The translations under genes were made by a program, and so were the position numbers. The notes under the pieces are model-generated. The model did no database searches, had not been told where the DNA came from, and saw only the letters and a list, made by a program, of their open reading frames with translations. A DNA stretch of 64,000 nt, taken from NCBI GenBank assembly GCA_022647575.1, contig JALCKY010000001.1, positions 896,125 to 960,124 on the forward strand. Reading direction: 5' to 3'. This stretch comes from Lachnospiraceae bacterium. GTDB taxonomy: Bacteria; Bacillota; Clostridia; Lachnospirales; Lachnospiraceae. This document shows, piece after piece, positions 1 through 64,000 of this stretch (its first letter is position 1; each line of letters begins with the position of its first letter).

Positions 1-65
1 TGAATTTCCTTCATCCTGTCTATTTCCAGAAGAAAGGACATCTGCCTTTTCATTCTCTCATCCAT
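1..65 (-). CDS. HD-domain protein, N-terminal fragment
   Basis: Only the first 21 codons are inside the window; the gene runs off the left edge. The translation begins MDERMKRQMSFLLEIDRMKE, which resembles the start of the short HD-domain hydrolases of Firmicutes (YfbR-like nucleotide phosphohydrolases). The HD motif itself is outside the window, so the function is an inference from the N-terminus. Its ATG overlaps the stop codon of the upstream membrane-protein gene (TGATG), so it is probably translated by coupling as the last visible member of the pyr transcript. Confidence 0.5.
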   Translation of the reverse strand, partial: MDERMKRQMSFLLEIDRMKEI

Positions 66-382
66 CAGCGAATCCCCGCTAAGAAAAGCGTCAGCCAGCA
101 GACCATGATGACTCCGCATGCAATCGATCCGATGATGGAAAGCACAGGGGAGACATCCTTTTCCCGAAAGGACTTCATGCCGACGATAAAGCCGTAAACC
201 GAAAACAGGATGGCGATCAGAGCCAGGCCCCCCACTTCGGTTCCGGCTTTTCCGCCCTGTGCAAAGGAAACGATCACCGCCGCCGCAAACAGCGCCGCCG
301 ATGCCAGTGCCAGGAAGGAAGCCGTCCTTCCGCCTTTTGACTGTTCTCTTTTCTCGAATTTGTATTTCTGACTCTTTGCCAT
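65..382 (-). CDS. Small membrane protein, DUF6142-like
   Basis: A 105-residue protein with a basic N-terminus (about residues 1-18) and three hydrophobic stretches at about 20-41, 47-67 and 78-102, so it should sit in the cytoplasmic membrane. The KYKF start and the three-helix layout resemble the DUF6142 family seen in Lachnospiraceae; that assignment is from memory of the family. Function is unknown. It starts two bases after the pyrE stop codon and its stop overlaps the next gene, so it is co-transcribed with the pyrimidine genes. No strong ribosome binding site is visible, which also suggests coupling to pyrE. Confidence 0.6.
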   Translation of the reverse strand: MAKSQKYKFEKREQSKGGRTASFLALASAALFAAAVIVSFAQGGKAGTEVGGLALIAILFSVYGFIVGMKSFREKDVSPVLSIIGSIACGVIMVCWLTLFLAGIR

Positions 383-384
383 TT

Positions 385-1062
385 CTATTCTCTTGCGCCG
401 TACTGTTCGTAATAATCGTTGATCGCGCTCTTCAGCTGATCGTCGATGACGATCTTTCCATGATAGTCCTTATTATAAAGATGGTCAACGACATCTCTCA
501 TCGTCACGATGGAAGCCGTTTTCATGCCGTATTCCTCGCGGATTTCGGCAAGAGCGCTTTTCTCCCCCTGTCCTCTTTCCATCCGGTCGACCGAAACGAC
601 AAGGCCGAGCAGCCGGATATCCGCCTGCTCCTTCAGAAGCGGAACGGTTTCCTTGATGGAAGTGCCGGCCGTGGTCACGTCTTCAATGATGACGATCCTG
701 TCGCCGTCCTTGACCGGACTGCCGAGAAGGATTCCCTTGTCCCCGTGGTCCTTGATTTCTTTCCGGTTCGAGCAGTAGCGGACATCTCTTCCGTAGGCTT
801 CCGAAATGGCCATGGATGCCGCCACCGAAAGCGGAATGCCCTTATAGGCCGGTCCGAACAGGATGTCAAAATCCAGTCCGAAATTCTGCTCGATGGCCTT
901 CGCATAATACTGTCCCAGGCGGCGCAGCTGCTCCCCTGTCCGGTAATATCCGGTATTGATGAAGAACGGAGTCTTCCGTCCGCTCTTCGTGACGAAGTCT
1001 CCGAAGCGGAGGACTCCGCAGTCGACCATGAATTCAATAAACTCTTCTTTATAAGCTTCCAT
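385..1062 (-). CDS. pyrE: Orotate phosphoribosyltransferase
   Basis: PyrE joins orotate to PRPP to form orotidine 5'-phosphate, the fifth step of UMP synthesis. The 225-residue protein carries the PRPP-binding signature VIIEDVTTAGTS near residues 123-134 and the FGPAYKGIPL loop near 70-80. The open frame extends upstream, but I chose the ATG that gives MEAYKEEF because it follows an AAAGGAC ribosome binding site and fits the family N-terminus. It is the last biosynthetic gene of a pyrC-F-K-D-E cluster, 44 bases after pyrD. pyrB is not in the window. Confidence 0.93.
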   Translation of the reverse strand: MEAYKEEFIEFMVDCGVLRFGDFVTKSGRKTPFFINTGYYRTGEQLRRLGQYYAKAIEQNFGLDFDILFGPAYKGIPLSVAASMAISEAYGRDVRYCSNRKEIKDHGDKGILLGSPVKDGDRIVIIEDVTTAGTSIKETVPLLKEQADIRLLGLVVSVDRMERGQGEKSALAEIREEYGMKTASIVTMRDVVDHLYNKDYHGKIVIDDQLKSAINDYYEQYGARE

Positions 1063-1106
1063 TTTTGCGTCCTTTCCGATTGGTTTACATAACTTGTTTC
1101 CGCGGA

Positions 1107-2018
1107 TTACCGGACCGCCCCGATCAGTTCCTTTACATCGGCCGTTCCGGTTTCCTCCAGATACTTTTCGATGCCTTCCGCAATGCGGACTGTGCACGCC
1201 GGATCACAGAAATTCGCGGTCCCGACTGCCACAGCCGATGCCCCGGCAAGCAGGAATTCGATGGCATCCTCTGCCGAGGAAATGCCGCCCATTCCGATGA
1301 CAGGAATTCTGACTGCCTGCGCTGCCTGGTAAACCATGCGGAGCGCGACCGGCATGACGGCCGGACCGGAAAGGCCTCCGGTTTTGTTGGCCAGCATAAA
1401 GGACTTCCGGCGGATGTCAATCCTCATACCCATCAGCGTATTGATGAGGGAGACGGCATCCGCTCCGCCCTCTTCCGCTGCCCTTGCCATTTCCGAAATA
1501 TCCGTCACATTCGGCGAAAGCTTCATGATGACCGGCTGCCTGGCATGCGCCTTGACCGCCCCGGTGATCCGGCTGACGGCCTTCGGATCCGTGCCGAAGG
1601 CAATCCCGCCTTCTTTGACATTCGGGCAGGAAATGTTGATTTCCATCATGTCGATGTCCGTGTCCGCAAGCCGGTCGACGACTTCCAGGTATTCTTCTTC
1701 GGAATGTCCGCAGACATTCACGATGACTTTCGTATCGTATTGTTTCAGAAACGGCAGGTCCCGCTGCAGAAAGACATCAATGCCCGGATTCTCCAGGCCG
1801 ATGGCGTTCAGCATGCCGGAAGACGTTTCGCAGATGCGGGGCGCAGCGTTCCCGGCCCAGGGTACATTTGCCACCCCTTTGGTCACGACCGCCCCGAGCC
1901 TGTTCAGATCAACGAACTCAGAATATTCCTGACCCGAGCCGAACGTGCCTGAGCACGTCATGACCGGGTTCTTCAGCACAACGTCTGCAATCTCCACCGT
2001 CATCGAAGGCTTTGTCAT
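1107..2018 (-). CDS. pyrD: Dihydroorotate dehydrogenase, class 1B catalytic subunit
   Basis: A 303-residue FMN enzyme oxidising dihydroorotate to orotate. The catalytic loop INISCPNVKEGG holds the cysteine that class 1 enzymes use as active-site base, and GGISSAEDA near the C-terminus is the FMN phosphate-binding region. The overlapping pyrK gene shows that this is the NAD-linked heterotetrameric 1B form rather than the fumarate-linked 1A or membrane class 2 form. Start codon and pyrK stop overlap by four bases (ATGA), so the two subunits are translationally coupled. Confidence 0.95.
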   Translation of the reverse strand: MTKPSMTVEIADVVLKNPVMTCSGTFGSGQEYSEFVDLNRLGAVVTKGVANVPWAGNAAPRICETSSGMLNAIGLENPGIDVFLQRDLPFLKQYDTKVIVNVCGHSEEEYLEVVDRLADTDIDMMEINISCPNVKEGGIAFGTDPKAVSRITGAVKAHARQPVIMKLSPNVTDISEMARAAEEGGADAVSLINTLMGMRIDIRRKSFMLANKTGGLSGPAVMPVALRMVYQAAQAVRIPVIGMGGISSAEDAIEFLLAGASAVAVGTANFCDPACTVRIAEGIEKYLEETGTADVKELIGAVR

Positions 2019-2800
2019 AAAATGACCTCCTCTGCCCTGAAGACGGGTCCGTCCTTGCAGATTCTTGTATTGTGCACATGCGAATGTCCGTCGATGTCCT
2101 TCGTTTCACAGACGCAGCCGAGGCAGGCGCCGATTCCGCAGGCCATTTTCTCTTCCATTGAAATCCAGCATTCAATTCCTTCTGCTTCCGAATATTCCTT
2201 CAGGGCACGCAGCATCGGCTTCGGGCCGCAGGCAAACAGGATGTCCGGATGCAGGCCGTTCTCCCGTATGGCATCGAGAACGGTGCCTTTCGATCCGAGA
2301 CTTCCGTCCTCTGTCGCCGTAAATGTCCTGCAGGCTTTTTCAAGGTCAGGCAGAAGATACGTCTCCGAACGGTATCCTGCCGCCAGAAGGATTTCGGAAG
2401 GCTGTTCTTCTTTTTCAAGACGCCGGAAACCCTCTGCGCAGCTGAGCATCGGCGGGATGCCGATTCCTCCGCCGGCCAGCAGCACGCTCTTTCCCGTACA
2501 TGCCTGCAGCGGAAATCCGTTCCCGAGAGGTCCCATCACCGTAACGGAATCTCCTGAAGACAGATGCGAAAACTCCTCCGTCCCTTTTCCGGCAATCCGG
2601 TAGACAAGACGGATGGCATGGTCCGATGTTTCGCAGACGGAAATCGGCCTGGGAAGCAGGCGGCTTCCGTCTTTCGAGAAAAGGGATACGAACTGTCCCG
2701 GCAGGGTCTCCCCTGCAAAGGAAACAGACAGCTGCAGGCTGAAAATGCCTGCGGCGATTTCTTCCTGTGAAATAACTCCTGCGCTTTCCCTGACTTTCAT
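2015..2800 (-). CDS. pyrK: Dihydroorotate dehydrogenase electron-transfer subunit
   Basis: PyrK carries electrons from the FMN of PyrD to NAD+. The 261-residue protein shows the ferredoxin-reductase layout: FAD-binding RPIS motif near residue 50, NAD-binding LLAGGGIGIPP near 106, and a C-terminal [2Fe-2S] loop CGIGACLGCVC followed by a fourth cysteine near residue 245. All four cluster ligands are present. It overlaps pyrF upstream and pyrD downstream by four bases each. Confidence 0.94.
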   Translation of the reverse strand: MKVRESAGVISQEEIAAGIFSLQLSVSFAGETLPGQFVSLFSKDGSRLLPRPISVCETSDHAIRLVYRIAGKGTEEFSHLSSGDSVTVMGPLGNGFPLQACTGKSVLLAGGGIGIPPMLSCAEGFRRLEKEEQPSEILLAAGYRSETYLLPDLEKACRTFTATEDGSLGSKGTVLDAIRENGLHPDILFACGPKPMLRALKEYSEAEGIECWISMEEKMACGIGACLGCVCETKDIDGHSHVHNTRICKDGPVFRAEEVIL

Positions 2801-3720
2801 CCGATTGAATTCTCCAGTGCCTGTGAAAGATCTTTCTTCATGGCCAGCACGGATGCGCGTGCAGCCTCCGCATAATCCATGCCTTTATAAGCTTCATTTT
2901 TCCAGGCGGCAATGATGCCTCTCGAAGAATTGACGATGGCTCCGAGACCGTCCTCATTGAAGAACCCGGCAAGATCGCTGCCTTTTCCGCCCTGGGCCCC
3001 GTAACCGGGAACCAGGATGAAAGACTTCGGCATGATCCTGCGGAGTTTCTTCCCCATTTCCGGATAGGTGGCTCCGACAACCGCGCCGATATTCGAATAA
3101 TCGCCGTCCATCGATTCGGAAGCCCATTCGCTGACTTTCTCCCCGACCAGCTCATACAGCGGAGTCCCGCCGATTTCCCGGTCCTGGAATTCCCCGCTGG
3201 ACGGATTCGATGTCTTGACGAGCACGAAGATGCCGCGGTCATTTTCATTGCAGACTTTCACGAACGGTTCAACGCCGTCCGAACCGAGATAAGGATTCAC
3301 GGTCGCGAAGTCTTCCCCGAACGGCTCAAAGGACTTTCCGCCGATTTCAATCTTTCCGAGATGCGCCGTCGCATAGGCTGCCGAAGTGGAGCCGATATCG
3401 CCTCTCTTTACATCGCCGATGACAAGCAGTCCCTTCTGATGACAGTATTCAACGGTCTTCCGGAAAGCCAGAAGTCCGGGTATGCCGAACTGTTCGTACA
3501 TGGCGATCTGCGGTTTGACCGCCGGAACCAGACCGCAGACGGCATCGACAATGCCTCTGTTGAAGCGGAGGACCGCTTCGGCCGCTCCTTCCGGAGTTTC
3601 CCCGCAGTCCGCAAAAGCACTTTTCAGGATATCTTCCGGAATATAGGAAAGCATCGGATCCAGCCCGACGACAATCGGTGCCTGCGTCTCTTCGATTTTC
3701 TGTATCAGCCTGCTGATCAT
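2797..3720 (-). CDS. pyrF: Orotidine 5'-phosphate decarboxylase (type 2)
   Basis: This enzyme decarboxylates OMP to UMP, the last step of the pathway. At 307 residues it is the longer type 2 form, not the ~230-residue type 1 enzyme. The catalytic lysine motif is DVKRGDIGSTS, the first catalytic aspartate is in VGLDPML near residue 21, and the phosphate-binding region is VPGYGAQGG. It overlaps pyrC and pyrK by four bases at each end, keeping the operon tightly coupled. Confidence 0.94.
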   Translation of the reverse strand: MISRLIQKIEETQAPIVVGLDPMLSYIPEDILKSAFADCGETPEGAAEAVLRFNRGIVDAVCGLVPAVKPQIAMYEQFGIPGLLAFRKTVEYCHQKGLLVIGDVKRGDIGSTSAAYATAHLGKIEIGGKSFEPFGEDFATVNPYLGSDGVEPFVKVCNENDRGIFVLVKTSNPSSGEFQDREIGGTPLYELVGEKVSEWASESMDGDYSNIGAVVGATYPEMGKKLRRIMPKSFILVPGYGAQGGKGSDLAGFFNEDGLGAIVNSSRGIIAAWKNEAYKGMDYAEAARASVLAMKKDLSQALENSIG

Positions 3721-5000
3721 TTCAAGTCCTCCCAGACAATTTTTCCGCCCGCTGCCGTAAGGACCGGCTTTCCGTAAACGGTCCGCCCGCCGAACGGCGT
3801 ATTTCTTCCTTTGGAAAGGAATTTCCGCGGGTTGATTTTATAGGATTTCGAAAAATCGAACACGGCGATGTCCGCCGGCATCCCCTCCTCAAGGGTTCCT
3901 GCCTCAATGCCGAGCACCCGGGCGGGGTTCCTGCTCATCTTCTCCGCCATCTGCATCAGCGTCAGAATTCCGGGCTTCACGAGCTCCGTGTAGGTAATCG
4001 CCGCCGAAGTCTCCAGCCCGACAATACCGAACGGGGCTTCCAGGAAGGAACGGTTCTTCTCATCTTCCGCATGCGGGGCATGATCCGTGCTGATGCAGCT
4101 GATCGTGCCGTCCGCGAGAGCTTCCCGTAAAGCCTCGACATCTTCCTTCGTACGCAGGGGCGGATTCATTTTATAATTCGTGTCGTCCGCCTTTACGTCA
4201 TCCGAAGTCAGCGTGAAATGATGCGGACAGACTTCAGCCGATACATTGGCTCCCATTTTCCTCGCCATGCGGATAATCTCCGCCAATCCCTTCGTCGAGC
4301 AGTGGCACAGGTGCAGCGCGCAGCCTGTTTCCGCCGCCAGGACGCAGTCTCTTGCGGCAATGACGTCTTCGACGGCATTGGAAATGCCGGGAAGTCCCAG
4401 CCGTGCTGCATTTTCATCCTCGTTGACGACACCGCCGAGAACCATCGTGCGGTCCTCGCAGTGTTCCGCGATCAGGACGCCCAGCCGCTTTGCTTCCTTC
4501 ATGGCCCTGCGCAGAAGTTCCGCGTTCATGACCGACTTTCCGTCTTCGGAAAATGCCCGCACTCCGCCCTTCGCCATCGCTTCCATGTCGACAAGCTCCT
4601 CACCGGCCATTCCCCTGGTAATGGTGCCGGCCTGGTAAATATGGATGGCCGTCTCCGCCTTCGCCTTGTTGATGACATAGGCGGCGCGGTAAAGGGAATC
4701 CATGGGCGGACGCGTGTTCCCCATGGCCAGAAGTGAGGTCACTCCGCCGTGGGCGGCAGCTTCCGAACCGCTTACAAGATTCTCTTTGTATTCCTGTCCG
4801 GGATCCCGTAAATGGACATGCAGATCGACAAGACCCGGAAGCACCGTCAGTCCTTCCGCCTCAATGACCCGATCTGCCTTTTTTGAAATGTTTTCAGCAA
4901 CTTTCTCAATCTTTCCGTCTCTGACGAAAAGATCCGCTTTTCCCTCGAATCCGGAGCCCGGATCCACTATATAGCCGTTCCTGATCAATAGAGTGCCCAT
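3717..5000 (-). CDS. pyrC: Dihydroorotase
   Basis: A type I dihydroorotase of 427 residues that cyclises carbamoyl aspartate to dihydroorotate. Zinc ligands are visible in DLHVHLRDPG, LCHCST, CPHHF and STDHAPH. The open frame begins six codons earlier, but a GGAGGG ribosome binding site lies eight bases before the internal ATG of MGTLLIRNGYIVDP, which matches the family start. This is the first gene of the operon. A TATGAT box at 5027-5032 could be its -10, but no good -35 is visible. The short leader leaves no room for a PyrR attenuator like that of Bacillus. Confidence 0.94.
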   Translation of the reverse strand: MGTLLIRNGYIVDPGSGFEGKADLFVRDGKIEKVAENISKKADRVIEAEGLTVLPGLVDLHVHLRDPGQEYKENLVSGSEAAAHGGVTSLLAMGNTRPPMDSLYRAAYVINKAKAETAIHIYQAGTITRGMAGEELVDMEAMAKGGVRAFSEDGKSVMNAELLRRAMKEAKRLGVLIAEHCEDRTMVLGGVVNEDENAARLGLPGISNAVEDVIAARDCVLAAETGCALHLCHCSTKGLAEIIRMARKMGANVSAEVCPHHFTLTSDDVKADDTNYKMNPPLRTKEDVEALREALADGTISCISTDHAPHAEDEKNRSFLEAPFGIVGLETSAAITYTELVKPGILTLMQMAEKMSRNPARVLGIEAGTLEEGMPADIAVFDFSKSYKINPRKFLSKGRNTPFGGRTVYGKPVLTAAGGKIVWEDLK

Positions 5001-5068
5001 ATATATGCCCTCCGTCATACGGTAATATCATACACGAATCCGAACATTAAGGAAAGAGATAATTTTTC

Positions 5069-5097
5069 TTGACTAAAATGGAGATGAAGAATATAAT
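5069..5097 (+). promoter_or_regulatory. Sigma-A promoter of the cold-shock gene
   Basis: TTGACT at 5069-5074 and TATAAT at 5092-5097 are separated by exactly 17 bases. Transcription would begin near 5104, leaving a leader of about 125 bases before the cold-shock start codon. Confidence 0.85.
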
Positions 5098-5130
5098 GAC
5101 TTTAGATTTATGGAACATATTATTCACTCG

Positions 5131-5169
5131 TTATCAGAGATTATATGCGGACCATATGATCTGTGATAA
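5131..5169 (+). promoter_or_regulatory. Leader hairpin of the cold-shock mRNA
   Basis: Arms of 17 bases (5131-5147 and 5153-5169) are complementary at 15 of 17 positions around a five-base CGGAC loop. The hairpin lies in the long 5' leader, upstream of a U8 run and the ribosome binding site. Long structured leaders that rearrange with temperature are established for E. coli cspA mRNA; a similar role here is inference. Confidence 0.55.
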
Positions 5170-5229
5170 CCGGTGAATTTTTTTTGCCGGTAATACTAAT
5201 TCATCTATTTCATTATGGAGGTAGCATCA

Positions 5230-5430
5230 ATGAACAAGGGTACTGTCAAGTGGTTTAACGCAGAAAAAGGCTATGGTTTCATTACTGGTGAAGACGGAAA
5301 TGACGTTTTCGTGCATTTCTCAGCGATCCAGGGCGAAGGCTTCAAGTCTCTGGAAGAGGGCCAGGCTGTGTCTTATGATCTTCAGCAGGGTGCTCGCGGA
5401 ATGCAGGCAGCTAACGTCGTGAAATTATAA
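5230..5430 (+). CDS. csp: Cold-shock protein (CSD family)
   Basis: A 66-residue single-domain nucleic-acid chaperone. RNP1 (KGYGFI) and RNP2 (VFVHF) are both present in the usual places, and the protein starts [10 protein letters not shown] like typical CspA/CspB. The start is fixed by GGAGG at 5217-5221, eight bases upstream; the five upstream codons of the open frame contain that site. It is monocistronic, with a strong promoter, long leader and terminator. It should bind single-stranded RNA or DNA and melt mRNA structure in the cold or during rapid growth. Confidence 0.95.
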
Positions 5431-5452
5431 TTCAGACTTCAGACGTGAAAAC

Positions 5453-5482
5453 CCCCGCCATGAAAATGGCGGGGATTTTTTT
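5453..5482 (+). terminator. Intrinsic terminator after the cold-shock gene
   Basis: A perfect 9-bp stem CCCCGCCAT/ATGGCGGGG with a GAAA tetraloop (5453-5474) is followed by A then T7. It lies 22 bases after the cold-shock stop codon. Confidence 0.92.
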
Positions 5483-5511
5483 GTCCTTTATTTTTCTGTG
5501 GCTTCCATCAC

Positions 5512-5543
5512 AAAAAAAATCCTCCGTCTTCCGGACGGAGGAT
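5512..5543 (-). terminator. Intrinsic terminator for the 5551-5814 gene
   Basis: Read on the minus strand, a perfect 10-bp stem (arms 5519-5528 and 5534-5543) is followed by a run of eight T. It sits just past the stop codon of the minus-strand gene at 5551 and faces the cold-shock terminator. Confidence 0.88.
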
Positions 5544-5550
5544 CCTGTGA

Positions 5551-5814
5551 TTACGAATATGCATTTGTCAGGCCGCTGTAATAAGTATCGAAATCCGTAA
5601 AATTGATGGCCGTGGCTGTAGCCGTCGTCGAAGTCGTGTCGGAGCTTGAAGATGTCGTACTGTTGTAAATGGACCAGCAGAACCATCCGATGAATACCGC
5701 GCACACCAGCGCGATGCCGCTGTATTCCAGTCTTCTTAAGATTTTCTCTTTCTTCAGGATCTTGGCTCTGTTCTTTTTATACTCTTTATATTTTTCAACT
5801 TTTTCCTGGCTCAT
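5551..5814 (-). CDS. Small single-span membrane protein, unknown
   Basis: An 87-residue protein: a very basic N-terminus (about 1-30, rich in K, R and E), one transmembrane helix at about 31-50, and a Ser/Thr-rich tail ending in a short tyrosine-containing segment. The positive N-terminus predicts a cytoplasmic start and an outside tail. I do not recognise the family. It has its own terminator and no partner gene, so there is no functional clue from context. Confidence 0.6.
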   Translation of the reverse strand: MSQEKVEKYKEYKKNRAKILKKEKILRRLEYSGIALVCAVFIGWFCWSIYNSTTSSSSDTTSTTATATAINFTDFDTYYSGLTNAYS

Positions 5815-5937
5815 GATCAGCTCTCCTGTTTTAAACTCTTTCGGTATTATACACTACGCTTCCGCCCATTTCAAGGACAAATCGGACATTCCGGCAGCGC
5901 TTCGTCCAGAAAAACCGGAACATGCGCCTCTTTCCGG

Positions 5938-6777
5938 TCAGATGACGACGATGATGCCTCCGTCATTCGAATACACCGTGGAAAGTCCTCCTGTCGGCAC
6001 CATGATGACATCGCGTACTTTCATCCTGGATTTCAATTCATCCCGCACGATGGCCGCACGGTCCTCGCAGTTGCAGTAGCTGATTCCGAGAATTTTATTT
6101 TCCGGATGCTCCGTCCTCTTCTCGACAGCTTCCGCCATCTTGACGATTGCCCGGTTGATGCCTCTGGCCTGGTCGAGCTGGTCGATCTGTCCTTCCGCCG
6201 TGGCATAGCAGACCGGCTTGATTTTGAGAAGCGCCGCCGCAACAGCCTTCATTCTGGAAAGTCTTCCGTTCTTCCGGAGGGTTTCCAGATTGTCCAGCAC
6301 GAAAATCGTATTGTAGTTCCGGATGTACTCCTCTGTCCCCGAAACGACTTCCTCAAACGGCAGTCCCTTTTCTTCCAGTTCGCGTATCTTCATCAGGATC
6401 AGCGTCATTCCGACGGAAGTCGATCTTGAATTGAAGACATGCACCTTAACGTCCGGATGATCTTCTTCGTAAATATTCGTCCCGATGACCGCACTCTGAT
6501 AGCAGCCCGAAAGTGCCGCGGAGATCGTAATGACGTAGACGCGCGATGCTCCGCCTTCGCAGGCTTCCCGGAAAGCTTCCGGGGAGGGGCACGCAGTCTG
6601 CGGACACACCGGTGACTCGGCAATCATCCGAAGCAGCGTCTTCTGGTCCACCGTTCCGTCATCAACGATTTCTTTCCCGTCGATCCGGAGAGTCAGGGGA
6701 ACTTTGGCATAGCCTTCCTGTCCCTTCAGTTCTTCCGGCAGTTCTCCGCTGCTGTCCATTACGATTTTATAATCCAT
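5938..6777 (-). CDS. DegV-family fatty-acid-binding protein
   Basis: A 279-residue protein with the DegV layout: MDYKIVMDSSGELP at the start, the TISAALSGCYQSA ligand-binding loop near residues 93-105, and a C-terminal domain with the VMVPTGGLSTVYSNDGG region. Family members such as FakB bind one fatty acid and present it to the FakA kinase for phosphorylation. No fakA is nearby, so partner and ligand remain open. It is a stand-alone gene. Confidence 0.88.
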   Translation of the reverse strand: MDYKIVMDSSGELPEELKGQEGYAKVPLTLRIDGKEIVDDGTVDQKTLLRMIAESPVCPQTACPSPEAFREACEGGASRVYVITISAALSGCYQSAVIGTNIYEEDHPDVKVHVFNSRSTSVGMTLILMKIRELEEKGLPFEEVVSGTEEYIRNYNTIFVLDNLETLRKNGRLSRMKAVAAALLKIKPVCYATAEGQIDQLDQARGINRAIVKMAEAVEKRTEHPENKILGISYCNCEDRAAIVRDELKSRMKVRDVIMVPTGGLSTVYSNDGGIIVVI

Positions 6778-6918
6778 AGGCTCCTCATCTGCACGCCGGA
6801 GGCATGCACCAAATCAGCATCTTCCTGCATTATACCATATCGTTCCCGCTATAACCAGCAATCCGTTTACAAAAACCGATTCCGATGTGCTACAATTCCG
6901 GATAGGAGGAGACTTCAG

Positions 6919-7443
6919 ATGATTGCTCTCAATGTGACCGATATCCGTACCTTTATGTCGTCCCTGCTGGCCGGCAGCATTTTCGATGAATATCTTCTGA
7001 CCGAAGGTTCCGTGACAACGTTCTGCACCTATACGGTCGACGGCACCTGGCAGGAAGATTTTTTCTGTCGTGACCAGAAAGAAGATTCCGGAAATGAAGA
7101 AGACACAGAAAAAGCGGTGCCCTCCTATGTTCCCTGGAAAGACGTGAAGGATTTCTTCTTCAGCATCATCAGGGGAAAGCGGACACCGCTTACCTTTAAA
7201 TTTGTTTTCTGCTATCCGGCCGATCGGATTGCCGCATTCCTTTCAGAGAACGGCATCGGCGGTTCCGCAGCGGACGTCTTCGGTCTCTACATGAACTACC
7301 GTTATGACGGTTCGCAGCTTCTTCTGACGACCGGAACTTCCCTCCGCACTTTTTCAAAAGACCGTTCCCTGGACAATGCCTGGGACATTTCCGTCATGAC
7401 ATTCCTGAAACAGAACGGCATCTCGACCGAACAGGTGCAGTAG
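6919..7443 (+). CDS. DUF5721-type protein, unknown function
   Basis: A 174-residue soluble protein beginning MIALNVTDIRTFMSSLLAGS. It resembles the DUF5721 family, which I associate with Lachnospiraceae; no biochemical role is known to me. No signal peptide, membrane helix or catalytic motif is visible. An AGGAGG site lies 10 bases before the ATG. A weak promoter may be TTTACA at 6866-6871 with TACAAT at 6891-6896, but the 19-base spacing is long. It converges with htpG, whose stop is only two bases away. Confidence 0.65.
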   Translation: MIALNVTDIRTFMSSLLAGSIFDEYLLTEGSVTTFCTYTVDGTWQEDFFCRDQKEDSGNEEDTEKAVPSYVPWKDVKDFFFSIIRGKRTPLTFKFVFCYPADRIAAFLSENGIGGSAADVFGLYMNYRYDGSQLLLTTGTSLRTFSKDRSLDNAWDISVMTFLKQNGISTEQVQ

Positions 7444-7445
7444 TT

Positions 7446-9602
7446 TTATTTCGTCAGAAGCATCATGATTTCATTGCTGCGCCTGACAAACTCTTCCATT
7501 TCCTTCTGTGAAAGCGGTTTATGCGAAATCATCGCCAGATCATAAAGCTGTTTGCAGATGACCGGGACCGACTGTGATTTCCTGTGCTCCAGCACGAATT
7601 TCACAAGCGGATGCTCCGCATTGAGGATCAGCGTTTCCTCGCCGCCGAACATCGAAGGATCGTTTGCTCCCTGCATGCCGTACATCTTCATCATGTCCTG
7701 CATCCTTCTGCTGTCTTCGGAAAGCGTCATGATGGCCGCAACATCCTTGTCTTTCATGTTCTCGACTTCAATCTTCAGCTTATCCTTCTCCAGGTTCTTC
7801 CGGAAAATTTCCGTAAGGGAATCCTGGTCTTCCTTCGCGACGGCTTTCTTTCCCTTGAAGGCTTCATCCAGTTCGGAATCGATGCGGGCGAAGCGGAGGT
7901 TCTGGTTTCTCTGCTCCAGCTGCGTAATGAACGGCGAGTCGATATTCTGCTTCAGGATGACCGCATCCTTCTTCCTGTTGCGGAACATGGAAATATACTG
8001 GGCCTGCTGCACTTCATCGCTGACATAGTAGACCGTCGATTTCTCCGGTTCTTTCTTTTCGTCTTCCGCGTCTGCCTTCTGATCAGCTTCCGCAGCATCC
8101 TTCTCTTCTGCTTCCGTCGTATCTTTCTTCTCTGCGTCCGCCTTCTTTTCGCCTTCCGCGTCCGCTTTCCTGTCCGCTTCCGCAGCATCCTTCTTCTCTG
8201 CTTCCGCCGTGTCTTTCTGTTCCGCTGCTTCCTTCCCGCTCTCCTTCTTCTCCTCTTCGTCCGGAATCTGGTTCTTCTCCTTATATTCCTTCAGAGTCAG
8301 GTACTTTCCGTCAAGATCCTTAAAGAGGATGAACTCCATCATCTTGTCTGCGAACTTCGTATCCTTGATGCAGCCGTATTTGATGAACGGGCTGATATCA
8401 TCCCAGTATTTCTCGTACTCTTCCCTATCCGTCTTGCACATGCCGGAAAGTTTATCGGCTACCTTCTTGGAAATGTACTCCGAAATTTTCTTCACGGAGC
8501 CGTCATTCTGCAGCGCAGAACGGGAAACATTCAGCGGCAGATCCGGGCAGTCGATGACACCCTTCAGGGTCATCAGATATTCCGGAATGACCTCCTTAAT
8601 ATTGTCCGCAATGAATACCTGGTTGTTATACAGCTTGATTTCCGCATCCAGGGCATCGTATTCCGTATTGATCTTCGGGAAATAAAGAATTCCCCGCAGG
8701 CTGAACGGATAATCCATATTCAGATGGATCCAGAAAAGCGGTTCCTTGTAATCATTGAAGACCTTTCTGTAAAAGGTCCTGTAGTCGTCATCCGTGCAGT
8801 CCTTTGCCGGACGCGTCCACAGCGGATGGATATCGTTTACCGGCTGCGGCTCCTCTTTCTTCTTCGGTTCCGGAACCTTCTCGCCCTTCTTGATAGCTTC
8901 GTCGGCTGCCTTCCTGTTGTCTTCCTCCAGCTTCTTTTCCGCGTCTTCTTCTCTCTTCTTTGCAGCCTTGCCGGAATCGGAAAGATAAATCGGATACGGC
9001 ATGAAGGAGCAGTATTTGTTCAGGACTTCGCGGACACGGAACTCATTGCAGAATTCATAGCAGCTGTCGTTGAGGTAAAGCGTGATCTCGGTTCCGACTT
9101 CTTTCCGGTCTCCGTCCTCAATCGTGTATTCCGATGTTCCGTCGGACTGCCAGTGCACCGGCTTTGCGTCTTTCTGATAGGAAAGGGTGTCGATCTGCAC
9201 TTCGTCCGCCACCATGTAGGCTGAATAGAATCCCAGTCCAAAATGTCCGATGATCTGGTCCTTGTCGGTCTTGCCCTTGTATTTTTCCAGGAATTTGCTT
9301 GCTCCGGAAAATGCAATCTGCGTGATATACTCCACGACTTCGTCTTCGGTCATGCCGATGCCGTTGTCGATGAATTTCAGGGTCTTTTCATCCGGATCCA
9401 CGATCACCCTGATTTCGTATTTCTTTCCCTCTTCCGGCGTATACTCTCCCACGCCTTCCAGTTTTTTCAGCTTCGTGATGGCATCGCAGGCATTTGCGAC
9501 CTGCTCGCGGATGAAGATATCATGATCCGAATAGAGCCATTTCTTGATAATCGGAAGCATATTCTCGCTGTTGATGGATAAGCTGCCTTTCTTTGCTGCC
9601 AT
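7446..9602 (-). CDS. htpG: Hsp90 chaperone HtpG with two charged insertions
   Basis: A 718-residue Hsp90, about 90 longer than E. coli HtpG. The N-terminal ATPase shows NACDA, DNGIGM and GHFGLGFYSAY. The middle domain carries the catalytic-loop arginine in NVSRSALQND. Two insertions explain the length: a charged linker near residues 212-255, as in many clostridial and eukaryotic Hsp90s, and a second Lys/Glu/Ala-rich stretch near 446-520 made of two imperfect copies of a ~27-residue unit. The gene lies behind a perfect CIRCE operator and a consensus promoter, so HrcA should control it. Confidence 0.95.
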   Translation of the reverse strand: MAAKKGSLSINSENMLPIIKKWLYSDHDIFIREQVANACDAITKLKKLEGVGEYTPEEGKKYEIRVIVDPDEKTLKFIDNGIGMTEDEVVEYITQIAFSGASKFLEKYKGKTDKDQIIGHFGLGFYSAYMVADEVQIDTLSYQKDAKPVHWQSDGTSEYTIEDGDRKEVGTEITLYLNDSCYEFCNEFRVREVLNKYCSFMPYPIYLSDSGKAAKKREEDAEKKLEEDNRKAADEAIKKGEKVPEPKKKEEPQPVNDIHPLWTRPAKDCTDDDYRTFYRKVFNDYKEPLFWIHLNMDYPFSLRGILYFPKINTEYDALDAEIKLYNNQVFIADNIKEVIPEYLMTLKGVIDCPDLPLNVSRSALQNDGSVKKISEYISKKVADKLSGMCKTDREEYEKYWDDISPFIKYGCIKDTKFADKMMEFILFKDLDGKYLTLKEYKEKNQIPDEEEKKESGKEAAEQKDTAEAEKKDAAEADRKADAEGEKKADAEKKDTTEAEEKDAAEADQKADAEDEKKEPEKSTVYYVSDEVQQAQYISMFRNRKKDAVILKQNIDSPFITQLEQRNQNLRFARIDSELDEAFKGKKAVAKEDQDSLTEIFRKNLEKDKLKIEVENMKDKDVAAIMTLSEDSRRMQDMMKMYGMQGANDPSMFGGEETLILNAEHPLVKFVLEHRKSQSVPVICKQLYDLAMISHKPLSQKEMEEFVRRSNEIMMLLTK

Positions 9603-9660
9603 ATTATGTCAACTCCTTTTCCATAATCATTCTGTAAGTGTTCTAATAAAACTATAACTC

Positions 9661-9689
9661 ATGATAAATCCCGTCTCCCGAAATGTCAA
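9661..9689 (-). promoter_or_regulatory. Sigma-A promoter of htpG
   Basis: On the minus strand TTGACA (9684-9689) and TATCAT (9661-9666) are spaced 17 bases apart. The start of transcription would be about 50 bases before the htpG start codon. Confidence 0.82.
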
Positions 9690-9696
9690 TACAAAA

Positions 9697-9723
9697 TTAG
9701 CACTCTTTTTAAAAGAGTGCTAA
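9697..9723. promoter_or_regulatory. CIRCE element (HrcA operator)
   Basis: A perfect match to the HrcA consensus: TTAGCACTC, nine bases, GAGTGCTAA. It ends eight bases upstream of the htpG -35 box on the minus strand. CIRCE normally controls groESL and dnaK; its position here puts htpG in the HrcA regulon, unlike htpG of Bacillus subtilis. Confidence 0.95.
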
Positions 9724-9761
9724 CAAATCGTCGCTTATTTTTTCGATATCGCTTTCGAGCT

Positions 9762-9972
9762 GCCGCCCGGACAGAGTGACTCCGTATTCTCTGCTGGCTT
9801 CCGCGCCAAGAAATACTAAAGACTCCTTCAAATGCCAAAAATCAAAGCGGCTTCTGCGGAACTCGCTTCGCTCAGACAGTCCTCGAAGCCGCTTATGGCA
9901 TTTTCAGGAGTCTTAAGAATTTCTAAGGCTTGTGCAGATGCAGAGAATACGGAGTCGCTCTGCCCTGACGGC
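9762..9972. repeat. Long imperfect inverted repeat (~210 bp)
   Basis: This gap between htpG and the next gene folds almost end to end. The best arms are 9772-9794 with 9940-9962 (22 of 23 pairs plus one G-U), an inner pair beginning AGAAAT and ending ACTCCT on the left (about 9810-9828) that matches 17 of 19 with the right side, and a core AAGCGGCTTC/GAAGCCGCTT. It has no open reading frame. It could be a MITE-like element, a palindromic repeat family, or a structured RNA lying 3' of the FAD protein gene. Nothing similar recurs in this window. Confidence 0.75.
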
Positions 9973-9996
9973 GGTTCTTCACCGGCATCGTAAAAA

Positions 9997-11400
9997 TCAG
10001 TTTCCTGCTAAAATACTTCTGGCAACCGAAAGTCCGTTGGCTGAGGCCTGCTGCAGGCCGCGCGTCACGGAAGCCCCGTCGCCGATGGCCCGCAGTCCCT
10101 TGACGGAGGTGCGGAAGTCCCTGTCAACGACGACTTTGTTGGAATAGAATTTCACTTCCACGCCGTACAGAAGCGTTTCATCGCTTGCGATGCCGGGCGT
10201 TACCTTGTCGAGTGCTTCCAGCATTTCAATCAGGTCCACCATGATCCGGTGCGGGAAGACCAGCGACAGGTCGCCGGGGACCGCATCCTTCAGGGTCGGA
10301 ATCAGATTGTTCCGGCACAGGCGGTCTTCCGTCGTTCTGCGTCCCCTCTTGAAGTCGCCGTAAGTCTGAACCATGATTTTTCCGTCGCAGAGCATATTGG
10401 AAAGCTGTGCGATGTACTTGCCGTATTCAATCGGCGTATGGAACGGCTTCGTAAAATTCTTCGACACAAGAAGGGCAAAGTTCGTATTGCAGGTCTTCAT
10501 CTTCTCGGATTTATACGCATGGCCGTTGACGACTGCCAGATGATTGTCATAATACTCAGTCGCGACTTCGCCCGACGGGTTCGTGCAGAAGGTCCGGACC
10601 TTGTCGTCGAAGGTCGGCGTGTAGTAGATCAGCTTCGCTTCATACAGATTCTTGTTCAGGAACTCCATGATCTCATCGCGCACTTCGACGCGCACGCCGA
10701 TATCAACCGTGCCGACCTGCGTCTCAATGCCGTGGGCTTCGCAGATATGCGAGAACCAGTCGGCCCCTTCGCGTCCGATGGCAGCGATGACTTCCTTCGC
10801 CGTGTAATGCTCATCCTTGTCCGTCACGACTTCACGGACTTGGCCGTCCTTGATCACGATATCCGTGACCATCGTATTGAATTCCATCTGGATGCCGTGT
10901 TCCAGAAGGTAATCCTGGATCTTATGATAGATTTTATATCCTTCTTCGGTTCCCAGGTGACGGATCGGGCATTCGATCAGCTTGAGGTTCGCGTTGATTG
11001 CACGGCGGCGGATCTCCTCGATTTCGGCAAGCTTGTTGACACCGTATACTTTCTTATCCGCGCCGAATTTCAGGTAAATGCTGTCCGAATCATGGATAAG
11101 CTTCAGTGCCTCGTCATAGCCCAGGATGGACGGAAGGTTTCCGCCGACATCCGGTGACAGCGAAAGCTTGCCGTCTGAAAATGCACCTGCACCCGCAAAG
11201 CCGGTCGTAATCGAACACGGCGTGCAGTTCACGCACACTTTCGTCTTTCTCTTCGGGCACACTCTCTTCTCAATCGGCCTGCCCTTTTCGATAATCAGGA
11301 TTTTCATGTCCGGTCGGCTGTTGATCAGCTCATAGGCACAGAAAATACCGGACGGGCCGGCACCGATGATAATCACGTCATACTGTTCAGTCTTCTTCAT
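9997..11400 (-). CDS. NAD(FAD)-utilising dehydrogenase (COG2509-like)
   Basis: A 467-residue flavoprotein. The N-terminus YDVIIIGAGPSGIFCAYEL is a Rossmann FAD-binding motif (GxGxxG), followed by a cysteine-rich CPKRKTKVCVNCTPC segment and a C-terminal GDGASVTRGLQQASANG motif typical of the second FAD-contacting element. It matches the widespread but uncharacterised family annotated as NAD(FAD)-utilising dehydrogenase. The substrate is unknown. It is the last gene of a minus-strand run with a small acidic protein and two HAD phosphatases. Confidence 0.88.
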   Translation of the reverse strand: MKKTEQYDVIIIGAGPSGIFCAYELINSRPDMKILIIEKGRPIEKRVCPKRKTKVCVNCTPCSITTGFAGAGAFSDGKLSLSPDVGGNLPSILGYDEALKLIHDSDSIYLKFGADKKVYGVNKLAEIEEIRRRAINANLKLIECPIRHLGTEEGYKIYHKIQDYLLEHGIQMEFNTMVTDIVIKDGQVREVVTDKDEHYTAKEVIAAIGREGADWFSHICEAHGIETQVGTVDIGVRVEVRDEIMEFLNKNLYEAKLIYYTPTFDDKVRTFCTNPSGEVATEYYDNHLAVVNGHAYKSEKMKTCNTNFALLVSKNFTKPFHTPIEYGKYIAQLSNMLCDGKIMVQTYGDFKRGRRTTEDRLCRNNLIPTLKDAVPGDLSLVFPHRIMVDLIEMLEALDKVTPGIASDETLLYGVEVKFYSNKVVVDRDFRTSVKGLRAIGDGASVTRGLQQASANGLSVARSILAGN

Positions 11401-11407
11401 TTTCTCC

Positions 11408-11671
11408 TTACCCTTCCACTACCAGATACTGTCCGTTCGGAAGCGCAAAGACTTCCGACTGGTCTTCGATCTCGGCATCGCTTAAGCCGTCGACATCCAT
11501 CCCGAGTTCGGAGAGATATTCGCGGACATCTTCAATGCTGTCCACGACGGGGGCCATGCAGTCCGAAAGAAACGCCTCCGCTTCGGAAAGCGTCGCCGCC
11601 ACCGGTTCATCAAACAGCTGACCCTGGTTCTTCAGAAAGGTTTCCAGACATTCTTCGCTGTATTCATTCAT
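11408..11671 (-). CDS. Small acidic conserved protein, unknown
   Basis: An 87-residue, strongly acidic protein with no membrane segment or signal. It looks like a conserved Firmicutes family with a VVDSIEDVREYL core and an FALPNGQYLVVEG end. Some databases call similar proteins glyoxalase, but I see no metal-binding pattern to support that. Its start overlaps the stop of the HAD hydrolase gene by four bases and it ends seven bases before the FAD protein gene, so it is part of the same transcript. Confidence 0.6.
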   Translation of the reverse strand: MNEYSEECLETFLKNQGQLFDEPVAATLSEAEAFLSDCMAPVVDSIEDVREYLSELGMDVDGLSDAEIEDQSEVFALPNGQYLVVEG

Positions 11672-12465
11672 AACGATTCACCCCTGTCCATTTTCCTGAG
11701 AGTCTCTTTGAGCACTTTCGTTACATCGCTGCAGGTGCCGAATGTAAAATCACGGATCTCCTGAGGCGCCTTTTCCATCGCATAGCTGTATTCCACGCTG
11801 TTCAGCATTTCCTCGTCGTTATAGTTGTCGCCGAAAGCCATCGCTTCATTTCTTTTCAGCCCGCCGTTCTCCATGATCCAGCGGATGGCGGTGCCCTTGT
11901 GCACTCCCTTCGGCATCATGTCGACCCAGCCGTGACCGGCATAGACGACCGTGGCGTCTTCACCGAAAAGTCCCTGCCAGTATTTGATGGTCTGATCCGT
12001 GACGCCGTCCTTCATCCAGGCAGAAATCTTGGAATACGGTTCGACCTGCTTCCGGATGTCTTCGACCACGGTTGCATCATTTCCGACGACGCTCCGGATA
12101 TGGTTTTCATACATCGGATCCTTAGGCTGAATATAGCAGGTCTCTTCACCGGATACAAGAGCCTCCGCACCGGGCGTTCCCATGATCGTCGCGATCATGT
12201 CCTGGCCCAGGTCATAATCCATGGTTTCCCTGTGCACCAGTTCCCCTTTGAGGTAAATGAGGCAGCCGTTCTCACAGATGTAATCAATTTCATTCTGCAC
12301 CGGGGCAAACAGTTTCCGGAGATTCGGATGCTGCCGGCCGCTGGCCGCCGTGAAACGGACTCCCCTTGCATAGAATTCGCGTATCAGGCTGAAAATTTCG
12401 GGGTTCATCGGCTGATAATCGCGGACGAGAGTTCCGTCGATGTCGCTTGCAATCAGTCGGATCAT
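11668..12465 (-). CDS. HAD hydrolase, Cof subfamily
   Basis: A 265-residue phosphatase of the Cof/IIB group. Motif I is IASDIDGTLV near the start with both catalytic aspartates, and motif IV is FGDNYNDEEM near residue 211. These enzymes hydrolyse sugar phosphates or flavin nucleotides; the substrate cannot be read from sequence. I start at MIRLIASDIDG although the frame stays open 57 codons further, because that extension is the antisense-like part of the upstream gene and the ATG overlaps the upstream stop (ATGA). Confidence 0.88.
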   Translation of the reverse strand: MIRLIASDIDGTLVRDYQPMNPEIFSLIREFYARGVRFTAASGRQHPNLRKLFAPVQNEIDYICENGCLIYLKGELVHRETMDYDLGQDMIATIMGTPGAEALVSGEETCYIQPKDPMYENHIRSVVGNDATVVEDIRKQVEPYSKISAWMKDGVTDQTIKYWQGLFGEDATVVYAGHGWVDMMPKGVHKGTAIRWIMENGGLKRNEAMAFGDNYNDEEMLNSVEYSYAMEKAPQEIRDFTFGTCSDVTKVLKETLRKMDRGESL

Positions 12466-13124
12466 GCTTCTTCCTCCAAAAGGGCTGGAATCTCCCATGG
12501 TTTGCGGATGAGTCGGTTCGCCCCGTTTTCCTTCAGTTCCTCTTCGGAGCGGTAGCCCCAGAGAACTCCGACCGTGAGGATCCCGGCATTCTTTCCTGTC
12601 TTCATATCCGTTCCCGTATCTCCGAAATACAGACACTCCTCCGGCCTGACGCCCAGCTTTCCCATGACGGAAAGCGGTTCATCCGGAGATGGCTTGAGCG
12701 ACAGTCCTTCGTCCTGACCCTGCACCGCATCAAAAAAGCCTTTTCCGAAGATTCCTTCGATGGCTTCCCGCACGGCGGCATCCGGCTTGTTTGAACAGAC
12801 GGCCAGAAGGATGCCCTTCTCTTTCAGTTTCTGCAGTGCCTCTTTCATTCCCGGATAAGGGACCACATGATAGAGCGGTGCCTCCTCCAGAGCCTCCCGG
12901 TTGATCCGGCATGCCTCCTCATAATGGGCCGGATCGGCATCTCCTGTTTTTGCCAGGATTCTCTCCACCAGTTTATCGGCCCCGTCGCCGCAGTAATAGC
13001 GATAGTCTTCCACCGGCTGCGTCGGCAGCCCGAAATGGGTCAGGGTACTGTTGCCCGCCCGGGCAATCGATTCCAGCGTATATAAAAGTGTACCGTCCAG
13101 ATCAAAAATGCAGGCTTTCATCAT
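12462..13124 (-). CDS. Phosphoglycolate phosphatase-like HAD hydrolase
   Basis: A 220-residue HAD protein with a helical cap (subfamily IA). Motif I is FDLDGTLL, motif II lies in LAVCSNKPD, and motif IV in YFGDTGTDMKTGKNAG. It resembles Gph/PgpH phosphatases that clear phosphoglycolate, but related proteins act on other phosphates. It overlaps the Cof-type hydrolase gene by four bases. Two ATG codons stand side by side at the start. Confidence 0.85.
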   Translation of the reverse strand: MMKACIFDLDGTLLYTLESIARAGNSTLTHFGLPTQPVEDYRYYCGDGADKLVERILAKTGDADPAHYEEACRINREALEEAPLYHVVPYPGMKEALQKLKEKGILLAVCSNKPDAAVREAIEGIFGKGFFDAVQGQDEGLSLKPSPDEPLSVMGKLGVRPEECLYFGDTGTDMKTGKNAGILTVGVLWGYRSEEELKENGANRLIRKPWEIPALLEEEA

Positions 13125-13185
13125 GCAGCTGTTTTTCCTGTCGCCTTTCCGCCTGCCGCTGAATGCGGAGGCATCCGTGTATCGT

Positions 13186-14898
13186 TCAGTGCTGGGGCAG
13201 CTTGAAGCTGCTCTTCATCGTGACAATGCGTCCGAAGACCTGCCGGCCTTCCTCATAGAATTTCGGGTCGACGCAGAAGTATCCGTTCCGTACGAACTGG
13301 AAGCTTTCCCCGCCTTTTGCTTCTTTCAGTGCGGGTTCCAGGACGGCATCCTGAATCACCGTCAGGGAATTCGGATTGAGGTTCAGCGACCCGTCTTCGT
13401 TATAGACGCCCTTTGATTCATCGATCAGGTTCTCATAGAGACGGACTTCCGCATGCAGTGCTTCCTTCGCCGGCACCCAGTGAATCGTCCCTTTGACCTT
13501 GCGTCCCTCAAAGCCGCTTCCGGCTTTTGTTTCCGGATCATAGGTGCAGTGGACGGCTGTTACTTTTCCGTCTGCATCTTTTTCACAGCTCACGGCTTTT
13601 ACAAAATAGGCGTGCATCAGCCGCACTTCATTTCCCGGATACAGACGCTTGTATTTCGGGACAGGCTCCTCCATGAAGTCATCGCGCTCAATGAAAAGTT
13701 CGCGTCCGAACGGAATCTGTCGTTTTCCGAGTTCCGGATTTTCCAGGTTATTGTCTGCATCCAGAAGTTCTTCCTGACCTTCCGGATAATTGTCGATGAT
13801 CAGACGGATCGGATCGAGAACCGCCATCATGCGGGACCGCTTCATTTTCAGGTCCTCGCGGATGCAGTACTCCAGTTCCGCATCGTCCGCGGAGGAATTT
13901 GCCTTGGACACGCCGACGAGCTCCACGAACATCCGGATGGACTCCGGCGTAAAGCCTCTTCTTCTCAGGGCGGCAATCGTCACAAGACGGGGATCGTCCC
14001 AGCCGTCCACGATGTTCTGGTCAACCAGCTTCTTGATGTAGCGCTTGCCCGTCACGACGTTCGTCAGGTACAGCTTGGCAAACTCGATCTGCCTGGGCGG
14101 TTTCTCCCAGCCGGTGTTCTGCACGACCCAGTCGTAAAGCGGACGGTGATCCTCGAATTCCAGCGTACAGATGGAATGGGTAATTCCTTCAATGGCGTCC
14201 TCGATCGGATGCGCGAAATCGTACATCGGATAAATGCACCATTTATCGCCTGTATTCTGATGCGTCAGGTGCGCGATGCGGTAAATGATCGGGTCTCTCA
14301 TATTGATGTTCGGAGACGCCATATCGATTTTCGCGCGGAGGACTTTGCTGCCGTCCTCGTACTGACCGGCTTTCATTTCCTCAAAAAGCTTCAGGCTCTC
14401 TTCCGGCAGGCGTTCCCGGCTGGGATCGTCTTTCCCCGGCTCAGTCAGCGTTCCGCGGTATTCCCGGATTTCATCTGCCGAAAGTTCAGAGACATAGGCC
14501 AGACCTTTCCGGATCAGCAGGACAGCCTTTTCATACATCGTATCGAAATAATTCGACGCGAAGAAAAGACGGTCCTCCCAGTCGGCACCGAGCCATTTGA
14601 CGTCTGCCTTGATGGATTCGACAAATTCTTCTTTCTCTTTTGTAGGATTCGTATCGTCAAAACGCAGATTGAACTTCCCGCCGTATTCTTTGGCAAGACC
14701 GTAGTTCAAAAGGATCGATTTTGCATGTCCGATGTGAAGATAGCCGTTCGGTTCCGGAGGAAATCTCGTGTGTACGCAGTCGTACTTCCCTTCCGAAAGA
14801 TCCTGGTCGATGAACTGTTCTATGAAGTTCCTCGACTTCTCTTCCCTGCCTTCCGCTTTCTCTTCTTCTGTGCTGCTGATGCTGTTCAGATCCGCCAT
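13186..14898 (-). CDS. glnS: Glutamine--tRNA ligase
   Basis: A 570-residue class I synthetase that charges tRNA-Gln. The HIGH motif is in [16 protein letters not shown], and the C-terminal anticodon-binding beta-barrels are complete. The KMSKS-type motif reads [12 protein letters not shown] rather than the E. coli VMSKR form; the lysine is kept. I start five codons inside the open frame because GGAGGAG stands just before that ATG (MADLNSIS). Many Firmicutes make Gln-tRNA by GatCAB instead, so a GlnRS here implies a direct route. Confidence 0.94.
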
Positions 14899-15018
14899 AA
14901 AAAGCTCCTCCATCCCTTTCTCATAGTGCTGATTCTACCACAATGAACTGGATTTTCAAAGGAATATGTGATAGGATATTGGACGATATGGGAAGCAATC
15001 TATCGAGGAGGGAAACAT

Positions 15019-15840
15019 ATGCAGTCAGTATCGGAACAGATTAAGGCTGTGCCTGATTACATCAAATGGGGTTTCACGCATCAGACGCTGATCGCCGTTA
15101 TCGTACTTGCTGTTTTTATCTTTGTCCTTTTCTTCAGCAATAAGGTCGCCGGCATCCTGCGGACGCTTTTTGTCATCGTCTGCATCGCAGCCTGCGCATA
15201 CGGAGCCATCGCCAAGAAATTCGATATCGTCTGGACAGCTTTCCTGGCCCTGGTCATCCTGGCCATTGTCCGTCTTATAGCTTATATCATCCACACGATC
15301 CGCCAGAACCGGATCAATGCCCGCATCGAGGAGCGTGCTCTTGCAAAGGCCGCCCAGCGCAGAGGCTCCTGGAAAAACAAACAGGGCTACAGCGGCGAGG
15401 CCAAGCCGATTGTCGACGATTACAAACCGGGCAAGATGTCAGATGATGAAATCAAGGATGTCATTGAAAATGAAAAAGCCGATCTTCCGCGCAGCGGCGC
15501 CGCAGCGGCAGCTGCAGCCGCCGGTACGGTTCAGGCATCGGCAGCTTCAGCATCTGATACGGTTCAGGCATCAGCAGCCGGTACGGTCCAGTCATCAGCA
15601 GCTTCAGCAGCCGATACGGTCCAGGCATCAGCAGCCGATACGGTTGAGGCCGCAGCATCTTCTGCATCAGCATCAGCCGCCGGTACGGTCCAGGCTGCAG
15701 AAGCTCCGGTCCGTGCAGCGGAAAATGCCGCCGGTTCCGCCGAAGCTGCAGCGGTTCAGAAAGCAGCCGGAGCCTCCGACGATCTTGAATCAAAACTGGC
15801 CGGAGTCAGGGAGACGCTGGACAGCACCGGAAAATCATAG
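15019..15840 (+). CDS. Membrane protein with Ala/Ser/Val repeat tail
   Basis: A 273-residue protein. After a short N-terminus come about three hydrophobic helices (near 18-40, 42-60 and 66-90), a basic stretch, then a linker DDYKPGKMSDDEIKDVIE. From about residue 160 the protein is Ala/Ser-rich with six TVQ/TVE-containing repeats (DNA 15499-15710). The GGAGGG site seven bases before 15019 fixes the start; the open frame begins 17 codons earlier. Function is not recognised. The tail could be an extended or helical spacer. It has a terminator at 15913-15949. Confidence 0.65.
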   Translation: MQSVSEQIKAVPDYIKWGFTHQTLIAVIVLAVFIFVLFFSNKVAGILRTLFVIVCIAACAYGAIAKKFDIVWTAFLALVILAIVRLIAYIIHTIRQNRINARIEERALAKAAQRRGSWKNKQGYSGEAKPIVDDYKPGKMSDDEIKDVIENEKADLPRSGAAAAAAAAGTVQASAASASDTVQASAAGTVQSSAASAADTVQASAADTVEAAASSASASAAGTVQAAEAPVRAAENAAGSAEAAAVQKAAGASDDLESKLAGVRETLDSTGKS

Positions 15841-15842
15841 AT

Positions 15843-16241
15843 TTATTTTCCCTCACGGCAGACAGCAAGATGCATTCCGGCATCTGCCCTTCCGCCTTTC
15901 AGGACGACTGCAAAGCATGCCCCTTTCCGAAGAGGGCATGCTTTTTTTTGTATGATTCTTTCACATTCAGGATAGCATTGCTTTCCGGAGTCCACTTTCA
16001 GCAGAACCGGACCGATTGCAATCCGGTCTCCGACAGCAAATCCTTCGCCTCCCGAGTCGGCAATCAGGTCTGCATCAAACCTTCCATAGCACAGTCCTTC
16101 TGAAGGATGCTCCCGAATCAATTCCCGCACGGATGCTTCCAGCAGCGTCACGGTGCTTCCTTCTGAGAGATCAAGTCCTTCCGCTCTCTCATAAGGTTTT
16201 CCCTTTCCCTGTCTTTTCTGAACCGCAGTCAGGACTCCCAT
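15843..16241 (-). CDS. MOSC-domain protein
   Basis: A 132-residue protein with the compact MOSC fold signature: ASVRELI and GRFDADLI early on, FAVGDRIAIGPVLLKV in the middle, and a cysteine cluster ending CPLRKGACFAVVLKGG. MOSC domains handle sulfur or bind molybdenum cofactor, and stand-alone forms are common next to moa/moe genes. It overlaps the MoeA-PBP gene by 13 bases and is the last gene of the tungsten operon, which supports a role in pterin-cofactor maturation. Confidence 0.78.
   Translation of the reverse strand: MGVLTAVQKRQGKGKPYERAEGLDLSEGSTVTLLEASVRELIREHPSEGLCYGRFDADLIADSGGEGFAVGDRIAIGPVLLKVDSGKQCYPECERIIQKKACPLRKGACFAVVLKGGRADAGMHLAVCREGK
15913..15949 (+). terminator. Intrinsic terminator lying inside a convergent gene
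   Basis: AAGCATGCCC (15913-15922) pairs perfectly with GGGCATGCTT (15934-15943) and is followed by six more T. It would stop plus-strand transcription from the repeat-tail gene at 15840, yet it lies wholly inside the coding sequence of the minus-strand MOSC gene. Confidence 0.8.
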
Positions 16242-18160
16242 GCAGTCTCCCCCGATTCCGAAGTATCGTATCCGCCCATCTTATCAAGAGTTCTCCGGAA
16301 TTCTTCACTCTTCAGGATTTTCAGAAATGTCTGCATCATCGGAAGCTCAAGAGTTTCCTTTTCCATCGCGAACTGATACTCTTCGCTTCCCACCGGCAGA
16401 AAATCCAGACCCATCGCGTGCGCTGCCGAGTAGATTCCCATGCCGGCATCCGCACCTCCGTTCTTGATCAGCGCGGCTACCGCCATGTGCGTCGACGCTT
16501 CGGTTTCGTAGCCGCTGATTTCTTCCGGACGGATTCCCAGTTTCTTCAGCTGATAGTCAAAAAGCACTCTTGTCCCGGCGCCCCGCTGCCGGTTGATGTA
16601 TCTGCATTTTTTCAGATCTCCGATTCCCCGGATTCCCAGCGGGTTTCCCTTCTGAACCAGGATTCCCTGAATTCGCACCACGCCCTTCACCAGCACCATT
16701 TTCCGGTCAGGAAACATTTTCCTCATGACCGGAATGTTGTAGAGACCTGTTTCTTCATCCAGAAGATGGGTCGGAGCCAGATGGGCCTCTCCCCGTTTCA
16801 GCGCCATCAGTCCCCCGAGAGAACCGACATGCGTGCTGGAAAGAAAGGTTCCGGGACTCTCCTTTGTCATCAGGTCCGCAATCACATCCATGATCGGGTC
16901 ATGGCTGCCGATTGACACCAGCGTATGTCCGATTTCATCGGGCGTCCGGTATAGTTCCACCGTCACTTCTTCTCCGGCCTCAAAGCCTTCCCTGCTGCGC
17001 GGAATGACGCAGAACCCGTCTGCGCGGACCAGGCTCATGGCCGAAGCCGCTCCGCGTGCAAGCGGAGAAGCGATGTATCGGTCATGGACCTCACCGATTT
17101 TCACCTGCACGTATTCTTCGTTCTTCAGGGAAGAAACCAGTCTTCCGGAAAGCCGTGCCTTCACGGAACGGGGCGTCTTCTGATTCTCACCGGAGAACAG
17201 ATTCATTACCGGCACTGCAAATTTCCGGAAGTCCAGATAGGCGGAGACCGGATATCCCGGCAGACCGATGACCGGCTTCCCGGATGCTTCCGCCAGAATG
17301 ACCGGCTTCCCGGGTTTCATCGAGACCCCGTGGACAAAGACCTTTCCGAGTTCTTCCAGCACCGGTTCGGAATAGTCTTCACGCCCCGCGCTTGAGCCTG
17401 CATTCAGGATGACCATATCGTTCTCCTTCAGGGCTTTTCTCACCGCTTCCCGGATTTCCCCATAGTCATCCTTTACGATTCCGTAGCGCAGGGGAATGCC
17501 GCCGGCTTCTTCCGTCAGGGCGGCAAACATACGCGAATTCGATTCCAGTATGCTTCCTTCCGGAAGCGTCTTCGCAGGGTCTGCTGCTTCCTCCGGCTCC
17601 ATGATTTCCGTTCCGGTCGGAATGATTCCGACCCTCGGGCGGCGGAGCACGGAAATCTGCGTAACGCCGCCGGAAAGAAGAACGCCCAGGTCCGCCGGTA
17701 TAATTTTATGTAAACCATGAAGGATCATTTCCCCTTCTGCTATATCTTCTCCGACCGGACGCACATACTGCCAGGCGGGAACCGAAGACAGGATTCTGAC
17801 CCGGTCCTTCGAACCGGTTTCCAGAAGTTCTTCCGCCATGATGACGGCATCGTACGGCGGCTTCACCGGATCGCCGGTATCCACCGGCAGATAGTCTTCT
17901 CCCTCTTTCAGCTCTGCAGGGGAGGTTTCGGAAGCACCTTTCGTATGGGAGGAAATAACCGCAATGCCGTCCATCGCTGCGGCATTGAACAGCGGGGAAC
18001 AGCATTTGGCAAAAACAGCCGTCTCTGTCACGCGTCCGAAGGATTCGCGTACCGGTATGGTCTCACTCGTTCTGACGGCCAGAGTGGAAACCGCAGAGAT
18101 GTATGTGCCGAGTGCCTCTTCCGGAGTCACGGTCCGAAGATACAATTTTCGCATGCTCAT
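16229..18160 (-). CDS. moeA: MoeA fused to periplasmic-binding-like domain
   Basis: A 643-residue two-part protein. Residues 1 to about 405 are MoeA, which inserts metal into adenylylated molybdopterin; GIIPTGTEI, ILNAGSSAGREDY and GLPGYPVSAYLDF are family motifs. From about 415 a LysR/PBP-like domain follows (SIGSHDPIMDVIADLM, INRQRGAGTRVLFDYQLKKL), as in known MoeA fusions of Firmicutes and archaea. There is no signal peptide, so the binding domain is cytoplasmic and may sense metal or oxyanion. It follows a second moeA by 12 bases, suggesting separate roles for the two copies. Confidence 0.9.
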   Translation of the reverse strand: MSMRKLYLRTVTPEEALGTYISAVSTLAVRTSETIPVRESFGRVTETAVFAKCCSPLFNAAAMDGIAVISSHTKGASETSPAELKEGEDYLPVDTGDPVKPPYDAVIMAEELLETGSKDRVRILSSVPAWQYVRPVGEDIAEGEMILHGLHKIIPADLGVLLSGGVTQISVLRRPRVGIIPTGTEIMEPEEAADPAKTLPEGSILESNSRMFAALTEEAGGIPLRYGIVKDDYGEIREAVRKALKENDMVILNAGSSAGREDYSEPVLEELGKVFVHGVSMKPGKPVILAEASGKPVIGLPGYPVSAYLDFRKFAVPVMNLFSGENQKTPRSVKARLSGRLVSSLKNEEYVQVKIGEVHDRYIASPLARGAASAMSLVRADGFCVIPRSREGFEAGEEVTVELYRTPDEIGHTLVSIGSHDPIMDVIADLMTKESPGTFLSSTHVGSLGGLMALKRGEAHLAPTHLLDEETGLYNIPVMRKMFPDRKMVLVKGVVRIQGILVQKGNPLGIRGIGDLKKCRYINRQRGAGTRVLFDYQLKKLGIRPEEISGYETEASTHMAVAALIKNGGADAGMGIYSAAHAMGLDFLPVGSEEYQFAMEKETLELPMMQTFLKILKSEEFRRTLDKMGGYDTSESGETAWES

Positions 18161-18172
18161 TCTTTCATCCTT

Positions 18173-19417
18173 TCAGAAAAGATGGACGTCAACCGCCTCG
18201 CCGCAGCGCAGGCCTTCGGAGTCGCGTCCGATTTCAATGTATCCGTCCGCCTCGGAAAGAATCCGGATCAGTCCTGATTTTCCGAACAGCGGCGTTACCA
18301 GTCTTCTGCCGTCGCTTCCAATCTCCCGTGAAACCGTGACCGGCTGACAGGTCAGCCGTCCCGGTGCCGAAGGCAGATTGACGGCAAGCCTTCCGGACAC
18401 AGGAATTTCTTCTGCCTCTCCGGTCAGACGGCACTGCAGCTTCTTCATCAGAATCCGGAAAACCATCATGGCTGCAGCCGGATGGCCCGGCAGTCCGAGA
18501 AGAAGCGTATCGCTTTGACGGTCACAGGCGATCACGGTCGGCTTCCCCGGTTTCAGCGCCAGGCCGTGCGCCAGAAGTCCGCCATCCGAAATCTCACGGA
18601 AAACCCGTGCCGCTGCATCCTTTTTTCCTTTCGAGCTTCCGCCGGAAACAGCCACGATGTCCGACTGCTGCATGGCTTCGAGTATTTCCTTCTTCAGAAG
18701 CGTCTCATCGTCCCTGACAACTTTTTTTGCATTTACCGTCATTCCGAAGGATTCCGCAAGAGCTGACAGCATATCCGTGTTGATATCCCTGACCTGCCCT
18801 TTCCGCGGCTTCTCTTCCGGCCGGACCAGTTCATCGCCTGTGGAGAAAATGGTCAGGCTCCATTTCCGGAACACGCGCACTTCCCGGATGCCGGCCGCCG
18901 AAAGGACTCCCAGATCCTGCGGACGCAGTTTTTTTCCGCTTTTCAGCAGGACCCGTCCGGACTGAATATCCTCATCTTCCCTCACCGTGTTTTCTCCGCA
19001 GGTTACCGCCCTGCAGATGCCTGCTTCCGATGCGGAAAATTCTTCCGTATCCTCCAGCATCACGACCGCATCGCTCCCCGGAGGAAGCATCCCGCCCGTC
19101 GGAATCAGGGCACATTTCCCGGGGCTGACGGAAAACAGAGCTTCTTCCCCCATGACGATTTCCCCGCAGATTTCCAGAACAGAGGGAATCGTTCCGGAAG
19201 CGCCCCCGGTATCGGATGCCCTTACCGCATAGCCGTCCACCGTCGAGCGGGCAAATCCCGGAACATCCTCTTCTGCGCGGACGTCTTCGCTGAGGATGCG
19301 TCCGAGCGCCGACCGGAAAGGAATGCTTTCCGTTTTCTTCTTCCATCCGGAAAACTCTATCACCAGTTTTTCAGTCACTTCTTCAACTGTCTGTACATCA
19401 AGGAAGACTTCTGCCAT
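18173..19417 (-). CDS. moeA: Molybdopterin molybdenumtransferase
   Basis: A 414-residue MoeA with all four domains: the split N-terminal segments (ARSTVDGYAVRASD), the catalytic domain (FSTGDELV, VSGGSSKGKKD), and the C-terminal beta domain. It catalyses metal insertion into adenylyl-molybdopterin. In an operon with a tungstate importer and an aldehyde ferredoxin oxidoreductase, the physiological metal is probably tungsten; this is inference. Its start lies 20 bases inside the end of the ATPase gene. Confidence 0.92.
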   Translation of the reverse strand: MAEVFLDVQTVEEVTEKLVIEFSGWKKKTESIPFRSALGRILSEDVRAEEDVPGFARSTVDGYAVRASDTGGASGTIPSVLEICGEIVMGEEALFSVSPGKCALIPTGGMLPPGSDAVVMLEDTEEFSASEAGICRAVTCGENTVREDEDIQSGRVLLKSGKKLRPQDLGVLSAAGIREVRVFRKWSLTIFSTGDELVRPEEKPRKGQVRDINTDMLSALAESFGMTVNAKKVVRDDETLLKKEILEAMQQSDIVAVSGGSSKGKKDAAARVFREISDGGLLAHGLALKPGKPTVIACDRQSDTLLLGLPGHPAAAMMVFRILMKKLQCRLTGEAEEIPVSGRLAVNLPSAPGRLTCQPVTVSREIGSDGRRLVTPLFGKSGLIRILSEADGYIEIGRDSEGLRCGEAVDVHLF

Positions 19418-20108
19418 TCCTGTCCTCTCCTTCTGCCATGCCGTAGAATTCCAGATACTTCTTCAGTTCCCGGCTTTGCGGGTTCGCAAGAATTTTCCTG
19501 CACGCACCGGACTCAGCAGCTTTCCCTTCCTCCAGAAAGAGCAGGTCGTCAGCGATCCGGTACGCCTGTGCAACGGAATGCGTGACAAGAATGGCGGCGC
19601 ATCCGGTTCTTTTCACATAGCCTTTTATGATCTGTTCGGACAGGAGCGCAGACTCCATATCCATCGAAGCCGTCGGCTCATCGAGGAGAAGCAGTCCGTA
19701 ATCCTTCATCAGCAGTCTTGCCAGTGCCATCTTCTGCGTCTCTCCGCCGGAAAGGCGCGATGCTTTCCTGTCTGAAAGGCTGTCCAGCTTCATTTCCCGG
19801 ATCAGCTGCTCCGCCCTGCTCCGTGCCTCAATGTTCTTCCTTTCCGCATTCAGAAGCAGATTCTTTTTCAGGGACAGGTCAAATGCATAGCTGTGCTGCG
19901 GCATGTATCCGACCGTCACGGAAGGATCCGGCTTTCCCCGGAACCCCTCATCCGGCCGGAGAATCCCTGCCAGAATCCTGAGATAAGTTGATTTTCCGGA
20001 ACCGTTTGCACCGATCATGGCACAGATTCTGCCGGCCCCGCAGGTCTGTTCCCCAACGGAAAGCACGGTTTCGGTTCCATACGTCTTTCTGAGTGCCGGC
20101 AGGTTCAT
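19398..20108 (-). CDS. tupC: Tungstate ABC transporter ATP-binding protein
   Basis: A 236-residue ABC ATPase. Walker A is IGANGSGKST, the signature is LSGGETQKMALARLL, and Walker B is LLLLDEPTASMD; the switch histidine is in LVTHSV. It lacks the C-terminal molybdate-binding regulatory domain of ModC, which fits the short TupC form. With TupA and TupB it would power oxyanion import. It overlaps tupB by four bases. A molybdate or vanadate specificity cannot be excluded. Confidence 0.87.
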   Translation of the reverse strand: MNLPALRKTYGTETVLSVGEQTCGAGRICAMIGANGSGKSTYLRILAGILRPDEGFRGKPDPSVTVGYMPQHSYAFDLSLKKNLLLNAERKNIEARSRAEQLIREMKLDSLSDRKASRLSGGETQKMALARLLMKDYGLLLLDEPTASMDMESALLSEQIIKGYVKRTGCAAILVTHSVAQAYRIADDLLFLEEGKAAESGACRKILANPQSRELKKYLEFYGMAEGEDRNGRSLP

Positions 20109-20791
20109 CGCTTCATCCTCCCCTGCAGAGCAGATGAAAGAATGGTCAGCAAAAGATAAAGCAGAAAGAGAATGATTCCCAGCGCCAGTGCCGTCCTGAA
20201 GTCTCCGGACCCGGTATCATTCATGATTGCCGTCGTCATGACATTTGTCTTATAGGCGATTGCGCCTCCTACGATGGAGACGGCGCCCACCTCCGCCAGT
20301 GCCCTTCCGAGGGCAAGAATATAAATGGTTACGATCTGATAGCGGCTCTCACGGATGATCAGGGACAGGGTCCTGCGCCTGTTCAGTCCCATTCCCCTGC
20401 AGGTCTCCTTCACCGCCGGAGCAATCGCTTCCACGGACGACTCCGTCATGCCTGCCGCGATCGGGATCAGGAGAAGCACCTGTGCGACAATCATCCCCTC
20501 CACGGTATAAAGCAGTTTCAGTCCCCTGAGGGGCCCGACTCCGGAAAACATCAGATAGCACAGCAAACCGCACACTACGGGCGGAAAGCCCATGAATGTG
20601 CGGTTCAGGATCAGAAGAATTTTTCTTCCCGGAAAGGAAGCGCTCCCATACAGGACCCCAAGGGGAACTCCTGCTGCGAGCGCAATCAAAGAACTTGCCA
20701 GGCTCATGCGGAGCGTGACGCCGACAATGTTTCCCAGCAAACTGCTGCCGGAAAGGATCATTTGAAGCGCTTCGCGCAGGGCACTTCCCAT
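20105..20791 (-). CDS. tupB: Tungstate ABC transporter permease
   Basis: A 228-residue integral membrane protein with about five or six hydrophobic helices and the EAA-type cytoplasmic loop near residues 133-152 (AVKETCRGMGLNRRRTLSL). The sequence RALAEVGAVSIVGGAIAYKTNVMTTAI is typical of TupB permeases. It follows tupA with a one-base overlap. It would form the membrane channel of the tungstate importer. Confidence 0.87.
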   Translation of the reverse strand: MGSALREALQMILSGSSLLGNIVGVTLRMSLASSLIALAAGVPLGVLYGSASFPGRKILLILNRTFMGFPPVVCGLLCYLMFSGVGPLRGLKLLYTVEGMIVAQVLLLIPIAAGMTESSVEAIAPAVKETCRGMGLNRRRTLSLIIRESRYQIVTIYILALGRALAEVGAVSIVGGAIAYKTNVMTTAIMNDTGSGDFRTALALGIILFLLYLLLTILSSALQGRMKR

Positions 20792-21948
20792 CAGCTCTCT
20801 ACATTTCCTTCATTTGCCACAAATGTCAGGAAAGTGGCCTTGTCTGAAAGGATATAGGCATTTTTCTCATTCGCCATCATCAGGCATGCTCCCATTCCGG
20901 CATTTGAATAATTATACCAGTCTGTGTAATTCGCAATGCTTTCCTGATCTGTCGTAATGCCCAGATCTTCCGGCCAGAGAGTCACTTCCTTGGAATGCGT
21001 GCCGGACTTATCTCCGCGGGATACAAACGGATACTTGCCGTCCGCGATTTTCTTGAAAGCATCTTTTACCGTTGCAGCCTCACGGACTTTTGCAGGATCG
21101 TCAGACGGTCCGCAGAGCACAAAGTAATTATACATGAATGAAATCCGCTCTGCATCATATCCGTCAAGTTTCATGCTGTAGCCTGCTTCGATGAAAGCCT
21201 CTTCCTGCTTCTTGGAATGAACCAGGATGAGATCCGCATTTCCGGCCTCCGCTGCCGCAATGGCCTTTCCCGTGCCTGCCGATGCGACCTCGACGTCATA
21301 GCCGTATTCTTTTTCGAATACCGGCAGGAGATAGTCCAGAAGACCGGAATCATTGACGGAAGTTGTCGTGGAAAGACGGATTGTCTTTGTTCCCTTTTCC
21401 GCCTTGGCAATTTCCCCTTTATAGACCGGAGCTTTTTCCAGGACCGTAAACAGGGATTCTCCGAAATCCTCTTTCCCATAGGAAGCTTCCAGGTTTTCCC
21501 CTTCCTCGGAAGTCAGCCAGTGGATCAGGGCTTTTGCCCCCTCCGAATTGATGGCTACTCCGTCGACCGGATTGCTGTCCGCATCCTTGAAGGGAGCATC
21601 GGGATTCACGGCTTCCAGACTGTACGTGTTCTTCATGTCGTCATCTTTTTCGTACAGGATCTGAATTCCGACAGAACCGACACCGCCCGCCGCCTGGGAA
21701 GTCGTCTGTGATTCCGCAGCAGATGCTGTATCGGAAGCAGCTGTCGATTCCGCCGAGACTGCTGCGGAACTTCCTGCAGCTGATTCCGCACTCTGAGATT
21801 TTGATGCCGCAGCGGAAGCCGCCGCTGAAGATGCAGACGAAACGGCTGCAGAAGAACCAGCTGCGGAAGAACCGCAGGCACAGACGCCTGCTGCCAGCAT
21901 GCCGGCCATCAGGAAAGCCATTGCTCTCTTCATTTTATTTTCCTTCAT
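20791..21948 (-). CDS. tupA: Tungstate-binding lipoprotein, circularly permuted
   Basis: A 385-residue extracytoplasmic binding protein: signal sequence with lipobox cysteine at 25, an Ala/Ser-rich linker to about 92, then the ligand-binding fold. The oxyanion motif LSTTTSVNDSGLLDYLLPVF, normally at the start of mature TupA, begins at residue 192. The block ILYEKDDDMKNTYSL through GKEDFGESLFTVLE (residues 97-171), which I know as the C-terminal part of TupA, precedes it. The protein ends at FLTFVANEGNVES, exactly where that block would normally continue. The domain order therefore looks circularly permuted. It is adjacent to tupB. Confidence 0.85.
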   Translation of the reverse strand: MKENKMKRAMAFLMAGMLAAGVCACGSSAAGSSAAVSSASSAAASAAASKSQSAESAAGSSAAVSAESTAASDTASAAESQTTSQAAGGVGSVGIQILYEKDDDMKNTYSLEAVNPDAPFKDADSNPVDGVAINSEGAKALIHWLTSEEGENLEASYGKEDFGESLFTVLEKAPVYKGEIAKAEKGTKTIRLSTTTSVNDSGLLDYLLPVFEKEYGYDVEVASAGTGKAIAAAEAGNADLILVHSKKQEEAFIEAGYSMKLDGYDAERISFMYNYFVLCGPSDDPAKVREAATVKDAFKKIADGKYPFVSRGDKSGTHSKEVTLWPEDLGITTDQESIANYTDWYNYSNAGMGACLMMANEKNAYILSDKATFLTFVANEGNVES

Positions 21949-21961
21949 CTTTTCCCCTTCT

Positions 21962-22381
21962 TTATTTCATCTTGATGGCATCGACCGGGCAGGCTTTCTG
22001 ACAAAGCCCGCACCCGACGCATTTTTCCGGTGCCGTAAGAACAGCATAGGTTTTGATATCGCCTTTTTCTTTCGGCATGGAAATCTCAAGGCAGTCGAAA
22101 TGACAGTTGATGACGCAGAGCGAGCACCCGTAGCATGATTTTATGTCAACTGATGGCTTTGTCCATTTTTTCCTGTCCGTGCGGAATGTCGGCATCCCGT
22201 TTCCGTTCAGGATTGCTCCTTTCGGGCATCCCCGCCCGCAGACGCCGCATTCAACGCAGAGATCCGGGTCAATGACATGCCGTTCTTTGGGTTTTCCCGT
22301 AATTGCCCCTGCCGGGCAGTTCCTGGCACACAGCGTGCAGCCGACGCATTCCTCTGTGATGTAATAGGCCATATCAGCCAC
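21962..22381 (-). CDS. Polyferredoxin with four 4Fe-4S motifs
   Basis: A 139-residue protein with four CxxCxxCxxxC motifs: CVGCTLCARNC, CVECGVCGRGC, CYGCSLCVINC and CVGCGLCQKAC. They could hold up to four [4Fe-4S] clusters; clusters one/two and three/four look like two tandem ferredoxin pairs. Located between moaD and tupA, directly after the aldehyde oxidoreductase, it is the likely electron partner or subunit of that enzyme. Its start overlaps moaD by eight bases. Confidence 0.88.
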   Translation of the reverse strand: MADMAYYITEECVGCTLCARNCPAGAITGKPKERHVIDPDLCVECGVCGRGCPKGAILNGNGMPTFRTDRKKWTKPSVDIKSCYGCSLCVINCHFDCLEISMPKEKGDIKTYAVLTAPEKCVGCGLCQKACPVDAIKMK

Positions 22382-22622
22382 CTCCTGACGGCGAAAGAAG
22401 GACTACGGTATCGCCGTCCCGTGCTTCCGTTTTCATGTCGCACTGAATTCCGTTTTTCATGACGATGCATTCCCGCAGATCTTTTACTTTTACTTTGGAA
22501 GAAAGTTTGGAATTCTCGATGACCGTCGGCAGCATGGTTTCAATCCGGCCGGCCTTCAGGGAAAGTTCTCCGACTCCCGTTTTCAGACGCATCGTACCGA
22601 ATATCTTCAGGGTCACCATCAT
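22374..22622 (-). CDS. moaD: MoaD/ThiS-like sulfur carrier protein
   Basis: An 82-residue beta-grasp protein ending in SPSGGG. The C-terminal Gly-Gly is what MoaD proteins use as thiocarboxylate to donate sulfur to the pterin dithiolene. Position between the aldehyde oxidoreductase and its ferredoxin supports a role in tungstopterin assembly rather than thiamine synthesis. It overlaps the aldehyde oxidoreductase gene by four bases. MoaD-like genes are common companions of AOR genes. Confidence 0.82.
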   Translation of the reverse strand: MMVTLKIFGTMRLKTGVGELSLKAGRIETMLPTVIENSKLSSKVKVKDLRECIVMKNGIQCDMKTEARDGDTVVLLSPSGGG

Positions 22623-24526
22623 GCACTCTCTCCTATTATTCCGAGCCTGCGCAGCGTCTCCTTGGTCGGCAGTCCGTTTCTGTCCCAGCCGCGGGCTTCG
22701 TAGTACGTTTTCTTCAGTCTCTGAAGAGGCACTCTGCTTCTTGGGTTATCCGGCTCCTGCGGTTCATCCGTCAGACGTTTCGCCAGCGTATCGTCCCTGG
22801 CACTGACTCCGAAGCGTTGGTTTACATAACGTTCCAAATTGTATCCGCGCTCCCCGGCCTGCATGTACTGTCCGAAGGTCATGGACATGCCCGTTGCCAG
22901 TTCGAACCCCCTCGTCTGAGGGAAGATCGGAAGATGGATGGCGAGCGCCAGAGGATTCTTGTTCAGGATCCGGAGAACGCCTCCCAGGTACGGCAGCATC
23001 TTATTGACCGCCTTTGTATATGGGGCATTCGGATGGGAAATGAGCGGTGCCGGCAGAATCGCATAGGAAGTAAACAGGCACTGTCCGGAAGCAGACAGCA
23101 TTTCCATCAGGTCCTGGAACATCATCGTCAGGTCCGCCTTGGCGTGCGGCGTCAGCGGATCCATCGCCAGTCCGAGTCCTTCCATGATGACATTGTAACC
23201 TCCGTTCAGGTGACAGCCTCCGCGGTTGGAAACCGCATAGCCAAGTCCCTGTCCGACGGCTCCTCTCGGCGTATACGCTGCCAGCTCAAGACCTTTCGCA
23301 TGGATGGCGAACTCTTTTCCGCCGTACTTCTCCGACAGGCGTTTCGAACCCTCTGCCAGTTCATTGCCGATTCCTTCCCGGCGGGCGATCCTGTTCCAGA
23401 TTTCCGTAATGCCGTCCGTCTTTCCGAACTCAAGTCCGTTTTTCCAGAGACCTTTTTCATTTGCCTCCATCGCCCAGGCCAGAGTCGATGCTGCGGAAAT
23501 GGTATCCATTCCCAGCTCATCCAGACGGTTGTTCCATTCATTGATTTTATCGATATCATCATTCAGGATTCCGGCTCCGAGCAGGCCGAGGGTTTCCAGT
23601 TCCGGACCCTTGACCTCTTTCCCGTTCACCATGACGGAACGGGCACATTTAATCGGACAGGACACGCATCCGCGGTTGCGGATGTTGCAGTTCTCTGCCA
23701 GATACTCGCCGTTCACTTTTTCAAAATGATCATACTGCCCGTACTTGTAATTCCGCGTAGCCAGCATGTGTCTCATCTGCATCGGGCTGACCAGTCCGGC
23801 GGTTCCGAGACGCGGCAGGAAATCCCCCGGCAGCGGATGTCCCGTGAGATACTTGAACCAGCTCTTGTTGTGTTTCTTCATTCCTGCCGGATTTGCAACC
23901 GGGACATCCTTCGTCCCGAATACCGTGATAGCCTTGACGTTCTTGGAACCGAGTACAGCTCCGACGCCGGCTCTTCCCGCCACTCTCTCGCCGCTGACGA
24001 TGGAAGCATAGCGGACCAGGTTCTCTCCTGCCGGGCCGATGACGATTTTTCCTGCATGCGGATCCGGAAGTGCTTCCTGAGCCGCGGTCGTTTCCATTCC
24101 CCAGAGGCTTCCGGCATCATGGAAAGTCACGCGGTCATTCACGATTTCGATCCAGACAGGACTGCTGCATTTTCCTGAAAGAATGATGCCGTCGTATCCG
24201 GCTTTCTTCAGGAAATACCCGAAAGTGCCGCCGCAGTTGGAAGAGGCAAGAAACCCTGTCTGCGGAGACAGGGTTGAAATATCAAAGCGGCTGGAACTCG
24301 GTGCACCGGTGCCGGTAAGCGGTCCCGTCATGATGACCAGATGGTTCGCTTCCGAAAGAGCTTCTTCCTTTCCGGTCAGAAGCTTGTTCAGGATCCAGGC
24401 CGCCATCGTCTTGCCGCCGATGAAGAGCTTCCGCTCGCGGTCGGAAATGTGATAGTCCTTAAGGGATCCGTCCGTCAGATTGATCTGCAGGACTTTTCCC
24501 ATATAACCGCCGTAACGGCTTTTCAT
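22619..24526 (-). CDS. aor: Tungsten aldehyde ferredoxin oxidoreductase
   Basis: A 635-residue member of the AOR family, which interconverts aldehydes and carboxylates with ferredoxin using a W-bispterin cofactor and one [4Fe-4S] cluster. Visible features are the GKVLQINLTDG start, GPLTGTGAPSSSRFDIS pterin-binding region, and cluster cysteines in RGCVSCPIKCAR with a further cysteine near the C-terminus. The start at 24526 follows AGGAG by eight bases; the longer open frame upstream runs into the preceding dehydrogenase. It heads the tungsten-cofactor cluster and may supply aldehyde to the adjacent (broken) alcohol dehydrogenase. Confidence 0.9.
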   Translation of the reverse strand: MKSRYGGYMGKVLQINLTDGSLKDYHISDRERKLFIGGKTMAAWILNKLLTGKEEALSEANHLVIMTGPLTGTGAPSSSRFDISTLSPQTGFLASSNCGGTFGYFLKKAGYDGIILSGKCSSPVWIEIVNDRVTFHDAGSLWGMETTAAQEALPDPHAGKIVIGPAGENLVRYASIVSGERVAGRAGVGAVLGSKNVKAITVFGTKDVPVANPAGMKKHNKSWFKYLTGHPLPGDFLPRLGTAGLVSPMQMRHMLATRNYKYGQYDHFEKVNGEYLAENCNIRNRGCVSCPIKCARSVMVNGKEVKGPELETLGLLGAGILNDDIDKINEWNNRLDELGMDTISAASTLAWAMEANEKGLWKNGLEFGKTDGITEIWNRIARREGIGNELAEGSKRLSEKYGGKEFAIHAKGLELAAYTPRGAVGQGLGYAVSNRGGCHLNGGYNVIMEGLGLAMDPLTPHAKADLTMMFQDLMEMLSASGQCLFTSYAILPAPLISHPNAPYTKAVNKMLPYLGGVLRILNKNPLALAIHLPIFPQTRGFELATGMSMTFGQYMQAGERGYNLERYVNQRFGVSARDDTLAKRLTDEPQEPDNPRSRVPLQRLKKTYYEARGWDRNGLPTKETLRRLGIIGESA

Positions 24527-24549
24527 AGGCTTATCTCCTGTCTGATGTC

Positions 24550-25931
24550 TTATCGACCAGATACTCGGTAATATGGAATGCCGAAACCAGAAGGAACGGC
24601 ACCCAGTTTTTCTTCTTCCATCCCAGGAGCGCCCGCCAGGCCGAAAGCTGCTGCCCGGATTCCGATCTCCAACGGCTTCATTTTCTCTTTTGAAGAAGAC
24701 TTTTCCGCCACGTCCAGCCCGCCCGAAATCGTATCGAACATCTTCTCGGCTTCCCGGTAAGTCATGACTTTCGAAACAGCCCACGTCCTGGAGTCACGGA
24801 AAACATTTGCGATCATCTTCGGATAGTCTTCCTTTTTTGATTTCAGGCAGATGGGAACGCAGGCCCGAGTTCGTCGCGCAGATCTTCGCAGGCCTTGATG
24901 AACTTATCCGCCAGAATGTCATCCGTATCATCCCGGCTCTTCAAGCCCGATGGCCGACGCAAGTTCCGCCAGCTTGTCAAGGCAGGCCTTTCTCTGGTAT
25001 TTCAGTATATACGGCAGCGTAATGGCCAGCGCTTCGCCGTGCGTCACGCCGTAAAAAGCACCGATCGTATGGGCGAATGAATGCCCGTAGCCAAGCGTCT
25101 CGGCATTGATTGCGACGCCGCCCAGATAAGCCGCCTTGCACATGGCCTGCCGTGCCTCGGCGTCGGACGGTTCCTTCATGACCAGCGGCAGGTACTTGAA
25201 GACCATCTTGACGCATTCCAGGCTCGCATCCGCCTGGTCTCCCTTCGGCGTGATGCAGGAGCAGTAGGCCTCGATGCCGTGGCTCAAGGCATCGTAGCCT
25301 GTCATGGCCGTAACGGAAGAAGGCGCCTTGACCGTCAGTTCGGAATCCAGGACAATCATGACAATGTCCGCGAAAAAGGTCAGTCCCGTATGCTTGATGT
25401 GCGTCTCATCTTCGCTGATGACGACACCGAGCGTCGTCTCGGCTCCGGTCCCGGCCGTGGTCGGGATCGTAATCAGGGGCACTGCCTTAACCGTCGGTTC
25501 TACCGGATTCAGGACCAGCCTCTTCGGCGTGATATCCGGATCCCGCACGCAGCCCGAAATCAACCTTGGCGTGCATCCAGGACGGATCCTCCGCCCAGGG
25601 CAATGATGCAGTTGCAGTCGCTGTCTCAGCGCAGCTTCCTTTCCTTCCTGCACATTGGAGAAGGTCGGATTCGGAAGTACTCCGTCAAAGATTTCCACGG
25701 AAATGTCTTCTTTTTCAAGGGAGTCCAGCAGTTTATCGGCCAGTCCCAGTTTGCGGACCGTAGGCATCCGGTGATCAGAAGGATTCGGTTATAGCCCTGC
25801 TTACGGCAGTAGCTTCCGACCTCTCCGCGGACACCCGGTCCTTCCAGCATCTTATGCGGCTTATCCTTCATAAAACCCGCCGCTGCTTTCAGGACCTCAG
25901 GATAGATGCTTCTCAAAAAGTATGTGCTCAT
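24550..25931 (-). pseudogene. Iron-containing alcohol dehydrogenase, frameshifted
   Basis: A group III Fe-dependent alcohol dehydrogenase spread over several frames. It starts MSTYFLRSIYPEVL after AGGAGG, then shifts near 25,770, again around 25,560-25,640 (two compensating shifts through the GGGS nucleotide-binding region), near 24,930 and near 24,840-24,875. The central part (PTTAGTGAETT, DALSHGIEAY with metal ligands, GYGHSFAHTIGAFYGV) and the last part (MIANVFRDSRTWAVSKVMTY) are well conserved. About 58 extra residues follow the usual end. Several indels are single bases next to homopolymers, so sequencing error is possible. It directly precedes the aldehyde oxidoreductase gene. Confidence 0.82.
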
Positions 25932-25975
25932 GGCAAATACCTCCTTTAGGAAATTCAAACGGGGATGCTGATTCA

Positions 25976-25984
25976 ATTATATCA
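25976..25984 (-). promoter_or_regulatory. Extended -10 promoter of the AOR operon
   Basis: On the minus strand the sequence TGATATAAT is a consensus extended -10 (TGn plus TATAAT), 45 bases before the dehydrogenase start codon. No -35 hexamer is visible at the usual distance, which suggests dependence on an activator. Confidence 0.65.
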
Positions 25985-26022
25985 GATTTCATAAAAAAGG
26001 AATCCTTCTGTCTCCGATTTAT

Positions 26023-26041
26023 ATACTTTTCACAAAAGTAT
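26023..26041. promoter_or_regulatory. Perfect palindrome, candidate operator
   Basis: ATACTTTT-CAC-AAAAGTAT is a perfect 8-3-8 inverted repeat centred about 51 bases upstream of the AOR operon -10 box. The position fits an activator site. It also forms the T-rich end of the neighbouring terminator, so its arms may be under two constraints. Confidence 0.5.
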
Positions 26042-26069
26042 CCGGACACATCATGTGATATGTCCGGAT
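26035..26069 (-). terminator. Terminator of the hydrogenase-adhE-kinase operon
   Basis: On the minus strand a 13-bp stem with one mismatch (arms 26057-26069 and 26040-26052, loop ACAT) is followed by ACTTTT. The T run is short. It lies 45 bases after the kinase stop codon. Confidence 0.6.
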
Positions 26070-26113
26070 ATTCCGAATTTTATTTGTTCATTTATTTTAT
26101 TTATAAAATCGCC

Positions 26114-26869
26114 TCACTGATATTCCGCAACGCTGATCCATTTCATCAGCAGCTCTGCCTCTTCCGCCTTATGCTTCGTCAGTTCGCCGGCCGCCACGAT
26201 CGGCAGCCATTTCTGGACATACTGGATGGCCGTATCGGATTTTCTGCAGAAGGTCTTCAGATAATATTCTGCTTTCTTCGGGTCGGTCAGCGAGAAGCGC
26301 ATATAGGTGATGGCCGCATCCGCGCCTGCATTTCCCTGAGTGGCATGTGCCCAGTCCAGGATCTGGTAATTGCCCTTTTTGTCGATGACGACATTGGACG
26401 GAACGAAATCGCCGTGGCAGAGTTTCGTGTGGCGCGGCATTCCGCGAAGTCTCTGAAGAAGTTCATAGCGCGTGCTGGCATCGATCTCCTTCAGGGAATT
26501 GATTTCATCTGCCATCTTGTCCTGCGTGTTGCGGAGATGGTACGCGCGGTACTTGTTGACATCCAGCTGGATATCCACCAGCTGGTCGATGTACTTCTTC
26601 CAGGAGCGCGGGTTCTTCTTCATCAGTTCTTCCAGGGTTTCTCCCTCGGCATACTCCAGGGTCAGAGCCCACTGTCCGTCTTCGAAAGTAACGCCCTTCA
26701 CGGCCGGCACCGGAAGACCCGCTTCCTGTACGTAGGAATGAATCAGGGCTTCGTTGAATACAGCTGAAGCCGGATGTCCCTTCTGAAAAAGCTTGACGGC
26801 ATTGCTGCCGACGCGGTAGACCGTCTTGTTCGGACGCTCGGTGATAATCTGTTTTCCGGTCATCTTCAT
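26114..26869 (-). CDS. Aminoglycoside/choline-kinase-like phosphotransferase
   Basis: A 251-residue protein of the APH/choline kinase fold. The catalytic loop is LCHGDFVPSNVVID (the HxDxxxxN pattern) and the magnesium-binding loop is ILDWAHATQGNAGAD. An N-lobe lysine is in NAVKLFQKG and the acidic TLEYAEGETLEELM segment matches the hinge. The substrate is unknown. The start at 26869 has GGAG eight bases upstream inside adhE, and its ATG overlaps the adhE stop, so it is translated by coupling with a fermentation enzyme. Nothing suggests antibiotic resistance specifically. Confidence 0.8.
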   Translation of the reverse strand: MKMTGKQIITERPNKTVYRVGSNAVKLFQKGHPASAVFNEALIHSYVQEAGLPVPAVKGVTFEDGQWALTLEYAEGETLEELMKKNPRSWKKYIDQLVDIQLDVNKYRAYHLRNTQDKMADEINSLKEIDASTRYELLQRLRGMPRHTKLCHGDFVPSNVVIDKKGNYQILDWAHATQGNAGADAAITYMRFSLTDPKKAEYYLKTFCRKSDTAIQYVQKWLPIVAAGELTKHKAEEAELLMKWISVAEYQ

Positions 26870-29487
26870 AATGAATACTCCTTTCCGTAGTAAGCCATCA
26901 GGTAGATTTCTTTCATTTCCTTGATGAGCGGGTATCTCGGATTCGCGCCCGTGCACTGATCATTGAAAGCGGCTTCGGTCATTTCATCCAGCGTATCCAG
27001 GAAATATTTCTCATCCACGCCGTAGTCCCGGATCGTCTTCTTGATGCCGATGGCTGCCTTGAGCTCCTCGACCTTTGCAATCAGTTTCTCAAAGACTTCC
27101 TGGTCATCCTTTCCGGTAATGCCGTTGTAGCGGGCAATTTCACAGTAGCGTTCCAGCGTGTGCGGATACTGATACTGCGGGAAGGTTCCCATCTTCGTCG
27201 GCACCGGATCTGCATTGAAGCGCATGACATACGTCAGCACAAGCGCATTGGCGATGCCGTGCGCAATATGATGATAAGCGCCCAGCTTATGCGCCAGAGA
27301 ATGGTTCAGGCCGAGGAAGGCATTCGCAAAGGCCATGCCTGCCATGCAGGAAGCCTGGGCCATCTTGTCACGGGCTGTCGGATCGGCCGCGCCCTTTTCA
27401 TAAGCGGACGGCAGATAGTCGAAGACATTCTTCGTTGCCTTGAGTGCCATGCCGTCGGTGAAGTCGGAAGCCATGACAGAAACATAAGCTTCAAAGGCAT
27501 GCGTCAGGACATCGATGCCGGATGCGCTCGTCAGACCCTTCGGCTGGTTCATCATATTGTCCGTATCGACAATGGCCATGTTCGGCATCAGCTCGTAGTC
27601 CGTGATCGGGTACTTCGTGCCTGTCGCTTCATCGGTAATGATTGCAAACGGCGTGACTTCGGAACCTGTTCCGGAAGAAGTCGGGATGGCGACGAAGTAC
27701 GCTTTCTCTCCCATCTTCGGGAAGGTGTAGATTCTCTTGCGGATATCCATGAAGTCCATCGCCATGTCTTCGAATTTGAGTTCCGGATGTTCATACATGA
27801 CCCACATGATCTTTGCGGCATCCATCGGGGAGCCGCCGCCCAGGGCAATGATGCAGTCCGGTTCAAAAGCGGCGAGCTGCTTCAGTCCTTCCCGTGCGCA
27901 TCCCAGCGTCGGGTCCGGAGCTACGTTGAAGTAGCAGGCGTGCTGGATTCCCATTTCGTCCAGTTTCTCTTCAATGGCTTTCACATAGCCGTTCTTGTAG
28001 AGGAACGAATCGGTAACGATGAAGCATTTCTTTTTATGCATGACCGTTCCGAGCTCATCCAGGGCAACCGGCATGCAGCCTCTCTTGAAATAAACCTTCT
28101 CAGGGGTACGGAACCAAAGCATATTCTCTCTCCTCTCGGCTACGGTCTTGATGTTCAGAAGATCCATCGGAGTTACGTTGTGTGAAATCGAGTTGCCGCC
28201 CCAGGATCCGCATCCCAGTGTCAGCGACGGATCCAGCCTGAAGTTGTAAAGGTCTCCGATGCCGCCCTGTGAAGAAGGGGTATTGATCAGGATGCGGCAG
28301 GTCTTCATGCGTTCTGCGTGCTCCGCCATCTTTTCCTTCTCATCGGTATTGATGAAGAGGGAAGAACTGTGGCCGTAGCCGCCGTCCGCAATCAGACGCT
28401 CTGATTTTTCCAGCGCATCCTCAAAGTCCTTTGCGCGGTACATGGCAAGGACCGGAGAAAGTTTCTCGTGGGCAAATTCTTCCGTCGGCTCGACGGACTC
28501 CACTTCGCCGATCAGGATCTTGGTCTTTTCCGGAACCTTCACGCCGGCGATTTCCGCAATCCTGTAAGCGCTCTGTCCGACGATTTTCGCGTTGACAGCA
28601 CCGTTGATGATAATCGTTTTGCGGACCTTGTCCATTTCCCCGTCTTTCAGGAAATAGCAGCCGCGTGCCTGGAATTCTTTTCTGACCTGATCATAAATAT
28701 CATCCAGCACCGTCACGCTCTGCTCGGAAGCGCAGATCATGCCGTTGTCAAAAGTCTTGGAATGGATGATGGAATTGACTGCGAGCAGGATGTCCGCTGA
28801 GCTGTCGATGATGGCCGGTACATTTCCCGCACCGACGCCGAGCGCCGGCTTGCCGGAGGAATAGGCCGCGTGGACCATTCCCGGGCCGCCTGTTGCCAGG
28901 ATGCAGTCCGCTTCCTTCATGACCGCGTTCGTCAGTTCCAGCGACGGCACGTCGATCCATCCGATGATGTCTTCCGGAGCACCGGCCGCGACCGCTGCAT
29001 CCAGCACCGTCTTCGCCGCCGCGATCGTGCACTTCTTTGCGCGCGGATGCGGACTGAAGATGATGGCATTTCTGGTCTTCAGGGAAATGAGGGCTTTGAA
29101 GATGGCCGTCGATGTCGGGTTCGTTGTCGGAATAACCGCGGCAATCAGCCCGAGGGGCTCCGCCACTTTTTTCATGCCGTATACGTCGTCCTTTTCAATG
29201 ACGCCGCAGGTCTTCAGCGTACGATACTTATTGTAGATATATTCGGATGCGTAGTGATTCTTGATGACCTTGTCCTCAATCACGCCCATGCCGGTTTCTT
29301 CCACTGCCATTTTCGCAAGCGGGATCCTCGCCTTGTTGGCGGCCATCGATGCTGCCATGAAAATCGCATCGACCTGTTCCTGTGTGAAATGAGAGTACTT
29401 CTCCTGCGCTGCGCGCATCCGTTTCATTTTTTCTTCCAGCGCCTCAGGTGTATCCACGATTTCTGCTGCTTTTACTTTGTCTTCCAT
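26866..29487 (-). CDS. adhE: Bifunctional acetaldehyde-CoA/alcohol dehydrogenase
   Basis: An 873-residue AdhE that reduces acetyl-CoA to acetaldehyde and then to ethanol with two NADH. The N-terminal half is a CoA-acylating aldehyde dehydrogenase (GPGMVHAAYSSGKPALGVG; catalytic cysteine in GMICASEQ). The C-terminal half is a group III Fe-ADH (IALGGGSPMDAAK, PTSSGTGSEVTPFAV, metal ligands in DVLTHAFEAY and LNHSLAHKLGAYHHIAHG). The start has GGAGG six bases upstream; the open frame is 14 codons longer. It is intact, unlike the nearby single-domain dehydrogenase. Confidence 0.96.
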   Translation of the reverse strand: MEDKVKAAEIVDTPEALEEKMKRMRAAQEKYSHFTQEQVDAIFMAASMAANKARIPLAKMAVEETGMGVIEDKVIKNHYASEYIYNKYRTLKTCGVIEKDDVYGMKKVAEPLGLIAAVIPTTNPTSTAIFKALISLKTRNAIIFSPHPRAKKCTIAAAKTVLDAAVAAGAPEDIIGWIDVPSLELTNAVMKEADCILATGGPGMVHAAYSSGKPALGVGAGNVPAIIDSSADILLAVNSIIHSKTFDNGMICASEQSVTVLDDIYDQVRKEFQARGCYFLKDGEMDKVRKTIIINGAVNAKIVGQSAYRIAEIAGVKVPEKTKILIGEVESVEPTEEFAHEKLSPVLAMYRAKDFEDALEKSERLIADGGYGHSSSLFINTDEKEKMAEHAERMKTCRILINTPSSQGGIGDLYNFRLDPSLTLGCGSWGGNSISHNVTPMDLLNIKTVAERRENMLWFRTPEKVYFKRGCMPVALDELGTVMHKKKCFIVTDSFLYKNGYVKAIEEKLDEMGIQHACYFNVAPDPTLGCAREGLKQLAAFEPDCIIALGGGSPMDAAKIMWVMYEHPELKFEDMAMDFMDIRKRIYTFPKMGEKAYFVAIPTSSGTGSEVTPFAIITDEATGTKYPITDYELMPNMAIVDTDNMMNQPKGLTSASGIDVLTHAFEAYVSVMASDFTDGMALKATKNVFDYLPSAYEKGAADPTARDKMAQASCMAGMAFANAFLGLNHSLAHKLGAYHHIAHGIANALVLTYVMRFNADPVPTKMGTFPQYQYPHTLERYCEIARYNGITGKDDQEVFEKLIAKVEELKAAIGIKKTIRDYGVDEKYFLDTLDEMTEAAFNDQCTGANPRYPLIKEMKEIYLMAYYGKEYSL

Positions 29488-29541
29488 TGAGTACCTCCAG
29501 AATATTGGTTTCAAAGTGTCGTGAAGCAATTAAAGCATGAT

Positions 29542-30093
29542 CTATACCGGCTGTTCTTTCCTGCTCCTGCTGCCGCAGTCAGCCGTGACATCGGGATCGA
29601 TGATTTCCATATCGGCATCAATATCATCATACCCCGAAATCAACTCGTTTTCAGCAATTTCTTTCATTTCCGTATCCTCTTTTGAGCGGACCGAGCAGAA
29701 ATGGACTCGCCTGTGCGCCTGCGCACCGTCAGAAGCTTTTACCCTGGCATCCTCATCCGGGTGCAGCGGATTCTCATAGATCATCCACATCGCTTTTGCT
29801 GCCGCTATGGCGCTGTCCGGTCCCATCGCGACCACCCAGTCCGGCTTGAAGGCATCCATGGCCGAGACGCCGGCCAGCACCGTTTCCAGTGACGGCTTCT
29901 CTTCGATTTTATCGAAAAGACGGATTTCCATCCCGCCCTCGTTCATGTAGTTCATCGCGTTTCCGAAATACCCGAATTCATCGAGTGCCTCGCCTCCCAG
30001 GCATACGAAGGCTTTCTGTCCGTCCAGATGCCGCAGGGCCCTCAGGGCATCCTTTGTCGTAACCATAAATTTGGGAAATGAATATTTCTTCAT
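29542..30093 (-). CDS. Truncated Fe-ADH-like protein without metal site
   Basis: A 183-residue protein resembling the N-terminal nucleotide-binding domain of iron alcohol dehydrogenases (MKKYSFPKFMVTTKDALRAL; KPDWVVAMGPDSAIAAAKAMW in place of the usual GGGSxxDxAK). A degenerate region near 130-165 ends MEIIDPDVTADC, which parallels the IVDPDLT segment of the family. The catalytic domain with the metal ligands is absent and the frame is clean, so this is not a fresh frameshift. Start chosen from AGGAGG seven bases before the second ATG. It sits between hydrogenase and adhE. It may bind nucleotide or act as a partner or regulator. Confidence 0.65.
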   Translation of the reverse strand: MKKYSFPKFMVTTKDALRALRHLDGQKAFVCLGGEALDEFGYFGNAMNYMNEGGMEIRLFDKIEEKPSLETVLAGVSAMDAFKPDWVVAMGPDSAIAAAKAMWMIYENPLHPDEDARVKASDGAQAHRRVHFCSVRSKEDTEMKEIAENELISGYDDIDADMEIIDPDVTADCGSRSRKEQPV

Positions 30094-30106
30094 CTGCATT
30101 CCTCCT

Positions 30107-31561
30107 TCATCCTGTATGCATTTCAATCTGGTCGGCTTCCTGCGCTTTCAGATTTTCGTGTACATTGTCCAGCCCGGCTTTCGCAATCATGGCATCCCGG
30201 TCCCTGCGGAATTCCGCAGGCGATTTCTGTCTTGCCGGTCCTCCGACGCAGCCGTCCGTGCAGACCATTCCTTCGATAAAGTCGTCCTGCAGCTTCCCGG
30301 CCCTGAGGAGCAGCAGCGCCTTCCTGCATTCGGCCGCACCGCTGCAGACGCTGACTTTGATTCCGGAAGGATCCCTTCCCTCCTCTTTCATGCACTGCAG
30401 CACTTCCGAAGAAACACCGCCGCTGTCGCCGAAGCGCTTGCCGAATTTCGTCGCCTGCTTCTCCCTGAACGGCTCCGCTTCGAGACGGACTCCCTTTGCC
30501 TCCAGCATTGCCAGGATTTCATCATAGGTCAGGACATAATCTGCATTTCCCTTATTGGAAATGTCCAGGGCTTCGCTCTTCTTTGCCTGGCAGGGTCCGA
30601 TAAAGACCGTGACGCAGTACGGATCCTTCTCTTTCAAAAGCCTGGAAACGGCGCACATCGGAGACACCGTCGTCGAAATCCTGTCTGCCAGTTCCGGATA
30701 ATGGAGCCGGATCATATTGACGAATGCAGGACAGCAGGAAGTCGTTTTCTTTTCGCCCCGGTCATAGGCCTCCGCCCACTCCTTCGCTTCCGCTCCTGCG
30801 GTCATGTCGCCGCCGAGGCCGAGTTCCTTCATATCCGCAAAGCCGATTTTCTTCAGGGCTGTCCTCCAGGAGTCCATCGTGATCTCCGGTCCGAACTGTC
30901 CTTCCGTCGCCGGCGCTGTCATGGCAATGACCTTTCTGCCGTTCTTGATCATATTGATGACGTCCACCATGAAGGATTTGACGCCGATGGCATCGAACGG
31001 GCAGCCGTGCGTGCACATGCCGCACTGAATGCATTTTTTCTCATCGATCGTGCAGAGTCCGTACTCATCCATGGTGATGGCATCGACCGGACAGGTCCGG
31101 ATGCACGGCCGGACGGATTCCGTAATGGCGTTGTACGGGCAGGCCTTCGCGCACATGCCGCATTCCCTGCATTTGTCATGATCGATGTGCACCCTGTCCT
31201 TTCCTTTGGAAATCGCTCCGAAATGGCAGGAATTCATGCAGGCTTTCCCCAGGCAGTTCTGGCAGTTGCTGGTTACGGTAAAACGCTGGATGGGGCAGTC
31301 TTCGCAGGCCGCGGTGATGACCTGGACGATATTCTTCGTATCGTGTCCGCTCGGGCAGATGCCCTGTGCAAGACGGATCCGCTCCCGGATGATCTCCCTC
31401 TCCCGGTAGACGCAGCAGCGAAACTGCGGCTTCGGTCCCGGAATCATTTTATAGGGAAGGGATTCTTTCTCTTCTTCCAGCTTTCCCTGCCAGGCAAGAG
31501 CTGCCACTTCCAGCAGGACTTTTTTCGTGATTTCAAATGTATCCTGATCGTTTCTGACCAT
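30107..31561 (-). CDS. [FeFe] hydrogenase, group B-like catalytic subunit
   Basis: A 484-residue monomeric hydrogenase. The N-terminal half has several cysteine motifs for [4Fe-4S] clusters, including CRECGMCAKAC and CIQCGMCTHGC. The H-cluster motifs follow: TTSCCPAFVNMI (L1), FIGPCQAKKSEA (L2) and EGMVCTDGCVGGP (L3). The L1 form SCCPAF and the domain order fit the group B enzymes of clostridia. It should reduce protons or oxidise H2 with ferredoxin. The maturation genes hydEFG are not in the window. It is downstream of a sensory hydrogenase and phosphatase in the same transcript. Confidence 0.9.
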   Translation of the reverse strand: MVRNDQDTFEITKKVLLEVAALAWQGKLEEEKESLPYKMIPGPKPQFRCCVYREREIIRERIRLAQGICPSGHDTKNIVQVITAACEDCPIQRFTVTSNCQNCLGKACMNSCHFGAISKGKDRVHIDHDKCRECGMCAKACPYNAITESVRPCIRTCPVDAITMDEYGLCTIDEKKCIQCGMCTHGCPFDAIGVKSFMVDVINMIKNGRKVIAMTAPATEGQFGPEITMDSWRTALKKIGFADMKELGLGGDMTAGAEAKEWAEAYDRGEKKTTSCCPAFVNMIRLHYPELADRISTTVSPMCAVSRLLKEKDPYCVTVFIGPCQAKKSEALDISNKGNADYVLTYDEILAMLEAKGVRLEAEPFREKQATKFGKRFGDSGGVSSEVLQCMKEEGRDPSGIKVSVCSGAAECRKALLLLRAGKLQDDFIEGMVCTDGCVGGPARQKSPAEFRRDRDAMIAKAGLDNVHENLKAQEADQIEMHTG

Positions 31562-31611
31562 GCTGTCCTTTCTCCGTCTGCACCGGTTTCTGTCTTCCGG
31601 CGCATCCGGCT

Positions 31612-32796
31612 TCAGTAGTATATGACCTTGACCGGCCGGCCGATTTCTTCAGCCGCTTTCCGGAACTGTTCGACAAGGTTCTGACGGATGTTGAGTTCCA
31701 GCGGCAGGTTCGGATTCTGATAAGCTTCGTTGACTGCCAGTCCCGCATACACGGTCAGATCCGTGCAGTCCTCGATGATCATCTTCGCCACTTCGGAAGC
31801 TCCGTTCTTTTTATCCAGCTCCTTGAAAAAGCTGTCCGAAACCTGCTCCGGATTTTTATAGGCCTTGAGGAGTTTCAGTGCCTGGCTGATGGTCAGGACC
31901 CCTTCCGTCACCAGATCGACACCGTCCATTTCTGCCTCGGGCGGGACATCCGGATCCATGCAGCCGATGGAGGAGACGTCCAGTTTCCTGTTCAGGATTC
32001 TCGCGGCAATCTGGGCGCTGGTGCCTCCGCTGATGACTCTCTTGACTTCCCCGCCGCCGGACATAAAGTCCCGCACCATTCTTTCATCATCCGAAGGATC
32101 CTTGGCCGGCCCCGTCATCACGTGCACGGGCTTCCGGTTAATGATCCGCATGCAGGCAACCGTCGTATCGTCTCCCGGCCTGCAGCCGTAAAGCTCATTG
32201 CAGGCCTCGCATACATTTGCCGCAAGCCGGATGGCGGAAAGCGTCCGCCCGTATTTCTTCAGGGCGTAGGCCGCGATATCCTTCCAGTCCCATCCGAAAT
32301 TCAGGATGCTTCCGACGCCTGCATGGATGGTTCCGTCGCTCATGATGAGGAAGGCATCCCCCGGCTTTGCTTCAAACCGGTATTCGTTGATTCTTTTTCC
32401 GGAAATGATTCTTTCTTTTCTCGGAATGTCCATCAGCTTTCCGTCGCGGATGAAAATGCATCCCGGGTTGTCGTATTCGATGAGGACCGCCTGCCCGCTG
32501 CGGAATACCTGCAGGATGGAAAAAGTCGAATAGGCCACTTTCCTGACGCTGCAGATCGGAAGCGTTGCCATGACTGTCTGCACGCATTCTTCCAGGGTGG
32601 CTCCGTTCCGGAACATCGTGCCGAGAATCTTGCTGGTCAGCGTGGAAAGGATATTCGCCTTGACGCCGCTTCCCATGCCGTCCGCCAGTATGAGGATGTC
32701 TGAATCGTCCGTCTTCAGGATCTCCACTTTGTCTCCGCAGAGTTCTTCCGAGAACTTGTTCAGGCTTTTATACGCCGTGTCGCAGGTTATGCTCAT
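31612..32796 (-). CDS. SpoIIE/PP2C-family serine phosphatase
   Basis: A 394-residue protein whose first ~225 residues form a PP2C-like phosphatase: ILILADGMGSGVKA near residue 36 holds the metal-binding aspartate and glycine motif, FLIMSDGT and PGDDTTVACMRI supply further metal ligands. The C-terminal ~165 residues are not a domain I know. Such phosphatases regularly accompany PAS-containing sensory [FeFe] hydrogenases, where they are thought to relay the H2 signal to a phosphorylated regulator. Its start overlaps the sensory hydrogenase stop by four bases. Confidence 0.87.
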   Translation of the reverse strand: MSITCDTAYKSLNKFSEELCGDKVEILKTDDSDILILADGMGSGVKANILSTLTSKILGTMFRNGATLEECVQTVMATLPICSVRKVAYSTFSILQVFRSGQAVLIEYDNPGCIFIRDGKLMDIPRKERIISGKRINEYRFEAKPGDAFLIMSDGTIHAGVGSILNFGWDWKDIAAYALKKYGRTLSAIRLAANVCEACNELYGCRPGDDTTVACMRIINRKPVHVMTGPAKDPSDDERMVRDFMSGGGEVKRVISGGTSAQIAARILNRKLDVSSIGCMDPDVPPEAEMDGVDLVTEGVLTISQALKLLKAYKNPEQVSDSFFKELDKKNGASEVAKMIIEDCTDLTVYAGLAVNEAYQNPNLPLELNIRQNLVEQFRKAAEEIGRPVKVIYY

Positions 32797-34655
32797 AGCT
32801 CTCCCATCCCGCTTTCATCCCCGCCCATGTCATGGACGATGCTGTTATCGTTATAGGTCGTATCCACTTTCGGCGGCTGCGCGAAATTCCTCAGTTTATC
32901 GCTCTCGCTTTCCTCCGAAAGATTTTCTTTCTTCTCCGGGCCTTCTTTTAAAATGGAGCGGCACATCTTCGTGAGCGTCGTCTTCGTCTCTGCCGTCGTT
33001 TCTCCCAGAAGTCCGGCGATCTGCTGAGCGACCGTCATCTGTTTCTCAATGACCTTCTGGGCCATTTCCGCACTGGCCATCTTCTGCTCATAATCCAGGG
33101 CTGCTTCTTTTTCCTGCTGCGTGATATCCGTGATCGTGAGAAGGACGGCATCCTGCTTCGGAATGTAGACGATGTTCTGCATCGTGCAGATCTGATAATC
33201 CGGATACTCGACTTTGCGTCCCCGGACATCCGCATGCGAATCATAGACATACAGGGCATCGCTCGGGTCGATCAGTTCCACCAGATACATCTTCAGGGCT
33301 TCCGCCCGCGTCTTCCGGAACAGCTTCTCGCTCGCTCTTGAAAACTCGATGATCTTCATTTCCGAATCGACCATGACGACCGCGTTCGGGCTTGTCTCCA
33401 GGACGATGTTGGAAAGCGACTCCGCCCTGGAATGCATGAAGGGAATGCACATCTCCAGTTCCGCCTTATGCTGGAAAACGGCGATTGCCTTGTCCCGGCA
33501 GGTGGAATATCCGCAGGCGCCGCAGTTCAGTTCATCTTCCGGAGACGTCTTGTCCGTCATCCGGAGGATTTCACGGATCTCCGCTTCCGTCGGCATCGCA
33601 TCCCTCACGGAGCGGTCCCCGAACGACTTCAGGAAGGAAATCCCCCTGCCGGCTTTTCTCAGTTCCGCTGCCGGAACCGGCTCCGCCTCGATGGCTTCCT
33701 GCATGTCGATCTTGATCTTATACCGGGAAATTTCGGGATCCTTCATCGCCGGTCCCTTGATGCATCCGCCCGCGCAGATGTTCATTTCGATAAAGCATCT
33801 GTGCAGTTCTCCGCGGATGAGGCTCCGGCACAGCTCCATGCAGTTTTCTTCGCCGGAAACGTAGAACTTCCGGTAGGCATCTTTTTTACCGCGCTGCGAT
33901 GCCATGACCGAAGTGACGATTCCGTTCGTCACCGGATAAAGGCGGTTGACTTTCGGGTTCAGGCTTTCGGACGGAACGTCGCTGCAGCGGCTGATGTCGA
34001 TGCCCTTCTCCTTCAGCCATTCCGTGATGTCGTCGAAGTTGAGCACGTGGGAAATGACCCCGGCGTTTCTTTCGTCCGCTGCTTCTTTCTTCTTCGCGAT
34101 GCAGGGACCCAGGAAAACGACATCGACGTCATCGCCGAGCTCCTTCCTGATGAGAAGTCCGGACGCCACCATCGGCGAAACCACGGGAGCCATGAACGGA
34201 ACAAGCTGCGGATAATATTTTTCAATCAGGTCATTGGCTCCGGGACAGCAGGTCGTGATGATGTTTTCCATCTTTCCTTCCTGCAGCAGCTTTTCATACT
34301 CGGCCGTGACGAAAGCCGCTCCTTCGCTGGTCTCACGGAGATCTTCAAAGCCCAGCTGCTTCAGCGCGCTCCGGATCTGTCCGATCGTGCCGCCTTTCAT
34401 CAGTCCCATGAAGGAAGGCGCCATCGTGACGACGACCCGTCTCCCGCTCCGGATCATTTCCCGGACTTCCGGAAGTTCCGAAGAAAGACTTTTTGCCTTC
34501 TGAGGGCAGACCTTCAGGCATTGTCCGCAGAGGATGCAGTGGTCTTCCATGATTTCGGCCCGTTCGTCCTTGATCTGGATGGCCTTTACAAGGCAGTTCC
34601 GCACGCACTTGTAGCAGTGCTTGCATTTCGTGGATTTGAAGTCGATGATGCTCAT
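32793..34655 (-). CDS. Sensory [FeFe] hydrogenase with PAS domain (group C)
   Basis: A 620-residue protein. Two 4Fe-4S motifs begin it (CKHCYKCVRNC, CILCGQCLKVC). The H-cluster core follows with ITTCCPGANDLI, LGPCIAKKKEA and MNICAGGCIKGP. Near residues 370-400 is an extra cluster domain (NCGACGYSTCRDKA), then a PAS domain (about 410-520, ETSPNAVVMVDSEMKIIEFS), and a helical, acidic C-terminus. This architecture is the group C sensory hydrogenase (HydS). It would report H2 level or redox state to the PP2C phosphatase encoded next. The exact output is unknown. Confidence 0.9.
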   Translation of the reverse strand: MSIIDFKSTKCKHCYKCVRNCLVKAIQIKDERAEIMEDHCILCGQCLKVCPQKAKSLSSELPEVREMIRSGRRVVVTMAPSFMGLMKGGTIGQIRSALKQLGFEDLRETSEGAAFVTAEYEKLLQEGKMENIITTCCPGANDLIEKYYPQLVPFMAPVVSPMVASGLLIRKELGDDVDVVFLGPCIAKKKEAADERNAGVISHVLNFDDITEWLKEKGIDISRCSDVPSESLNPKVNRLYPVTNGIVTSVMASQRGKKDAYRKFYVSGEENCMELCRSLIRGELHRCFIEMNICAGGCIKGPAMKDPEISRYKIKIDMQEAIEAEPVPAAELRKAGRGISFLKSFGDRSVRDAMPTEAEIREILRMTDKTSPEDELNCGACGYSTCRDKAIAVFQHKAELEMCIPFMHSRAESLSNIVLETSPNAVVMVDSEMKIIEFSRASEKLFRKTRAEALKMYLVELIDPSDALYVYDSHADVRGRKVEYPDYQICTMQNIVYIPKQDAVLLTITDITQQEKEAALDYEQKMASAEMAQKVIEKQMTVAQQIAGLLGETTAETKTTLTKMCRSILKEGPEKKENLSEESESDKLRNFAQPPKVDTTYNDNSIVHDMGGDESGMGEL

Positions 34656-34900
34656 GCCGTCAGCCTTCCCAGGATTTCATTGTTGAAAAATGCTTCCGTT
34701 GTTTCCGGACGCAGGGAGAAGATTTTTCCGTCTACCGTGACGCAGACTGCATTGACGCAGTTTCCTGTACAGAAGGATCCTTCCAGGCTGACCCTGTCCG
34801 TCAGATGGTTCAGCGCGATGAGTTCCTGCAGCCTATCGATGATTTTTCGCGATCCCTTCATGTAGCAGGCGCTTCCGATGCAAATCGTGATATGTATCAT
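34652..34900 (-). CDS. NuoE-like [2Fe-2S] thioredoxin-fold protein
   Basis: An 82-residue protein with four cysteines in the NuoE/thioredoxin-like ferredoxin pattern: ICIGSACYMKGS near the start and GSFCTGNC near residues 42-49. It would hold one [2Fe-2S] cluster and pass electrons to or from the sensory hydrogenase encoded next, which it overlaps by four bases. An AAGGAGGT site lies before the ATG. It is the first gene of the operon. Confidence 0.85.
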   Translation of the reverse strand: MIHITICIGSACYMKGSRKIIDRLQELIALNHLTDRVSLEGSFCTGNCVNAVCVTVDGKIFSLRPETTEAFFNNEILGRLTA

Positions 34901-34923
34901 GGATGATACCTCCTTCTGAAGTC

Positions 34924-34952
34924 TTTATATCATATTGTTAATTAATTATCAA
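34924..34952 (-). promoter_or_regulatory. Sigma-A promoter of the hydrogenase operon
   Basis: Read on the minus strand, TTGATA (34947-34952) and TATAAA (34924-34929) are 17 bases apart. Transcription would start near 34917, leaving a leader of under 20 bases. The -35 box coincides with a Rex-like operator. Confidence 0.78.
34935..34952. promoter_or_regulatory. Rex-type operator, proximal
   Basis: TTGTTAA-TTAA-TTATCAA matches the clostridial Rex consensus TTGTTAA-N4-TTAACAA at 13 of 14 fixed positions. It covers the spacer and -35 box of the hydrogenase promoter, the right place for repression. Rex releases DNA when NADH is high. Confidence 0.72.
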
Positions 34953-34958
34953 TAGAAT

Positions 34959-34976
34959 TTGATAAATATTTAACAC
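34959..34976. promoter_or_regulatory. Rex-type operator, distal
   Basis: TTGATAA-ATAT-TTAACAC matches the same consensus with two mismatches. Its centre is 24 bases upstream of the first box, so two dimers could sit side by side. Confidence 0.5.
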
Positions 34977-35044
34977 AATTTTCCGCTTTCTCTTTTTTGC
35001 ACAAAACAGTTCCTGCCGTACAGACCCCTCTCATGAAAAAGCAC

Positions 35045-35072
35045 AAAAAAAGGCACGGCCGGAGCCGTGCCT
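35045..35072 (-). terminator. Minus-strand intrinsic terminator upstream of hydrogenase promoter
   Basis: A perfect 9-bp stem (AGGCACGGC 35051-35059, GCCGTGCCT 35064-35072) is followed on the minus strand by T7. No minus-strand gene ends here; it would stop antisense transcripts coming from 35.8-36.1 kb before they reach the hydrogenase promoter. Confidence 0.75.
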
Positions 35073-35176
35073 CAAATCCGGAAATTTGTCGATTGTCTTT
35101 CCTTCTCCCCGGTCCTATAATGAATCTGCCGGCTTTAAAATACAAAATACCGTCTTTCGGAAAGGTCTGCTGTCCT

Positions 35177-35764
35177 ATGAAAATGAAAGCTGCCAAAATC
35201 ATCCGCGTCATTACGGTCCCGCCTGTCATGGCAGGCTCCCTGATTCTGATCCTGGCCCTGTGCCGCAAGGGAATGTTCCGCGGGGCGGGCGATATCGTGC
35301 TGGCCGTGCTTTCCCTGATGATTATTCCGGTCCTGGCTTACCCTCTGCAGAATGTCATTCCCGGCTTCAAGGGAAAAGGACGCGACGGACAGAGAAAGCT
35401 GGCTTTCATTTTCACGCTGTTCGGCTATCTTGCAGGCGCCGTTATCGGATATCTCACCCATGTCACCGCCGACCTGCAGTTTGTCCTCAACGCCTACCTG
35501 CTCTCCGTGCTGATCCTGATTTTCTTCAACAAAGTCCTGCATATCCGTGCCAGCGGCCACGGCTGTTCCGTAACCGGTCCGCTTGTGCTTCTGATTTATT
35601 TCATCGGTCCCGTCGTCATTCTGCCCTGCATCGTGGTGGCCTGCGCCGTTGTCTGGTCCTCCGTCCTCCTGAAGAGGCACAAGCCGAGCGACCTGGCCTT
35701 CGGCGGTCTTTCCGTCATCATCGGCTGTGCGATTCTTCTGCTGATCGGACTGCTCATCCGCTGA
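35177..35764 (+). CDS. Polytopic membrane protein, PAP2-like
   Basis: A 195-residue protein with about six hydrophobic helices. The segment NKVLHIRASGHGCSVTGP contains the SGH core of PAP2 phosphatases, but the KxxxxxxRP motif and the final SRxxxxxHxxxD motif are not evident, so catalysis is doubtful. I chose the ATG of MKMKAAKIIRV because the 60 codons upstream look non-coding and contain a terminator; the ribosome binding site is poor. Function unknown. Confidence 0.6.
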   Translation: MKMKAAKIIRVITVPPVMAGSLILILALCRKGMFRGAGDIVLAVLSLMIIPVLAYPLQNVIPGFKGKGRDGQRKLAFIFTLFGYLAGAVIGYLTHVTADLQFVLNAYLLSVLILIFFNKVLHIRASGHGCSVTGPLVLLIYFIGPVVILPCIVVACAVVWSSVLLKRHKPSDLAFGGLSVIIGCAILLLIGLLIR

Positions 35765-35776
35765 GTCCGGCCGGAT

Positions 35777-36115
35777 TCAGTAGATTTTTTTCAGCTCGTC
35801 TTCCTTGATTCCGTACATTTCCAGAAAATGCAGCAGGTCTTCGCGGCTTCCGACCGGCATGATCTCATGCAGGATCCCGCTTTCTTTTTCGCGGAAGCAA
35901 GCAACCTTTTCGCTGTTGCAGGTATTGCAGCGCAGCACCGCTTCATACAGATTCCTGTCAAACGGAAGCGTCCTGTTATCCGTCTGTTTTTTCCGCAGCC
36001 ATCCGAATTTCAAAACGTGCTCCTTCCTCTTCCTCCGGAAGTTTTCCTGTTCTACGAAGAAGTATAGCATGGGAAATGTCAGAATCATCAAAAACCGCAG
36101 AAGAAATTTGAACAT
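35777..36115 (-). CDS. Membrane-anchored small protein, unknown
   Basis: A 112-residue protein with one hydrophobic N-terminal segment (about 3-20, interrupted by charges at 24-32) and a soluble tail with CNTCNSEKVAC near residues 63-73, a possible metal or redox site. The end, EDLLHFLEMYGIKEDELKKIY, looks like an amphipathic helix. I do not recognise the family. It converges with the PAP2-like gene. Confidence 0.5.
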   Translation of the reverse strand: MFKFLLRFLMILTFPMLYFFVEQENFRRKRKEHVLKFGWLRKKQTDNRTLPFDRNLYEAVLRCNTCNSEKVACFREKESGILHEIMPVGSREDLLHFLEMYGIKEDELKKIY

Positions 36116-36149
36116 TTTTATAAATAATATCTAAAAACGAAGGTAACGA

Positions 36150-36178
36150 TTGAACTATTTTCGTATATTTGTTATAAT
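36150..36178 (+). promoter_or_regulatory. Sigma-A promoter of the Mo-hydroxylase operon
   Basis: TTGAAC (36150-36155) and TATAAT (36173-36178) are spaced 17 bases apart, 61 bases before the start codon of the FAD subunit. Confidence 0.82.
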
Positions 36179-36238
36179 GACCATAACAAAAAGTTTTAGA
36201 TTAATCGATAATTTTTGTTCATGTTCAAGGAGGCCGAT

Positions 36239-37042
36239 ATGGCGGATAAACTTATCATTGCTGAGACTGCTGCAGAAGCACTCGAAGCAAAAAACGGCTC
36301 TTCGGCGTTTTTTGCCGGAGGAACGGAAATCGAAAGACTCCATTCTTTCGTCCATGCTGACACTCTCATCCTTCTGAAAAAGATCCCGGGACTGGATACG
36401 ATCGAAGAAAAAGACGGCTGTCTCCGGATCGGTGCCATGTGCACCTTCGAAAAAGCACTGCAGGACGCTCTGGTCCCGGAATACCTGAAGACCGCGCTTT
36501 CCTTCATGGCGTCGCGTACGAAAAGAAATATGGCAACCATAGGCGGAAACATTTCCATCACGCGCTGCGACTCCTATCTGCTGCCGACCCTGATGGCCGC
36601 CGGTGCACGGGTCGAGCTCCTGGAAAAAGCCGGGAAGACGGAAATTGCTGAAATCACAGCCTATGCAGAAAACCGCGATTCCTATGACGATGCCCTGATT
36701 GCAGCCCTGATTCTTCCGTACAGAGACGTCCGCGTGGTTTCCAAACGCTTCGCGAACACGGCGGAAAGCCACGCCTGCCTGACGCTTGCGCTGGGCAATC
36801 CGGCCGGCAGAACCGCCATCGGTGCCGCCGTCAAGAACGCAGGGCTCTTCTCTCTTGAAGAACTGGCCGGCAAAATGGATGCGGCTTCCCTTTCAGAAGA
36901 AGAAATCATGGAATGGTGCCGGTCCTGGTCCGGCGCGGAAATCAAGGATGATATGTTCGGAAGCGCTGCGTACAAGAGATATCTGCTCGGCGTAACGCTG
37001 ACCGATCTGTACAGAACAGTCCGGGGAGGTGACGTGAAATGA
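36239..37042 (+). CDS. Xanthine-dehydrogenase-type FAD subunit
   Basis: A 267-residue FAD-binding subunit of the CoxM/XdhB type. FAD contacts are in FFAGGTEIERLHS near residue 26 and ATIGGNISITRCDSYLLPTLM near 98-118; a CO-dehydrogenase flavoprotein C-terminal domain follows. The start at 36239 has AAGGAGG eight bases upstream; the open frame begins eight codons earlier. Its stop overlaps the large subunit start (GTGAAATGA region), so the two are made together. It should pass electrons from the large subunit to NAD+ or ferredoxin. Confidence 0.86.
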   Translation: MADKLIIAETAAEALEAKNGSSAFFAGGTEIERLHSFVHADTLILLKKIPGLDTIEEKDGCLRIGAMCTFEKALQDALVPEYLKTALSFMASRTKRNMATIGGNISITRCDSYLLPTLMAAGARVELLEKAGKTEIAEITAYAENRDSYDDALIAALILPYRDVRVVSKRFANTAESHACLTLALGNPAGRTAIGAAVKNAGLFSLEELAGKMDAASLSEEEIMEWCRSWSGAEIKDDMFGSAAYKRYLLGVTLTDLYRTVRGGDVK

Positions 37043-39919
37043 AGATCAGCTGCATAATCAACGGAATCAGCAGGGATTTCGATATCGACCCGACGATGCG
37101 TCTTCGCGATCTTCTTGTGAAGAGCGGACATTTCGCAGTCCGTGACAGCGACGATGCGGAAGGCTTCTGCGGAAGCGATACCGTCCTGGTCGACGGCGTG
37201 CCCGTTTTTTCAAACCTGATGATCGCAGCGGAAGCCGACGGCTGTGAGATCCGTACGCCTGACGGCCTCGGAGACTGCACTCATCTTACAATCGTCCAGC
37301 AGGCGATGATCGATGCCGGCGTGGTCCAGAGTGCCTACAATGCTCCGGCTGCCGCCCTCATCCTGACCTGGCTTCTGGAAAACAATCCGGATCCTTCCAA
37401 AGAGGAAATCAAGGATGCCCTCTCCGGAATCTTTATCCGCGACGCCGGATACGAGCATTATTATCTGGCGGTCAAGCTTGCCGTCGAGAAAATGAAGGAC
37501 GGGAAATATGAGACGGAGACAGCTCCTTCTTTCCGTCCGCAGCTGAAGATCATCGGCAAGCCGACCGGCAAGATCGACGGACCGAGTCTGGTGGCCGGCG
37601 AACGGGCCTTCGTGGAAGACTATGTTCCGGAGGATGCCTGCCATCTGGTGGTGCTGCGTTCTCCGCATGCCCATGCCTATATCAAAAGCATCGACACGTC
37701 AGAAGCCGAAAAGGTTCCCGGCGTCATCAGGATCATCACGGCCTTCAACTGCCCGGATATCTACTACATGCAGGCCGGCCAGGGAAATCCGGAACCCTCT
37801 CCCCATGACAGAAGACTCTTCAATATGAAGGTCCGTCACGTCGGCGACCGTGTTGCCGGAGTTGTCGCGGAGACAGAGGAAGAGGCAAAGAAAGCCTGCA
37901 GCCTGATCAAGGTCGAATACGAAGTCCTGAAACCGGTCTTCACGGTTGAGGAAGCCATGGCGGAAGGTGCTCCGCTGGTCCATAACGGAATCGTGGAATA
38001 CCGGGCCGGAGCTCCTGCCGATCTGGACGAGTACAATAAAAAAGCCGGCGATCCGCGTGAAGGCAGGGTCATTTACCAGTTCCCGCTGCACGGGGATATC
38101 CGTCACAACATTGCCGCAGGAAATGCAGGCGGCATCGGCGATGTCGACAAGGCGTTCGCCGAAGCGGATGCCGTCGTTGAACGCACGTATCAGACAAGCC
38201 AGGTCCAGCATACTCCGCTGGAGACGCATGTCTGCTTTGCCCGCATGGAAGGCGGCCGCCTGACGGTCTATGCATCCACGCAGGTCTCCTATCATGTCCG
38301 CCGGATCGTCGGCTGGGTAACCGGCCTTCCGGAAAATAAGATTCACGTCGTCAAGACCCGCGTCGGCGGCGGCTACGGCTCCAAGCAGGATATCCTGATT
38401 GAAGACCTGACCGGCTATGCGGCCTATGTGACCGGACGTCCGGTGTTCTGCCACAACACGCGCGAGGAAGAATTCATCGCCAATTCAACACGTCATCCGA
38501 TGAGGGTGCATGTAAAGATGTCCGGGAAGAAAGACGGCACCATTACCGGCATCTACATGGAAGTCCGCGCCAACACCGGCCCTTACGGAAACCACTGCCT
38601 GACGGTCCCGATGAACAGCTGCTCCAAGACTCTTCCGCTGTTCAAATGCCCGAACATGAAATACGACCTGAAGGTCTACTATACCAATACGCCGCCGGCC
38701 GGAGCTTATCAGGGCTACGGCACGCCGAAGGGCACTTACGGCCTGATGATGGCGATGGCGGAACTGGCTGAAAAGCTCGGCTGCGACTATAAGGACATGG
38801 TTCTCAAGAACCATGTGGAGACAGGCTACCGTCTGGATATCCTCAAGGGACTCGGCGAAGGACGCGAAGGGAAACATCGTCCCGGTCGGTTCCTGCGGCC
38901 TGCGCGAAGCCATCCTGAAGGGCTGCGACATGATCAAATGGGGAGAAAAGGAATCCTCCGATGATCCGGATGTGAAAATCGGCAAGGGCTTTGCCATGAT
39001 CATGCAGGGCAGCGGACTTCCGGGTCTCGACCATGCAGAAGCCATCGCCAAGCTCGAAACAGACGGATCCGTCATCCTGAACAGCGGATGCGCCGACATC
39101 GGGACCGGTCTGGATACAATCTGCGCCAAAGTGGTCAGCGAAACGCTGTGCATGCCGATGGAACGCATTACCGTCCTCTCCGGCGACACCGATGCGGCTG
39201 CTTTTGATACCGGTTCGTACGCTTCTTCCGGAACCTTCTTCAGCGGCAATGCGGCACTCGTCGCATCTCAGAAACTGAAGGAAATGATTCTGGCCGAGGC
39301 TGCGCTGCAGATGGAAGAAGATGCCGCGGATCTTGAGATCTGTGAACCGGGTGCTGTCCGGTCGAAGAAGAGCGGGAAGATTCTCTCCTACTATGAGCTC
39401 TCCCACACGGCCTGCAGCGGCTCCGGACGCGGACAGATGATTGCCCACGGCTCCTTTGTGACCAAGGCTTCCTCCGTTCCCTACGGCGCTCATTTTGCAC
39501 AGGTGGCCGTCAATGTACGCACCGGCGAAATCAAGGTTCAGAAATTCTATGCCCTGCAGGATGCCGGCACGCCGATCAATCCGGAACTGGCCCTGTGCCA
39601 GATGTACGGAGCTTCGCTGAAATCCATCGGCCATTCTCTCTATGAAGGAATGATCCTCGATGAGAACGGCGTATGCGTCAACTCCAACATGACCGACTAC
39701 GGCGTCCCGATGATCACGGAGCAGCCGGATGATTTCAAGGCGGTCCTGATCGATGTCAACGATGACTACGGACCTTTCGGTGCCAAATCGATTTCCGAAA
39801 TTGCCTGCAACGGAGCGGCTCCGGCTATCGGCATTGCCATCCATGATGCCTGCGGCGTCTGGGTGCAGAGCTGGCCGATGACTCCGGAAAAGATCCTGAA
39901 GGGTCTCGGAAAGATCTGA
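37039..39919 (+). pseudogene. Mo-hydroxylase large subunit with cysteine-poor Fe-S domain, one frameshift
   Basis: A fused XdhC/XdhA-type protein. Residues 1-140 align with the [2Fe-2S] domain, but of eight cluster cysteines only C44 remains: QCGYCTPG is QSAYNAPA (97-104) and CRCTGY is IRDAGY (133-138). From about 170 the molybdopterin domain follows (RVGGGYGSKQDI, GAYQGYGTPKG, catalytic Glu in GAKSISEIACNG). The frame breaks in a GGG run at 38869-38871; removing one G restores E-G-N-I-V-P-V-G-S. The break may be a sequencing error, in which case this is an intact gene of about 960 residues. The substrate is unknown; purines or related heterocycles are possible. Confidence 0.82.
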
Positions 39920-39948
39920 AAAGCGTTTCGGTAAGAACAGATTTTATG

Positions 39949-39970
39949 CTGCCCGCCTTTTGGCGGGCAG
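39949..39970. repeat. GC-rich hairpin after the Mo-hydroxylase
   Basis: CTGCCCGCC and GGCGGGCAG form a perfect 9-bp stem with a TTTT loop. It is followed on the plus strand by A7, so on its own it is not an intrinsic terminator for the plus strand. Confidence 0.6.
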
Positions 39971-39974
39971 AAAA

Positions 39975-40008
39975 AAACAGGCTCTCCATATTGGAAAGCC
40001 TGTTTTTG
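39975..40008. terminator. Bidirectional terminator between convergent operons
   Basis: AAACAGGCT (39975-39983) pairs with AGCCTGTTT (39997-40005), with further pairing toward the loop. T runs on both strands (TTTTTG on plus, T7 on minus) would stop the Mo-hydroxylase transcript and the ABC importer transcript. Confidence 0.82.
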
Positions 40009-40020
40009 ATTTGCAGATGA

Positions 40021-40851
40021 TCAGCCTTTGACAGCTCCCATCGTAATGCCCTGTGTGAAGTATTTCTGGAAAAGAAGGAATACGATGATGATCGGAACAG
40101 CCGCAAGTGCAGCGCCTGCCATGATCAGGCCGTAATCGGTTGCCATTTCCGCCTGGATCTGGGCGATGCCCAGGGAAATCGTCAGGTTCGTCTTGCTGTT
40201 CAGCATGATCAACTGAAGGAAGTAATCATTCCAGGAGCTGATGAAGGTAAAGATTGCCAGAGCCCCGATTCCGGGCTTGATGATCGGAATGACCACATTC
40301 AGGAACGTCTTCATTTCCCCGGCGCCGTCAATCCTTGCGGCTTCCAGAAGTTCCGTCGGAATGCCTTCAGAGAACTGCTTGATCAGGAAGACGCCGAACG
40401 GCCAGCCGACGGTCGGGAGGATGACCGAGAGCAGCGTATTGTGGATGCCGAGTACGGACATTTCCTTCAGCAATGGGATCAGGATGACCTGCTTGGGCAG
40501 GGCCATCGCACAGACCATCAGGGTGAAAATGAAGTTCCTGCCGATAAATCTTTTCTTTGCCAGGACGTAGCCGGAAAGCGACGCCGTGATGCAGGTCAGG
40601 ACCATTGCGGATACAGCCATGACGACCGTATTGAAAAGCCACCGGAATGCCGGCTGCTGGAAAAGCCTTGCGTAGTTCTCAAGCGTTGCCGCCATCGGGA
40701 ACCAGACCGGCCTGGCCGCATTGATTTCCTGTGCCGTCTTCAGGGATCCCGTGATAATCCAGTAGAGCGGGAAAATAAAGAGCACCGCCAGAACGGCCAG
40801 GATGATGATGGAAACGATATCGTATGCACTTTTCTTCTTTGCTTTTGTCAT
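40021..40851 (-). CDS. Sugar ABC transporter permease (MalG type)
   Basis: A 276-residue permease of the CUT1 family with six hydrophobic helices and the EAA loop ELLEAARIDGAGEMKTFLNVVIPIIKPG near residues 168-195. It pairs with the permease gene 11 bases upstream and the binding protein further upstream. No ATPase gene is present, so a shared MsmK-type ATPase elsewhere probably energises it. Clustering with nan genes points to sialic acid or a sialoside as cargo. Confidence 0.9.
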   Translation of the reverse strand: MTKAKKKSAYDIVSIIILAVLAVLFIFPLYWIITGSLKTAQEINAARPVWFPMAATLENYARLFQQPAFRWLFNTVVMAVSAMVLTCITASLSGYVLAKKRFIGRNFIFTLMVCAMALPKQVILIPLLKEMSVLGIHNTLLSVILPTVGWPFGVFLIKQFSEGIPTELLEAARIDGAGEMKTFLNVVIPIIKPGIGALAIFTFISSWNDYFLQLIMLNSKTNLTISLGIAQIQAEMATDYGLIMAGAALAAVPIIIVFLLFQKYFTQGITMGAVKG

Positions 40852-40862
40852 CGTCTTTCTCC

Positions 40863-41786
40863 TTACCCGTTCCCTGATTTGGCAGCCTTGAACTGGATGG
40901 CCGAGAAAATAGCAATGATGATGGCAAGGATAATGCCCATCGCGTTTCCGTAGCCGAACTGGTCAAGCTTGAATGCCTGATAGTAAATGTAATACATGAT
41001 CGTCTGCGTGGAATTGTTCGGGCCGCCGGAAGTCAGCAGCTGGATCAGTGCGAAGCACTGGAAGCTGTTGATGGTCGTGATGACCAGGATGTACAGCGTC
41101 GTCGGCATGATCTGCGGCCACTTGATTTTCCAGAAGCACTGGAATTTGTTGGCGCCGTCGACTTCTGCTGCTTCCACCAGGCTCTGGTCCACATTTCCCA
41201 GGGCTGAAACATACAGAACGATCGGCTGGCCGATGGAAGTCGTGAAGAGGATCAGGATGATGCACCAGATGGCGAATTTCTCATTTCCCAGCCAGCTGAT
41301 ATTCTGATGGATGACGCCCGTGCTCTTCAGGACATAATTGAAGACGCCTGTATACTGGTTGAACATCCATTTCCAGACCACGGTGACGGCCACTGTTCCG
41401 GTTACGACCGGAAGGTAAAAGATGCAGCGCATGAACGAGGTCCATTTCGCACTCATCTTATAGATGACGGAGCCTACCCAAAGCGAGAAGACAGTGACGA
41501 CCGGCACCGAAATCACGACGATCAGAAGCGTGTTGAGGAGTGCGCGGATGAAGACCGCATCCGAGAACATCTTCACATAATTTGTCAAACCTATAAATTC
41601 AAAGGTCGTCGATGTGTAATTGAAAAAGCTGTTGAAAAGGCAGAGCACCATCGGGACGATCACGAATCCCACGAAAACAATCAGGGTCGGCAGAAGGAAC
41701 ATATACGCCGAAAATGTCTCGCGCCTGACAAGTACTTTGCTTCTTTTTGACACTGCCGCATTGCTGGCCACTGTTCGGAACCTCAC
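40863..41786 (-). CDS. Sugar ABC transporter permease (MalF type)
   Basis: A 307-residue permease with six predicted helices and the EAA loop QSLVEAAEVDGANKFQCFWKI near 200-220. The FMRCIFYLPVVTGTVAVTVVWKWMF segment is typical of the MalF/UgpA side of CUT1 importers. It lies 113 bases after the binding-protein gene, a gap that holds a stable hairpin. Cargo as for the partner permease. Confidence 0.9.
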   Translation of the reverse strand: MRFRTVASNAAVSKRSKVLVRRETFSAYMFLLPTLIVFVGFVIVPMVLCLFNSFFNYTSTTFEFIGLTNYVKMFSDAVFIRALLNTLLIVVISVPVVTVFSLWVGSVIYKMSAKWTSFMRCIFYLPVVTGTVAVTVVWKWMFNQYTGVFNYVLKSTGVIHQNISWLGNEKFAIWCIILILFTTSIGQPIVLYVSALGNVDQSLVEAAEVDGANKFQCFWKIKWPQIMPTTLYILVITTINSFQCFALIQLLTSGGPNNSTQTIMYYIYYQAFKLDQFGYGNAMGIILAIIIAIFSAIQFKAAKSGNG

Positions 41787-41821
41787 TTTCGGATCATTTC
41801 TGTTGAAAAGTTTCCTGCAGG

Positions 41822-41880
41822 AAATGAGTCAGCCCCGCGCTGCTGCAGGTCTCCTGCCCGGACGCAGGGCTGTCTCATTT
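41822..41880 (-). promoter_or_regulatory. Intergenic hairpin between binding protein and permease genes
   Basis: Arms 41822-41835 and 41867-41880 are complementary at 13 of 14 positions, with an inner GCAGG/CCTGC pairing. No T run follows on the minus strand. Such hairpins after a binding-protein gene often protect its mRNA or cut read-through, giving more binding protein than permease; that role is inferred here. Confidence 0.6.
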
Positions 41881-41899
41881 TCAGAATTGCTTTTTAAGA

Positions 41900-43324
41900 T
41901 CAGCCTTTGGCTGCCGCGTTTGCGGTTGTCACAAAGGTATCTGCTGCCGTCTTGACATCCGTTCCGCTGAAGATCGACTGAAGCATGTTCCACCATGCAG
42001 TTCTCTGTGCTGTCCAGCCCGGAGTGACGTTGTAATAATCGCCGAGGTATTTCATGAAGCCGAGATACGTATTCATTCTGGTTTCATCTGCCGTGCCGGC
42101 ATAGACATCGCCGAAGGAAGAACGGACCGGGAAGAAACCTGTTGCCTGAACGGACTTCGGTCCCTGGGTCTTGTCATCGCAGATAAACTGGATGAACTGC
42201 TTTGCAGCTGCAATCTTCGCATCGTCCTTGTTGTTGAAGACACCGAAGCCCCAGATGCCGCCGCAGAGCTGCGGATCGCCGGAATCGGTCGGGAATGCCA
42301 TCGCATACGGCGTGAAGGCAACCTGGCTGGCGTAATTCTTTTCATTGGATGCGTTCCATGCAAGCGTCATGGCGGAAGTTCCGTTTGCGAACAGCTGAAG
42401 TTCATCGGCTGCCTGAATGCCTGCATCGTAGCTTAAGGATCCGTCCTGCGTCATGGTGAGCAGCTGGGAAAGAGCCTTGATGCCCTTGTCTGAGTTGATG
42501 GTATATTCCGTATGATCTGCATTCGTATAGGATGCTCCGTAAAGATTCGTGACCAATGCACGTGTTCCCTGATCGCCGCCCTGGCCTCCGCAGTATACGA
42601 TGCCCGGCGTCGTTACCAGACCGGAATCGCGGACTGCCTGGCAGGCCTTGATGAAGTTCTCTGTCGTCCAGGTACGGTTCTTCTCATCGAGATACTGAAG
42701 CGCGCCTGCTTTTTCAAAGACTTCGTAGTTGATGGCCATGCAGTGTGTCGTCATGCAGAGCGGATACTCGTAATAAGCACCGTCAGAGCTCTTGCAGGCA
42801 TTGACGACGGACTGGGAAGTCGCCGTGATGTCTTTTGTTGCCTCATCCGTCCAGATGTCGGAAAGATCGACCATCTTACCCTTTGCACCCCAGTTGGAGA
42901 CCAGACGTTCCGGTCCTTCCATGATGATGTCCGGAGCTGTTCCTGCTTCAATCGCGGTATTGACTTTGTCATCGCCTGTATCATAGGCAAGGTATTCAAC
43001 TGTGACTGTGATGTTCGGGTATTTCTCATTGAAGGATTTGATGAATCCGTCAACCGTTGCGGAATCCTTGAAATTGCCGATCGGGTAAGTCCAGAGGGTA
43101 ATGGAAGTTGCCTCTGTGGATGTGCTGGCTGCTGTCGATGCTGCCGTCGATGCTGCTTTTGATTCTGCCATCGAAGCTGCTGTTGATACTGCTGCGGACG
43201 CTGCCGCTGAGGATGCCGCTGTCGAAGCGGCTGTGGATGATGATGCTCCGCCGCATCCTGCCATTGAAAGGACCATTCCTCCTGCCAGGACTGCTGCAAG
43301 TACCTTGCCGAAACTCTTTTTCAT
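41900..43324 (-). CDS. Extracellular sugar-binding lipoprotein
   Basis: A 474-residue family 1 solute-binding protein. It has a signal peptide with lipobox LSMAGCGG (cysteine near 24), an Ala/Ser/Thr-rich linker to about residue 72, then the binding fold (SITLWTYPIGNFKDS, YEYPLCMTTHCMAINYEVFEKAG, GIWGFGVFNNKDDA). It would capture the sugar outside the membrane for the two permeases downstream. Context suggests sialic acid, as in SatA-type importers. An unusual purine-rich repeat tract precedes it. Confidence 0.88.
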   Translation of the reverse strand: MKKSFGKVLAAVLAGGMVLSMAGCGGASSSTAASTAASSAAASAAVSTAASMAESKAASTAASTAASTSTEATSITLWTYPIGNFKDSATVDGFIKSFNEKYPNITVTVEYLAYDTGDDKVNTAIEAGTAPDIIMEGPERLVSNWGAKGKMVDLSDIWTDEATKDITATSQSVVNACKSSDGAYYEYPLCMTTHCMAINYEVFEKAGALQYLDEKNRTWTTENFIKACQAVRDSGLVTTPGIVYCGGQGGDQGTRALVTNLYGASYTNADHTEYTINSDKGIKALSQLLTMTQDGSLSYDAGIQAADELQLFANGTSAMTLAWNASNEKNYASQVAFTPYAMAFPTDSGDPQLCGGIWGFGVFNNKDDAKIAAAKQFIQFICDDKTQGPKSVQATGFFPVRSSFGDVYAGTADETRMNTYLGFMKYLGDYYNVTPGWTAQRTAWWNMLQSIFSGTDVKTAADTFVTTANAAAKG

Positions 43325-43344
43325 GTTGCTTCCTCCTTCGTGTT

Positions 43345-43530
43345 CTCCTTTTATAGTTTCTCTTACCTGTTCTTCTGCTGCTTTTTCTTTCTGCTTTCTG
43401 ATGCTTCTTTCTGCTTTTTCGTGCTGTTTCTTACTGCTTCTTCTTCCTGCTGTTTCTTCCTGCTGCTTTTTCTTCTTACTGCTTCTTACTGCTTTTCCCT
43501 GCTGCTTTTCTTACTTCTTCCTGTTCTTCT
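43345..43530 (-). repeat. Purine-rich degenerate repeat tract (AAGCAG type)
   Basis: On the coding (minus) strand this stretch is almost only A and G with AGCAG spaced every 9-20 bases, for example AAGCAGTAAGAAGCAGTAAG. It fills the gap between the kinase and binding-protein genes and enters the last codons of the kinase. It is unlike any flanking sequence and has no promoter or terminator that I can see. Confidence 0.75.
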
Positions 43531-44416
43531 GCCTCAGTTCTCTGACTCTTTTTTCAGCACTTGCTCCCGCGCCGATCATTCCTGCCGCATTTCCGAGAGC
43601 TGCCTGAAGGATTGCTGTATTCTGAAAGCCGCCTGCCAGATAGGGCTTCACGGCTGTCCGAATCCCGTTGAAAACAATTTTCTGTTTCATGATGCCGCCG
43701 CCCAGGATCACTGCGGCCGGATTGAAAATGTGGATGAGGCTGACCAGCCCCGCGGATACTTCGAAAATCCATTCATCGACTGCCTGTCTGACTTCCGGCT
43801 TTTCCAGGTTTTGGAAAATGCTTCTGCCGTCCTTCAGCTCCGGATGCTTTTTCCCGACCTTTTCCGTCAGGGCAGTAACCGATGCATATTTCTCATAGCA
43901 GCCGGAATAGAGAATTCCTTTCTCCATCTTCTCCGGATGCAGGACCATCCCTCCGAATTCTCCTGCGCTCATCGTGCTTCCGGTGTAAAGCCTGCCGTCC
44001 GCCACAATGGCTCCGCCGATGCCTGTTCCGTATGTCAGCATCAGGAAATCCCTGAGTTTTTTTCCCGCGCCGTATTCCGCTTCGCCGAGCGCCGCTGCAT
44101 TGACGTCGTTTTCCACGGCTGTCGGCAGGCCGAATCTTTTTTCAAACACGGCGCGCACGTTTACGCCTGTATAATCCGGAAGGTTCGCATTCGAGAAAAT
44201 GATGCTGCCTTTCTTTCTGTCTACCTGTCCTGCCGTGCTGATGCCGACGGCCCGGAATTCCGGAAGTCCGGAGACTGCCTCCATCGTTCTTTGAAGGACT
44301 GCTCTTCCTCCTTCTTTCGCATTCGTCGGAATTTCATGCATTTCCGTCAGGCTTCCGTTTTCATAAAGCCCGTACTTAATGGCTGTTCCGCCGATATCCG
44401 CTGCCGCAATTTTCAT
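43511..44416 (-). CDS. nanK: ROK-family sugar kinase, probable N-acetylmannosamine kinase
   Basis: A 301-residue ROK kinase: N-terminal ATP site AADIGGTAIKYGLY, GTGIGGAIVADG, and catalytic aspartate in ENDVNAAALGE. In the nan context it should phosphorylate N-acetylmannosamine to ManNAc-6-phosphate. The zinc motif CxCGxxGCxE of most ROK proteins is reduced to LYSGCYE, so two of three cysteines are missing. It overlaps nanE by four bases. Confidence 0.85.
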   Translation of the reverse strand: MKIAAADIGGTAIKYGLYENGSLTEMHEIPTNAKEGGRAVLQRTMEAVSGLPEFRAVGISTAGQVDRKKGSIIFSNANLPDYTGVNVRAVFEKRFGLPTAVENDVNAAALGEAEYGAGKKLRDFLMLTYGTGIGGAIVADGRLYTGSTMSAGEFGGMVLHPEKMEKGILYSGCYEKYASVTALTEKVGKKHPELKDGRSIFQNLEKPEVRQAVDEWIFEVSAGLVSLIHIFNPAAVILGGGIMKQKIVFNGIRTAVKPYLAGGFQNTAILQAALGNAAGMIGAGASAEKRVRELRQKNRKK

Positions 44417-45141
44417 CCGTCTGCCTCCCGGCCTCCGTCCTTCGGTGTCTGGCCGAGTACCGCCATGAATCTTTCGGCAATTTCAAGAGGCCTGGTAATG
44501 GCACCGCCGACAATCACGGCAAACGCTCCGAGCTCCAGCATTTTCCCTGCCTCTTCCGGCGTATGGATTCTTCCTTCCGCAAAAACCGGAATGGAAAGTT
44601 CTTTTGCCAGTCTTTCAACAAGTTCATAATCCGGTCCGTCCAGTTCAGGACTTTCCGGCGTATAGCCGCTCATGGTCGTACTGACGAAATCCACGCCGGC
44701 TTCCATGGCGGTTTTTCCTTCTTCAAAATTCGAAATGTCCGCCAGGAAAAGCTGCTGCGGATATTTTTCCCTGACTTCCCGAAAATACTCTGCCGCGCTT
44801 TTTCCGTCGCCGCGTTTCCGGTCGGTCAGATCCAGTGCGATAATCTCTGCCTTGGCTTCAACCAGGGCATCGACTTCCTTCATGGTCGCCGTGATGTAGG
44901 CTTCGTATCCTTCATAGGCTTTCTTGATGAGCCCGATGACCGGAAGTCCGGTCGCTTCCCGGATGCCGGTTACATCCCTGACGGAATTGGTCCGGATCAT
45001 CGGAGACCCGGCTTTTTTGGCCGCCATGGCCATATACGGCATGAGGGATCTTTCTTCATCATAGAGCGGCTCACCCGGAAGAGCCTGACAGGAAATAATC
45101 AGTTTCCCTTTGATGCTGTCCAGCAGTTCATCCTTGTTCAT
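44413..45141 (-). CDS. nanE: N-acetylmannosamine-6-phosphate 2-epimerase
   Basis: A 242-residue TIM-barrel enzyme that converts ManNAc-6-phosphate to GlcNAc-6-phosphate. The catalytic lysine is in IGLIKKAYEG and the acidic residue in VFAEGRIHTPE; ADISNFEEG and GAFAVIVGGAITRP are family motifs. It lies between the kinase and the regulator genes, giving a complete path from Neu5Ac toward NagA and NagB across the cluster. Confidence 0.93.
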   Translation of the reverse strand: MNKDELLDSIKGKLIISCQALPGEPLYDEERSLMPYMAMAAKKAGSPMIRTNSVRDVTGIREATGLPVIGLIKKAYEGYEAYITATMKEVDALVEAKAEIIALDLTDRKRGDGKSAAEYFREVREKYPQQLFLADISNFEEGKTAMEAGVDFVSTTMSGYTPESPELDGPDYELVERLAKELSIPVFAEGRIHTPEEAGKMLELGAFAVIVGGAITRPLEIAERFMAVLGQTPKDGGREADG

Positions 45142-45165
45142 TTTCGTTCCCTGTCCCCTCTCGAT

Positions 45166-46023
45166 TTACAGCAGCCGCTGTACAACGGATTCCGAAGTCA
45201 GCTTGTTGTTCCTGCTGCAGGCATTAAAGTATCTTCTGTAATATTCCATATAAAGAATGTCTATCAGAAACAGCTGGCTGATTTCCGCCGAGGTCGAACC
45301 GCCCTGCAGCGGTCCTTCATTGGCCCCCGAAAGAAGAATCAGGTCCGCAAAAGCTGTCAGCGGAGATTTCACAAAGCGTGTGATGCAGATGACTTTGGCC
45401 TTGCCTTCCTTCGCATGCTGTGCAATCTCGATGGTATCCTTCGTTGCTCCCGAATAAGAAAAGATCACAGCCGTATCGGTCGGTCCCAGCATGGAAGCTG
45501 CCATCAGCTGCATGTGGAAATCTTCATAGCAGAAGACTTTGGACTCGATGCGCAGGAACTTGTTCATCGCCTTCATCGCTGTCAGGAGACTGGCCCCGAC
45601 TCCGAAGAAATAGATGCGCTGGGCATCGTGCAGCAGGTTAATGGCCCTGTCCATGTCCTTGTAATTCAGCAGGCTGTAGGTTTCATTCAGTGCGGCGATG
45701 TTGGTATTCAGCACTTTCTGGGCAACCGTGGGGAAGTCGTCTTTCAGACCGATATTCCCGGAATACTGTTCCGTTCTTTCCTGTTCGGAATTGTTGAGGC
45801 TCAGGGAAAGCTTCATCTTGAATTCCTGATAGCCTTTCAGGTCCAGCGTCCTGCAGAGACGGAACACGGTCGTATCTCCCACCCCGCAGCTGTCCGCCAG
45901 ATCCGTTATGGACATGAACGGCACGTCCTGCGGATTTTTCAGGATAAAGTCCGCGACCTTCTTTTCGGTCCTTGAAAACTGATTGTACATTGACTTCATG
46001 TTGGTTAAAAAGTCGCCCTGCAT
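45166..46023 (-). CDS. nanR: RpiR/MurR-family transcriptional regulator
   Basis: A 285-residue regulator with an N-terminal HTH (DLADSCGVGDTTVFRLCRTLDLKGY, about 39-63) and a C-terminal SIS domain (about 115-250) that binds phosphosugars. RpiR-type NanR proteins sense ManNAc-6-P or GlcN-6-P and repress nan genes. It is encoded 30 bases after nanA. A GAAA-N4-TTTC repeat at the nanA -35 box is a candidate operator. Confidence 0.88.
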   Translation of the reverse strand: MQGDFLTNMKSMYNQFSRTEKKVADFILKNPQDVPFMSITDLADSCGVGDTTVFRLCRTLDLKGYQEFKMKLSLSLNNSEQERTEQYSGNIGLKDDFPTVAQKVLNTNIAALNETYSLLNYKDMDRAINLLHDAQRIYFFGVGASLLTAMKAMNKFLRIESKVFCYEDFHMQLMAASMLGPTDTAVIFSYSGATKDTIEIAQHAKEGKAKVICITRFVKSPLTAFADLILLSGANEGPLQGGSTSAEISQLFLIDILYMEYYRRYFNACSRNNKLTSESVVQRLL

Positions 46024-46053
46024 CGCTGTCCTCCTTCAGATTACTGCCTGTTT

Positions 46054-46992
46054 TCAGTCTTCCCAGCAGTATTTCGTGATGGCTTCATCAATCATTTCAG
46101 AGGCTTCTTTTGCAAGAATCCTGTCGTTCTCATTGATATCCGTGAGAGGCTTCCGTACGCCTCCGATGTCCAGTCCTTCGCGGATCCTCAGGACTTCCTT
46201 GATCATCGCGTACATATTTCCGTATCCGGAGCACAGCTTGCAGATGATGCTGTTGACCGCATACTGGATCTCTCTTGCCTTGCTGATGTCATCATGGAAA
46301 ACGCAGTCATAGATTTTCAGGAAAAGCTCCGGCATGGCTCCGTACGTTCCGCCGATTCCCGCCTCCGCACCGATGGTCAGTCCGGACACCAGCTGCTCAT
46401 CCGGTCCGTTGAAGACGATGAAGGGGTCGCGTTTCCTGTCTCCGGCCGCTTTGAAGACCTGAATGTCCTGCACCGGCATGGAAGAATTCTTGACGCCGAT
46501 CACTCTCGGATTCTCCAGCATCTTCTCCAGAAGCGCTTCGGAAAGTGCCGTTCCCGCCAGCTGCGGAATGTTGTAAATGATGAACGGCGTGTTCGGGGCT
46601 GCAGACGAAATATCATTCCAGTAATCCGAAATGCTGTATGCCGGAAGATGGAAATAAATCGGCGGGATGGAAGCGATGGCATCGACCCCGAGGCTTTCCG
46701 CATGAGCAGCCAGCTCCCTGCTGTCTTTGGTATTGTTGCAGGCTACGTGGACGATCACGGTCAGTTTGCCGCGGGCCACGCTCATGACTGCCTCCAGCGT
46801 TTTCTTGCGGTCTTCCACGGACTGGTAAATGCATTCTCCCGATGAACCGCAGACGTAAATGCCCTTTACTTCTTTTCTTATAAAGTAGGAAGTCAGTTCC
46901 TTCACGGCTTCCGTATCGACTTCGCCGTTTTTGTCATAGCACGCATAAAACGCAGGTATGATTCCTTTAAATGCATCAAGATTCTCTGTCAT
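46054..46992 (-). CDS. nanA: N-acetylneuraminate lyase (DHDPS family)
   Basis: A 312-residue aldolase that splits sialic acid into pyruvate and N-acetylmannosamine. The Schiff-base lysine is in RVIGVKNSS near 171, the catalytic tyrosine in FIIYNIPQL near 142, and the carboxylate-binding loop is GSSGE where classic NanA has GSTGE. Linkage to nanE, nanK and nagAB supports the lyase assignment over dihydrodipicolinate synthase. It is the first gene of the minus-strand operon. Confidence 0.88.
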   Translation of the reverse strand: MTENLDAFKGIIPAFYACYDKNGEVDTEAVKELTSYFIRKEVKGIYVCGSSGECIYQSVEDRKKTLEAVMSVARGKLTVIVHVACNNTKDSRELAAHAESLGVDAIASIPPIYFHLPAYSISDYWNDISSAAPNTPFIIYNIPQLAGTALSEALLEKMLENPRVIGVKNSSMPVQDIQVFKAAGDRKRDPFIVFNGPDEQLVSGLTIGAEAGIGGTYGAMPELFLKIYDCVFHDDISKAREIQYAVNSIICKLCSGYGNMYAMIKEVLRIREGLDIGGVRKPLTDINENDRILAKEASEMIDEAITKYCWED

Positions 46993-47020
46993 TTTTCATT
47001 TCCTCCTTGCCTGTGAATTT

Positions 47021-47049
47021 ACTGTATCATAAGCGGAAATATTTTTCAA
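47021..47049 (-). promoter_or_regulatory. Promoter of the nan operon
   Basis: Minus strand TTGAAA (47044-47049) and TACAGT (47021-47026) with 17-base spacing. The -10 is weak (4 of 6). Confidence 0.6.
47036..47047. promoter_or_regulatory. Candidate RpiR/NanR operator
   Basis: The inverted repeat GAAA-TATT-TTTC overlaps the nanA -35 box, a repression position. It resembles the GAAA/TTTC half sites of RpiR-type regulators. It is short and lies in A/T-rich DNA, so chance is possible. Confidence 0.4.
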
Positions 47050-47082
47050 GTTTTATTTTTAAAAAAATATATTTTTTATTTC

Positions 47083-47111
47083 TTGTTTCCGGAAGCCCCT
47101 TATGATAAGAT
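47083..47111 (+). promoter_or_regulatory. Promoter of nagB-nagA
   Basis: TTGTTT (47083-47088) and TAAGAT (47106-47111) spaced 17 bases, 40 bases before the nagB ATG. It is divergent from the nan promoter, so one regulator could cover both. Confidence 0.65.
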
Positions 47112-47150
47112 GAAAAACAGATCAAAGCACAGGAAAGGAAGGTTCTTTTT

Positions 47151-47888
47151 ATGGGAATGAGAGTTATCAGGGCAAAGGATTATAAAGACATGAGCCGCAA
47201 GGCGGCGAACATCATCTCCGCTCAGATCTTAATGAAGCCGGACTGCATTCTGGGGCTGGCAACCGGCTCCACGCCGATCGGCACTTATGACCAGCTGGTG
47301 GAATGGTACAAGAAAGGGGATCTGGATTTCAGCGGAGTCCGTTCCTTCAATCTTGACGAATACGTCGGGCTTTCCCGGACCTCCGACCAGAGTTACTACT
47401 ATTTTATGCATCAGTATCTCTTCGACCGCGTGAACATTGAGGAAGAGAACACGCACGTCCTGAGCGGCATGGAAAAGGACGGAGAAAAGGAATGCCGGGA
47501 ATATGATGAAAAGATCCAGTCGCTCGGCGGCATTGACCTGCAGCTGCTCGGCCTCGGACACGACGGACACATCGGCTTCAATGAGCCGGGTGCGGATTTT
47601 GAAAAAGGGACGCACTGCGTAACCCTGAAAAAGAAAACCATCGAAGCCAATTCCCGCTTCTTCGGCAGCGAAGATGCCGTTCCGAAACAGGCCTACACCA
47701 TGGGAATCAAATCGATCATGCAGGCAAGGAAGATCCTCATTGTCGTCAGCGGCGCGGATAAGGCGGATATTGCAGCCCAGGCGTTTACCGGTCCGATTCT
47801 TCCGGAAGTCCCTGCCTCCATCCTGCAGCTTCACAACGACCTGGTTGTCGTAGGCGATGAAGCGGCCCTGTCAAAATGCAGTTTTTAA
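47151..47888 (+). CDS. nagB: Glucosamine-6-phosphate deaminase
   Basis: A 245-residue enzyme that turns GlcN-6-phosphate into fructose-6-phosphate and ammonia. The catalytic residues are visible in FNLDEYVGL (Asp general base) and LGLGHDGHIGFNEPG (Asp, His, Glu); GLATGSTPIGTY binds phosphate. An AGGAAGG site precedes the ATG. It is divergent from nanA and 12 bases before nagA. Confidence 0.95.
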   Translation: MGMRVIRAKDYKDMSRKAANIISAQILMKPDCILGLATGSTPIGTYDQLVEWYKKGDLDFSGVRSFNLDEYVGLSRTSDQSYYYFMHQYLFDRVNIEEENTHVLSGMEKDGEKECREYDEKIQSLGGIDLQLLGLGHDGHIGFNEPGADFEKGTHCVTLKKKTIEANSRFFGSEDAVPKQAYTMGIKSIMQARKILIVVSGADKADIAAQAFTGPILPEVPASILQLHNDLVVVGDEAALSKCSF

Positions 47889-47900
47889 ACGGGTGATAAA

Positions 47901-49019
47901 ATGAAAATCATTCATGCAGATGTCTTCTGCGAAGATAATCGTTTCAGAAAGACCGATGTCTTTACCGACGGAAGGTTTTTTACAGATTCTTCTACAGACG
48001 GGATCACGGAAGATGCCGAAGGATGCTTTCTGATTCCCGGCCTGACCGACCTTCATTTCCACGGATGCATGGGACATGACTTCTGCGAAGGCACGGAAGA
48101 GGCGATTCAGGTCCTGGCTGACTTCGAACTGGCCAACGGCGTGACGCAGATGTGTCCCGCCACGATGACCTTTGACGAGGAGCGCCTGACGGACATTGCC
48201 CGGGCTGCCGCCGCCCACAGAAACGGAACCGGGGCAGACCTTGTCGGCATCAATATGGAAGGCCCGTTCATTTCCGAAAAGAAAAAGGGCGCACAGAACG
48301 GGGAATTCATCCGCCGCCCGGACATCGGGATGTTCCGCCGCCTGCAGGAAGCCTCCGGCGGACTTTTCCGGATCTGCGACATCGCCCCGGAAGAAGAAGG
48401 CGCCATGGAATTCATCGATGCCCTGAAAAATGAAGTCATTATTTCGGTGGCGCACACGTCAGCTGATTACGAAACCGCCGGGGAAGCTTTCCGCCGGGGT
48501 GCAAGACAGGTGACGCATCTGTACAACGCGATGACCGAAATGTCGCACCGGGCTCCGGGTGTCGTAGGGGCTGCGGCGGATGACCAAAGGATCCGGGCCG
48601 AGCTCATCTGCGACGGCATCCACATCCATCCTGCCGTCGTGCGGACAACCTTCCGGATGTTCTCGGATGAACGGATCCTTCTGATTTCCGACAGCATGGA
48701 AGCAACCGGACTTTCAGACGGCGAATACGAGCTCGGAGGACAGCCGGTAACCGTCAGGGGAAAGAAGGCCCTGCTCCGGGACGGAACGATCACCGGATCC
48801 GCTTCTTCTCTTCTGACCTGCCTGCAGACAGCCGTCCTGGAAATGGGGATTCCGCTGGAGTCGGCCGTTCGGTGCGCCGCCGTCAATCCCGCCGAAGCAC
48901 TCGGCATCTTTGACAGCTGCGGCAGCATTTCCGCCGGGAAGAAAGCGAATTTCCTGCTGTTGGATAAAGAGCTGCACCTGAAAGCAGTCTGCAAGGACGG
49001 AATCTTCCGGAACTGCTGA
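47901..49019 (+). CDS. nagA: N-acetylglucosamine-6-phosphate deacetylase
   Basis: A 372-residue amidohydrolase that removes the acetyl group from GlcNAc-6-phosphate, linking NanE to NagB. Metal and substrate residues are in GLTDLHFHGCMGHD, GINMEGPFIS, VAHTSA and THLYNAM; the catalytic aspartate is in LISDSMEATG. The HFHG in place of HxH is within family variation. It is followed by a strong bidirectional terminator. Confidence 0.94.
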   Translation: MKIIHADVFCEDNRFRKTDVFTDGRFFTDSSTDGITEDAEGCFLIPGLTDLHFHGCMGHDFCEGTEEAIQVLADFELANGVTQMCPATMTFDEERLTDIARAAAAHRNGTGADLVGINMEGPFISEKKKGAQNGEFIRRPDIGMFRRLQEASGGLFRICDIAPEEEGAMEFIDALKNEVIISVAHTSADYETAGEAFRRGARQVTHLYNAMTEMSHRAPGVVGAAADDQRIRAELICDGIHIHPAVVRTTFRMFSDERILLISDSMEATGLSDGEYELGGQPVTVRGKKALLRDGTITGSASSLLTCLQTAVLEMGIPLESAVRCAAVNPAEALGIFDSCGSISAGKKANFLLLDKELHLKAVCKDGIFRNC

Positions 49020-49027
49020 CAATATAA

Positions 49028-49064
49028 AAATCCCGTCAGGACCATGTCCTGACGGGATTTCTTT
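49028..49064. terminator. Bidirectional terminator between nagA and pckA
   Basis: A perfect 14-bp stem (49028-49041 with 49047-49060) with loop CCATG, flanked by T-rich sequence on both strands, lies between the convergent nagA and pckA genes. Confidence 0.88.
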
Positions 49065-49080
49065 CTGTCTCGTGAATTCT

Positions 49081-50699
49081 TTACAGCTTCGGGCCGGCTG
49101 CGACTAAAGCCTTGCCTGCATCATTTCCTTCGTATTTTGCGAAGTTCTTGATGAAGCGTCCTGCCAGATCCTTAGCCTTGGCATCCCATTCGGAAGCATC
49201 CGCATAGGTATCGCGCGGATCCAGGATGTTGGTTGCAACGCCCGGAAGTTCGGTCGGGACTTCGAAATCGAAGTACGGGATCTTCTTGGTCGGAGCGGTG
49301 TTGATGGAGCCGTTCAGGATCGCATCGATGATGCCGCGGGTATCCTTGATGGAGATACGCTTGCCTGTGCCGTTCCAGCCGGTGTTGACCAGATAAGCCT
49401 TGGCGCCGTTTGCTTCCATTCTCTTAACCAGCTCTTCCGCATACTTCGTCGGATGCAGCTCCAGGAACGCCTGTCCGAAGCAGGCTGAGAAGGTCGGTGT
49501 CGGCTCTGTGATGCCGCGTTCGGTGCCTGCCAGCTTTGCCGTAAATCCGGACAGGAAGTAATACTTCGTCTGTTCCGGCGTCAGGATGGAGACCGGGGGA
49601 AGGACGCCGAAAGCGTCTGCGGAAAGGAAGATGACCTGCTTGGCAGCCGGAGCCGTGGAAATCGGGCGGACGATGTTCTTGATGTGGTTGATCGGATAGG
49701 AAACGCGGGTATTCTCGGTTACGCTCTTGTCGGCGAAATCGATCTTGCCGTCTTGCATCGAGCGTAACGTTCTCAAGAAGCGCGTCGCGCGTGATGGCGT
49801 TGTAGATGTCGGGCTCGGAATCCTTGTCGAGGTTGATGACCTTTGCGTAGCAGCCGCCCTCGAAGTTGAAGACGCCGTTGTCGTCCCAGCCGTGCTCGTC
49901 GTCGCCGATCAGAAGGCGCTTCGGATCTGTGGAGAGCGTGGTCTTGCCGGTTCCGGAAAGGCCGAAGAAGATAGCCGTGTTCTTGCCGTTCATATCGGTG
50001 TTGGCAGAGCAGTGCATGGAGGCGATGCCCTTGAGCGGCAGATAGTAGTTCATCATGGAGAACATGCCCTTCTTCATCTCGCCGCCGTACCAGGTATTCA
50101 GGATGACCTGCTCGCGGCTGGTCGTATGTTGAAGGCGACAGCAGGTCTCGGAGTTCAGGCCCAGCTCCTTGTAGTTCTCGACCTTGGCCTTGGAGGCGGT
50201 GTAGACGACGAAGTCCGGCTTGAAGTTCGGCAAGTTCTTCCGCTGACGGCTTGATGAACATGTTCTTGACGAAATGCGCCTGCCAGGCCACTTCCATGAT
50301 GAAGCGGACCGGCCATGCGGGTGTCCTTCGTTCGCGCCGCAGAAGGCGCATCGACGACGTAACAGTTCGCTTGTTGGAGAGCTCCTTCTGGGCGATTTTC
50401 TTGACGGTCGCCCAGGTCTCCTGCTGATGCGGGATGGTTGTCGTTCTTGTACTCATCGGGGTGGTCCACCAGACGGTGTTCTTGGAGTTTTCGTCCATGA
50501 CGATGAACTTGTCTTTGGGGGAACGGCCGGTATAGATGCCGGTCATGACATTGACGGCGCCGAGCTCGCTCTCCTGTCCCTTTTCGTAGCCTTCAAGGCT
50601 CGGATCCATCTCTGCCTTGTAAAGGTCTTCGTAGGAAGGATTGTGGATTATGTTTTTTGTGCCTGTGATGCCGTACTGTGTTAAATCTAAGTTTGCCAT
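49081..50699 (-). pseudogene. pckA: PEP carboxykinase (ATP), multiply frameshifted
   Basis: The sequence encodes an ATP-dependent PEP carboxykinase (oxaloacetate to PEP) of about 535 residues but in several frames. It starts MANLDLTQYGITGTKNIIHN, loses frame near 50,460 in a GGGG run, and shifts again near 50,430, within 50,310-50,370, at about 50,229, near 50,140 and 50,127, and near 49,757. Between breaks the protein is highly conserved: [13 protein letters not shown] (P-loop), [18 protein letters not shown]. The last 230 residues are clean. The density of compensating one-base indels fits sequencing error or very recent decay. Confidence 0.88.
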
Positions 50700-50875
50700 A
50701 TTGCAATCATCCTCTCTTTCTTACTTTCTCCATCGGCTTTTCGTCCGCGGATTTTTTCGATAGTACTGCTTTCGTGTCTGAAATGAAGTTTAGCACATTA
50801 TCCGTTATTTTTCCACATTGATTTTGCGTTCTCTTTTTGTTAATCTGAACAGGGGAAAAAGGCCTGTTCCGCCGC

Positions 50876-51427
50876 TTATCCGACGGACCATCCCGACGCA
50901 GGAATCAGGCTGGCCTTCCTGAGAGCAAGCACGATCAGAGGAATCACGACGATCTGAATGGCAATGCCCGGAAGACCGGCTGCGAAGGATCCCGCCAGCC
51001 ACATCTGCAGGGAATACTGCCCCGCCTTGAAGATCAGCGCATTCAGGATTCCGCCGACAATGCGCCCGCAGAGCATGGCGATCATAAGGGAACTCAGGAT
51101 GCGGACATAGCAGCTCTTCGGATGAAGAACCCGGATCATCAGGCCTCCCACGAAGCCGTAGACTGCCAGCTCGCATACCATGGACGGCAGCATGGCCATC
51201 GGCGGCATGCCCGTTGCCAGGGCAGAAATCAGGGGCGCCAGGATCCCGCAGGCAAGCCCGTAGAAAGGTCCGCAGAGAAGGCCGCAGATCAGTACGGGAA
51301 TATGCATCGGCAGGAAAATGGATCCGCCATTCGGAATCGCATGGAACGCCATCGGAAGCACGACTCCCAGGGCGATGCAGGCAGAAGCATAGATCAGACG
51401 GCGGGTATCGGAAATTGTTTTGGACAT
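50876..51427 (-). CDS. ECF transporter S component
   Basis: A 183-residue membrane protein with about six helices, starting MSKTISDTRRLIYASACIALG. The early GGSIFLPMHIPVLICGLLCGP and LAPLISALATGMPP segments are typical of ECF substrate-binding subunits, which join a shared EcfAAT module to import vitamins or cofactors. The substrate cannot be assigned. The start has GAGGAGG eight bases upstream; the longer open frame covers a structured leader. No ecfA or ecfT gene is nearby. Confidence 0.78.
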   Translation of the reverse strand: MSKTISDTRRLIYASACIALGVVLPMAFHAIPNGGSIFLPMHIPVLICGLLCGPFYGLACGILAPLISALATGMPPMAMLPSMVCELAVYGFVGGLMIRVLHPKSCYVRILSSLMIAMLCGRIVGGILNALIFKAGQYSLQMWLAGSFAAGLPGIAIQIVVIPLIVLALRKASLIPASGWSVG

Positions 51428-51445
51428 AAAAATAGCCTCCTCAGA

Positions 51446-51526
51446 AATGAAATCCGTCTTCATGACTTTCTTTCCATTCTTTGGAAAGCTTGCGCGGCTT
51501 CGTGCCGCTTCATCTATTATCAGCGT
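51446..51526 (-). promoter_or_regulatory. Structured leader upstream of the ECF S gene
   Basis: On the minus strand two hairpins stand before the ribosome binding site: GCGGC-ACGAA-GCCGC and CTTTCC-AAAGAAT-GGAAAG. ECF genes often follow vitamin riboswitches, but this leader is short and does not match a class I know. Confidence 0.35.
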
Positions 51527-51543
51527 AAAAGGAGATCCTGTCA

Positions 51544-52614
51544 ATGCTCAATCAGGAAAAAGTCAGGGAACAGTTCGACCTCTGGGCCGATTCATGGGAT
51601 GAAAACCAGGCGGTCAGTGAATCCGCCGTCGAAGGCATCCTGGATGCCGCGGGAATCCGCCGCGGAAGCCGCGTGCTGGATATCGCCTGCGGCACCGGAG
51701 TCCTCTTCCCGTTCTACCGGAAGCGCGGCACTTCCGCCGTAACCGGCGTGGACTGTTCCCCGAAGATGACAGCCATCGCTTCAGAAAAAATAAAGGACGA
51801 CCCGTCCTTCACCGTCCTGACCGGGGATGCAGCTTCCCTGGATTTCCGCGGCGAATTCGATGCCGTCATGATTTATGACGCACTGCCCCATTTCCCGGAC
51901 ATCGCCCGTCTGATCCGCAGAGCCTATGACGATCTGGCCGAAGGAGGAACCCTGACGGTTGCACACAGCATGAGCCGTGCAGAAATCAACCTGCACCATG
52001 TCCGTGTCCCGGAAGTCTCAAACGAACTGCCGACGGCCAAGGAACTCGCCGCACTCTTCCGTCCGTACTTCCGCCTTCAGTGGGTCCGGGACGACAGCAG
52101 CCAATACCTGGTTTCGGGAATCCGCCGCCCTGTCCCGCTCTCTTCGGAGGAAGAAACTTTCTTCGGCCGGACCGGCGAGCACACGGCGGAAGCCTATCAT
52201 ATCCTCCTGGCGGAAAACCACAGTGCCGTGGCCGGACATTCCGACGGCGAATATTTCTTCGACGACCGCCGGGGCATCGCACCGCTGCTTTCCTGGCATG
52301 AAACTCCTTCCGTCCTCCGGGACGCATTCATCGCGGACAAAGTCATCGGCAAGGCTGCAGCCCTGCTTCTGGCCGACGCCGGCATCCGGGAACTCTATGC
52401 GCACGTCATGAGCGCAGAGGCCTGCCGGATCCTGGAGGAAGCCCGGATTCCCTATAACTTCTCAATTCTGGTTCCTCAGATCATCAACCGCCGCGGCGAC
52501 GATCTGTGCCCGATGGAAAAAAGCGTCCGCACGGTTGAAAAACCGGCAGACGCCTATGAAGTCCTGAAAAAGGCTGTCGAGGAAATGAAAAAGGAAAACC
52601 CTGACAGAGTCTGA
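51544..52614 (+). CDS. SAM methyltransferase fused to DUF1893 domain
   Basis: A 356-residue two-domain protein. Residues 1 to about 205 are a class I methyltransferase (VLDIACGTGVLFPFY, motif I; TGDAASLDF; MIYDALPHF). Residues about 215-350 match DUF1893, a deaminase-like fold of unknown role (DKVIGKAAALLLADAGI, PQIINRRGDDLCPMEKSV). The start has AAAGGAG nine bases upstream. Substrates are unknown. It is divergent from the ECF transporter gene, which hints at a cofactor or metabolite, though only weakly. Confidence 0.85.
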   Translation: MLNQEKVREQFDLWADSWDENQAVSESAVEGILDAAGIRRGSRVLDIACGTGVLFPFYRKRGTSAVTGVDCSPKMTAIASEKIKDDPSFTVLTGDAASLDFRGEFDAVMIYDALPHFPDIARLIRRAYDDLAEGGTLTVAHSMSRAEINLHHVRVPEVSNELPTAKELAALFRPYFRLQWVRDDSSQYLVSGIRRPVPLSSEEETFFGRTGEHTAEAYHILLAENHSAVAGHSDGEYFFDDRRGIAPLLSWHETPSVLRDAFIADKVIGKAAALLLADAGIRELYAHVMSAEACRILEEARIPYNFSILVPQIINRRGDDLCPMEKSVRTVEKPADAYEVLKKAVEEMKKENPDRV

Positions 52615-52615
52615 C

Positions 52616-53287
52616 TCATTTCCGGAAACGATCCCGGAATTCAAACTTTGCCTCCAACAGACGGGTCCATCTTCCGATCATCCATCCGTTCACGAGGGCG
52701 CACAGGATCGTTCCGAATTTGATTCCTTCAAAATGTCCGAAGCCGAAGAAGGCAAAGGAAAGGACTACCGCCAGAAGACAGCTGGCACAGTCGTAGCACA
52801 TCTTCACGCGGTGCGTCTGAAAGCCGTATTTCTCCGCGATTTCCCTGACGAACAGTTCATAAACCTCCGGGGAAAGGTACGTATGGAAAAGCAGGGATAC
52901 CCCCATCGCTCCGACGATAAGGCCGGCCGCGTAGAGGAGGATCCGGACCGCTAAGGAACCGGCCGGAATGAAGGCTGTCAGCCGGATGCACCCGTCCAGC
53001 AGAAAGCCGTAAAGGACTGCCGTCACGAAAGAAAACAGATACCGGACCCGGAACCGCCGCAGGACGAGGATCAGAACGGTCAGGAGCAGTGCCTGGAAAA
53101 GATATTCGGACATCCCGAAGGTGACGAACGGAAAGGTCATCGAAAGCTTCCGGTAGACGAGATAAGCCGGAGCCACCACCATGGACATTCCGAAATCCGC
53201 CGCTTCCATCAGCGCTGAACTCATCGCAAGAGCCGTCAGTCCGGCTGCATAGGCTGCTTCCGTGTAAAAAATCTTTCCGGTCTTCAT
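52616..53287 (-). CDS. YczE/YitT-like integral membrane protein
   Basis: A 223-residue protein with about five or six hydrophobic helices (near 10-30, 45-70, 75-100, 110-135, 175-205). The opening helix, the SMTFPFVTFGMSEYLFQALL segment and GFLLDGCIRL resemble the YczE/YyaS/YitT group (DUF6198). The role is unknown. The start at 53287 has GGGAG seven bases upstream and is four codons inside the open frame. Confidence 0.7.
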   Translation of the reverse strand: MKTGKIFYTEAAYAAGLTALAMSSALMEAADFGMSMVVAPAYLVYRKLSMTFPFVTFGMSEYLFQALLLTVLILVLRRFRVRYLFSFVTAVLYGFLLDGCIRLTAFIPAGSLAVRILLYAAGLIVGAMGVSLLFHTYLSPEVYELFVREIAEKYGFQTHRVKMCYDCASCLLAVVLSFAFFGFGHFEGIKFGTILCALVNGWMIGRWTRLLEAKFEFRDRFRK

Positions 53288-53296
53288 ATTTTCTCC

Positions 53297-53338
53297 CAAA
53301 AAAAGCTTCCGGCGTTTGATAAAGAAACGCCGAAAGCT
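53297..53338 (-). terminator. Intrinsic terminator after the cupin gene
   Basis: A 14-bp stem with one mismatch (53325-53338 with 53304-53317, 7-base loop) followed on the minus strand by T7. It separates the cupin gene from the membrane-protein gene downstream. Confidence 0.85.
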
Positions 53339-53370
53339 CTGATGTTCAAATTATCCCATAGGACCGGCAA

Positions 53371-54024
53371 TTATGCAAGCAGAAGCAGCAGTGCCATCTT
53401 GAACTTCCCGTCAGCCTGAATGCTGTGGATGCCGCCTTTTTCAAAGCGGAAATTCTCGCCCGCCTCAATCGGGTATTCCTTTCCTTCGTAGCCGATGACG
53501 GCCTTTCCTTCCAGGGCAAAAACCAGGGCATCGCCCGGCGCGCTGTGCGGGGAAAGTCCCGTCCCCTCATCGAAAGCCATGACAACAAACTTCATCTGAT
53601 CATTCGATGCCACGTCCATGTTCACGACGCTTCCTTTTTCATACGGAACCGCGCTGCCCAGCTGAAACACCTCTCCTGCTTTCACTGCTTCATTCATCTG
53701 AATCTCCTTTCCCGGCATGATTTCCGCATAGACGCATCCGTCTGCCGTCTCCTTTCTGCACAGTGTATTTTCCGGCGTCATCAGGATCTCACCCGGCCTG
53801 ACCACGCGCCACTGAACCTCTCTGCCGCTTCCAAGCTGATAGACGCCGTGTCCGTACAGCCCGAAATAAATCACCGGCCTGTCATACTTCTCCGAACTGA
53901 TATCCGTGCCGGCACCCAGGGAAAAATAGTTCACTCCGGTTTCCGCCTTCAGGCCTGATGGCGATGAAATCGTCAGGCCTGCTTTCGGCTCATGATCCCG
54001 GACGACTGAAAAGACTCCGCTCAT
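53371..54024 (-). CDS. Cupin-domain protein
   Basis: A 217-residue bicupin-like protein. The C-terminal cupin is clear (GTGLSPHSAPGDALVFALEGKAVIGYEGKEYPIEAGENFRF), with a histidine and acidic residues that could hold metal; the N-terminal half (GLYGHGVYQLGSG, VRPGEILMTPE) looks like a second, weaker cupin. Substrate unknown; it may bind a sugar or act as a small-molecule sensor. It starts at MSGVFSVV after AGAGGATG. It is divergent from the sugar symporter gene across a region with a perfect palindrome. Confidence 0.72.
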   Translation of the reverse strand: MSGVFSVVRDHEPKAGLTISSPSGLKAETGVNYFSLGAGTDISSEKYDRPVIYFGLYGHGVYQLGSGREVQWRVVRPGEILMTPENTLCRKETADGCVYAEIMPGKEIQMNEAVKAGEVFQLGSAVPYEKGSVVNMDVASNDQMKFVVMAFDEGTGLSPHSAPGDALVFALEGKAVIGYEGKEYPIEAGENFRFEKGGIHSIQADGKFKMALLLLLA

Positions 54025-54076
54025 ATGTTCATCCTCTCTTTCTGAATACAATATATCAGAGGTGTCCCTCCTTCGT

Positions 54077-54094
54077 ATGTTGTTTTTACAACAT
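54077..54094. promoter_or_regulatory. Palindrome between divergent cupin and symporter genes
   Basis: ATGTTGT-TTTT-ACAACAT is a perfect 7-4-7 inverted repeat in the shared intergenic region, upstream of both genes. It is a plausible operator, but no regulator is encoded alongside. Confidence 0.5.
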
Positions 54095-54125
54095 GCCGGG
54101 AGAAATTTCCCGTACGAATTCCGCA

Positions 54126-54154
54126 TTGATGTGGTTCCGTCAATTCATTATAAT
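54126..54154 (+). promoter_or_regulatory. Promoter of the symporter-glucosidase operon
   Basis: TTGATG (54126-54131) and TATAAT (54149-54154) with 17-base spacing, 45 bases before the start codon. Confidence 0.82.
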
Positions 54155-54198
54155 AGAGACAGTTTATTTTTTCCATTCTGCGTCTGAAGGAGGTTCCT

Positions 54199-55713
54199 AT
54201 GAATCAGGAAGCCGTCAAGAAACGCAATCTCCGCATGTTCCCGCCCGGTACGATCGGCAGGGACATGGAATACAACCTCGTCAACAACTTTCTCCTGACT
54301 TACGTGCTCTTTACCCGGCAGCTGACTGCCGGCCAGATCGCGGCAATCACCGGCCTCATGGTCGGGGCAAGAATCTTCGATGCCTTAAACGATCCCATCA
54401 TGGGAAATATCATCGAGCATACGAGGACGCGCTGGGGCAAGTTCAAGCCGTGGCTCATGATCGGCGTCCTGACGACCTCAGCCGTCATCATTTTCATTTT
54501 CAACACGAAGCTTACGGGCTGGCCGTTCATCGCGGCCTTCGGCTGCTTCTATTTCAGCTTCAGCATCACCTATACGATGCATGACATCTCCTACTGGGGA
54601 ATGATTCCGGCTCTGGGCAGCGATGCCGATGAGCGGAACCGCCTGACTTCCCTGACCACCCTGTGCGCCGGAATCGGCGGCACCCTGGCAGGCGTTGCGA
54701 TTCCCCTCTTCACCGCCGGACAGTTTGCCCTCGGCGGAAATGCCTCGGAAGCTTACGGGAGAATCTCCATCCTCATCTGCATCCTTGCTCCCCTCTTCCT
54801 GTTCATCACCATTTTCGGCGTGCGGGAAAGACGCGACGACATTCAGGAGAAACCGGAACCGGTCAGTCTGCGGGGCATCGTCCGGACCATTGCCGGAAAT
54901 GACCAGCTTCTCTGGGTATCCCTGACATTCCTGATCCAGCAGATCGGGAACGGCCTGATCGTCGGCGGCATCGGCTCAACGTTCATCTACTTCCGCTATG
55001 GCTACAGCGGCGGCCTCTATTCGCTGTTCACGATCGTCGGCATGTCGGCGACTGCCTTTCTGATGATTTTTTATCCGTCTATTTCCGGGAAGCTCGGGCG
55101 GAAGCCCCTGATGAGAATCCTTCTTATCCTCTCTCTTGGCGGCTATGCCGTCATGCTATTTGCCGGGTTCGTCCTTTCCTCCGGCATGGGCGGCTTCTGG
55201 GTCCTGACGGTCGGCTACATGCTCTCGAACTTCGGACAGTTCGGCTTCTACCTGATCATGATGATCTCCATCCTCAACACCGTCGAGTACAACGAATGGA
55301 AACACGGAAAACGTCAGGAAGCCGTCATTGCCTCGCTGCGTCCCTTCCTGACCAAGTTCAGCTCCGCCGTCATTGTCGCCGTCACGGCCCTGACGTATGT
55401 TCTCTCCGGAGTGACGGTCTATACGAATCAGATTTCAACCCTTGAAAACCAGGCAGCTGCCGGAACGATCACGGATTCGCAGAAAATGGAAGCCATTTCA
55501 CAGGTCATCAGCGGCACGTCTTCCGGCCAGTCCCTGGCCCTCCTTGTCTGCATGACCCTGCTTTCCGCGGCACTGATGCTCATTTCCTATCTTCTCTACC
55601 GGAAGCATTATGTGCTGGATGAAGAGACCTACAGCCGGATCTGCCGGAAACTGGAAGAAAAGAAAACAGCTGATACAAAAAAAGCTGAAACAGAAACCGG
55701 GGAGTCGATATAA
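54199..55713 (+). CDS. Glycoside-cation symporter (GPH/MFS family)
   Basis: A 504-residue transporter with about 12 helices. GRDMEYNLVNNFLLTY near the start and DALNDPIMGNIIEHTRTRWGKFKPW are hallmarks of the GPH family (MelB/XynP-like), the aspartates being the cation and sugar site. The last ~30 residues are a charged tail. AGGAGG precedes the ATG. The glucosidase gene begins at the very next base after the stop, so the pair probably imports and hydrolyses one alpha-glucoside. Confidence 0.9.
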   Translation: MNQEAVKKRNLRMFPPGTIGRDMEYNLVNNFLLTYVLFTRQLTAGQIAAITGLMVGARIFDALNDPIMGNIIEHTRTRWGKFKPWLMIGVLTTSAVIIFIFNTKLTGWPFIAAFGCFYFSFSITYTMHDISYWGMIPALGSDADERNRLTSLTTLCAGIGGTLAGVAIPLFTAGQFALGGNASEAYGRISILICILAPLFLFITIFGVRERRDDIQEKPEPVSLRGIVRTIAGNDQLLWVSLTFLIQQIGNGLIVGGIGSTFIYFRYGYSGGLYSLFTIVGMSATAFLMIFYPSISGKLGRKPLMRILLILSLGGYAVMLFAGFVLSSGMGGFWVLTVGYMLSNFGQFGFYLIMMISILNTVEYNEWKHGKRQEAVIASLRPFLTKFSSAVIVAVTALTYVLSGVTVYTNQISTLENQAAAGTITDSQKMEAISQVISGTSSGQSLALLVCMTLLSAALMLISYLLYRKHYVLDEETYSRICRKLEEKKTADTKKAETETGESI

Positions 55714-57579
55714 ATGAAACCTTCTCTTTCCATGGACAGCCGTCTTAGCGATCTCTATGACACGCCGGTCGGATATGACCTCATCCGCAAGCTGCTTCTG
55801 CAGATGAACCTGCCGGACTGGATCCCGGTCCGGGGACCGCTTTCCCGCATGCGGCTGCGCACCCTGAAAAAACTGGCCGGTCGAAAACTCGATGCTGATT
55901 TCTTTGACTCGCTGCTCCGCCTCATCAGCAGCGAAAAAGATGCGCCTGCCGCCGGAAACGGTCCTGTCACGCCGGCCTGGTGGAAGGAAGCCGTCTTTTA
56001 TCAGATCTATCCGCGCAGCTTCATGGACTCGGACGGCGACGGCATCGGCGACCTGAACGGAATCATTTCCAAACTGGATTACCTCAAAGGACTCGGCGTG
56101 AATGCGCTCTGGCTTTCGCCGATTTTCGATTCTCCGAACGACGACAACGGATACGATATCCGGGACTATGAAAAGATCATGAAGGAATTCGGCACGATGG
56201 AGGACTTTACCCGTCTCCTTGACGGCGTCCATGCCAGGGGAATGCATCTCATCCTGGATCTCGTCGTCAACCATACCTCCGACGAGCACCGCTGGTTCCG
56301 GACTGCCCTTGCGGATCCCGCTTCCAAGTACCGCGATTACTATTTCTTCCGGAATGGGAAGGAGGGAAATGAACCTCCGAACAACTGGAAGTCATTTTTC
56401 TCAGGGCCTGCCTGGAACTATTATCCGGAACAGAAACTCTGGGCTCTCCACCTTTTTTCCAAAAAGCAGATGGATCTCAACTGGGACTGTCCGGATGTCC
56501 GCTCCGACGTCGCCGCCATGGTGAACCGCTGGCTGGACAGGGGCGTCGACGGCTTCCGCATGGACGTCATTAATTACATTTCCAAGGAACCCGGACTTCC
56601 GCAGGGAAACCGTGCCATCGGGGACATGATCGGTTACACCGGCGTCGAACGGTATTTTTACGGACCTCATCTTCACGAATACCTGCACGAACTCCACGAG
56701 AAGGCCTTTGCGCCCCATCACGCTTTTTCCGTCGGCGAAACGCCGGGGCTCGGAATGAAAATGAGCGCGCTGGTGACCGGCGAAGAACGGAAGGAACTCG
56801 ACATGGTCTTTTCCTTCGACCAGCTGGAGACTCCCGGGCATACCCGGTTCGACGATTACCGCTACGACCTGAATTACTACAAGAAATACATCACGGACTG
56901 GATGCTCCATTACGGAAACAACTGCCGGATGTCCCTCTTCTACAACAACCACGACAATCCGCGGATGGTCAGCAAGGTCAGTACGGATCCCCGCTATGCC
57001 CGCGCGATTGAAACGCTGCTGGCTGTCCTGCAGTTTACCCTGAAGGGAACCCCGTTTGTTTTTCAGGGCGATGAAATGGGGCTGACCAATGCCCCCTTCC
57101 GCTCCATCGAGGAAATCCCCGACGTGGAATCCCGGAATCTTTATGAGGAACTCTGCAGAAAAGAATCTCCTGAACAGGCTTTTGCGGTGATTCTGGCCGG
57201 CACGCGGCAGCATGCCAGGCTCCTGCTGCCCTGGAACCATTTCCCGAAGGATTATCCGGAGCATCTGATTCAGAAAGCCGATGATTCCGTCACGGAAATC
57301 TACCGGGAACTGATCGCCCTGCGATGCGGAAACCGGACGCTGATCTACGGCTCCTTCGAACCGGTCTGTCTTTCCAAAGACCGCTTCCTTTACCGTAGGG
57401 TTTCCGGCCCGGATGCTGATTCCTATCTCATCGAATGCAATCTTTCCTCCCGGGAAATGAAAGCCGTCTTCTCCGGAAAAGACAGCCGGCTGATCTTCCC
57501 GCACGAAGTGCCGGAGAAAGAACGGAAGCATCTGAAGCCCTACGAAGCAAGGATCTGGGTACAGCCGCGGCAGGGGTAA
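55714..57579 (+). CDS. GH13 alpha-glucosidase with N-terminal extension
   Basis: A 621-residue enzyme. A ~85-residue helical extension precedes the GH13 catalytic barrel, which starts at WWKEAVFYQIYPRSF. Catalytic residues: nucleophile Asp in DGFRMDVINY, acid Glu in FSVGETPG, and stabilising Asp in NNHDNPR. The HLILDLVVNHTSDEH motif is the second conserved region. It resembles oligo-1,6-glucosidase/trehalose-6-phosphate hydrolase enzymes. No signal peptide is present, so it acts in the cytoplasm on sugar brought in by the adjacent symporter. Confidence 0.92.
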   Translation: MKPSLSMDSRLSDLYDTPVGYDLIRKLLLQMNLPDWIPVRGPLSRMRLRTLKKLAGRKLDADFFDSLLRLISSEKDAPAAGNGPVTPAWWKEAVFYQIYPRSFMDSDGDGIGDLNGIISKLDYLKGLGVNALWLSPIFDSPNDDNGYDIRDYEKIMKEFGTMEDFTRLLDGVHARGMHLILDLVVNHTSDEHRWFRTALADPASKYRDYYFFRNGKEGNEPPNNWKSFFSGPAWNYYPEQKLWALHLFSKKQMDLNWDCPDVRSDVAAMVNRWLDRGVDGFRMDVINYISKEPGLPQGNRAIGDMIGYTGVERYFYGPHLHEYLHELHEKAFAPHHAFSVGETPGLGMKMSALVTGEERKELDMVFSFDQLETPGHTRFDDYRYDLNYYKKYITDWMLHYGNNCRMSLFYNNHDNPRMVSKVSTDPRYARAIETLLAVLQFTLKGTPFVFQGDEMGLTNAPFRSIEEIPDVESRNLYEELCRKESPEQAFAVILAGTRQHARLLLPWNHFPKDYPEHLIQKADDSVTEIYRELIALRCGNRTLIYGSFEPVCLSKDRFLYRRVSGPDADSYLIECNLSSREMKAVFSGKDSRLIFPHEVPEKERKHLKPYEARIWVQPRQG

Positions 57580-57602
57580 ATAGAAACGTTTCGGATTTTG
57601 TC

Positions 57603-57631
57603 TTCATTTTTCAGGATGCGTGTGCTATGAT
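57603..57631 (+). promoter_or_regulatory. Possible promoter of the aldo-keto reductase gene
   Basis: TTCATT (57603-57608) and TATGAT (57626-57631) spaced 17 bases. A GAAACGTTTC palindrome lies just upstream (near 57584-57593) and could be a LacI-type operator. Confidence 0.45.
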
Positions 57632-57693
57632 GGAACCGCTGAATCAGATACAGCACATTCCATTCAATTCAAACGGAGTCAGGAGGAATTCTC

Positions 57694-58692
57694 ATGAGCG
57701 TCTATACGGCAAGCGATTCCCGCTATGAAAAAATGTCCTACCGCCACGTCGGAAAGAGCGGCCTGCAGTTCCCGGCCGTTTCCCTGGGCATCTGGCACAA
57801 TTTCGGTTCAAAAGACAATTTCGATACGATGGAGGAAATTCTGAAGACAGCCTTCGACTGCGGCATTACGCAGTTCGACGCCGCAAACAACTACGGCCCT
57901 GTCTACGGCAGTGCCGAAGAGAATCTCGGAAGACTGCTGAAAAAGGATTTCCTGCCGTACCGCGATGAACTGGTCATCACTTCGAAGGCCGGCTACGATA
58001 TGTGGAAAGGTCCCTACGGAGATCACGGAAGCAGAAAATACCTGATTGCCAGCTGCGACCAGAGCCTGAAGCGTCTCGGCCTCGACTACGTCGACATCTT
58101 CTATCACCACAGGCCGGACCCGGATACGCCGGTGGAAGAATCGATGGAAGCCCTGGCTCAGATCGTCCGCAGCGGAAAAGCCCTGTATGCCGGAATTTCC
58201 AATTACAATCAGGAGCAGACCGCCGAAGCGATTAAAATCATGAAGGAACTGCACTGCCCGCTCATTGTCAACCAGCGGCGCTATTCCATCTTCGACCGCA
58301 CGATCGAGAAAGACGGAGTCAAGTCCTTCTGCCGTGAAAGCGGAATGGGCATCATTGCCTTTTCCCCGCTCGCCCAGGGCCTGCTGACCGACAAATATCT
58401 GCATGGGATTCCGGAAGATTCCCGCATCGCCAGGGACGGAAGGTTCCTGCATGCTTCCGACCTGACGGACGCCAAGCTGAAGAAGATTTCCCTGCTGAAC
58501 GACCTGGCCTCGCTAAGAGGTCAGACGCTGGCACAGATGGCACTTTCCTGGATTCTGAAGGACGGCGATGTCTGCTCGGTGCTGATCGGCGCTTCAAGAC
58601 CGGAGCAGATTCTGGAAAATGTTTCCGTCCATGAAAAGGCGGAATTCTCCGAAGAAGAACTCCGGAAAATCGAGGAGATCTGCGGAGAGTGA
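57694..58692 (+). CDS. Aldo/keto reductase (YghZ/GPR-like)
   Basis: A 332-residue NADPH-dependent reductase of the AKR14/Kv-beta-like group. The catalytic tyrosine and aspartate are in FDAANNYGPVYGSAE; the lysine in VITSKAGYDMW; the histidine in DIFYHHRPDP. The cofactor site includes LIGASRPEQILEN. It matches L-glyceraldehyde-3-phosphate reductases that detoxify methylglyoxal-like aldehydes. AGGAGG precedes the ATG. Confidence 0.9.
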   Translation: MSVYTASDSRYEKMSYRHVGKSGLQFPAVSLGIWHNFGSKDNFDTMEEILKTAFDCGITQFDAANNYGPVYGSAEENLGRLLKKDFLPYRDELVITSKAGYDMWKGPYGDHGSRKYLIASCDQSLKRLGLDYVDIFYHHRPDPDTPVEESMEALAQIVRSGKALYAGISNYNQEQTAEAIKIMKELHCPLIVNQRRYSIFDRTIEKDGVKSFCRESGMGIIAFSPLAQGLLTDKYLHGIPEDSRIARDGRFLHASDLTDAKLKKISLLNDLASLRGQTLAQMALSWILKDGDVCSVLIGASRPEQILENVSVHEKAEFSEEELRKIEEICGE

Positions 58693-58737
58693 ACATACGC
58701 AGCACCGGCCGGGGACGCTCCCCGGCCGGTGTATGTC
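58693..58737. terminator. Strong GC hairpin between convergent genes
   Basis: CACCGGCCGGGGA (58703-58715) pairs perfectly with TCCCCGGCCGGTG (58719-58731) around CGC, with further ACATAC/GTATGT pairing outside. There is no T run, so termination may be weak or need a factor. Confidence 0.5.
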
Positions 58738-58780
58738 TGTGAAAGGTTCGGTCCGCATAAGGCTGAGGTCCGCAGCCGGT

Positions 58781-60604
58781 TCAGCTCTCTCCGAGGTTCA
58801 TCCTGCGGATCAGTTCCGGATCTGCCTTGAAATTCCGGTTTTCATCCATGAGCCCGTTTCTCTCCTGCTGCACGTCCGTCAGCTGCGTATAGCAGAAGCC
58901 GCATACATCCGGAAGCTTCCGGATGGCTGACGTCAGTTCCCCATACCGTGTCAGATATTCCTCAGCGGATTCGGCTTTTTTTCCATAGCCCCATCCGCTG
59001 TTCCGGTTCTGAAAGGCAATGCCTCCGTATTCACTGATCAGGATCGGCTGTCCGTGATAGCCGTATCCCTGCGCCAGGACATTCTTTCCGTTCTGAAAGA
59101 AAGAATTCCCGCTTTCGAGCTGCGCCCTGCATTTCCCGTAGCGCTCTGCCAGCGTTGCCCCGCTTCCCGCATAGTCATGGATCGTGATCACATCCGACAC
59201 CGTATGCTCCCAGCCGTCATTGGAAATGACCGGACGCTTTTCGGGATCCAGCGACTTGGTCAGCGCATAAATCTCTTCCGTGAACTCCTGCTGCCTCCTG
59301 CTGCTGTTCACGTCCGGGATGCCCCAGGATTCATTGAACGGCGTCCAGGAAATGATGCAGGGATGGCTGCGGTTCTGCTTCACGATCTCCGCCCACTCCT
59401 GCCGGAATTCTCCGGCGGCTGCTTCCGTGAAAGAATAGCAGGAAGGCATCTCGCACCATACCAGCAGTCCTTTGACATCGCACCAGTAAAGGAACCGTTC
59501 GTCCCCGGTCTTCTGATGCTTCCGCAGTCCGCTGAAGCCGAGAGCCTGCACGCTGTCAAGATCGCGGACAATGGCTGCTTCATTTTCCGGCGTCAGGTTC
59601 GATTCCTTCCAGTAGCCCTGATCCAGGACAAGCCTCTGATACAGCTCCTCCCCGTTCAGCAGGATCCTGCCGCCTTCGATGCGGATCTCCCGCATCGCGA
59701 AATAAGAATTCACTTCATCGAGGATCTCATCTCCGTCCTTCAGGCGGAACGTCACCTCATAAAGATCCGGATGCTCCGGACTCCATTTCCGCACCGGTGC
59801 CGGAAGACGCAGCCGGAGAAAGGCCTTCGCTTCTGCTGAGGGAATCCCTTCTGATGACGGAATCGCTGATGACGGAATTGCTGCTGACGGCATCTTTCCG
59901 GCGGGCATCATCTCTCCGGACTCCGCCTGCCCCGCTGCCGTCGTCCTGCCGTCCAGGGAAACCTCCGCGCAGACGGACAGGCCGCCCTGCGTCACGCCGG
60001 CGGCAAACTCAATCTCATCCGACTCCGGATGCGGGTTCATTTCCAGGGAAAGGATGCGTCTCTCCGGCACCGCTTCGAGCCAGACGGTTTTCCAGATTCC
60101 GCTTGTCGGCAGGTACCAGCAGGCAAAATTTTCCTCTTTCCAGCGCTGCTTGCCGCGCGGCTGCTCCGTGCTGTAGGAATCCTTCGCCTCTGCCGTCAGG
60201 ATATTTTCTCCTGCCTGCACCAGATCCGTAATATCGAAGGAAAACCGCGCATAGCCTCCTCTGTGGCCGCCTGCTTCCCGTCCGTTGACCCAGACCTTCG
60301 TCTCAAAATCGCATCCTTCAAAATGAAGCAGGAGATCCTTTCCCTCCAGTTCATTCGCTTCAAAAAAAAGACTGTGCCGGTACCACAGGCATGGATGGTT
60401 CCGCGTATCTCCGATTCCGCTGAGCGCCGATTCATAGGAAAAAGGGACCAGGATGTGCTGATGCTCACCCAGGTCCTCAAACCAGTGCTCCGCTTCTCCC
60501 TTACTTTCGTCGTCGAAACGAAAGTCCCACGTTCCGTTCAGACTCTGCCATTGTTTTCTGGCCATCTGCGGACGCGGATAGTCCGGCTGATGACAGACCG
60601 TCAT
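58781..60604 (-). CDS. GH2 beta-galactosidase/glucuronidase-like enzyme
   Basis: A 607-residue GH2 enzyme with the sugar-binding domain (WQSLNGTWDFRFDD; HFEGCDFETKVWVNG), an Ig-like domain, and the barrel. The acid/base Glu is in WTPFNESWG and the nucleophile Glu in ILISEYGGIAF. A low-complexity insert rich in Pro, Ser, Ala and Ile (about 231-262, with PSSAIPSSEGIPSAE) splits the Ig-like domain. No signal peptide, so cytoplasmic. The natural sugar cannot be told from sequence. Confidence 0.88.
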   Translation of the reverse strand: MTVCHQPDYPRPQMARKQWQSLNGTWDFRFDDESKGEAEHWFEDLGEHQHILVPFSYESALSGIGDTRNHPCLWYRHSLFFEANELEGKDLLLHFEGCDFETKVWVNGREAGGHRGGYARFSFDITDLVQAGENILTAEAKDSYSTEQPRGKQRWKEENFACWYLPTSGIWKTVWLEAVPERRILSLEMNPHPESDEIEFAAGVTQGGLSVCAEVSLDGRTTAAGQAESGEMMPAGKMPSAAIPSSAIPSSEGIPSAEAKAFLRLRLPAPVRKWSPEHPDLYEVTFRLKDGDEILDEVNSYFAMREIRIEGGRILLNGEELYQRLVLDQGYWKESNLTPENEAAIVRDLDSVQALGFSGLRKHQKTGDERFLYWCDVKGLLVWCEMPSCYSFTEAAAGEFRQEWAEIVKQNRSHPCIISWTPFNESWGIPDVNSSRRQQEFTEEIYALTKSLDPEKRPVISNDGWEHTVSDVITIHDYAGSGATLAERYGKCRAQLESGNSFFQNGKNVLAQGYGYHGQPILISEYGGIAFQNRNSGWGYGKKAESAEEYLTRYGELTSAIRKLPDVCGFCYTQLTDVQQERNGLMDENRNFKADPELIRRMNLGES

Positions 60605-61362
60605 TTTCTGTCACCGGGCTTCACGGCCCTTGTCGCAAGAAAAGACGGGATATGCAGCTCGTGCAGCCGTCCTTCTCCGTTCGTATCTTCATACAGATCC
60701 GTCAGCAGAAAACCGGCTTCCAGCTGCCCGCCGATCTGCTCTTCCAGCGTATGGGAAAACTGCACGCCGCTGTCGGTATCGGTCAGCTGCTTCATCTGGT
60801 CCGCATTCACAAGCGGATCAAACGGCAGCGAATTGATGATTTCCTTTTCCGCTTCGTCCGTCAGGAAATTCATGCCGTTGTCCAGTCCCGCCAGCAGGAC
60901 GCCGCCCTTTTTCAGCACGCGGAAGCATTCCCTGAAAATCGGCTTCACTTCCCGGACATAGCAGTTCGACACCGGATGGAAAATGAAATCAAAGCTTTCA
61001 TCCGCGAAGGGAAATCTCTTCGTCATATCGCCCTGAACGACTGTGATCGGATATCCTTCGCGTTCGGAAACCAGCCTCTCCGATTCAAGCTGTTTCGGGG
61101 AATAATCCAGCACCGTGCAGACAGCCCCGAGCGCCGCGAAGACCGGCATCTGCTGCCCTCCTCCGCTGGCAAGTCCGAAAACGGATCTGCTCTTCAAATC
61201 CCCGAACCATTTCTTCGGAACGAATTTCGTCGGTGTCAGCTTCATTTCCCATCTGCCATTTTTCGCGTTCAGGTATTCTTCGTGGGAAACCGGAATTCCC
61301 CATTCCCAGCCGTCCCCGACCCAGCGGTCAATCGTCTCCGCATTCTGATCCTGATAATTCAT
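60601..61362 (-). CDS. Class I SAM-dependent methyltransferase
   Basis: A 253-residue methyltransferase. Motif I is FGLASGGGQQMPVFAALGA, followed by VLDYSPKQLESERL and FADESFDFIFHPVSNCYV, a pattern shared with UbiE-type small-molecule methyltransferases. The usual GxGxG is ASGGG. Its stop overlaps the GH2 start by four bases. The target is unknown. Confidence 0.82.
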   Translation of the reverse strand: MNYQDQNAETIDRWVGDGWEWGIPVSHEEYLNAKNGRWEMKLTPTKFVPKKWFGDLKSRSVFGLASGGGQQMPVFAALGAVCTVLDYSPKQLESERLVSEREGYPITVVQGDMTKRFPFADESFDFIFHPVSNCYVREVKPIFRECFRVLKKGGVLLAGLDNGMNFLTDEAEKEIINSLPFDPLVNADQMKQLTDTDSGVQFSHTLEEQIGGQLEAGFLLTDLYEDTNGEGRLHELHIPSFLATRAVKPGDRK

Positions 61363-61389
61363 CTCTTCCCCAGTCCCTTTCCGGTATTT

Positions 61390-61483
61390 TTCTGATCCGT
61401 CTCTGTCTTATCCTGCATCTTCTTCTGATCTGCTTCAGTCTTATCCTGCATCTTCTTCTGATCTGTTTCAGTCTTTTCCTGCC
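61390..61483. repeat. 33-bp tandem repeat, about 2.8 copies
   Basis: Units at 61390-61422 and 61423-61455 and a partial third at 61456-61483 share TTCTGATCYGYYTCWGTCTT and TCCTGCATCTTC. The unit is 11 codons. It fills the gap between the flavin reductase stop and the methyltransferase start. One minus-strand frame stays open through it (KKMQDKTETDQ per unit) up to the methyltransferase start. Confidence 0.8.
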
Positions 61484-62070
61484 AACTTTCTTCCGAGGGC
61501 AGCGGCCTTTTCACACGCCTCATCCATGAATTCTTTGGTCTTTTCCGGAACGGCATCCAGCCCGCCCGCAAAAACGCTGTCGTACTGTCTGATTCCGAAC
61601 ATCGTGCAGAGCTGCCGCCAGTATTCGACGCCGATGCTTCCTGCCCGTTCAAAGTCCCCGCCGGATGTCAGGTAGACCAGCTGTCCCGCCCTGCAGTTCC
61701 CGTGCGGTCCTTCTTCATCATAATAATAAGTCACGCCGTTTGCGGAAATGTGTTCCAGATAGATGCGAAGCTGTGCCGGAAAGGAAAGATCCCAGAACGG
61801 AGCTCCCACGACGATTCCGTCCGCAGCGCGGAACTGTCTGGCCAGTGCATAGATTTCATGGTCAAACCGGCCGGCGCGGAACAGTTCGTCACGCTCATCC
61901 AGCATCGGCACCGTAAACGGAGTCAGATTCATTTTCGTCAGGTCGACTCTTTCCGTCTGCAGTCCGGGGTCCGCCTCAGAAGCCGCCCTGAGAAAAGCGC
62001 GGCAGAGATCGGCTGTCCTTGAGCCTTCTTTCCTCTGGCTGATGCAGCAGTCGACAAACAGCAGTTTCAT
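61468..62070 (-). CDS. NAD(P)H-dependent flavin oxidoreductase
   Basis: A 200-residue flavodoxin-fold protein. The phosphate-binding loop is DCCISQRKEGSRTADL, the second FMN loop is VGAPFWDLSFPAQL, and the third LTSGGDFERAG. This layout is that of AzoR/MdaB-type quinone or azo reductases. The start at 62070 has GGGAG nearby; 15 more codons are open upstream inside the glycosyltransferase gene. It lies just one base after that gene. Confidence 0.85.
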   Translation of the reverse strand: MKLLFVDCCISQRKEGSRTADLCRAFLRAASEADPGLQTERVDLTKMNLTPFTVPMLDERDELFRAGRFDHEIYALARQFRAADGIVVGAPFWDLSFPAQLRIYLEHISANGVTYYYDEEGPHGNCRAGQLVYLTSGGDFERAGSIGVEYWRQLCTMFGIRQYDSVFAGGLDAVPEKTKEFMDEACEKAAALGRKLAGKD

Positions 62071-62071
62071 T

Positions 62072-62803
62072 CTATCTCCCTTCGTCACCGGCTTCGATGG
62101 TCCGGTTGATCTCACCGAAATCCGACAGGGCCTGCCTGCCGATGCGGATGATGTTTTTGAAATTTATGGAATTCTTACCGCCCTGCCTTGGCCGGAACGT
62201 AATCGGAAGGTAGGCTACGCTTCGTTTCTTTTTTGTATAGATGACCGTCAGAAGGACATTCGCCAGATTGAATTTTTCCGGGACCAGCCGGATCTCCTCC
62301 CGCAGGACATCGGCACGCATCAGGCGGTAAGGCGTATTGGCATCCTTCACCGAAACATGAAACTTCCTGCGGATCACCGCCTTCAGGACCTTCGTGACAA
62401 GGATCCGGGAGAATCCGTCCTGCCTGCGGCTGCGGTCGCCGATGACCATGTCCTCCTGATTCCGCTTTTCCCAGAAGGGAGCAAATTCCGACGCCAGGGT
62501 CTGTCCGTCTGAATCTGTCTGGAAAATGAAATCGGCGCCGTGATCCAGCGCATACTGATATCCGCACAGCACCGTCGCACCGTGGCCTTCATTTTTCTTC
62601 GTAAGCGGACAGAAAAGAGGCCTGCCTTCCGTGCACTGCTTCATGATTTCGAAGGTACGGTCCCGGCTGCCGTCATCCAGGATGACGAGCCTCGACCTGC
62701 CTCCGCCGTCATGGGCCTCGATCACCGGATACCAGTCTTCGATGACCGAGCGGATATTCTCTTCCTCGTTATAAGCGGGCATGATGATGTATAAAATATC
62801 CAT
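62072..62803 (-). CDS. Glycosyltransferase family 2
   Basis: A 243-residue GT-A enzyme. IIMPAYNEEENIRSVIEDWY is the nucleotide-sugar entry motif, VILDDGSRD follows, and the metal-binding DxD is in FQTDSDGQ. No C-terminal membrane helices are visible, unlike dolichol-phosphate mannose synthases that carry GtrA-like tails. Acceptor unknown. It heads a small minus-strand run with the flavin reductase, methyltransferase and GH2 genes. Confidence 0.86.
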   Translation of the reverse strand: MDILYIIMPAYNEEENIRSVIEDWYPVIEAHDGGGRSRLVILDDGSRDRTFEIMKQCTEGRPLFCPLTKKNEGHGATVLCGYQYALDHGADFIFQTDSDGQTLASEFAPFWEKRNQEDMVIGDRSRRQDGFSRILVTKVLKAVIRRKFHVSVKDANTPYRLMRADVLREEIRLVPEKFNLANVLLTVIYTKKKRSVAYLPITFRPRQGGKNSINFKNIIRIGRQALSDFGEINRTIEAGDEGR

Positions 62804-62852
62804 TTTCCTCTACCCCCGGACAGCTTTCTTCCGGTTCTGTCTGTTTTCGTCC

Positions 62853-63386
62853 TTATTCCCGAAAGGCAATTCCCTCATGCCGGAGCAGCCAGCTTTTCTT
62901 CTCCAGCCCTCCGGCATAGCCGGTAAGGCTTCCGTCGGATCCGATGACTCTGTGGCACGGAATGATCAGGGAAATCGGATTGTGTCCCACTGCGCCGCCG
63001 ACTGCCTGGGCAGACATGCGGGAAATTTTCTTCTCACGGGCAAGGGCCGAAGCGATTTCGCCGTAGGTCATCGTATGTCCGTAGGGAATGGTCAGAAGGA
63101 TTTTCCAGACGGATTCACGGAACGGGGAACTGTGCACGGAAAGCGGCGGCAGGAAATCCGGCACCCTGCCGGCAAAATACAGATCCAGCCACTTCTTCGT
63201 CTCTCCGAAAACCGGAAGCTGTTTTTCTTCCGGCTTTTCCCCCAGCGTATCGCCGAAATATTTCTGCGCATCAAACCACAGTCCGGTCAGCGCCGTCCCG
63301 TCGGAAGCGATTGTAATGCCTCCGACCGGCGATTCATAATGGCCGGTGTAAACCGTCCTGCCGTCCGGTGCGTTCTTCCTGTCCAT
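62853..63386 (-). CDS. ogt: Methylated-DNA--protein-cysteine methyltransferase
   Basis: A 177-residue O6-alkylguanine-DNA repair protein. The acceptor cysteine is in SLIIPCHRVIGSDG, and the helix-turn-helix with arginine finger in TYGEIASALA and RMSAQAVGGAVGHNP. It takes methyl groups off O6-methylguanine in a suicide reaction. The start follows GGAGG; the alternative ATG 11 codons upstream lies within the esterase gene end. Confidence 0.92.
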   Translation of the reverse strand: MDRKNAPDGRTVYTGHYESPVGGITIASDGTALTGLWFDAQKYFGDTLGEKPEEKQLPVFGETKKWLDLYFAGRVPDFLPPLSVHSSPFRESVWKILLTIPYGHTMTYGEIASALAREKKISRMSAQAVGGAVGHNPISLIIPCHRVIGSDGSLTGYAGGLEKKSWLLRHEGIAFRE

Positions 63387-63405
63387 GCATTTCCTCCGCT
63401 TAAGA

Positions 63406-64000
63406 CTATGATATTCCATCCCGTCCCATTAGCCAAGTGATTCCTTTTGCCATCCGGACGCAGACGTCCCGGTAATGATTGCCCGGGTTCATTTCAAATA
63501 CAGAAGGGATTCCTCTGCCGGCATACTCCTTCTCCAGATTCCGGTAAATCGTCTCCGTCTTCCGGAGGAACGGATTCGCCGTCCTGCTTTCTTTGTTTCC
63601 CAGGGAAAGATAGATGCCTGCCGGCATTTTCTTCAGTTCATGGGCAGAGGCATAATCTGAAAAGCCCGGATACCAGACAGAGCCGGACGCACTCACGGCG
63701 CCGCTGAAAAAATCCGTCTGATACAGGGTCCACAGGGAAAACAGGCCGGCCATCGAATAGCCGGCGATATAGGATCTCGGATGCTGCAGCGAAAACTCCT
63801 TCTCCGCGGCCGGAACGGCCTGATCCAGAATCCATTTCAGATGCTCCGCCGCACGTCCTTCGAAATGGTCTTCATCCGATACGACCGGTTCCGAAGGCCA
63901 CGGAGACAGATCGCTGTCCCAGTTCAGCCCGCTGACCGTGACCAGATGAAACGGCGGGCAGGAAAGAGCCTCGCAGCATTTCCGCACTTCTTTTCCGCTT
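63406..64000 (-). CDS. Esterase-like alpha/beta hydrolase, C-terminal part
   Basis: The frame is open to the right window edge, so the N-terminus is missing; 198 codons are visible. The nucleophile elbow is YIAGYSMAGLFSLW with serine in GYSMAG, and a C-terminal histidine is in MNPGNHYRD. It resembles the enterochelin-esterase-like family (COG2819). WDSDLSPWPSEPVV upstream of the active site fits that family. The substrate is unknown. Confidence 0.8.
   Translation of the reverse strand, partial: SGKEVRKCCEALSCPPFHLVTVSGLNWDSDLSPWPSEPVVSDEDHFEGRAAEHLKWILDQAVPAAEKEFSLQHPRSYIAGYSMAGLFSLWTLYQTDFFSGAVSASGSVWYPGFSDYASAHELKKMPAGIYLSLGNKESRTANPFLRKTETIYRNLEKEYAGRGIPSVFEMNPGNHYRDVCVRMAKGITWLMGRDGIS

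Follow-up and report, generated by a model that had tools for sequence, protein, structure and literature searches.

The textbook molybdenum hydroxylases wire their molybdenum to FAD via two [2Fe-2S] clusters. The question raised by this locus is how electrons could reach the molybdenum in an enzyme of this kind that keeps the two-cluster domain but has lost nearly all of its cluster cysteines. The locus lies in a window, the whole stretch of DNA analysed, of 64,000 nucleotides from a Lachnospiraceae genome. A ygfM-like gene for the FAD subunit stands directly 5' of xdhD, overlapping it by 4 bases, and xdhD itself is spread over two open frames:

36239..37042, + strand: ygfM-like FAD subunit (FAD_binding_5, Pfam PF00941, 6.1e-24)
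37039..38964, + strand: first open frame of xdhD, 641 aa (TIGR03313, 775 bits, profile 3-605 of 951)
37039..37530, + strand: N-terminal pseudo-[2Fe-2S] domain (Fer2/Fer2_2 fold, 1/8 cluster ligands)
37153..37215, + strand: former cluster site, plant-ferredoxin-like half: Asp39 (37153-37155), Cys44 (37168-37170, retained), Asp47 (37177-37179) and Asn59 (37213-37215), aligned to XdhC C44, C49, C52 and C64
37330..37443, + strand: former cluster site, helical half: Ser98 (37330-37332), Asn101 (37339-37341), Ile133 (37435-37437) and Asp135 (37441-37443), aligned to XdhC C103, C106, C140 and C142
38813..39919, + strand: second open frame of xdhD, 368 aa, C-terminal molybdopterin domain (TIGR03313, 419 bits, profile 611-951; Pfam MoCoBD_2, 9.7e-66)
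38869..38882, + strand: xdhD frameshift, where the family profile switches frame (to 605 in one frame, from 611 in the other)

The ygfM-like frame is open from 36215, and 36239 is a chosen start. Its protein is a member of FAD_binding_5 and 30% identical to E. coli YgfM, while its TIGR03312 score of 100.2 bits lies below the curated cut-off of 241.5. The first xdhD frame is in register with the family up to about residue 610, the second from about 38882, with the catalytic Glu in GAKSISEI. Across the two frames the fused Fe-S-like domain, the a/b hammerhead, MoCoBD_1 and MoCoBD_2 are all present next to the FAD subunit, and both the molybdopterin domain (Pfam MoCoBD_1/2) and the catalytic Glu of the xanthine oxidase family are found.

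The frameshift is located just 3' of a Gly-Glu-Gly aligned to Glu606 in E. coli XdhD, to which the window XdhD is 51-52% identical. Because it splits the gene, the window xdhD does not reach the TIGR03313 cut-off of 1101.9 bits (pieces of 775 and 419). The first-pass annotation spoke of a clean frame, which is true within 37039-37460 but not further on; it missed the downstream frameshift as well as the kinship with E. coli XdhD. Both an assembly error and real decay are possible origins. In this assembly hyuA, from the uric acid cluster, and a gltD/ygfT-like gene are likewise split. Of the 15 genes in the window and four stretches of its own genome that match an E. coli reference, 3 are thus split, xdhD included; rpoB and rpoC are each one single open frame.

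The first xdhD frame carries the motifs quoted in the first-pass annotation. In an alignment to E. coli XdhC, which fixes the ligand columns, the window XdhD lacks seven of eight cysteine ligands of the [2Fe-2S] clusters (39, 47, 59, 98, 101, 133 and 135) and Cys44 is the sole survivor, exactly the loss that had first been counted. The window thus holds one of the eight cluster cysteines of the two-[2Fe-2S] xanthine oxidase family, and the only Cys of its N domain are residues 5, 44, 69 and 80. Judged from these residues, a normal Fe-S relay cannot exist in the window XdhD, and the usual path from molybdenum to FAD would be broken, as the first-pass annotation supposed.

The models agree with its further claim that the two-cluster fold is kept: in them, the fold is retained in XdhD. 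Pfam Fer2_2 matches the window N domain at 3e-15, the AlphaFold2 model of 37039-37530 has a mean pLDDT of 87.8, and Foldseek matches this model best to the nicotinate dehydrogenase Fe-S subunit (3hrd; TM 0.85/0.88). In a full XdhD model residues 40-44 have a pLDDT below 50. AlphaFold2 puts in no cofactors, and the models are silent on what occupies the former cluster sites.

To see the loss in its clade, homologues were collected into a set of 84 proteins, consisting of the best 80 of 225 confirmed contig-scan relatives, three same-genus genes and the window. The relatives lack the cysteines too: 71 of the 84 XdhD (best 80 of 225 included) have no ligand Cys and 13 have one. In E. coli K-12 XdhD all eight ligands are absent and residues 1-160 are Cys-free. 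As K-12 shares the loss and 84/84 XdhD keep 0-1 ligand, it is not a matter of chance or local error. Most of the replacements are themselves fixed. Among the same 84 proteins (best 80 of 225 plus four), Asp47 and Ser98 occur in 84/84, Asn101 in 83/84, and Asp39 and Asp135 in 82/84 each; 16 positions show at least 97% conservation among 83 XdhD and a different residue in E. coli XdhC, and 11 of them fall in the two former cluster sites.

The contig-scan patterns VQ[QK]AM and RDAG fall in the altered region, so the scan favours cysteine-poor members, and an extra search with the Mo domain alone was therefore run over genus, order and phylum. It detected XdhD in 4 of 42 genomes of the genus, with Cys44 the only ligand Cys in each. 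In samples of 392 genomes from the order and 398 from the phylum, where the best two candidates per genome were scored, only the window's own genome reached the XdhD level. Scores were 1248-1549 bits for the three other genus genes, 852 + 637 for the window pieces and at most 655 for the rest.

In a Mo-domain tree of 187 sequences, 83/83 XdhD form one clade with support 1.0. The tree is without the split window gene, whose first 610 residues are 81% identical to a clade member from the same genus (L039). The sister of the clade, L141/L142, has separate Cys-intact Fe-S subunits, and a separate cysteine-intact Fe-S subunit is present in 6/6 of the nearest non-XdhD relatives whose neighbourhood was examined. 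Between the window and the three same-genus genes pN/pS is 0.23-0.35 in the N domain and 0.18-0.31 in the Mo part; in 15 Enterobacteriaceae comparisons it is 0.02-0.23 in the N-domain halves and 0.01-0.09 in the Mo part. The N domain is under purifying selection. On the evidence of a single clade, of 0-1 of 8 ligands in all 84 XdhD (best 80 of 225 included) and of this selection, the cysteine loss is a maintained clade feature, and the early reading of it as such is borne out. Neither of the conditions named at first as refuting it applies, since the relatives share the loss and the intact Fe-S modules found elsewhere in the window's genome belong to three other molybdenum hydroxylases.

Substitute ligands were also sought. 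Relocated cluster ligands are rejected: beyond the four window Cys given above, there is no CxxC in the N domains of 84 XdhD (best 80 of 225 included), and the first 160 residues are Cys-free in 16/84; this set includes K-12 and omits L095, a duplicate by its Mo part. For YgfM, too, a new cluster is rejected, as no column exceeds 61% Cys and CxxC occurs in 3/83. The conserved Cys in the Mo part of XdhD are 238 (80/83), 398 (78/83) and 619; Cys619 does not qualify as an XdhD-specific substitute, since it is present in 27/40 near relatives too. No new cofactor motif was recognised in XdhD.

The FAD subunit has been retained. It lies immediately upstream of xdhD in 83 of the 84 loci (best 80 of 225 included), the best E. 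coli match of each being ygfM; the 84th is cut by the end of its contig. The YgfM family alignment shows conservation of at least 96% at G30/G31 and in the R98-N99/T102/G104-G105 motif. Identity between E. coli and the examined loci of Clostridia and Spirochaetes is 23-32% for YgfM, compared with 51-58% for XdhD of the same loci, while in loci with E. coli-type XdhABC the figures are 38-40% for XdhB and 43-47% for XdhA. This weak conservation of YgfM could indicate a relaxed role.

According to a 2025 report, E. coli XdhD-YgfM with NADH reduces uric acid to 2,8-dioxopurine; the only components named are XdhD and a band of about 30 kDa that co-purifies with it, and deletion of xdhD gives no yanthine (PMC12507026). 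The activity reported for XdhD comes from this single paper, in the main text of which we found no mention of the missing clusters. A commentary gives an AlphaFold3 XdhD-YgfM complex with an ipTM of 0.94 (PMC12990295). In the literature we came across neither a structure of XdhD nor metal or kinetic measurements on it.

Electron transfer is usually limited to 14 Å. In the solved relative Kdh the cofactors are in line with gaps of 13.5, 13.8 and 10.8 Å (PMC8305194). Molybdenum and FAD thus stand about 38 Å apart along a line spanned by the two clusters. Without clusters, on the Kdh geometry, the two would be far over the limit, and therefore the retained FAD seems useless unless there is a new carrier. 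It follows that the reported activity needs an unrecognised electron route, or that its donor has been misassigned.

We suggest that the pair is probably YgfM-XdhD, a cluster-free reductive dehydroxylase of the xanthine oxidase family, whose electrons reach the molybdenum by a non-[2Fe-2S] route. In the ancestor of the compared XdhD, a [2Fe-2S] module would have joined the Mo subunit in one chain and exchanged its cysteines, mostly for fixed Asp, Ser and Asn. The N domain could now serve, without clusters, as a scaffold holding the Mo cofactor and the FAD subunit in position. If the domain is cluster-free, electrons must reach the molybdenum otherwise than via two [2Fe-2S] clusters. They would most likely still enter through the FAD of YgfM, because YgfM is retained and NADH was used in the reported assay, and may then be passed on at the conserved Asp/Ser/Asn sites, by some carrier or through a rearrangement. 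The stronger claim, that XdhD-YgfM is a working reductase from NADH/FAD to molybdenum without any Fe-S cluster, through a new carrier at these sites or another mode of Mo reduction undescribed for the superfamily, is one we make tentatively, with somewhat more doubt than conviction.

The electrons could instead come from a separate Fe-S enzyme, an XdhABC-type hydroxylase or a ferredoxin, that feeds XdhD at or near the molybdenum while YgfM is structural. A Cys-intact XdhC-like ORF is indeed found in the examined flank of 37 of the best 80 of 225 xdhD loci, an XdhA/C/B trio lies between ssnA and ygfM in several Photobacterium, Shewanella and Spirochaete loci, and a curated E. coli PaoC-XdhD interaction is reported (PMC13246756). 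However, the examined flanks of 43/80 of these loci, some of them short, contain no XdhC-like gene, the XdhD N domain would occupy the docking place of an Fe-S subunit, and no third component is named in the reported assay (PMC12507026). An external donor is thus rather unlikely.

A redox-neutral reaction, which the first-pass annotation had brought forward, is improbable and not supported as the leading idea. The enzyme would be a transhydroxylase in which molybdenum cycles between VI and IV and oxygen is moved from purine to purine, e.g. with uric acid and xanthine; no electron entry or exit would be needed, and the Fe-S relay would have become dispensable. The loss of all or all but one ligand fits this, as does the greater divergence within YgfM/XdhD than within XdhB/XdhA. 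The Mo site is altered too: where 104/104 other Mo domains of the tree set have an Arg in the FRG[FY]G loop by the Mo cofactor, 83/83 XdhD have Gln. This position, Gln557, probably corresponds to bovine Arg912 of the FRGFG loop; only the motif is relied on here. However, the redox-neutral idea is made less likely by the FAD subunit, kept with its glycine motifs in 83/84 loci (best 80 of 225 included). In addition, uric acid to 2,8-dioxopurine takes two electrons, with NADH supplied in the reported assay, and an E. coli xdhA deletion with xdhD did not use up xanthine, although this was in glucose medium, which may repress the cluster (PMC12507026).

An unusual cluster, [2Fe-2S] or another metal bound by Asp, Ser and Asn at the sites, would agree with most replacements being fixed as tightly as ligands. 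It is nevertheless very improbable: residues 1-160 of 16/84 XdhD contain no Cys, plain Mg or Ca ions would carry no electrons, and no [2Fe-2S] cluster lacking both Cys and His ligands is known to us. That the window gene is a pseudogene or sequencing artefact, cysteine loss included, is hardly credible despite the frameshift at about 38.87 kb and the splits in hyuA and the gltD/ygfT-like gene, since decay as the source of the loss is ruled out by the same loss in each of the 83 other XdhD (84-protein set, best 80 of 225 included), pN/pS is similar either side of the frameshift and in the relatives' comparisons, and rpoB and rpoC are intact.

For the YgfM-XdhD reductase that we favour, the substrate in the window organism is, like the electron route, something we infer. 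Among the best 80 of 225 xdhD loci, 57 have ygfK or ssnA in the examined flank. In the window's genome both genes are about 650 kb off, beside another Cys-intact Mo enzyme, and as they sit with a different Mo enzyme the substrate there is uncertain. XdhD is annotated as an Fe-S protein, yet, judged by its sequence, it cannot bind two [2Fe-2S] clusters. If the reported NADH-driven reduction of uric acid is true, the superfamily contains an undescribed electron route; if it is wrong, it still has to be established what supplies electrons to the opening step of anaerobic uric acid degradation in E. coli. Of 5426 complete E. coli genomes 5131 carry the gene, and the gene cluster has already been put to use in an engineered probiotic against gout (PMC12507026).

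The closest known system is E. coli XdhD-YgfM (TIGR03313/TIGR03312), with which the window shares the domain order, the adjacent FAD subunit, the replaced ligand columns and the equivalents of Glu606 and Gln557. Glu606, proposed for uric acid reductase (PMC12507026), is Glu in 83/83 XdhD, in the window as the GEG just before the frameshift, but is not exclusive, being found in 5/40 near relatives. The Glu917 column is Glu in 82/83 XdhD, with one gap. Unlike the E. coli pair, the window copy retains Cys44, is frameshifted and is not next to ygfK-ssnA. Two intact same-genus genes, L039:9074-11950 and L040:4664-7546 (complement), have identical losses and keep Cys44, but are without a frameshift and, at 1214.7 and 1177.9 bits, above the TIGR03313 cut-off. 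The nearest solved sequence to the Mo part of E. coli XdhD is 4-hydroxybenzoyl-CoA reductase (1rm6), a reductive dehydroxylase of the same superfamily with three subunits and an intact [2Fe-2S] gamma subunit. Desulfovibrio aldehyde oxidoreductase (1sij/1vlb), the top Foldseek match of an E. coli XdhD model (TM 0.78/0.82), has the same fused Fe-S/Mo domain order, but differs in having both clusters and no FAD subunit and in oxidising aldehydes (PMC10223205, PMC12316806). Finally, the Mo subunits of the sister three-subunit enzymes L170 and L171 are 40-42% identical to XdhD, and that of L172, further out and beside ygfK, 37%. All three share the Glu606 and Cys619 equivalents with XdhD, but they have a separate Fe-S subunit with all ligands and an Arg at Gln557.

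Profile searches place the open reading frame at 37039-38964 in TIGR03313, the family of E. coli XdhD, in which an Fe-S-like and a Mo subunit are fused. The genes discussed here are:

36239-37042, plus strand: ygfM-like FAD subunit (profile matches), upstream of xdhD with a 4-base overlap
37039-38964, plus strand: first open frame of xdhD (TIGR03313), starting with the pseudo-[2Fe-2S] domain, followed by the hammerhead and the first molybdopterin domain
38813-39919, plus strand: second half of the xdhD Mo part, in another frame (profile match)
32793-34655, minus strand: 620-aa protein, partly similar to the monomeric [FeFe] hydrogenase family TIGR04105 (205 bits against a cut-off of 450)
40021-46023, minus strand: sugar ABC permease gene, ROK kinase, probable N-acetylmannosamine-6-phosphate epimerase and MurR/RpiR-type regulator

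The 620-aa protein is perhaps a hydrogenase-like sensor, and the gene content of 40021-46023 suggests a locus for the uptake of amino sugars or sialic acid. At the N-terminus of the first xdhD frame there is a Pfam match to Fer2_2, and its first 152 residues match the Fe-S subunit of nicotinate dehydrogenase (3.1e-23). The frame changes between about 38869 and 38882, within a G/A-rich stretch. xdhD is unbroken in the same-genus genomes G027 and G022, and cut off by a contig end in a third, G002.

Alignment with E. coli XdhC, which defines the eight ligand columns, gives D39, C44, D47, N59 and S98, N101, I133, D135 in the window, and D, A, D, S and S, N, S, D in E. coli K-12 XdhD. Residues 1-160 of the K-12 protein contain no cysteine at all, despite its RefSeq label as an Fe-S binding subunit. 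We compared 84 XdhD sequences, i.e., 80 contig loci (the best 80 of 225 confirmed relatives), three same-genus genes and the window. No ligand cysteine is retained in 71 of them and a single one in the other 13. Most of the replacements are non-random: Asp47 and Ser98 are found in 84/84, Asn101 in 83/84, and Asp39 and Asp135 in 82/84 each, while column 44 is Ala, Cys or Thr, column 59 Ser or Asn, and column 133 variable. Sixteen N-domain positions are at least 97% conserved in 83 XdhD yet unlike E. coli XdhC, and 11 of these lie at the two former cluster sites (R35, S37, D38, D39, F43, S46, D47, S98, Y100, N101 and D135). In contrast, both ligand motifs are present in 118 of the 184 XdhC-similar ORFs of the loci (duplicate copies counted); the remaining 66 are 64 XdhD, one variant (locus L038) and one truncated ORF (locus L168).

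The pseudo-[2Fe-2S] domain is under purifying selection. Between the window and the three same-genus genes, pN/pS is 0.23, 0.25 and 0.35 for the N domain, 0.18, 0.26 and 0.31 for the Mo part ahead of the frameshift, and 0.20, 0.27 and 0.26 past it. Fifteen comparisons of Enterobacteriaceae genes with E. coli K-12 give 0.02-0.23 and 0.02-0.16 for the N-domain halves and 0.01-0.09 for the Mo part. Constraint on the N domain is therefore evident, though weaker than on the catalytic part. Of 5426 complete E. coli genomes, 5131 have the gene, 5130 of them with at least 80% of its length covered. In one E. coli strain (NZ_CP119441.1) an IS2 element lies inside xdhD, and one annotated piece is named 2Fe-2S cluster-binding protein; this is presumably the N-terminal part of XdhD, a region devoid of ligand cysteines in K-12. 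The window N domain, as modelled by AlphaFold2 with a mean pLDDT of 87.8, can be superposed on intact Fe-S subunits (TM 0.85/0.88 with 3hrd), and for a model of the XdhD from E. coli strain E69 (956 residues, pLDDT 79.6) the best match is the Desulfovibrio aldehyde oxidoreductase 1sij.

A tree of 187 Mo domains groups all of its 83 XdhD sequences into a single clade (support 1.0); K-12 is among the 83, and the duplicate L095 and the split window gene were excluded. The sister group (support 1.0) consists of the unfused Mo subunits L141 and L142. All six near relatives whose neighbourhoods were examined, L141, L142 and four others (loci L170-L175), adjoin Fe-S subunits with all ligands; thus it looks as if XdhD descends from a cluster-bearing three-subunit enzyme, with fusion and cluster loss happening once. 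One relative, L172, lies beside ygfK and the gene of a ygfM-like subunit and shares Glu606 and Cys619 (E. coli numbering) with XdhD, so in one lineage the ancestral type also appears to adjoin a uric acid pathway gene. Fusion by itself is not a sufficient explanation of the cluster loss, as the fused 902-residue enzyme in the uric acid cluster of the window's genome retains both motifs. A second clade-wide change is found at the Mo site: in the FRG[FY]G loop at the Mo cofactor, 104/104 other Mo domains have Arg, while 83/83 XdhD and the window (AYQGYG) have Gln, at E. coli residue 557.

In the window's own genome, ygfK, ssnA and a cysteine-intact fused Mo enzyme are grouped about 650 kb from xdhD, with a split hyuA, and there are two further cysteine-intact Mo hydroxylases. 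XdhD-YgfM therefore lies outside the uric acid cluster in this organism, and here we infer its substrate. The hyuA of that cluster (L178:5697-7113) and a gltD/ygfT-like gene (L181:5832-7233), both on contig 1, are split over two frames like xdhD, by either assembly errors or real decay; rpoB and rpoC are each in a single open frame. The window copy of xdhD may be damaged. The general finding of cysteine loss is independent of it and rests on E. coli and the intact relatives. Elsewhere, a trio of XdhA-, XdhC- and XdhB-like proteins, its Fe-S ligands intact, is encoded upstream of ygfM-xdhD (L086, L092-L098, L107, L111, L122, L126 and L128); the XdhA-like part shares only 24-27% identity with E. 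coli XdhA. This trio, which directly follows ssnA in several loci, adds another Mo enzyme to the cluster.

According to Li et al. 2025 (PMC12507026), E. coli XdhD is purified with a ~30 kDa band, taken for YgfM, and with uric acid and NADH yields mainly 2,8-dioxopurine (yanthine); an xdhD deletion culture made no yanthine. The electron path drawn there, modelled on R. capsulatus XDH, runs from NAD(P)H via the YgfM FAD to Mo. The term "cystein" is absent from the main text, where the Fe-S mentions covered concern YgfK. The passages covered of a commentary (PMC12990295), which reports an AlphaFold3 XdhD-YgfM complex with ipTM 0.94, likewise do not mention the missing clusters. Nor is the cysteine loss noted in the open-access main text or passages covered of PMC12507026, PMC2997495, PMC3958847, PMC13246756 and PMC7191737; it may already be in print elsewhere.

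An FAD subunit with retained glycine motifs lies upstream of xdhD in 83 of the 84 loci. Our leading reading is that another carrier, at the fixed Asp/Ser/Asn sites, would hand electrons on to Mo; we prefer it because it fits the retention of the FAD subunit as well as the NADH assay. Alternatively, Mo could be reduced by some other donor. A redox-neutral reaction with a structural FAD would be consistent with the alteration at the Mo site and with how fast YgfM has diverged (23-32% identity where XdhD has 51-58%), but it is at odds with the NADH assay and the xdhA deletion result, as reported in PMC12507026. The difficulty for electron transfer lies in the geometry of the related Kdh, whose cofactors, as described in PMC8305194, stand in line, with 13.5 Å from the Mo cofactor to the first cluster, 13.8 Å between clusters and 10.8 Å from cluster to FAD, the usual transfer limit being given as 14 Å. 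If XdhD-YgfM is built alike, electrons would without clusters have to cover roughly 38 Å along this line, too far for direct transfer.
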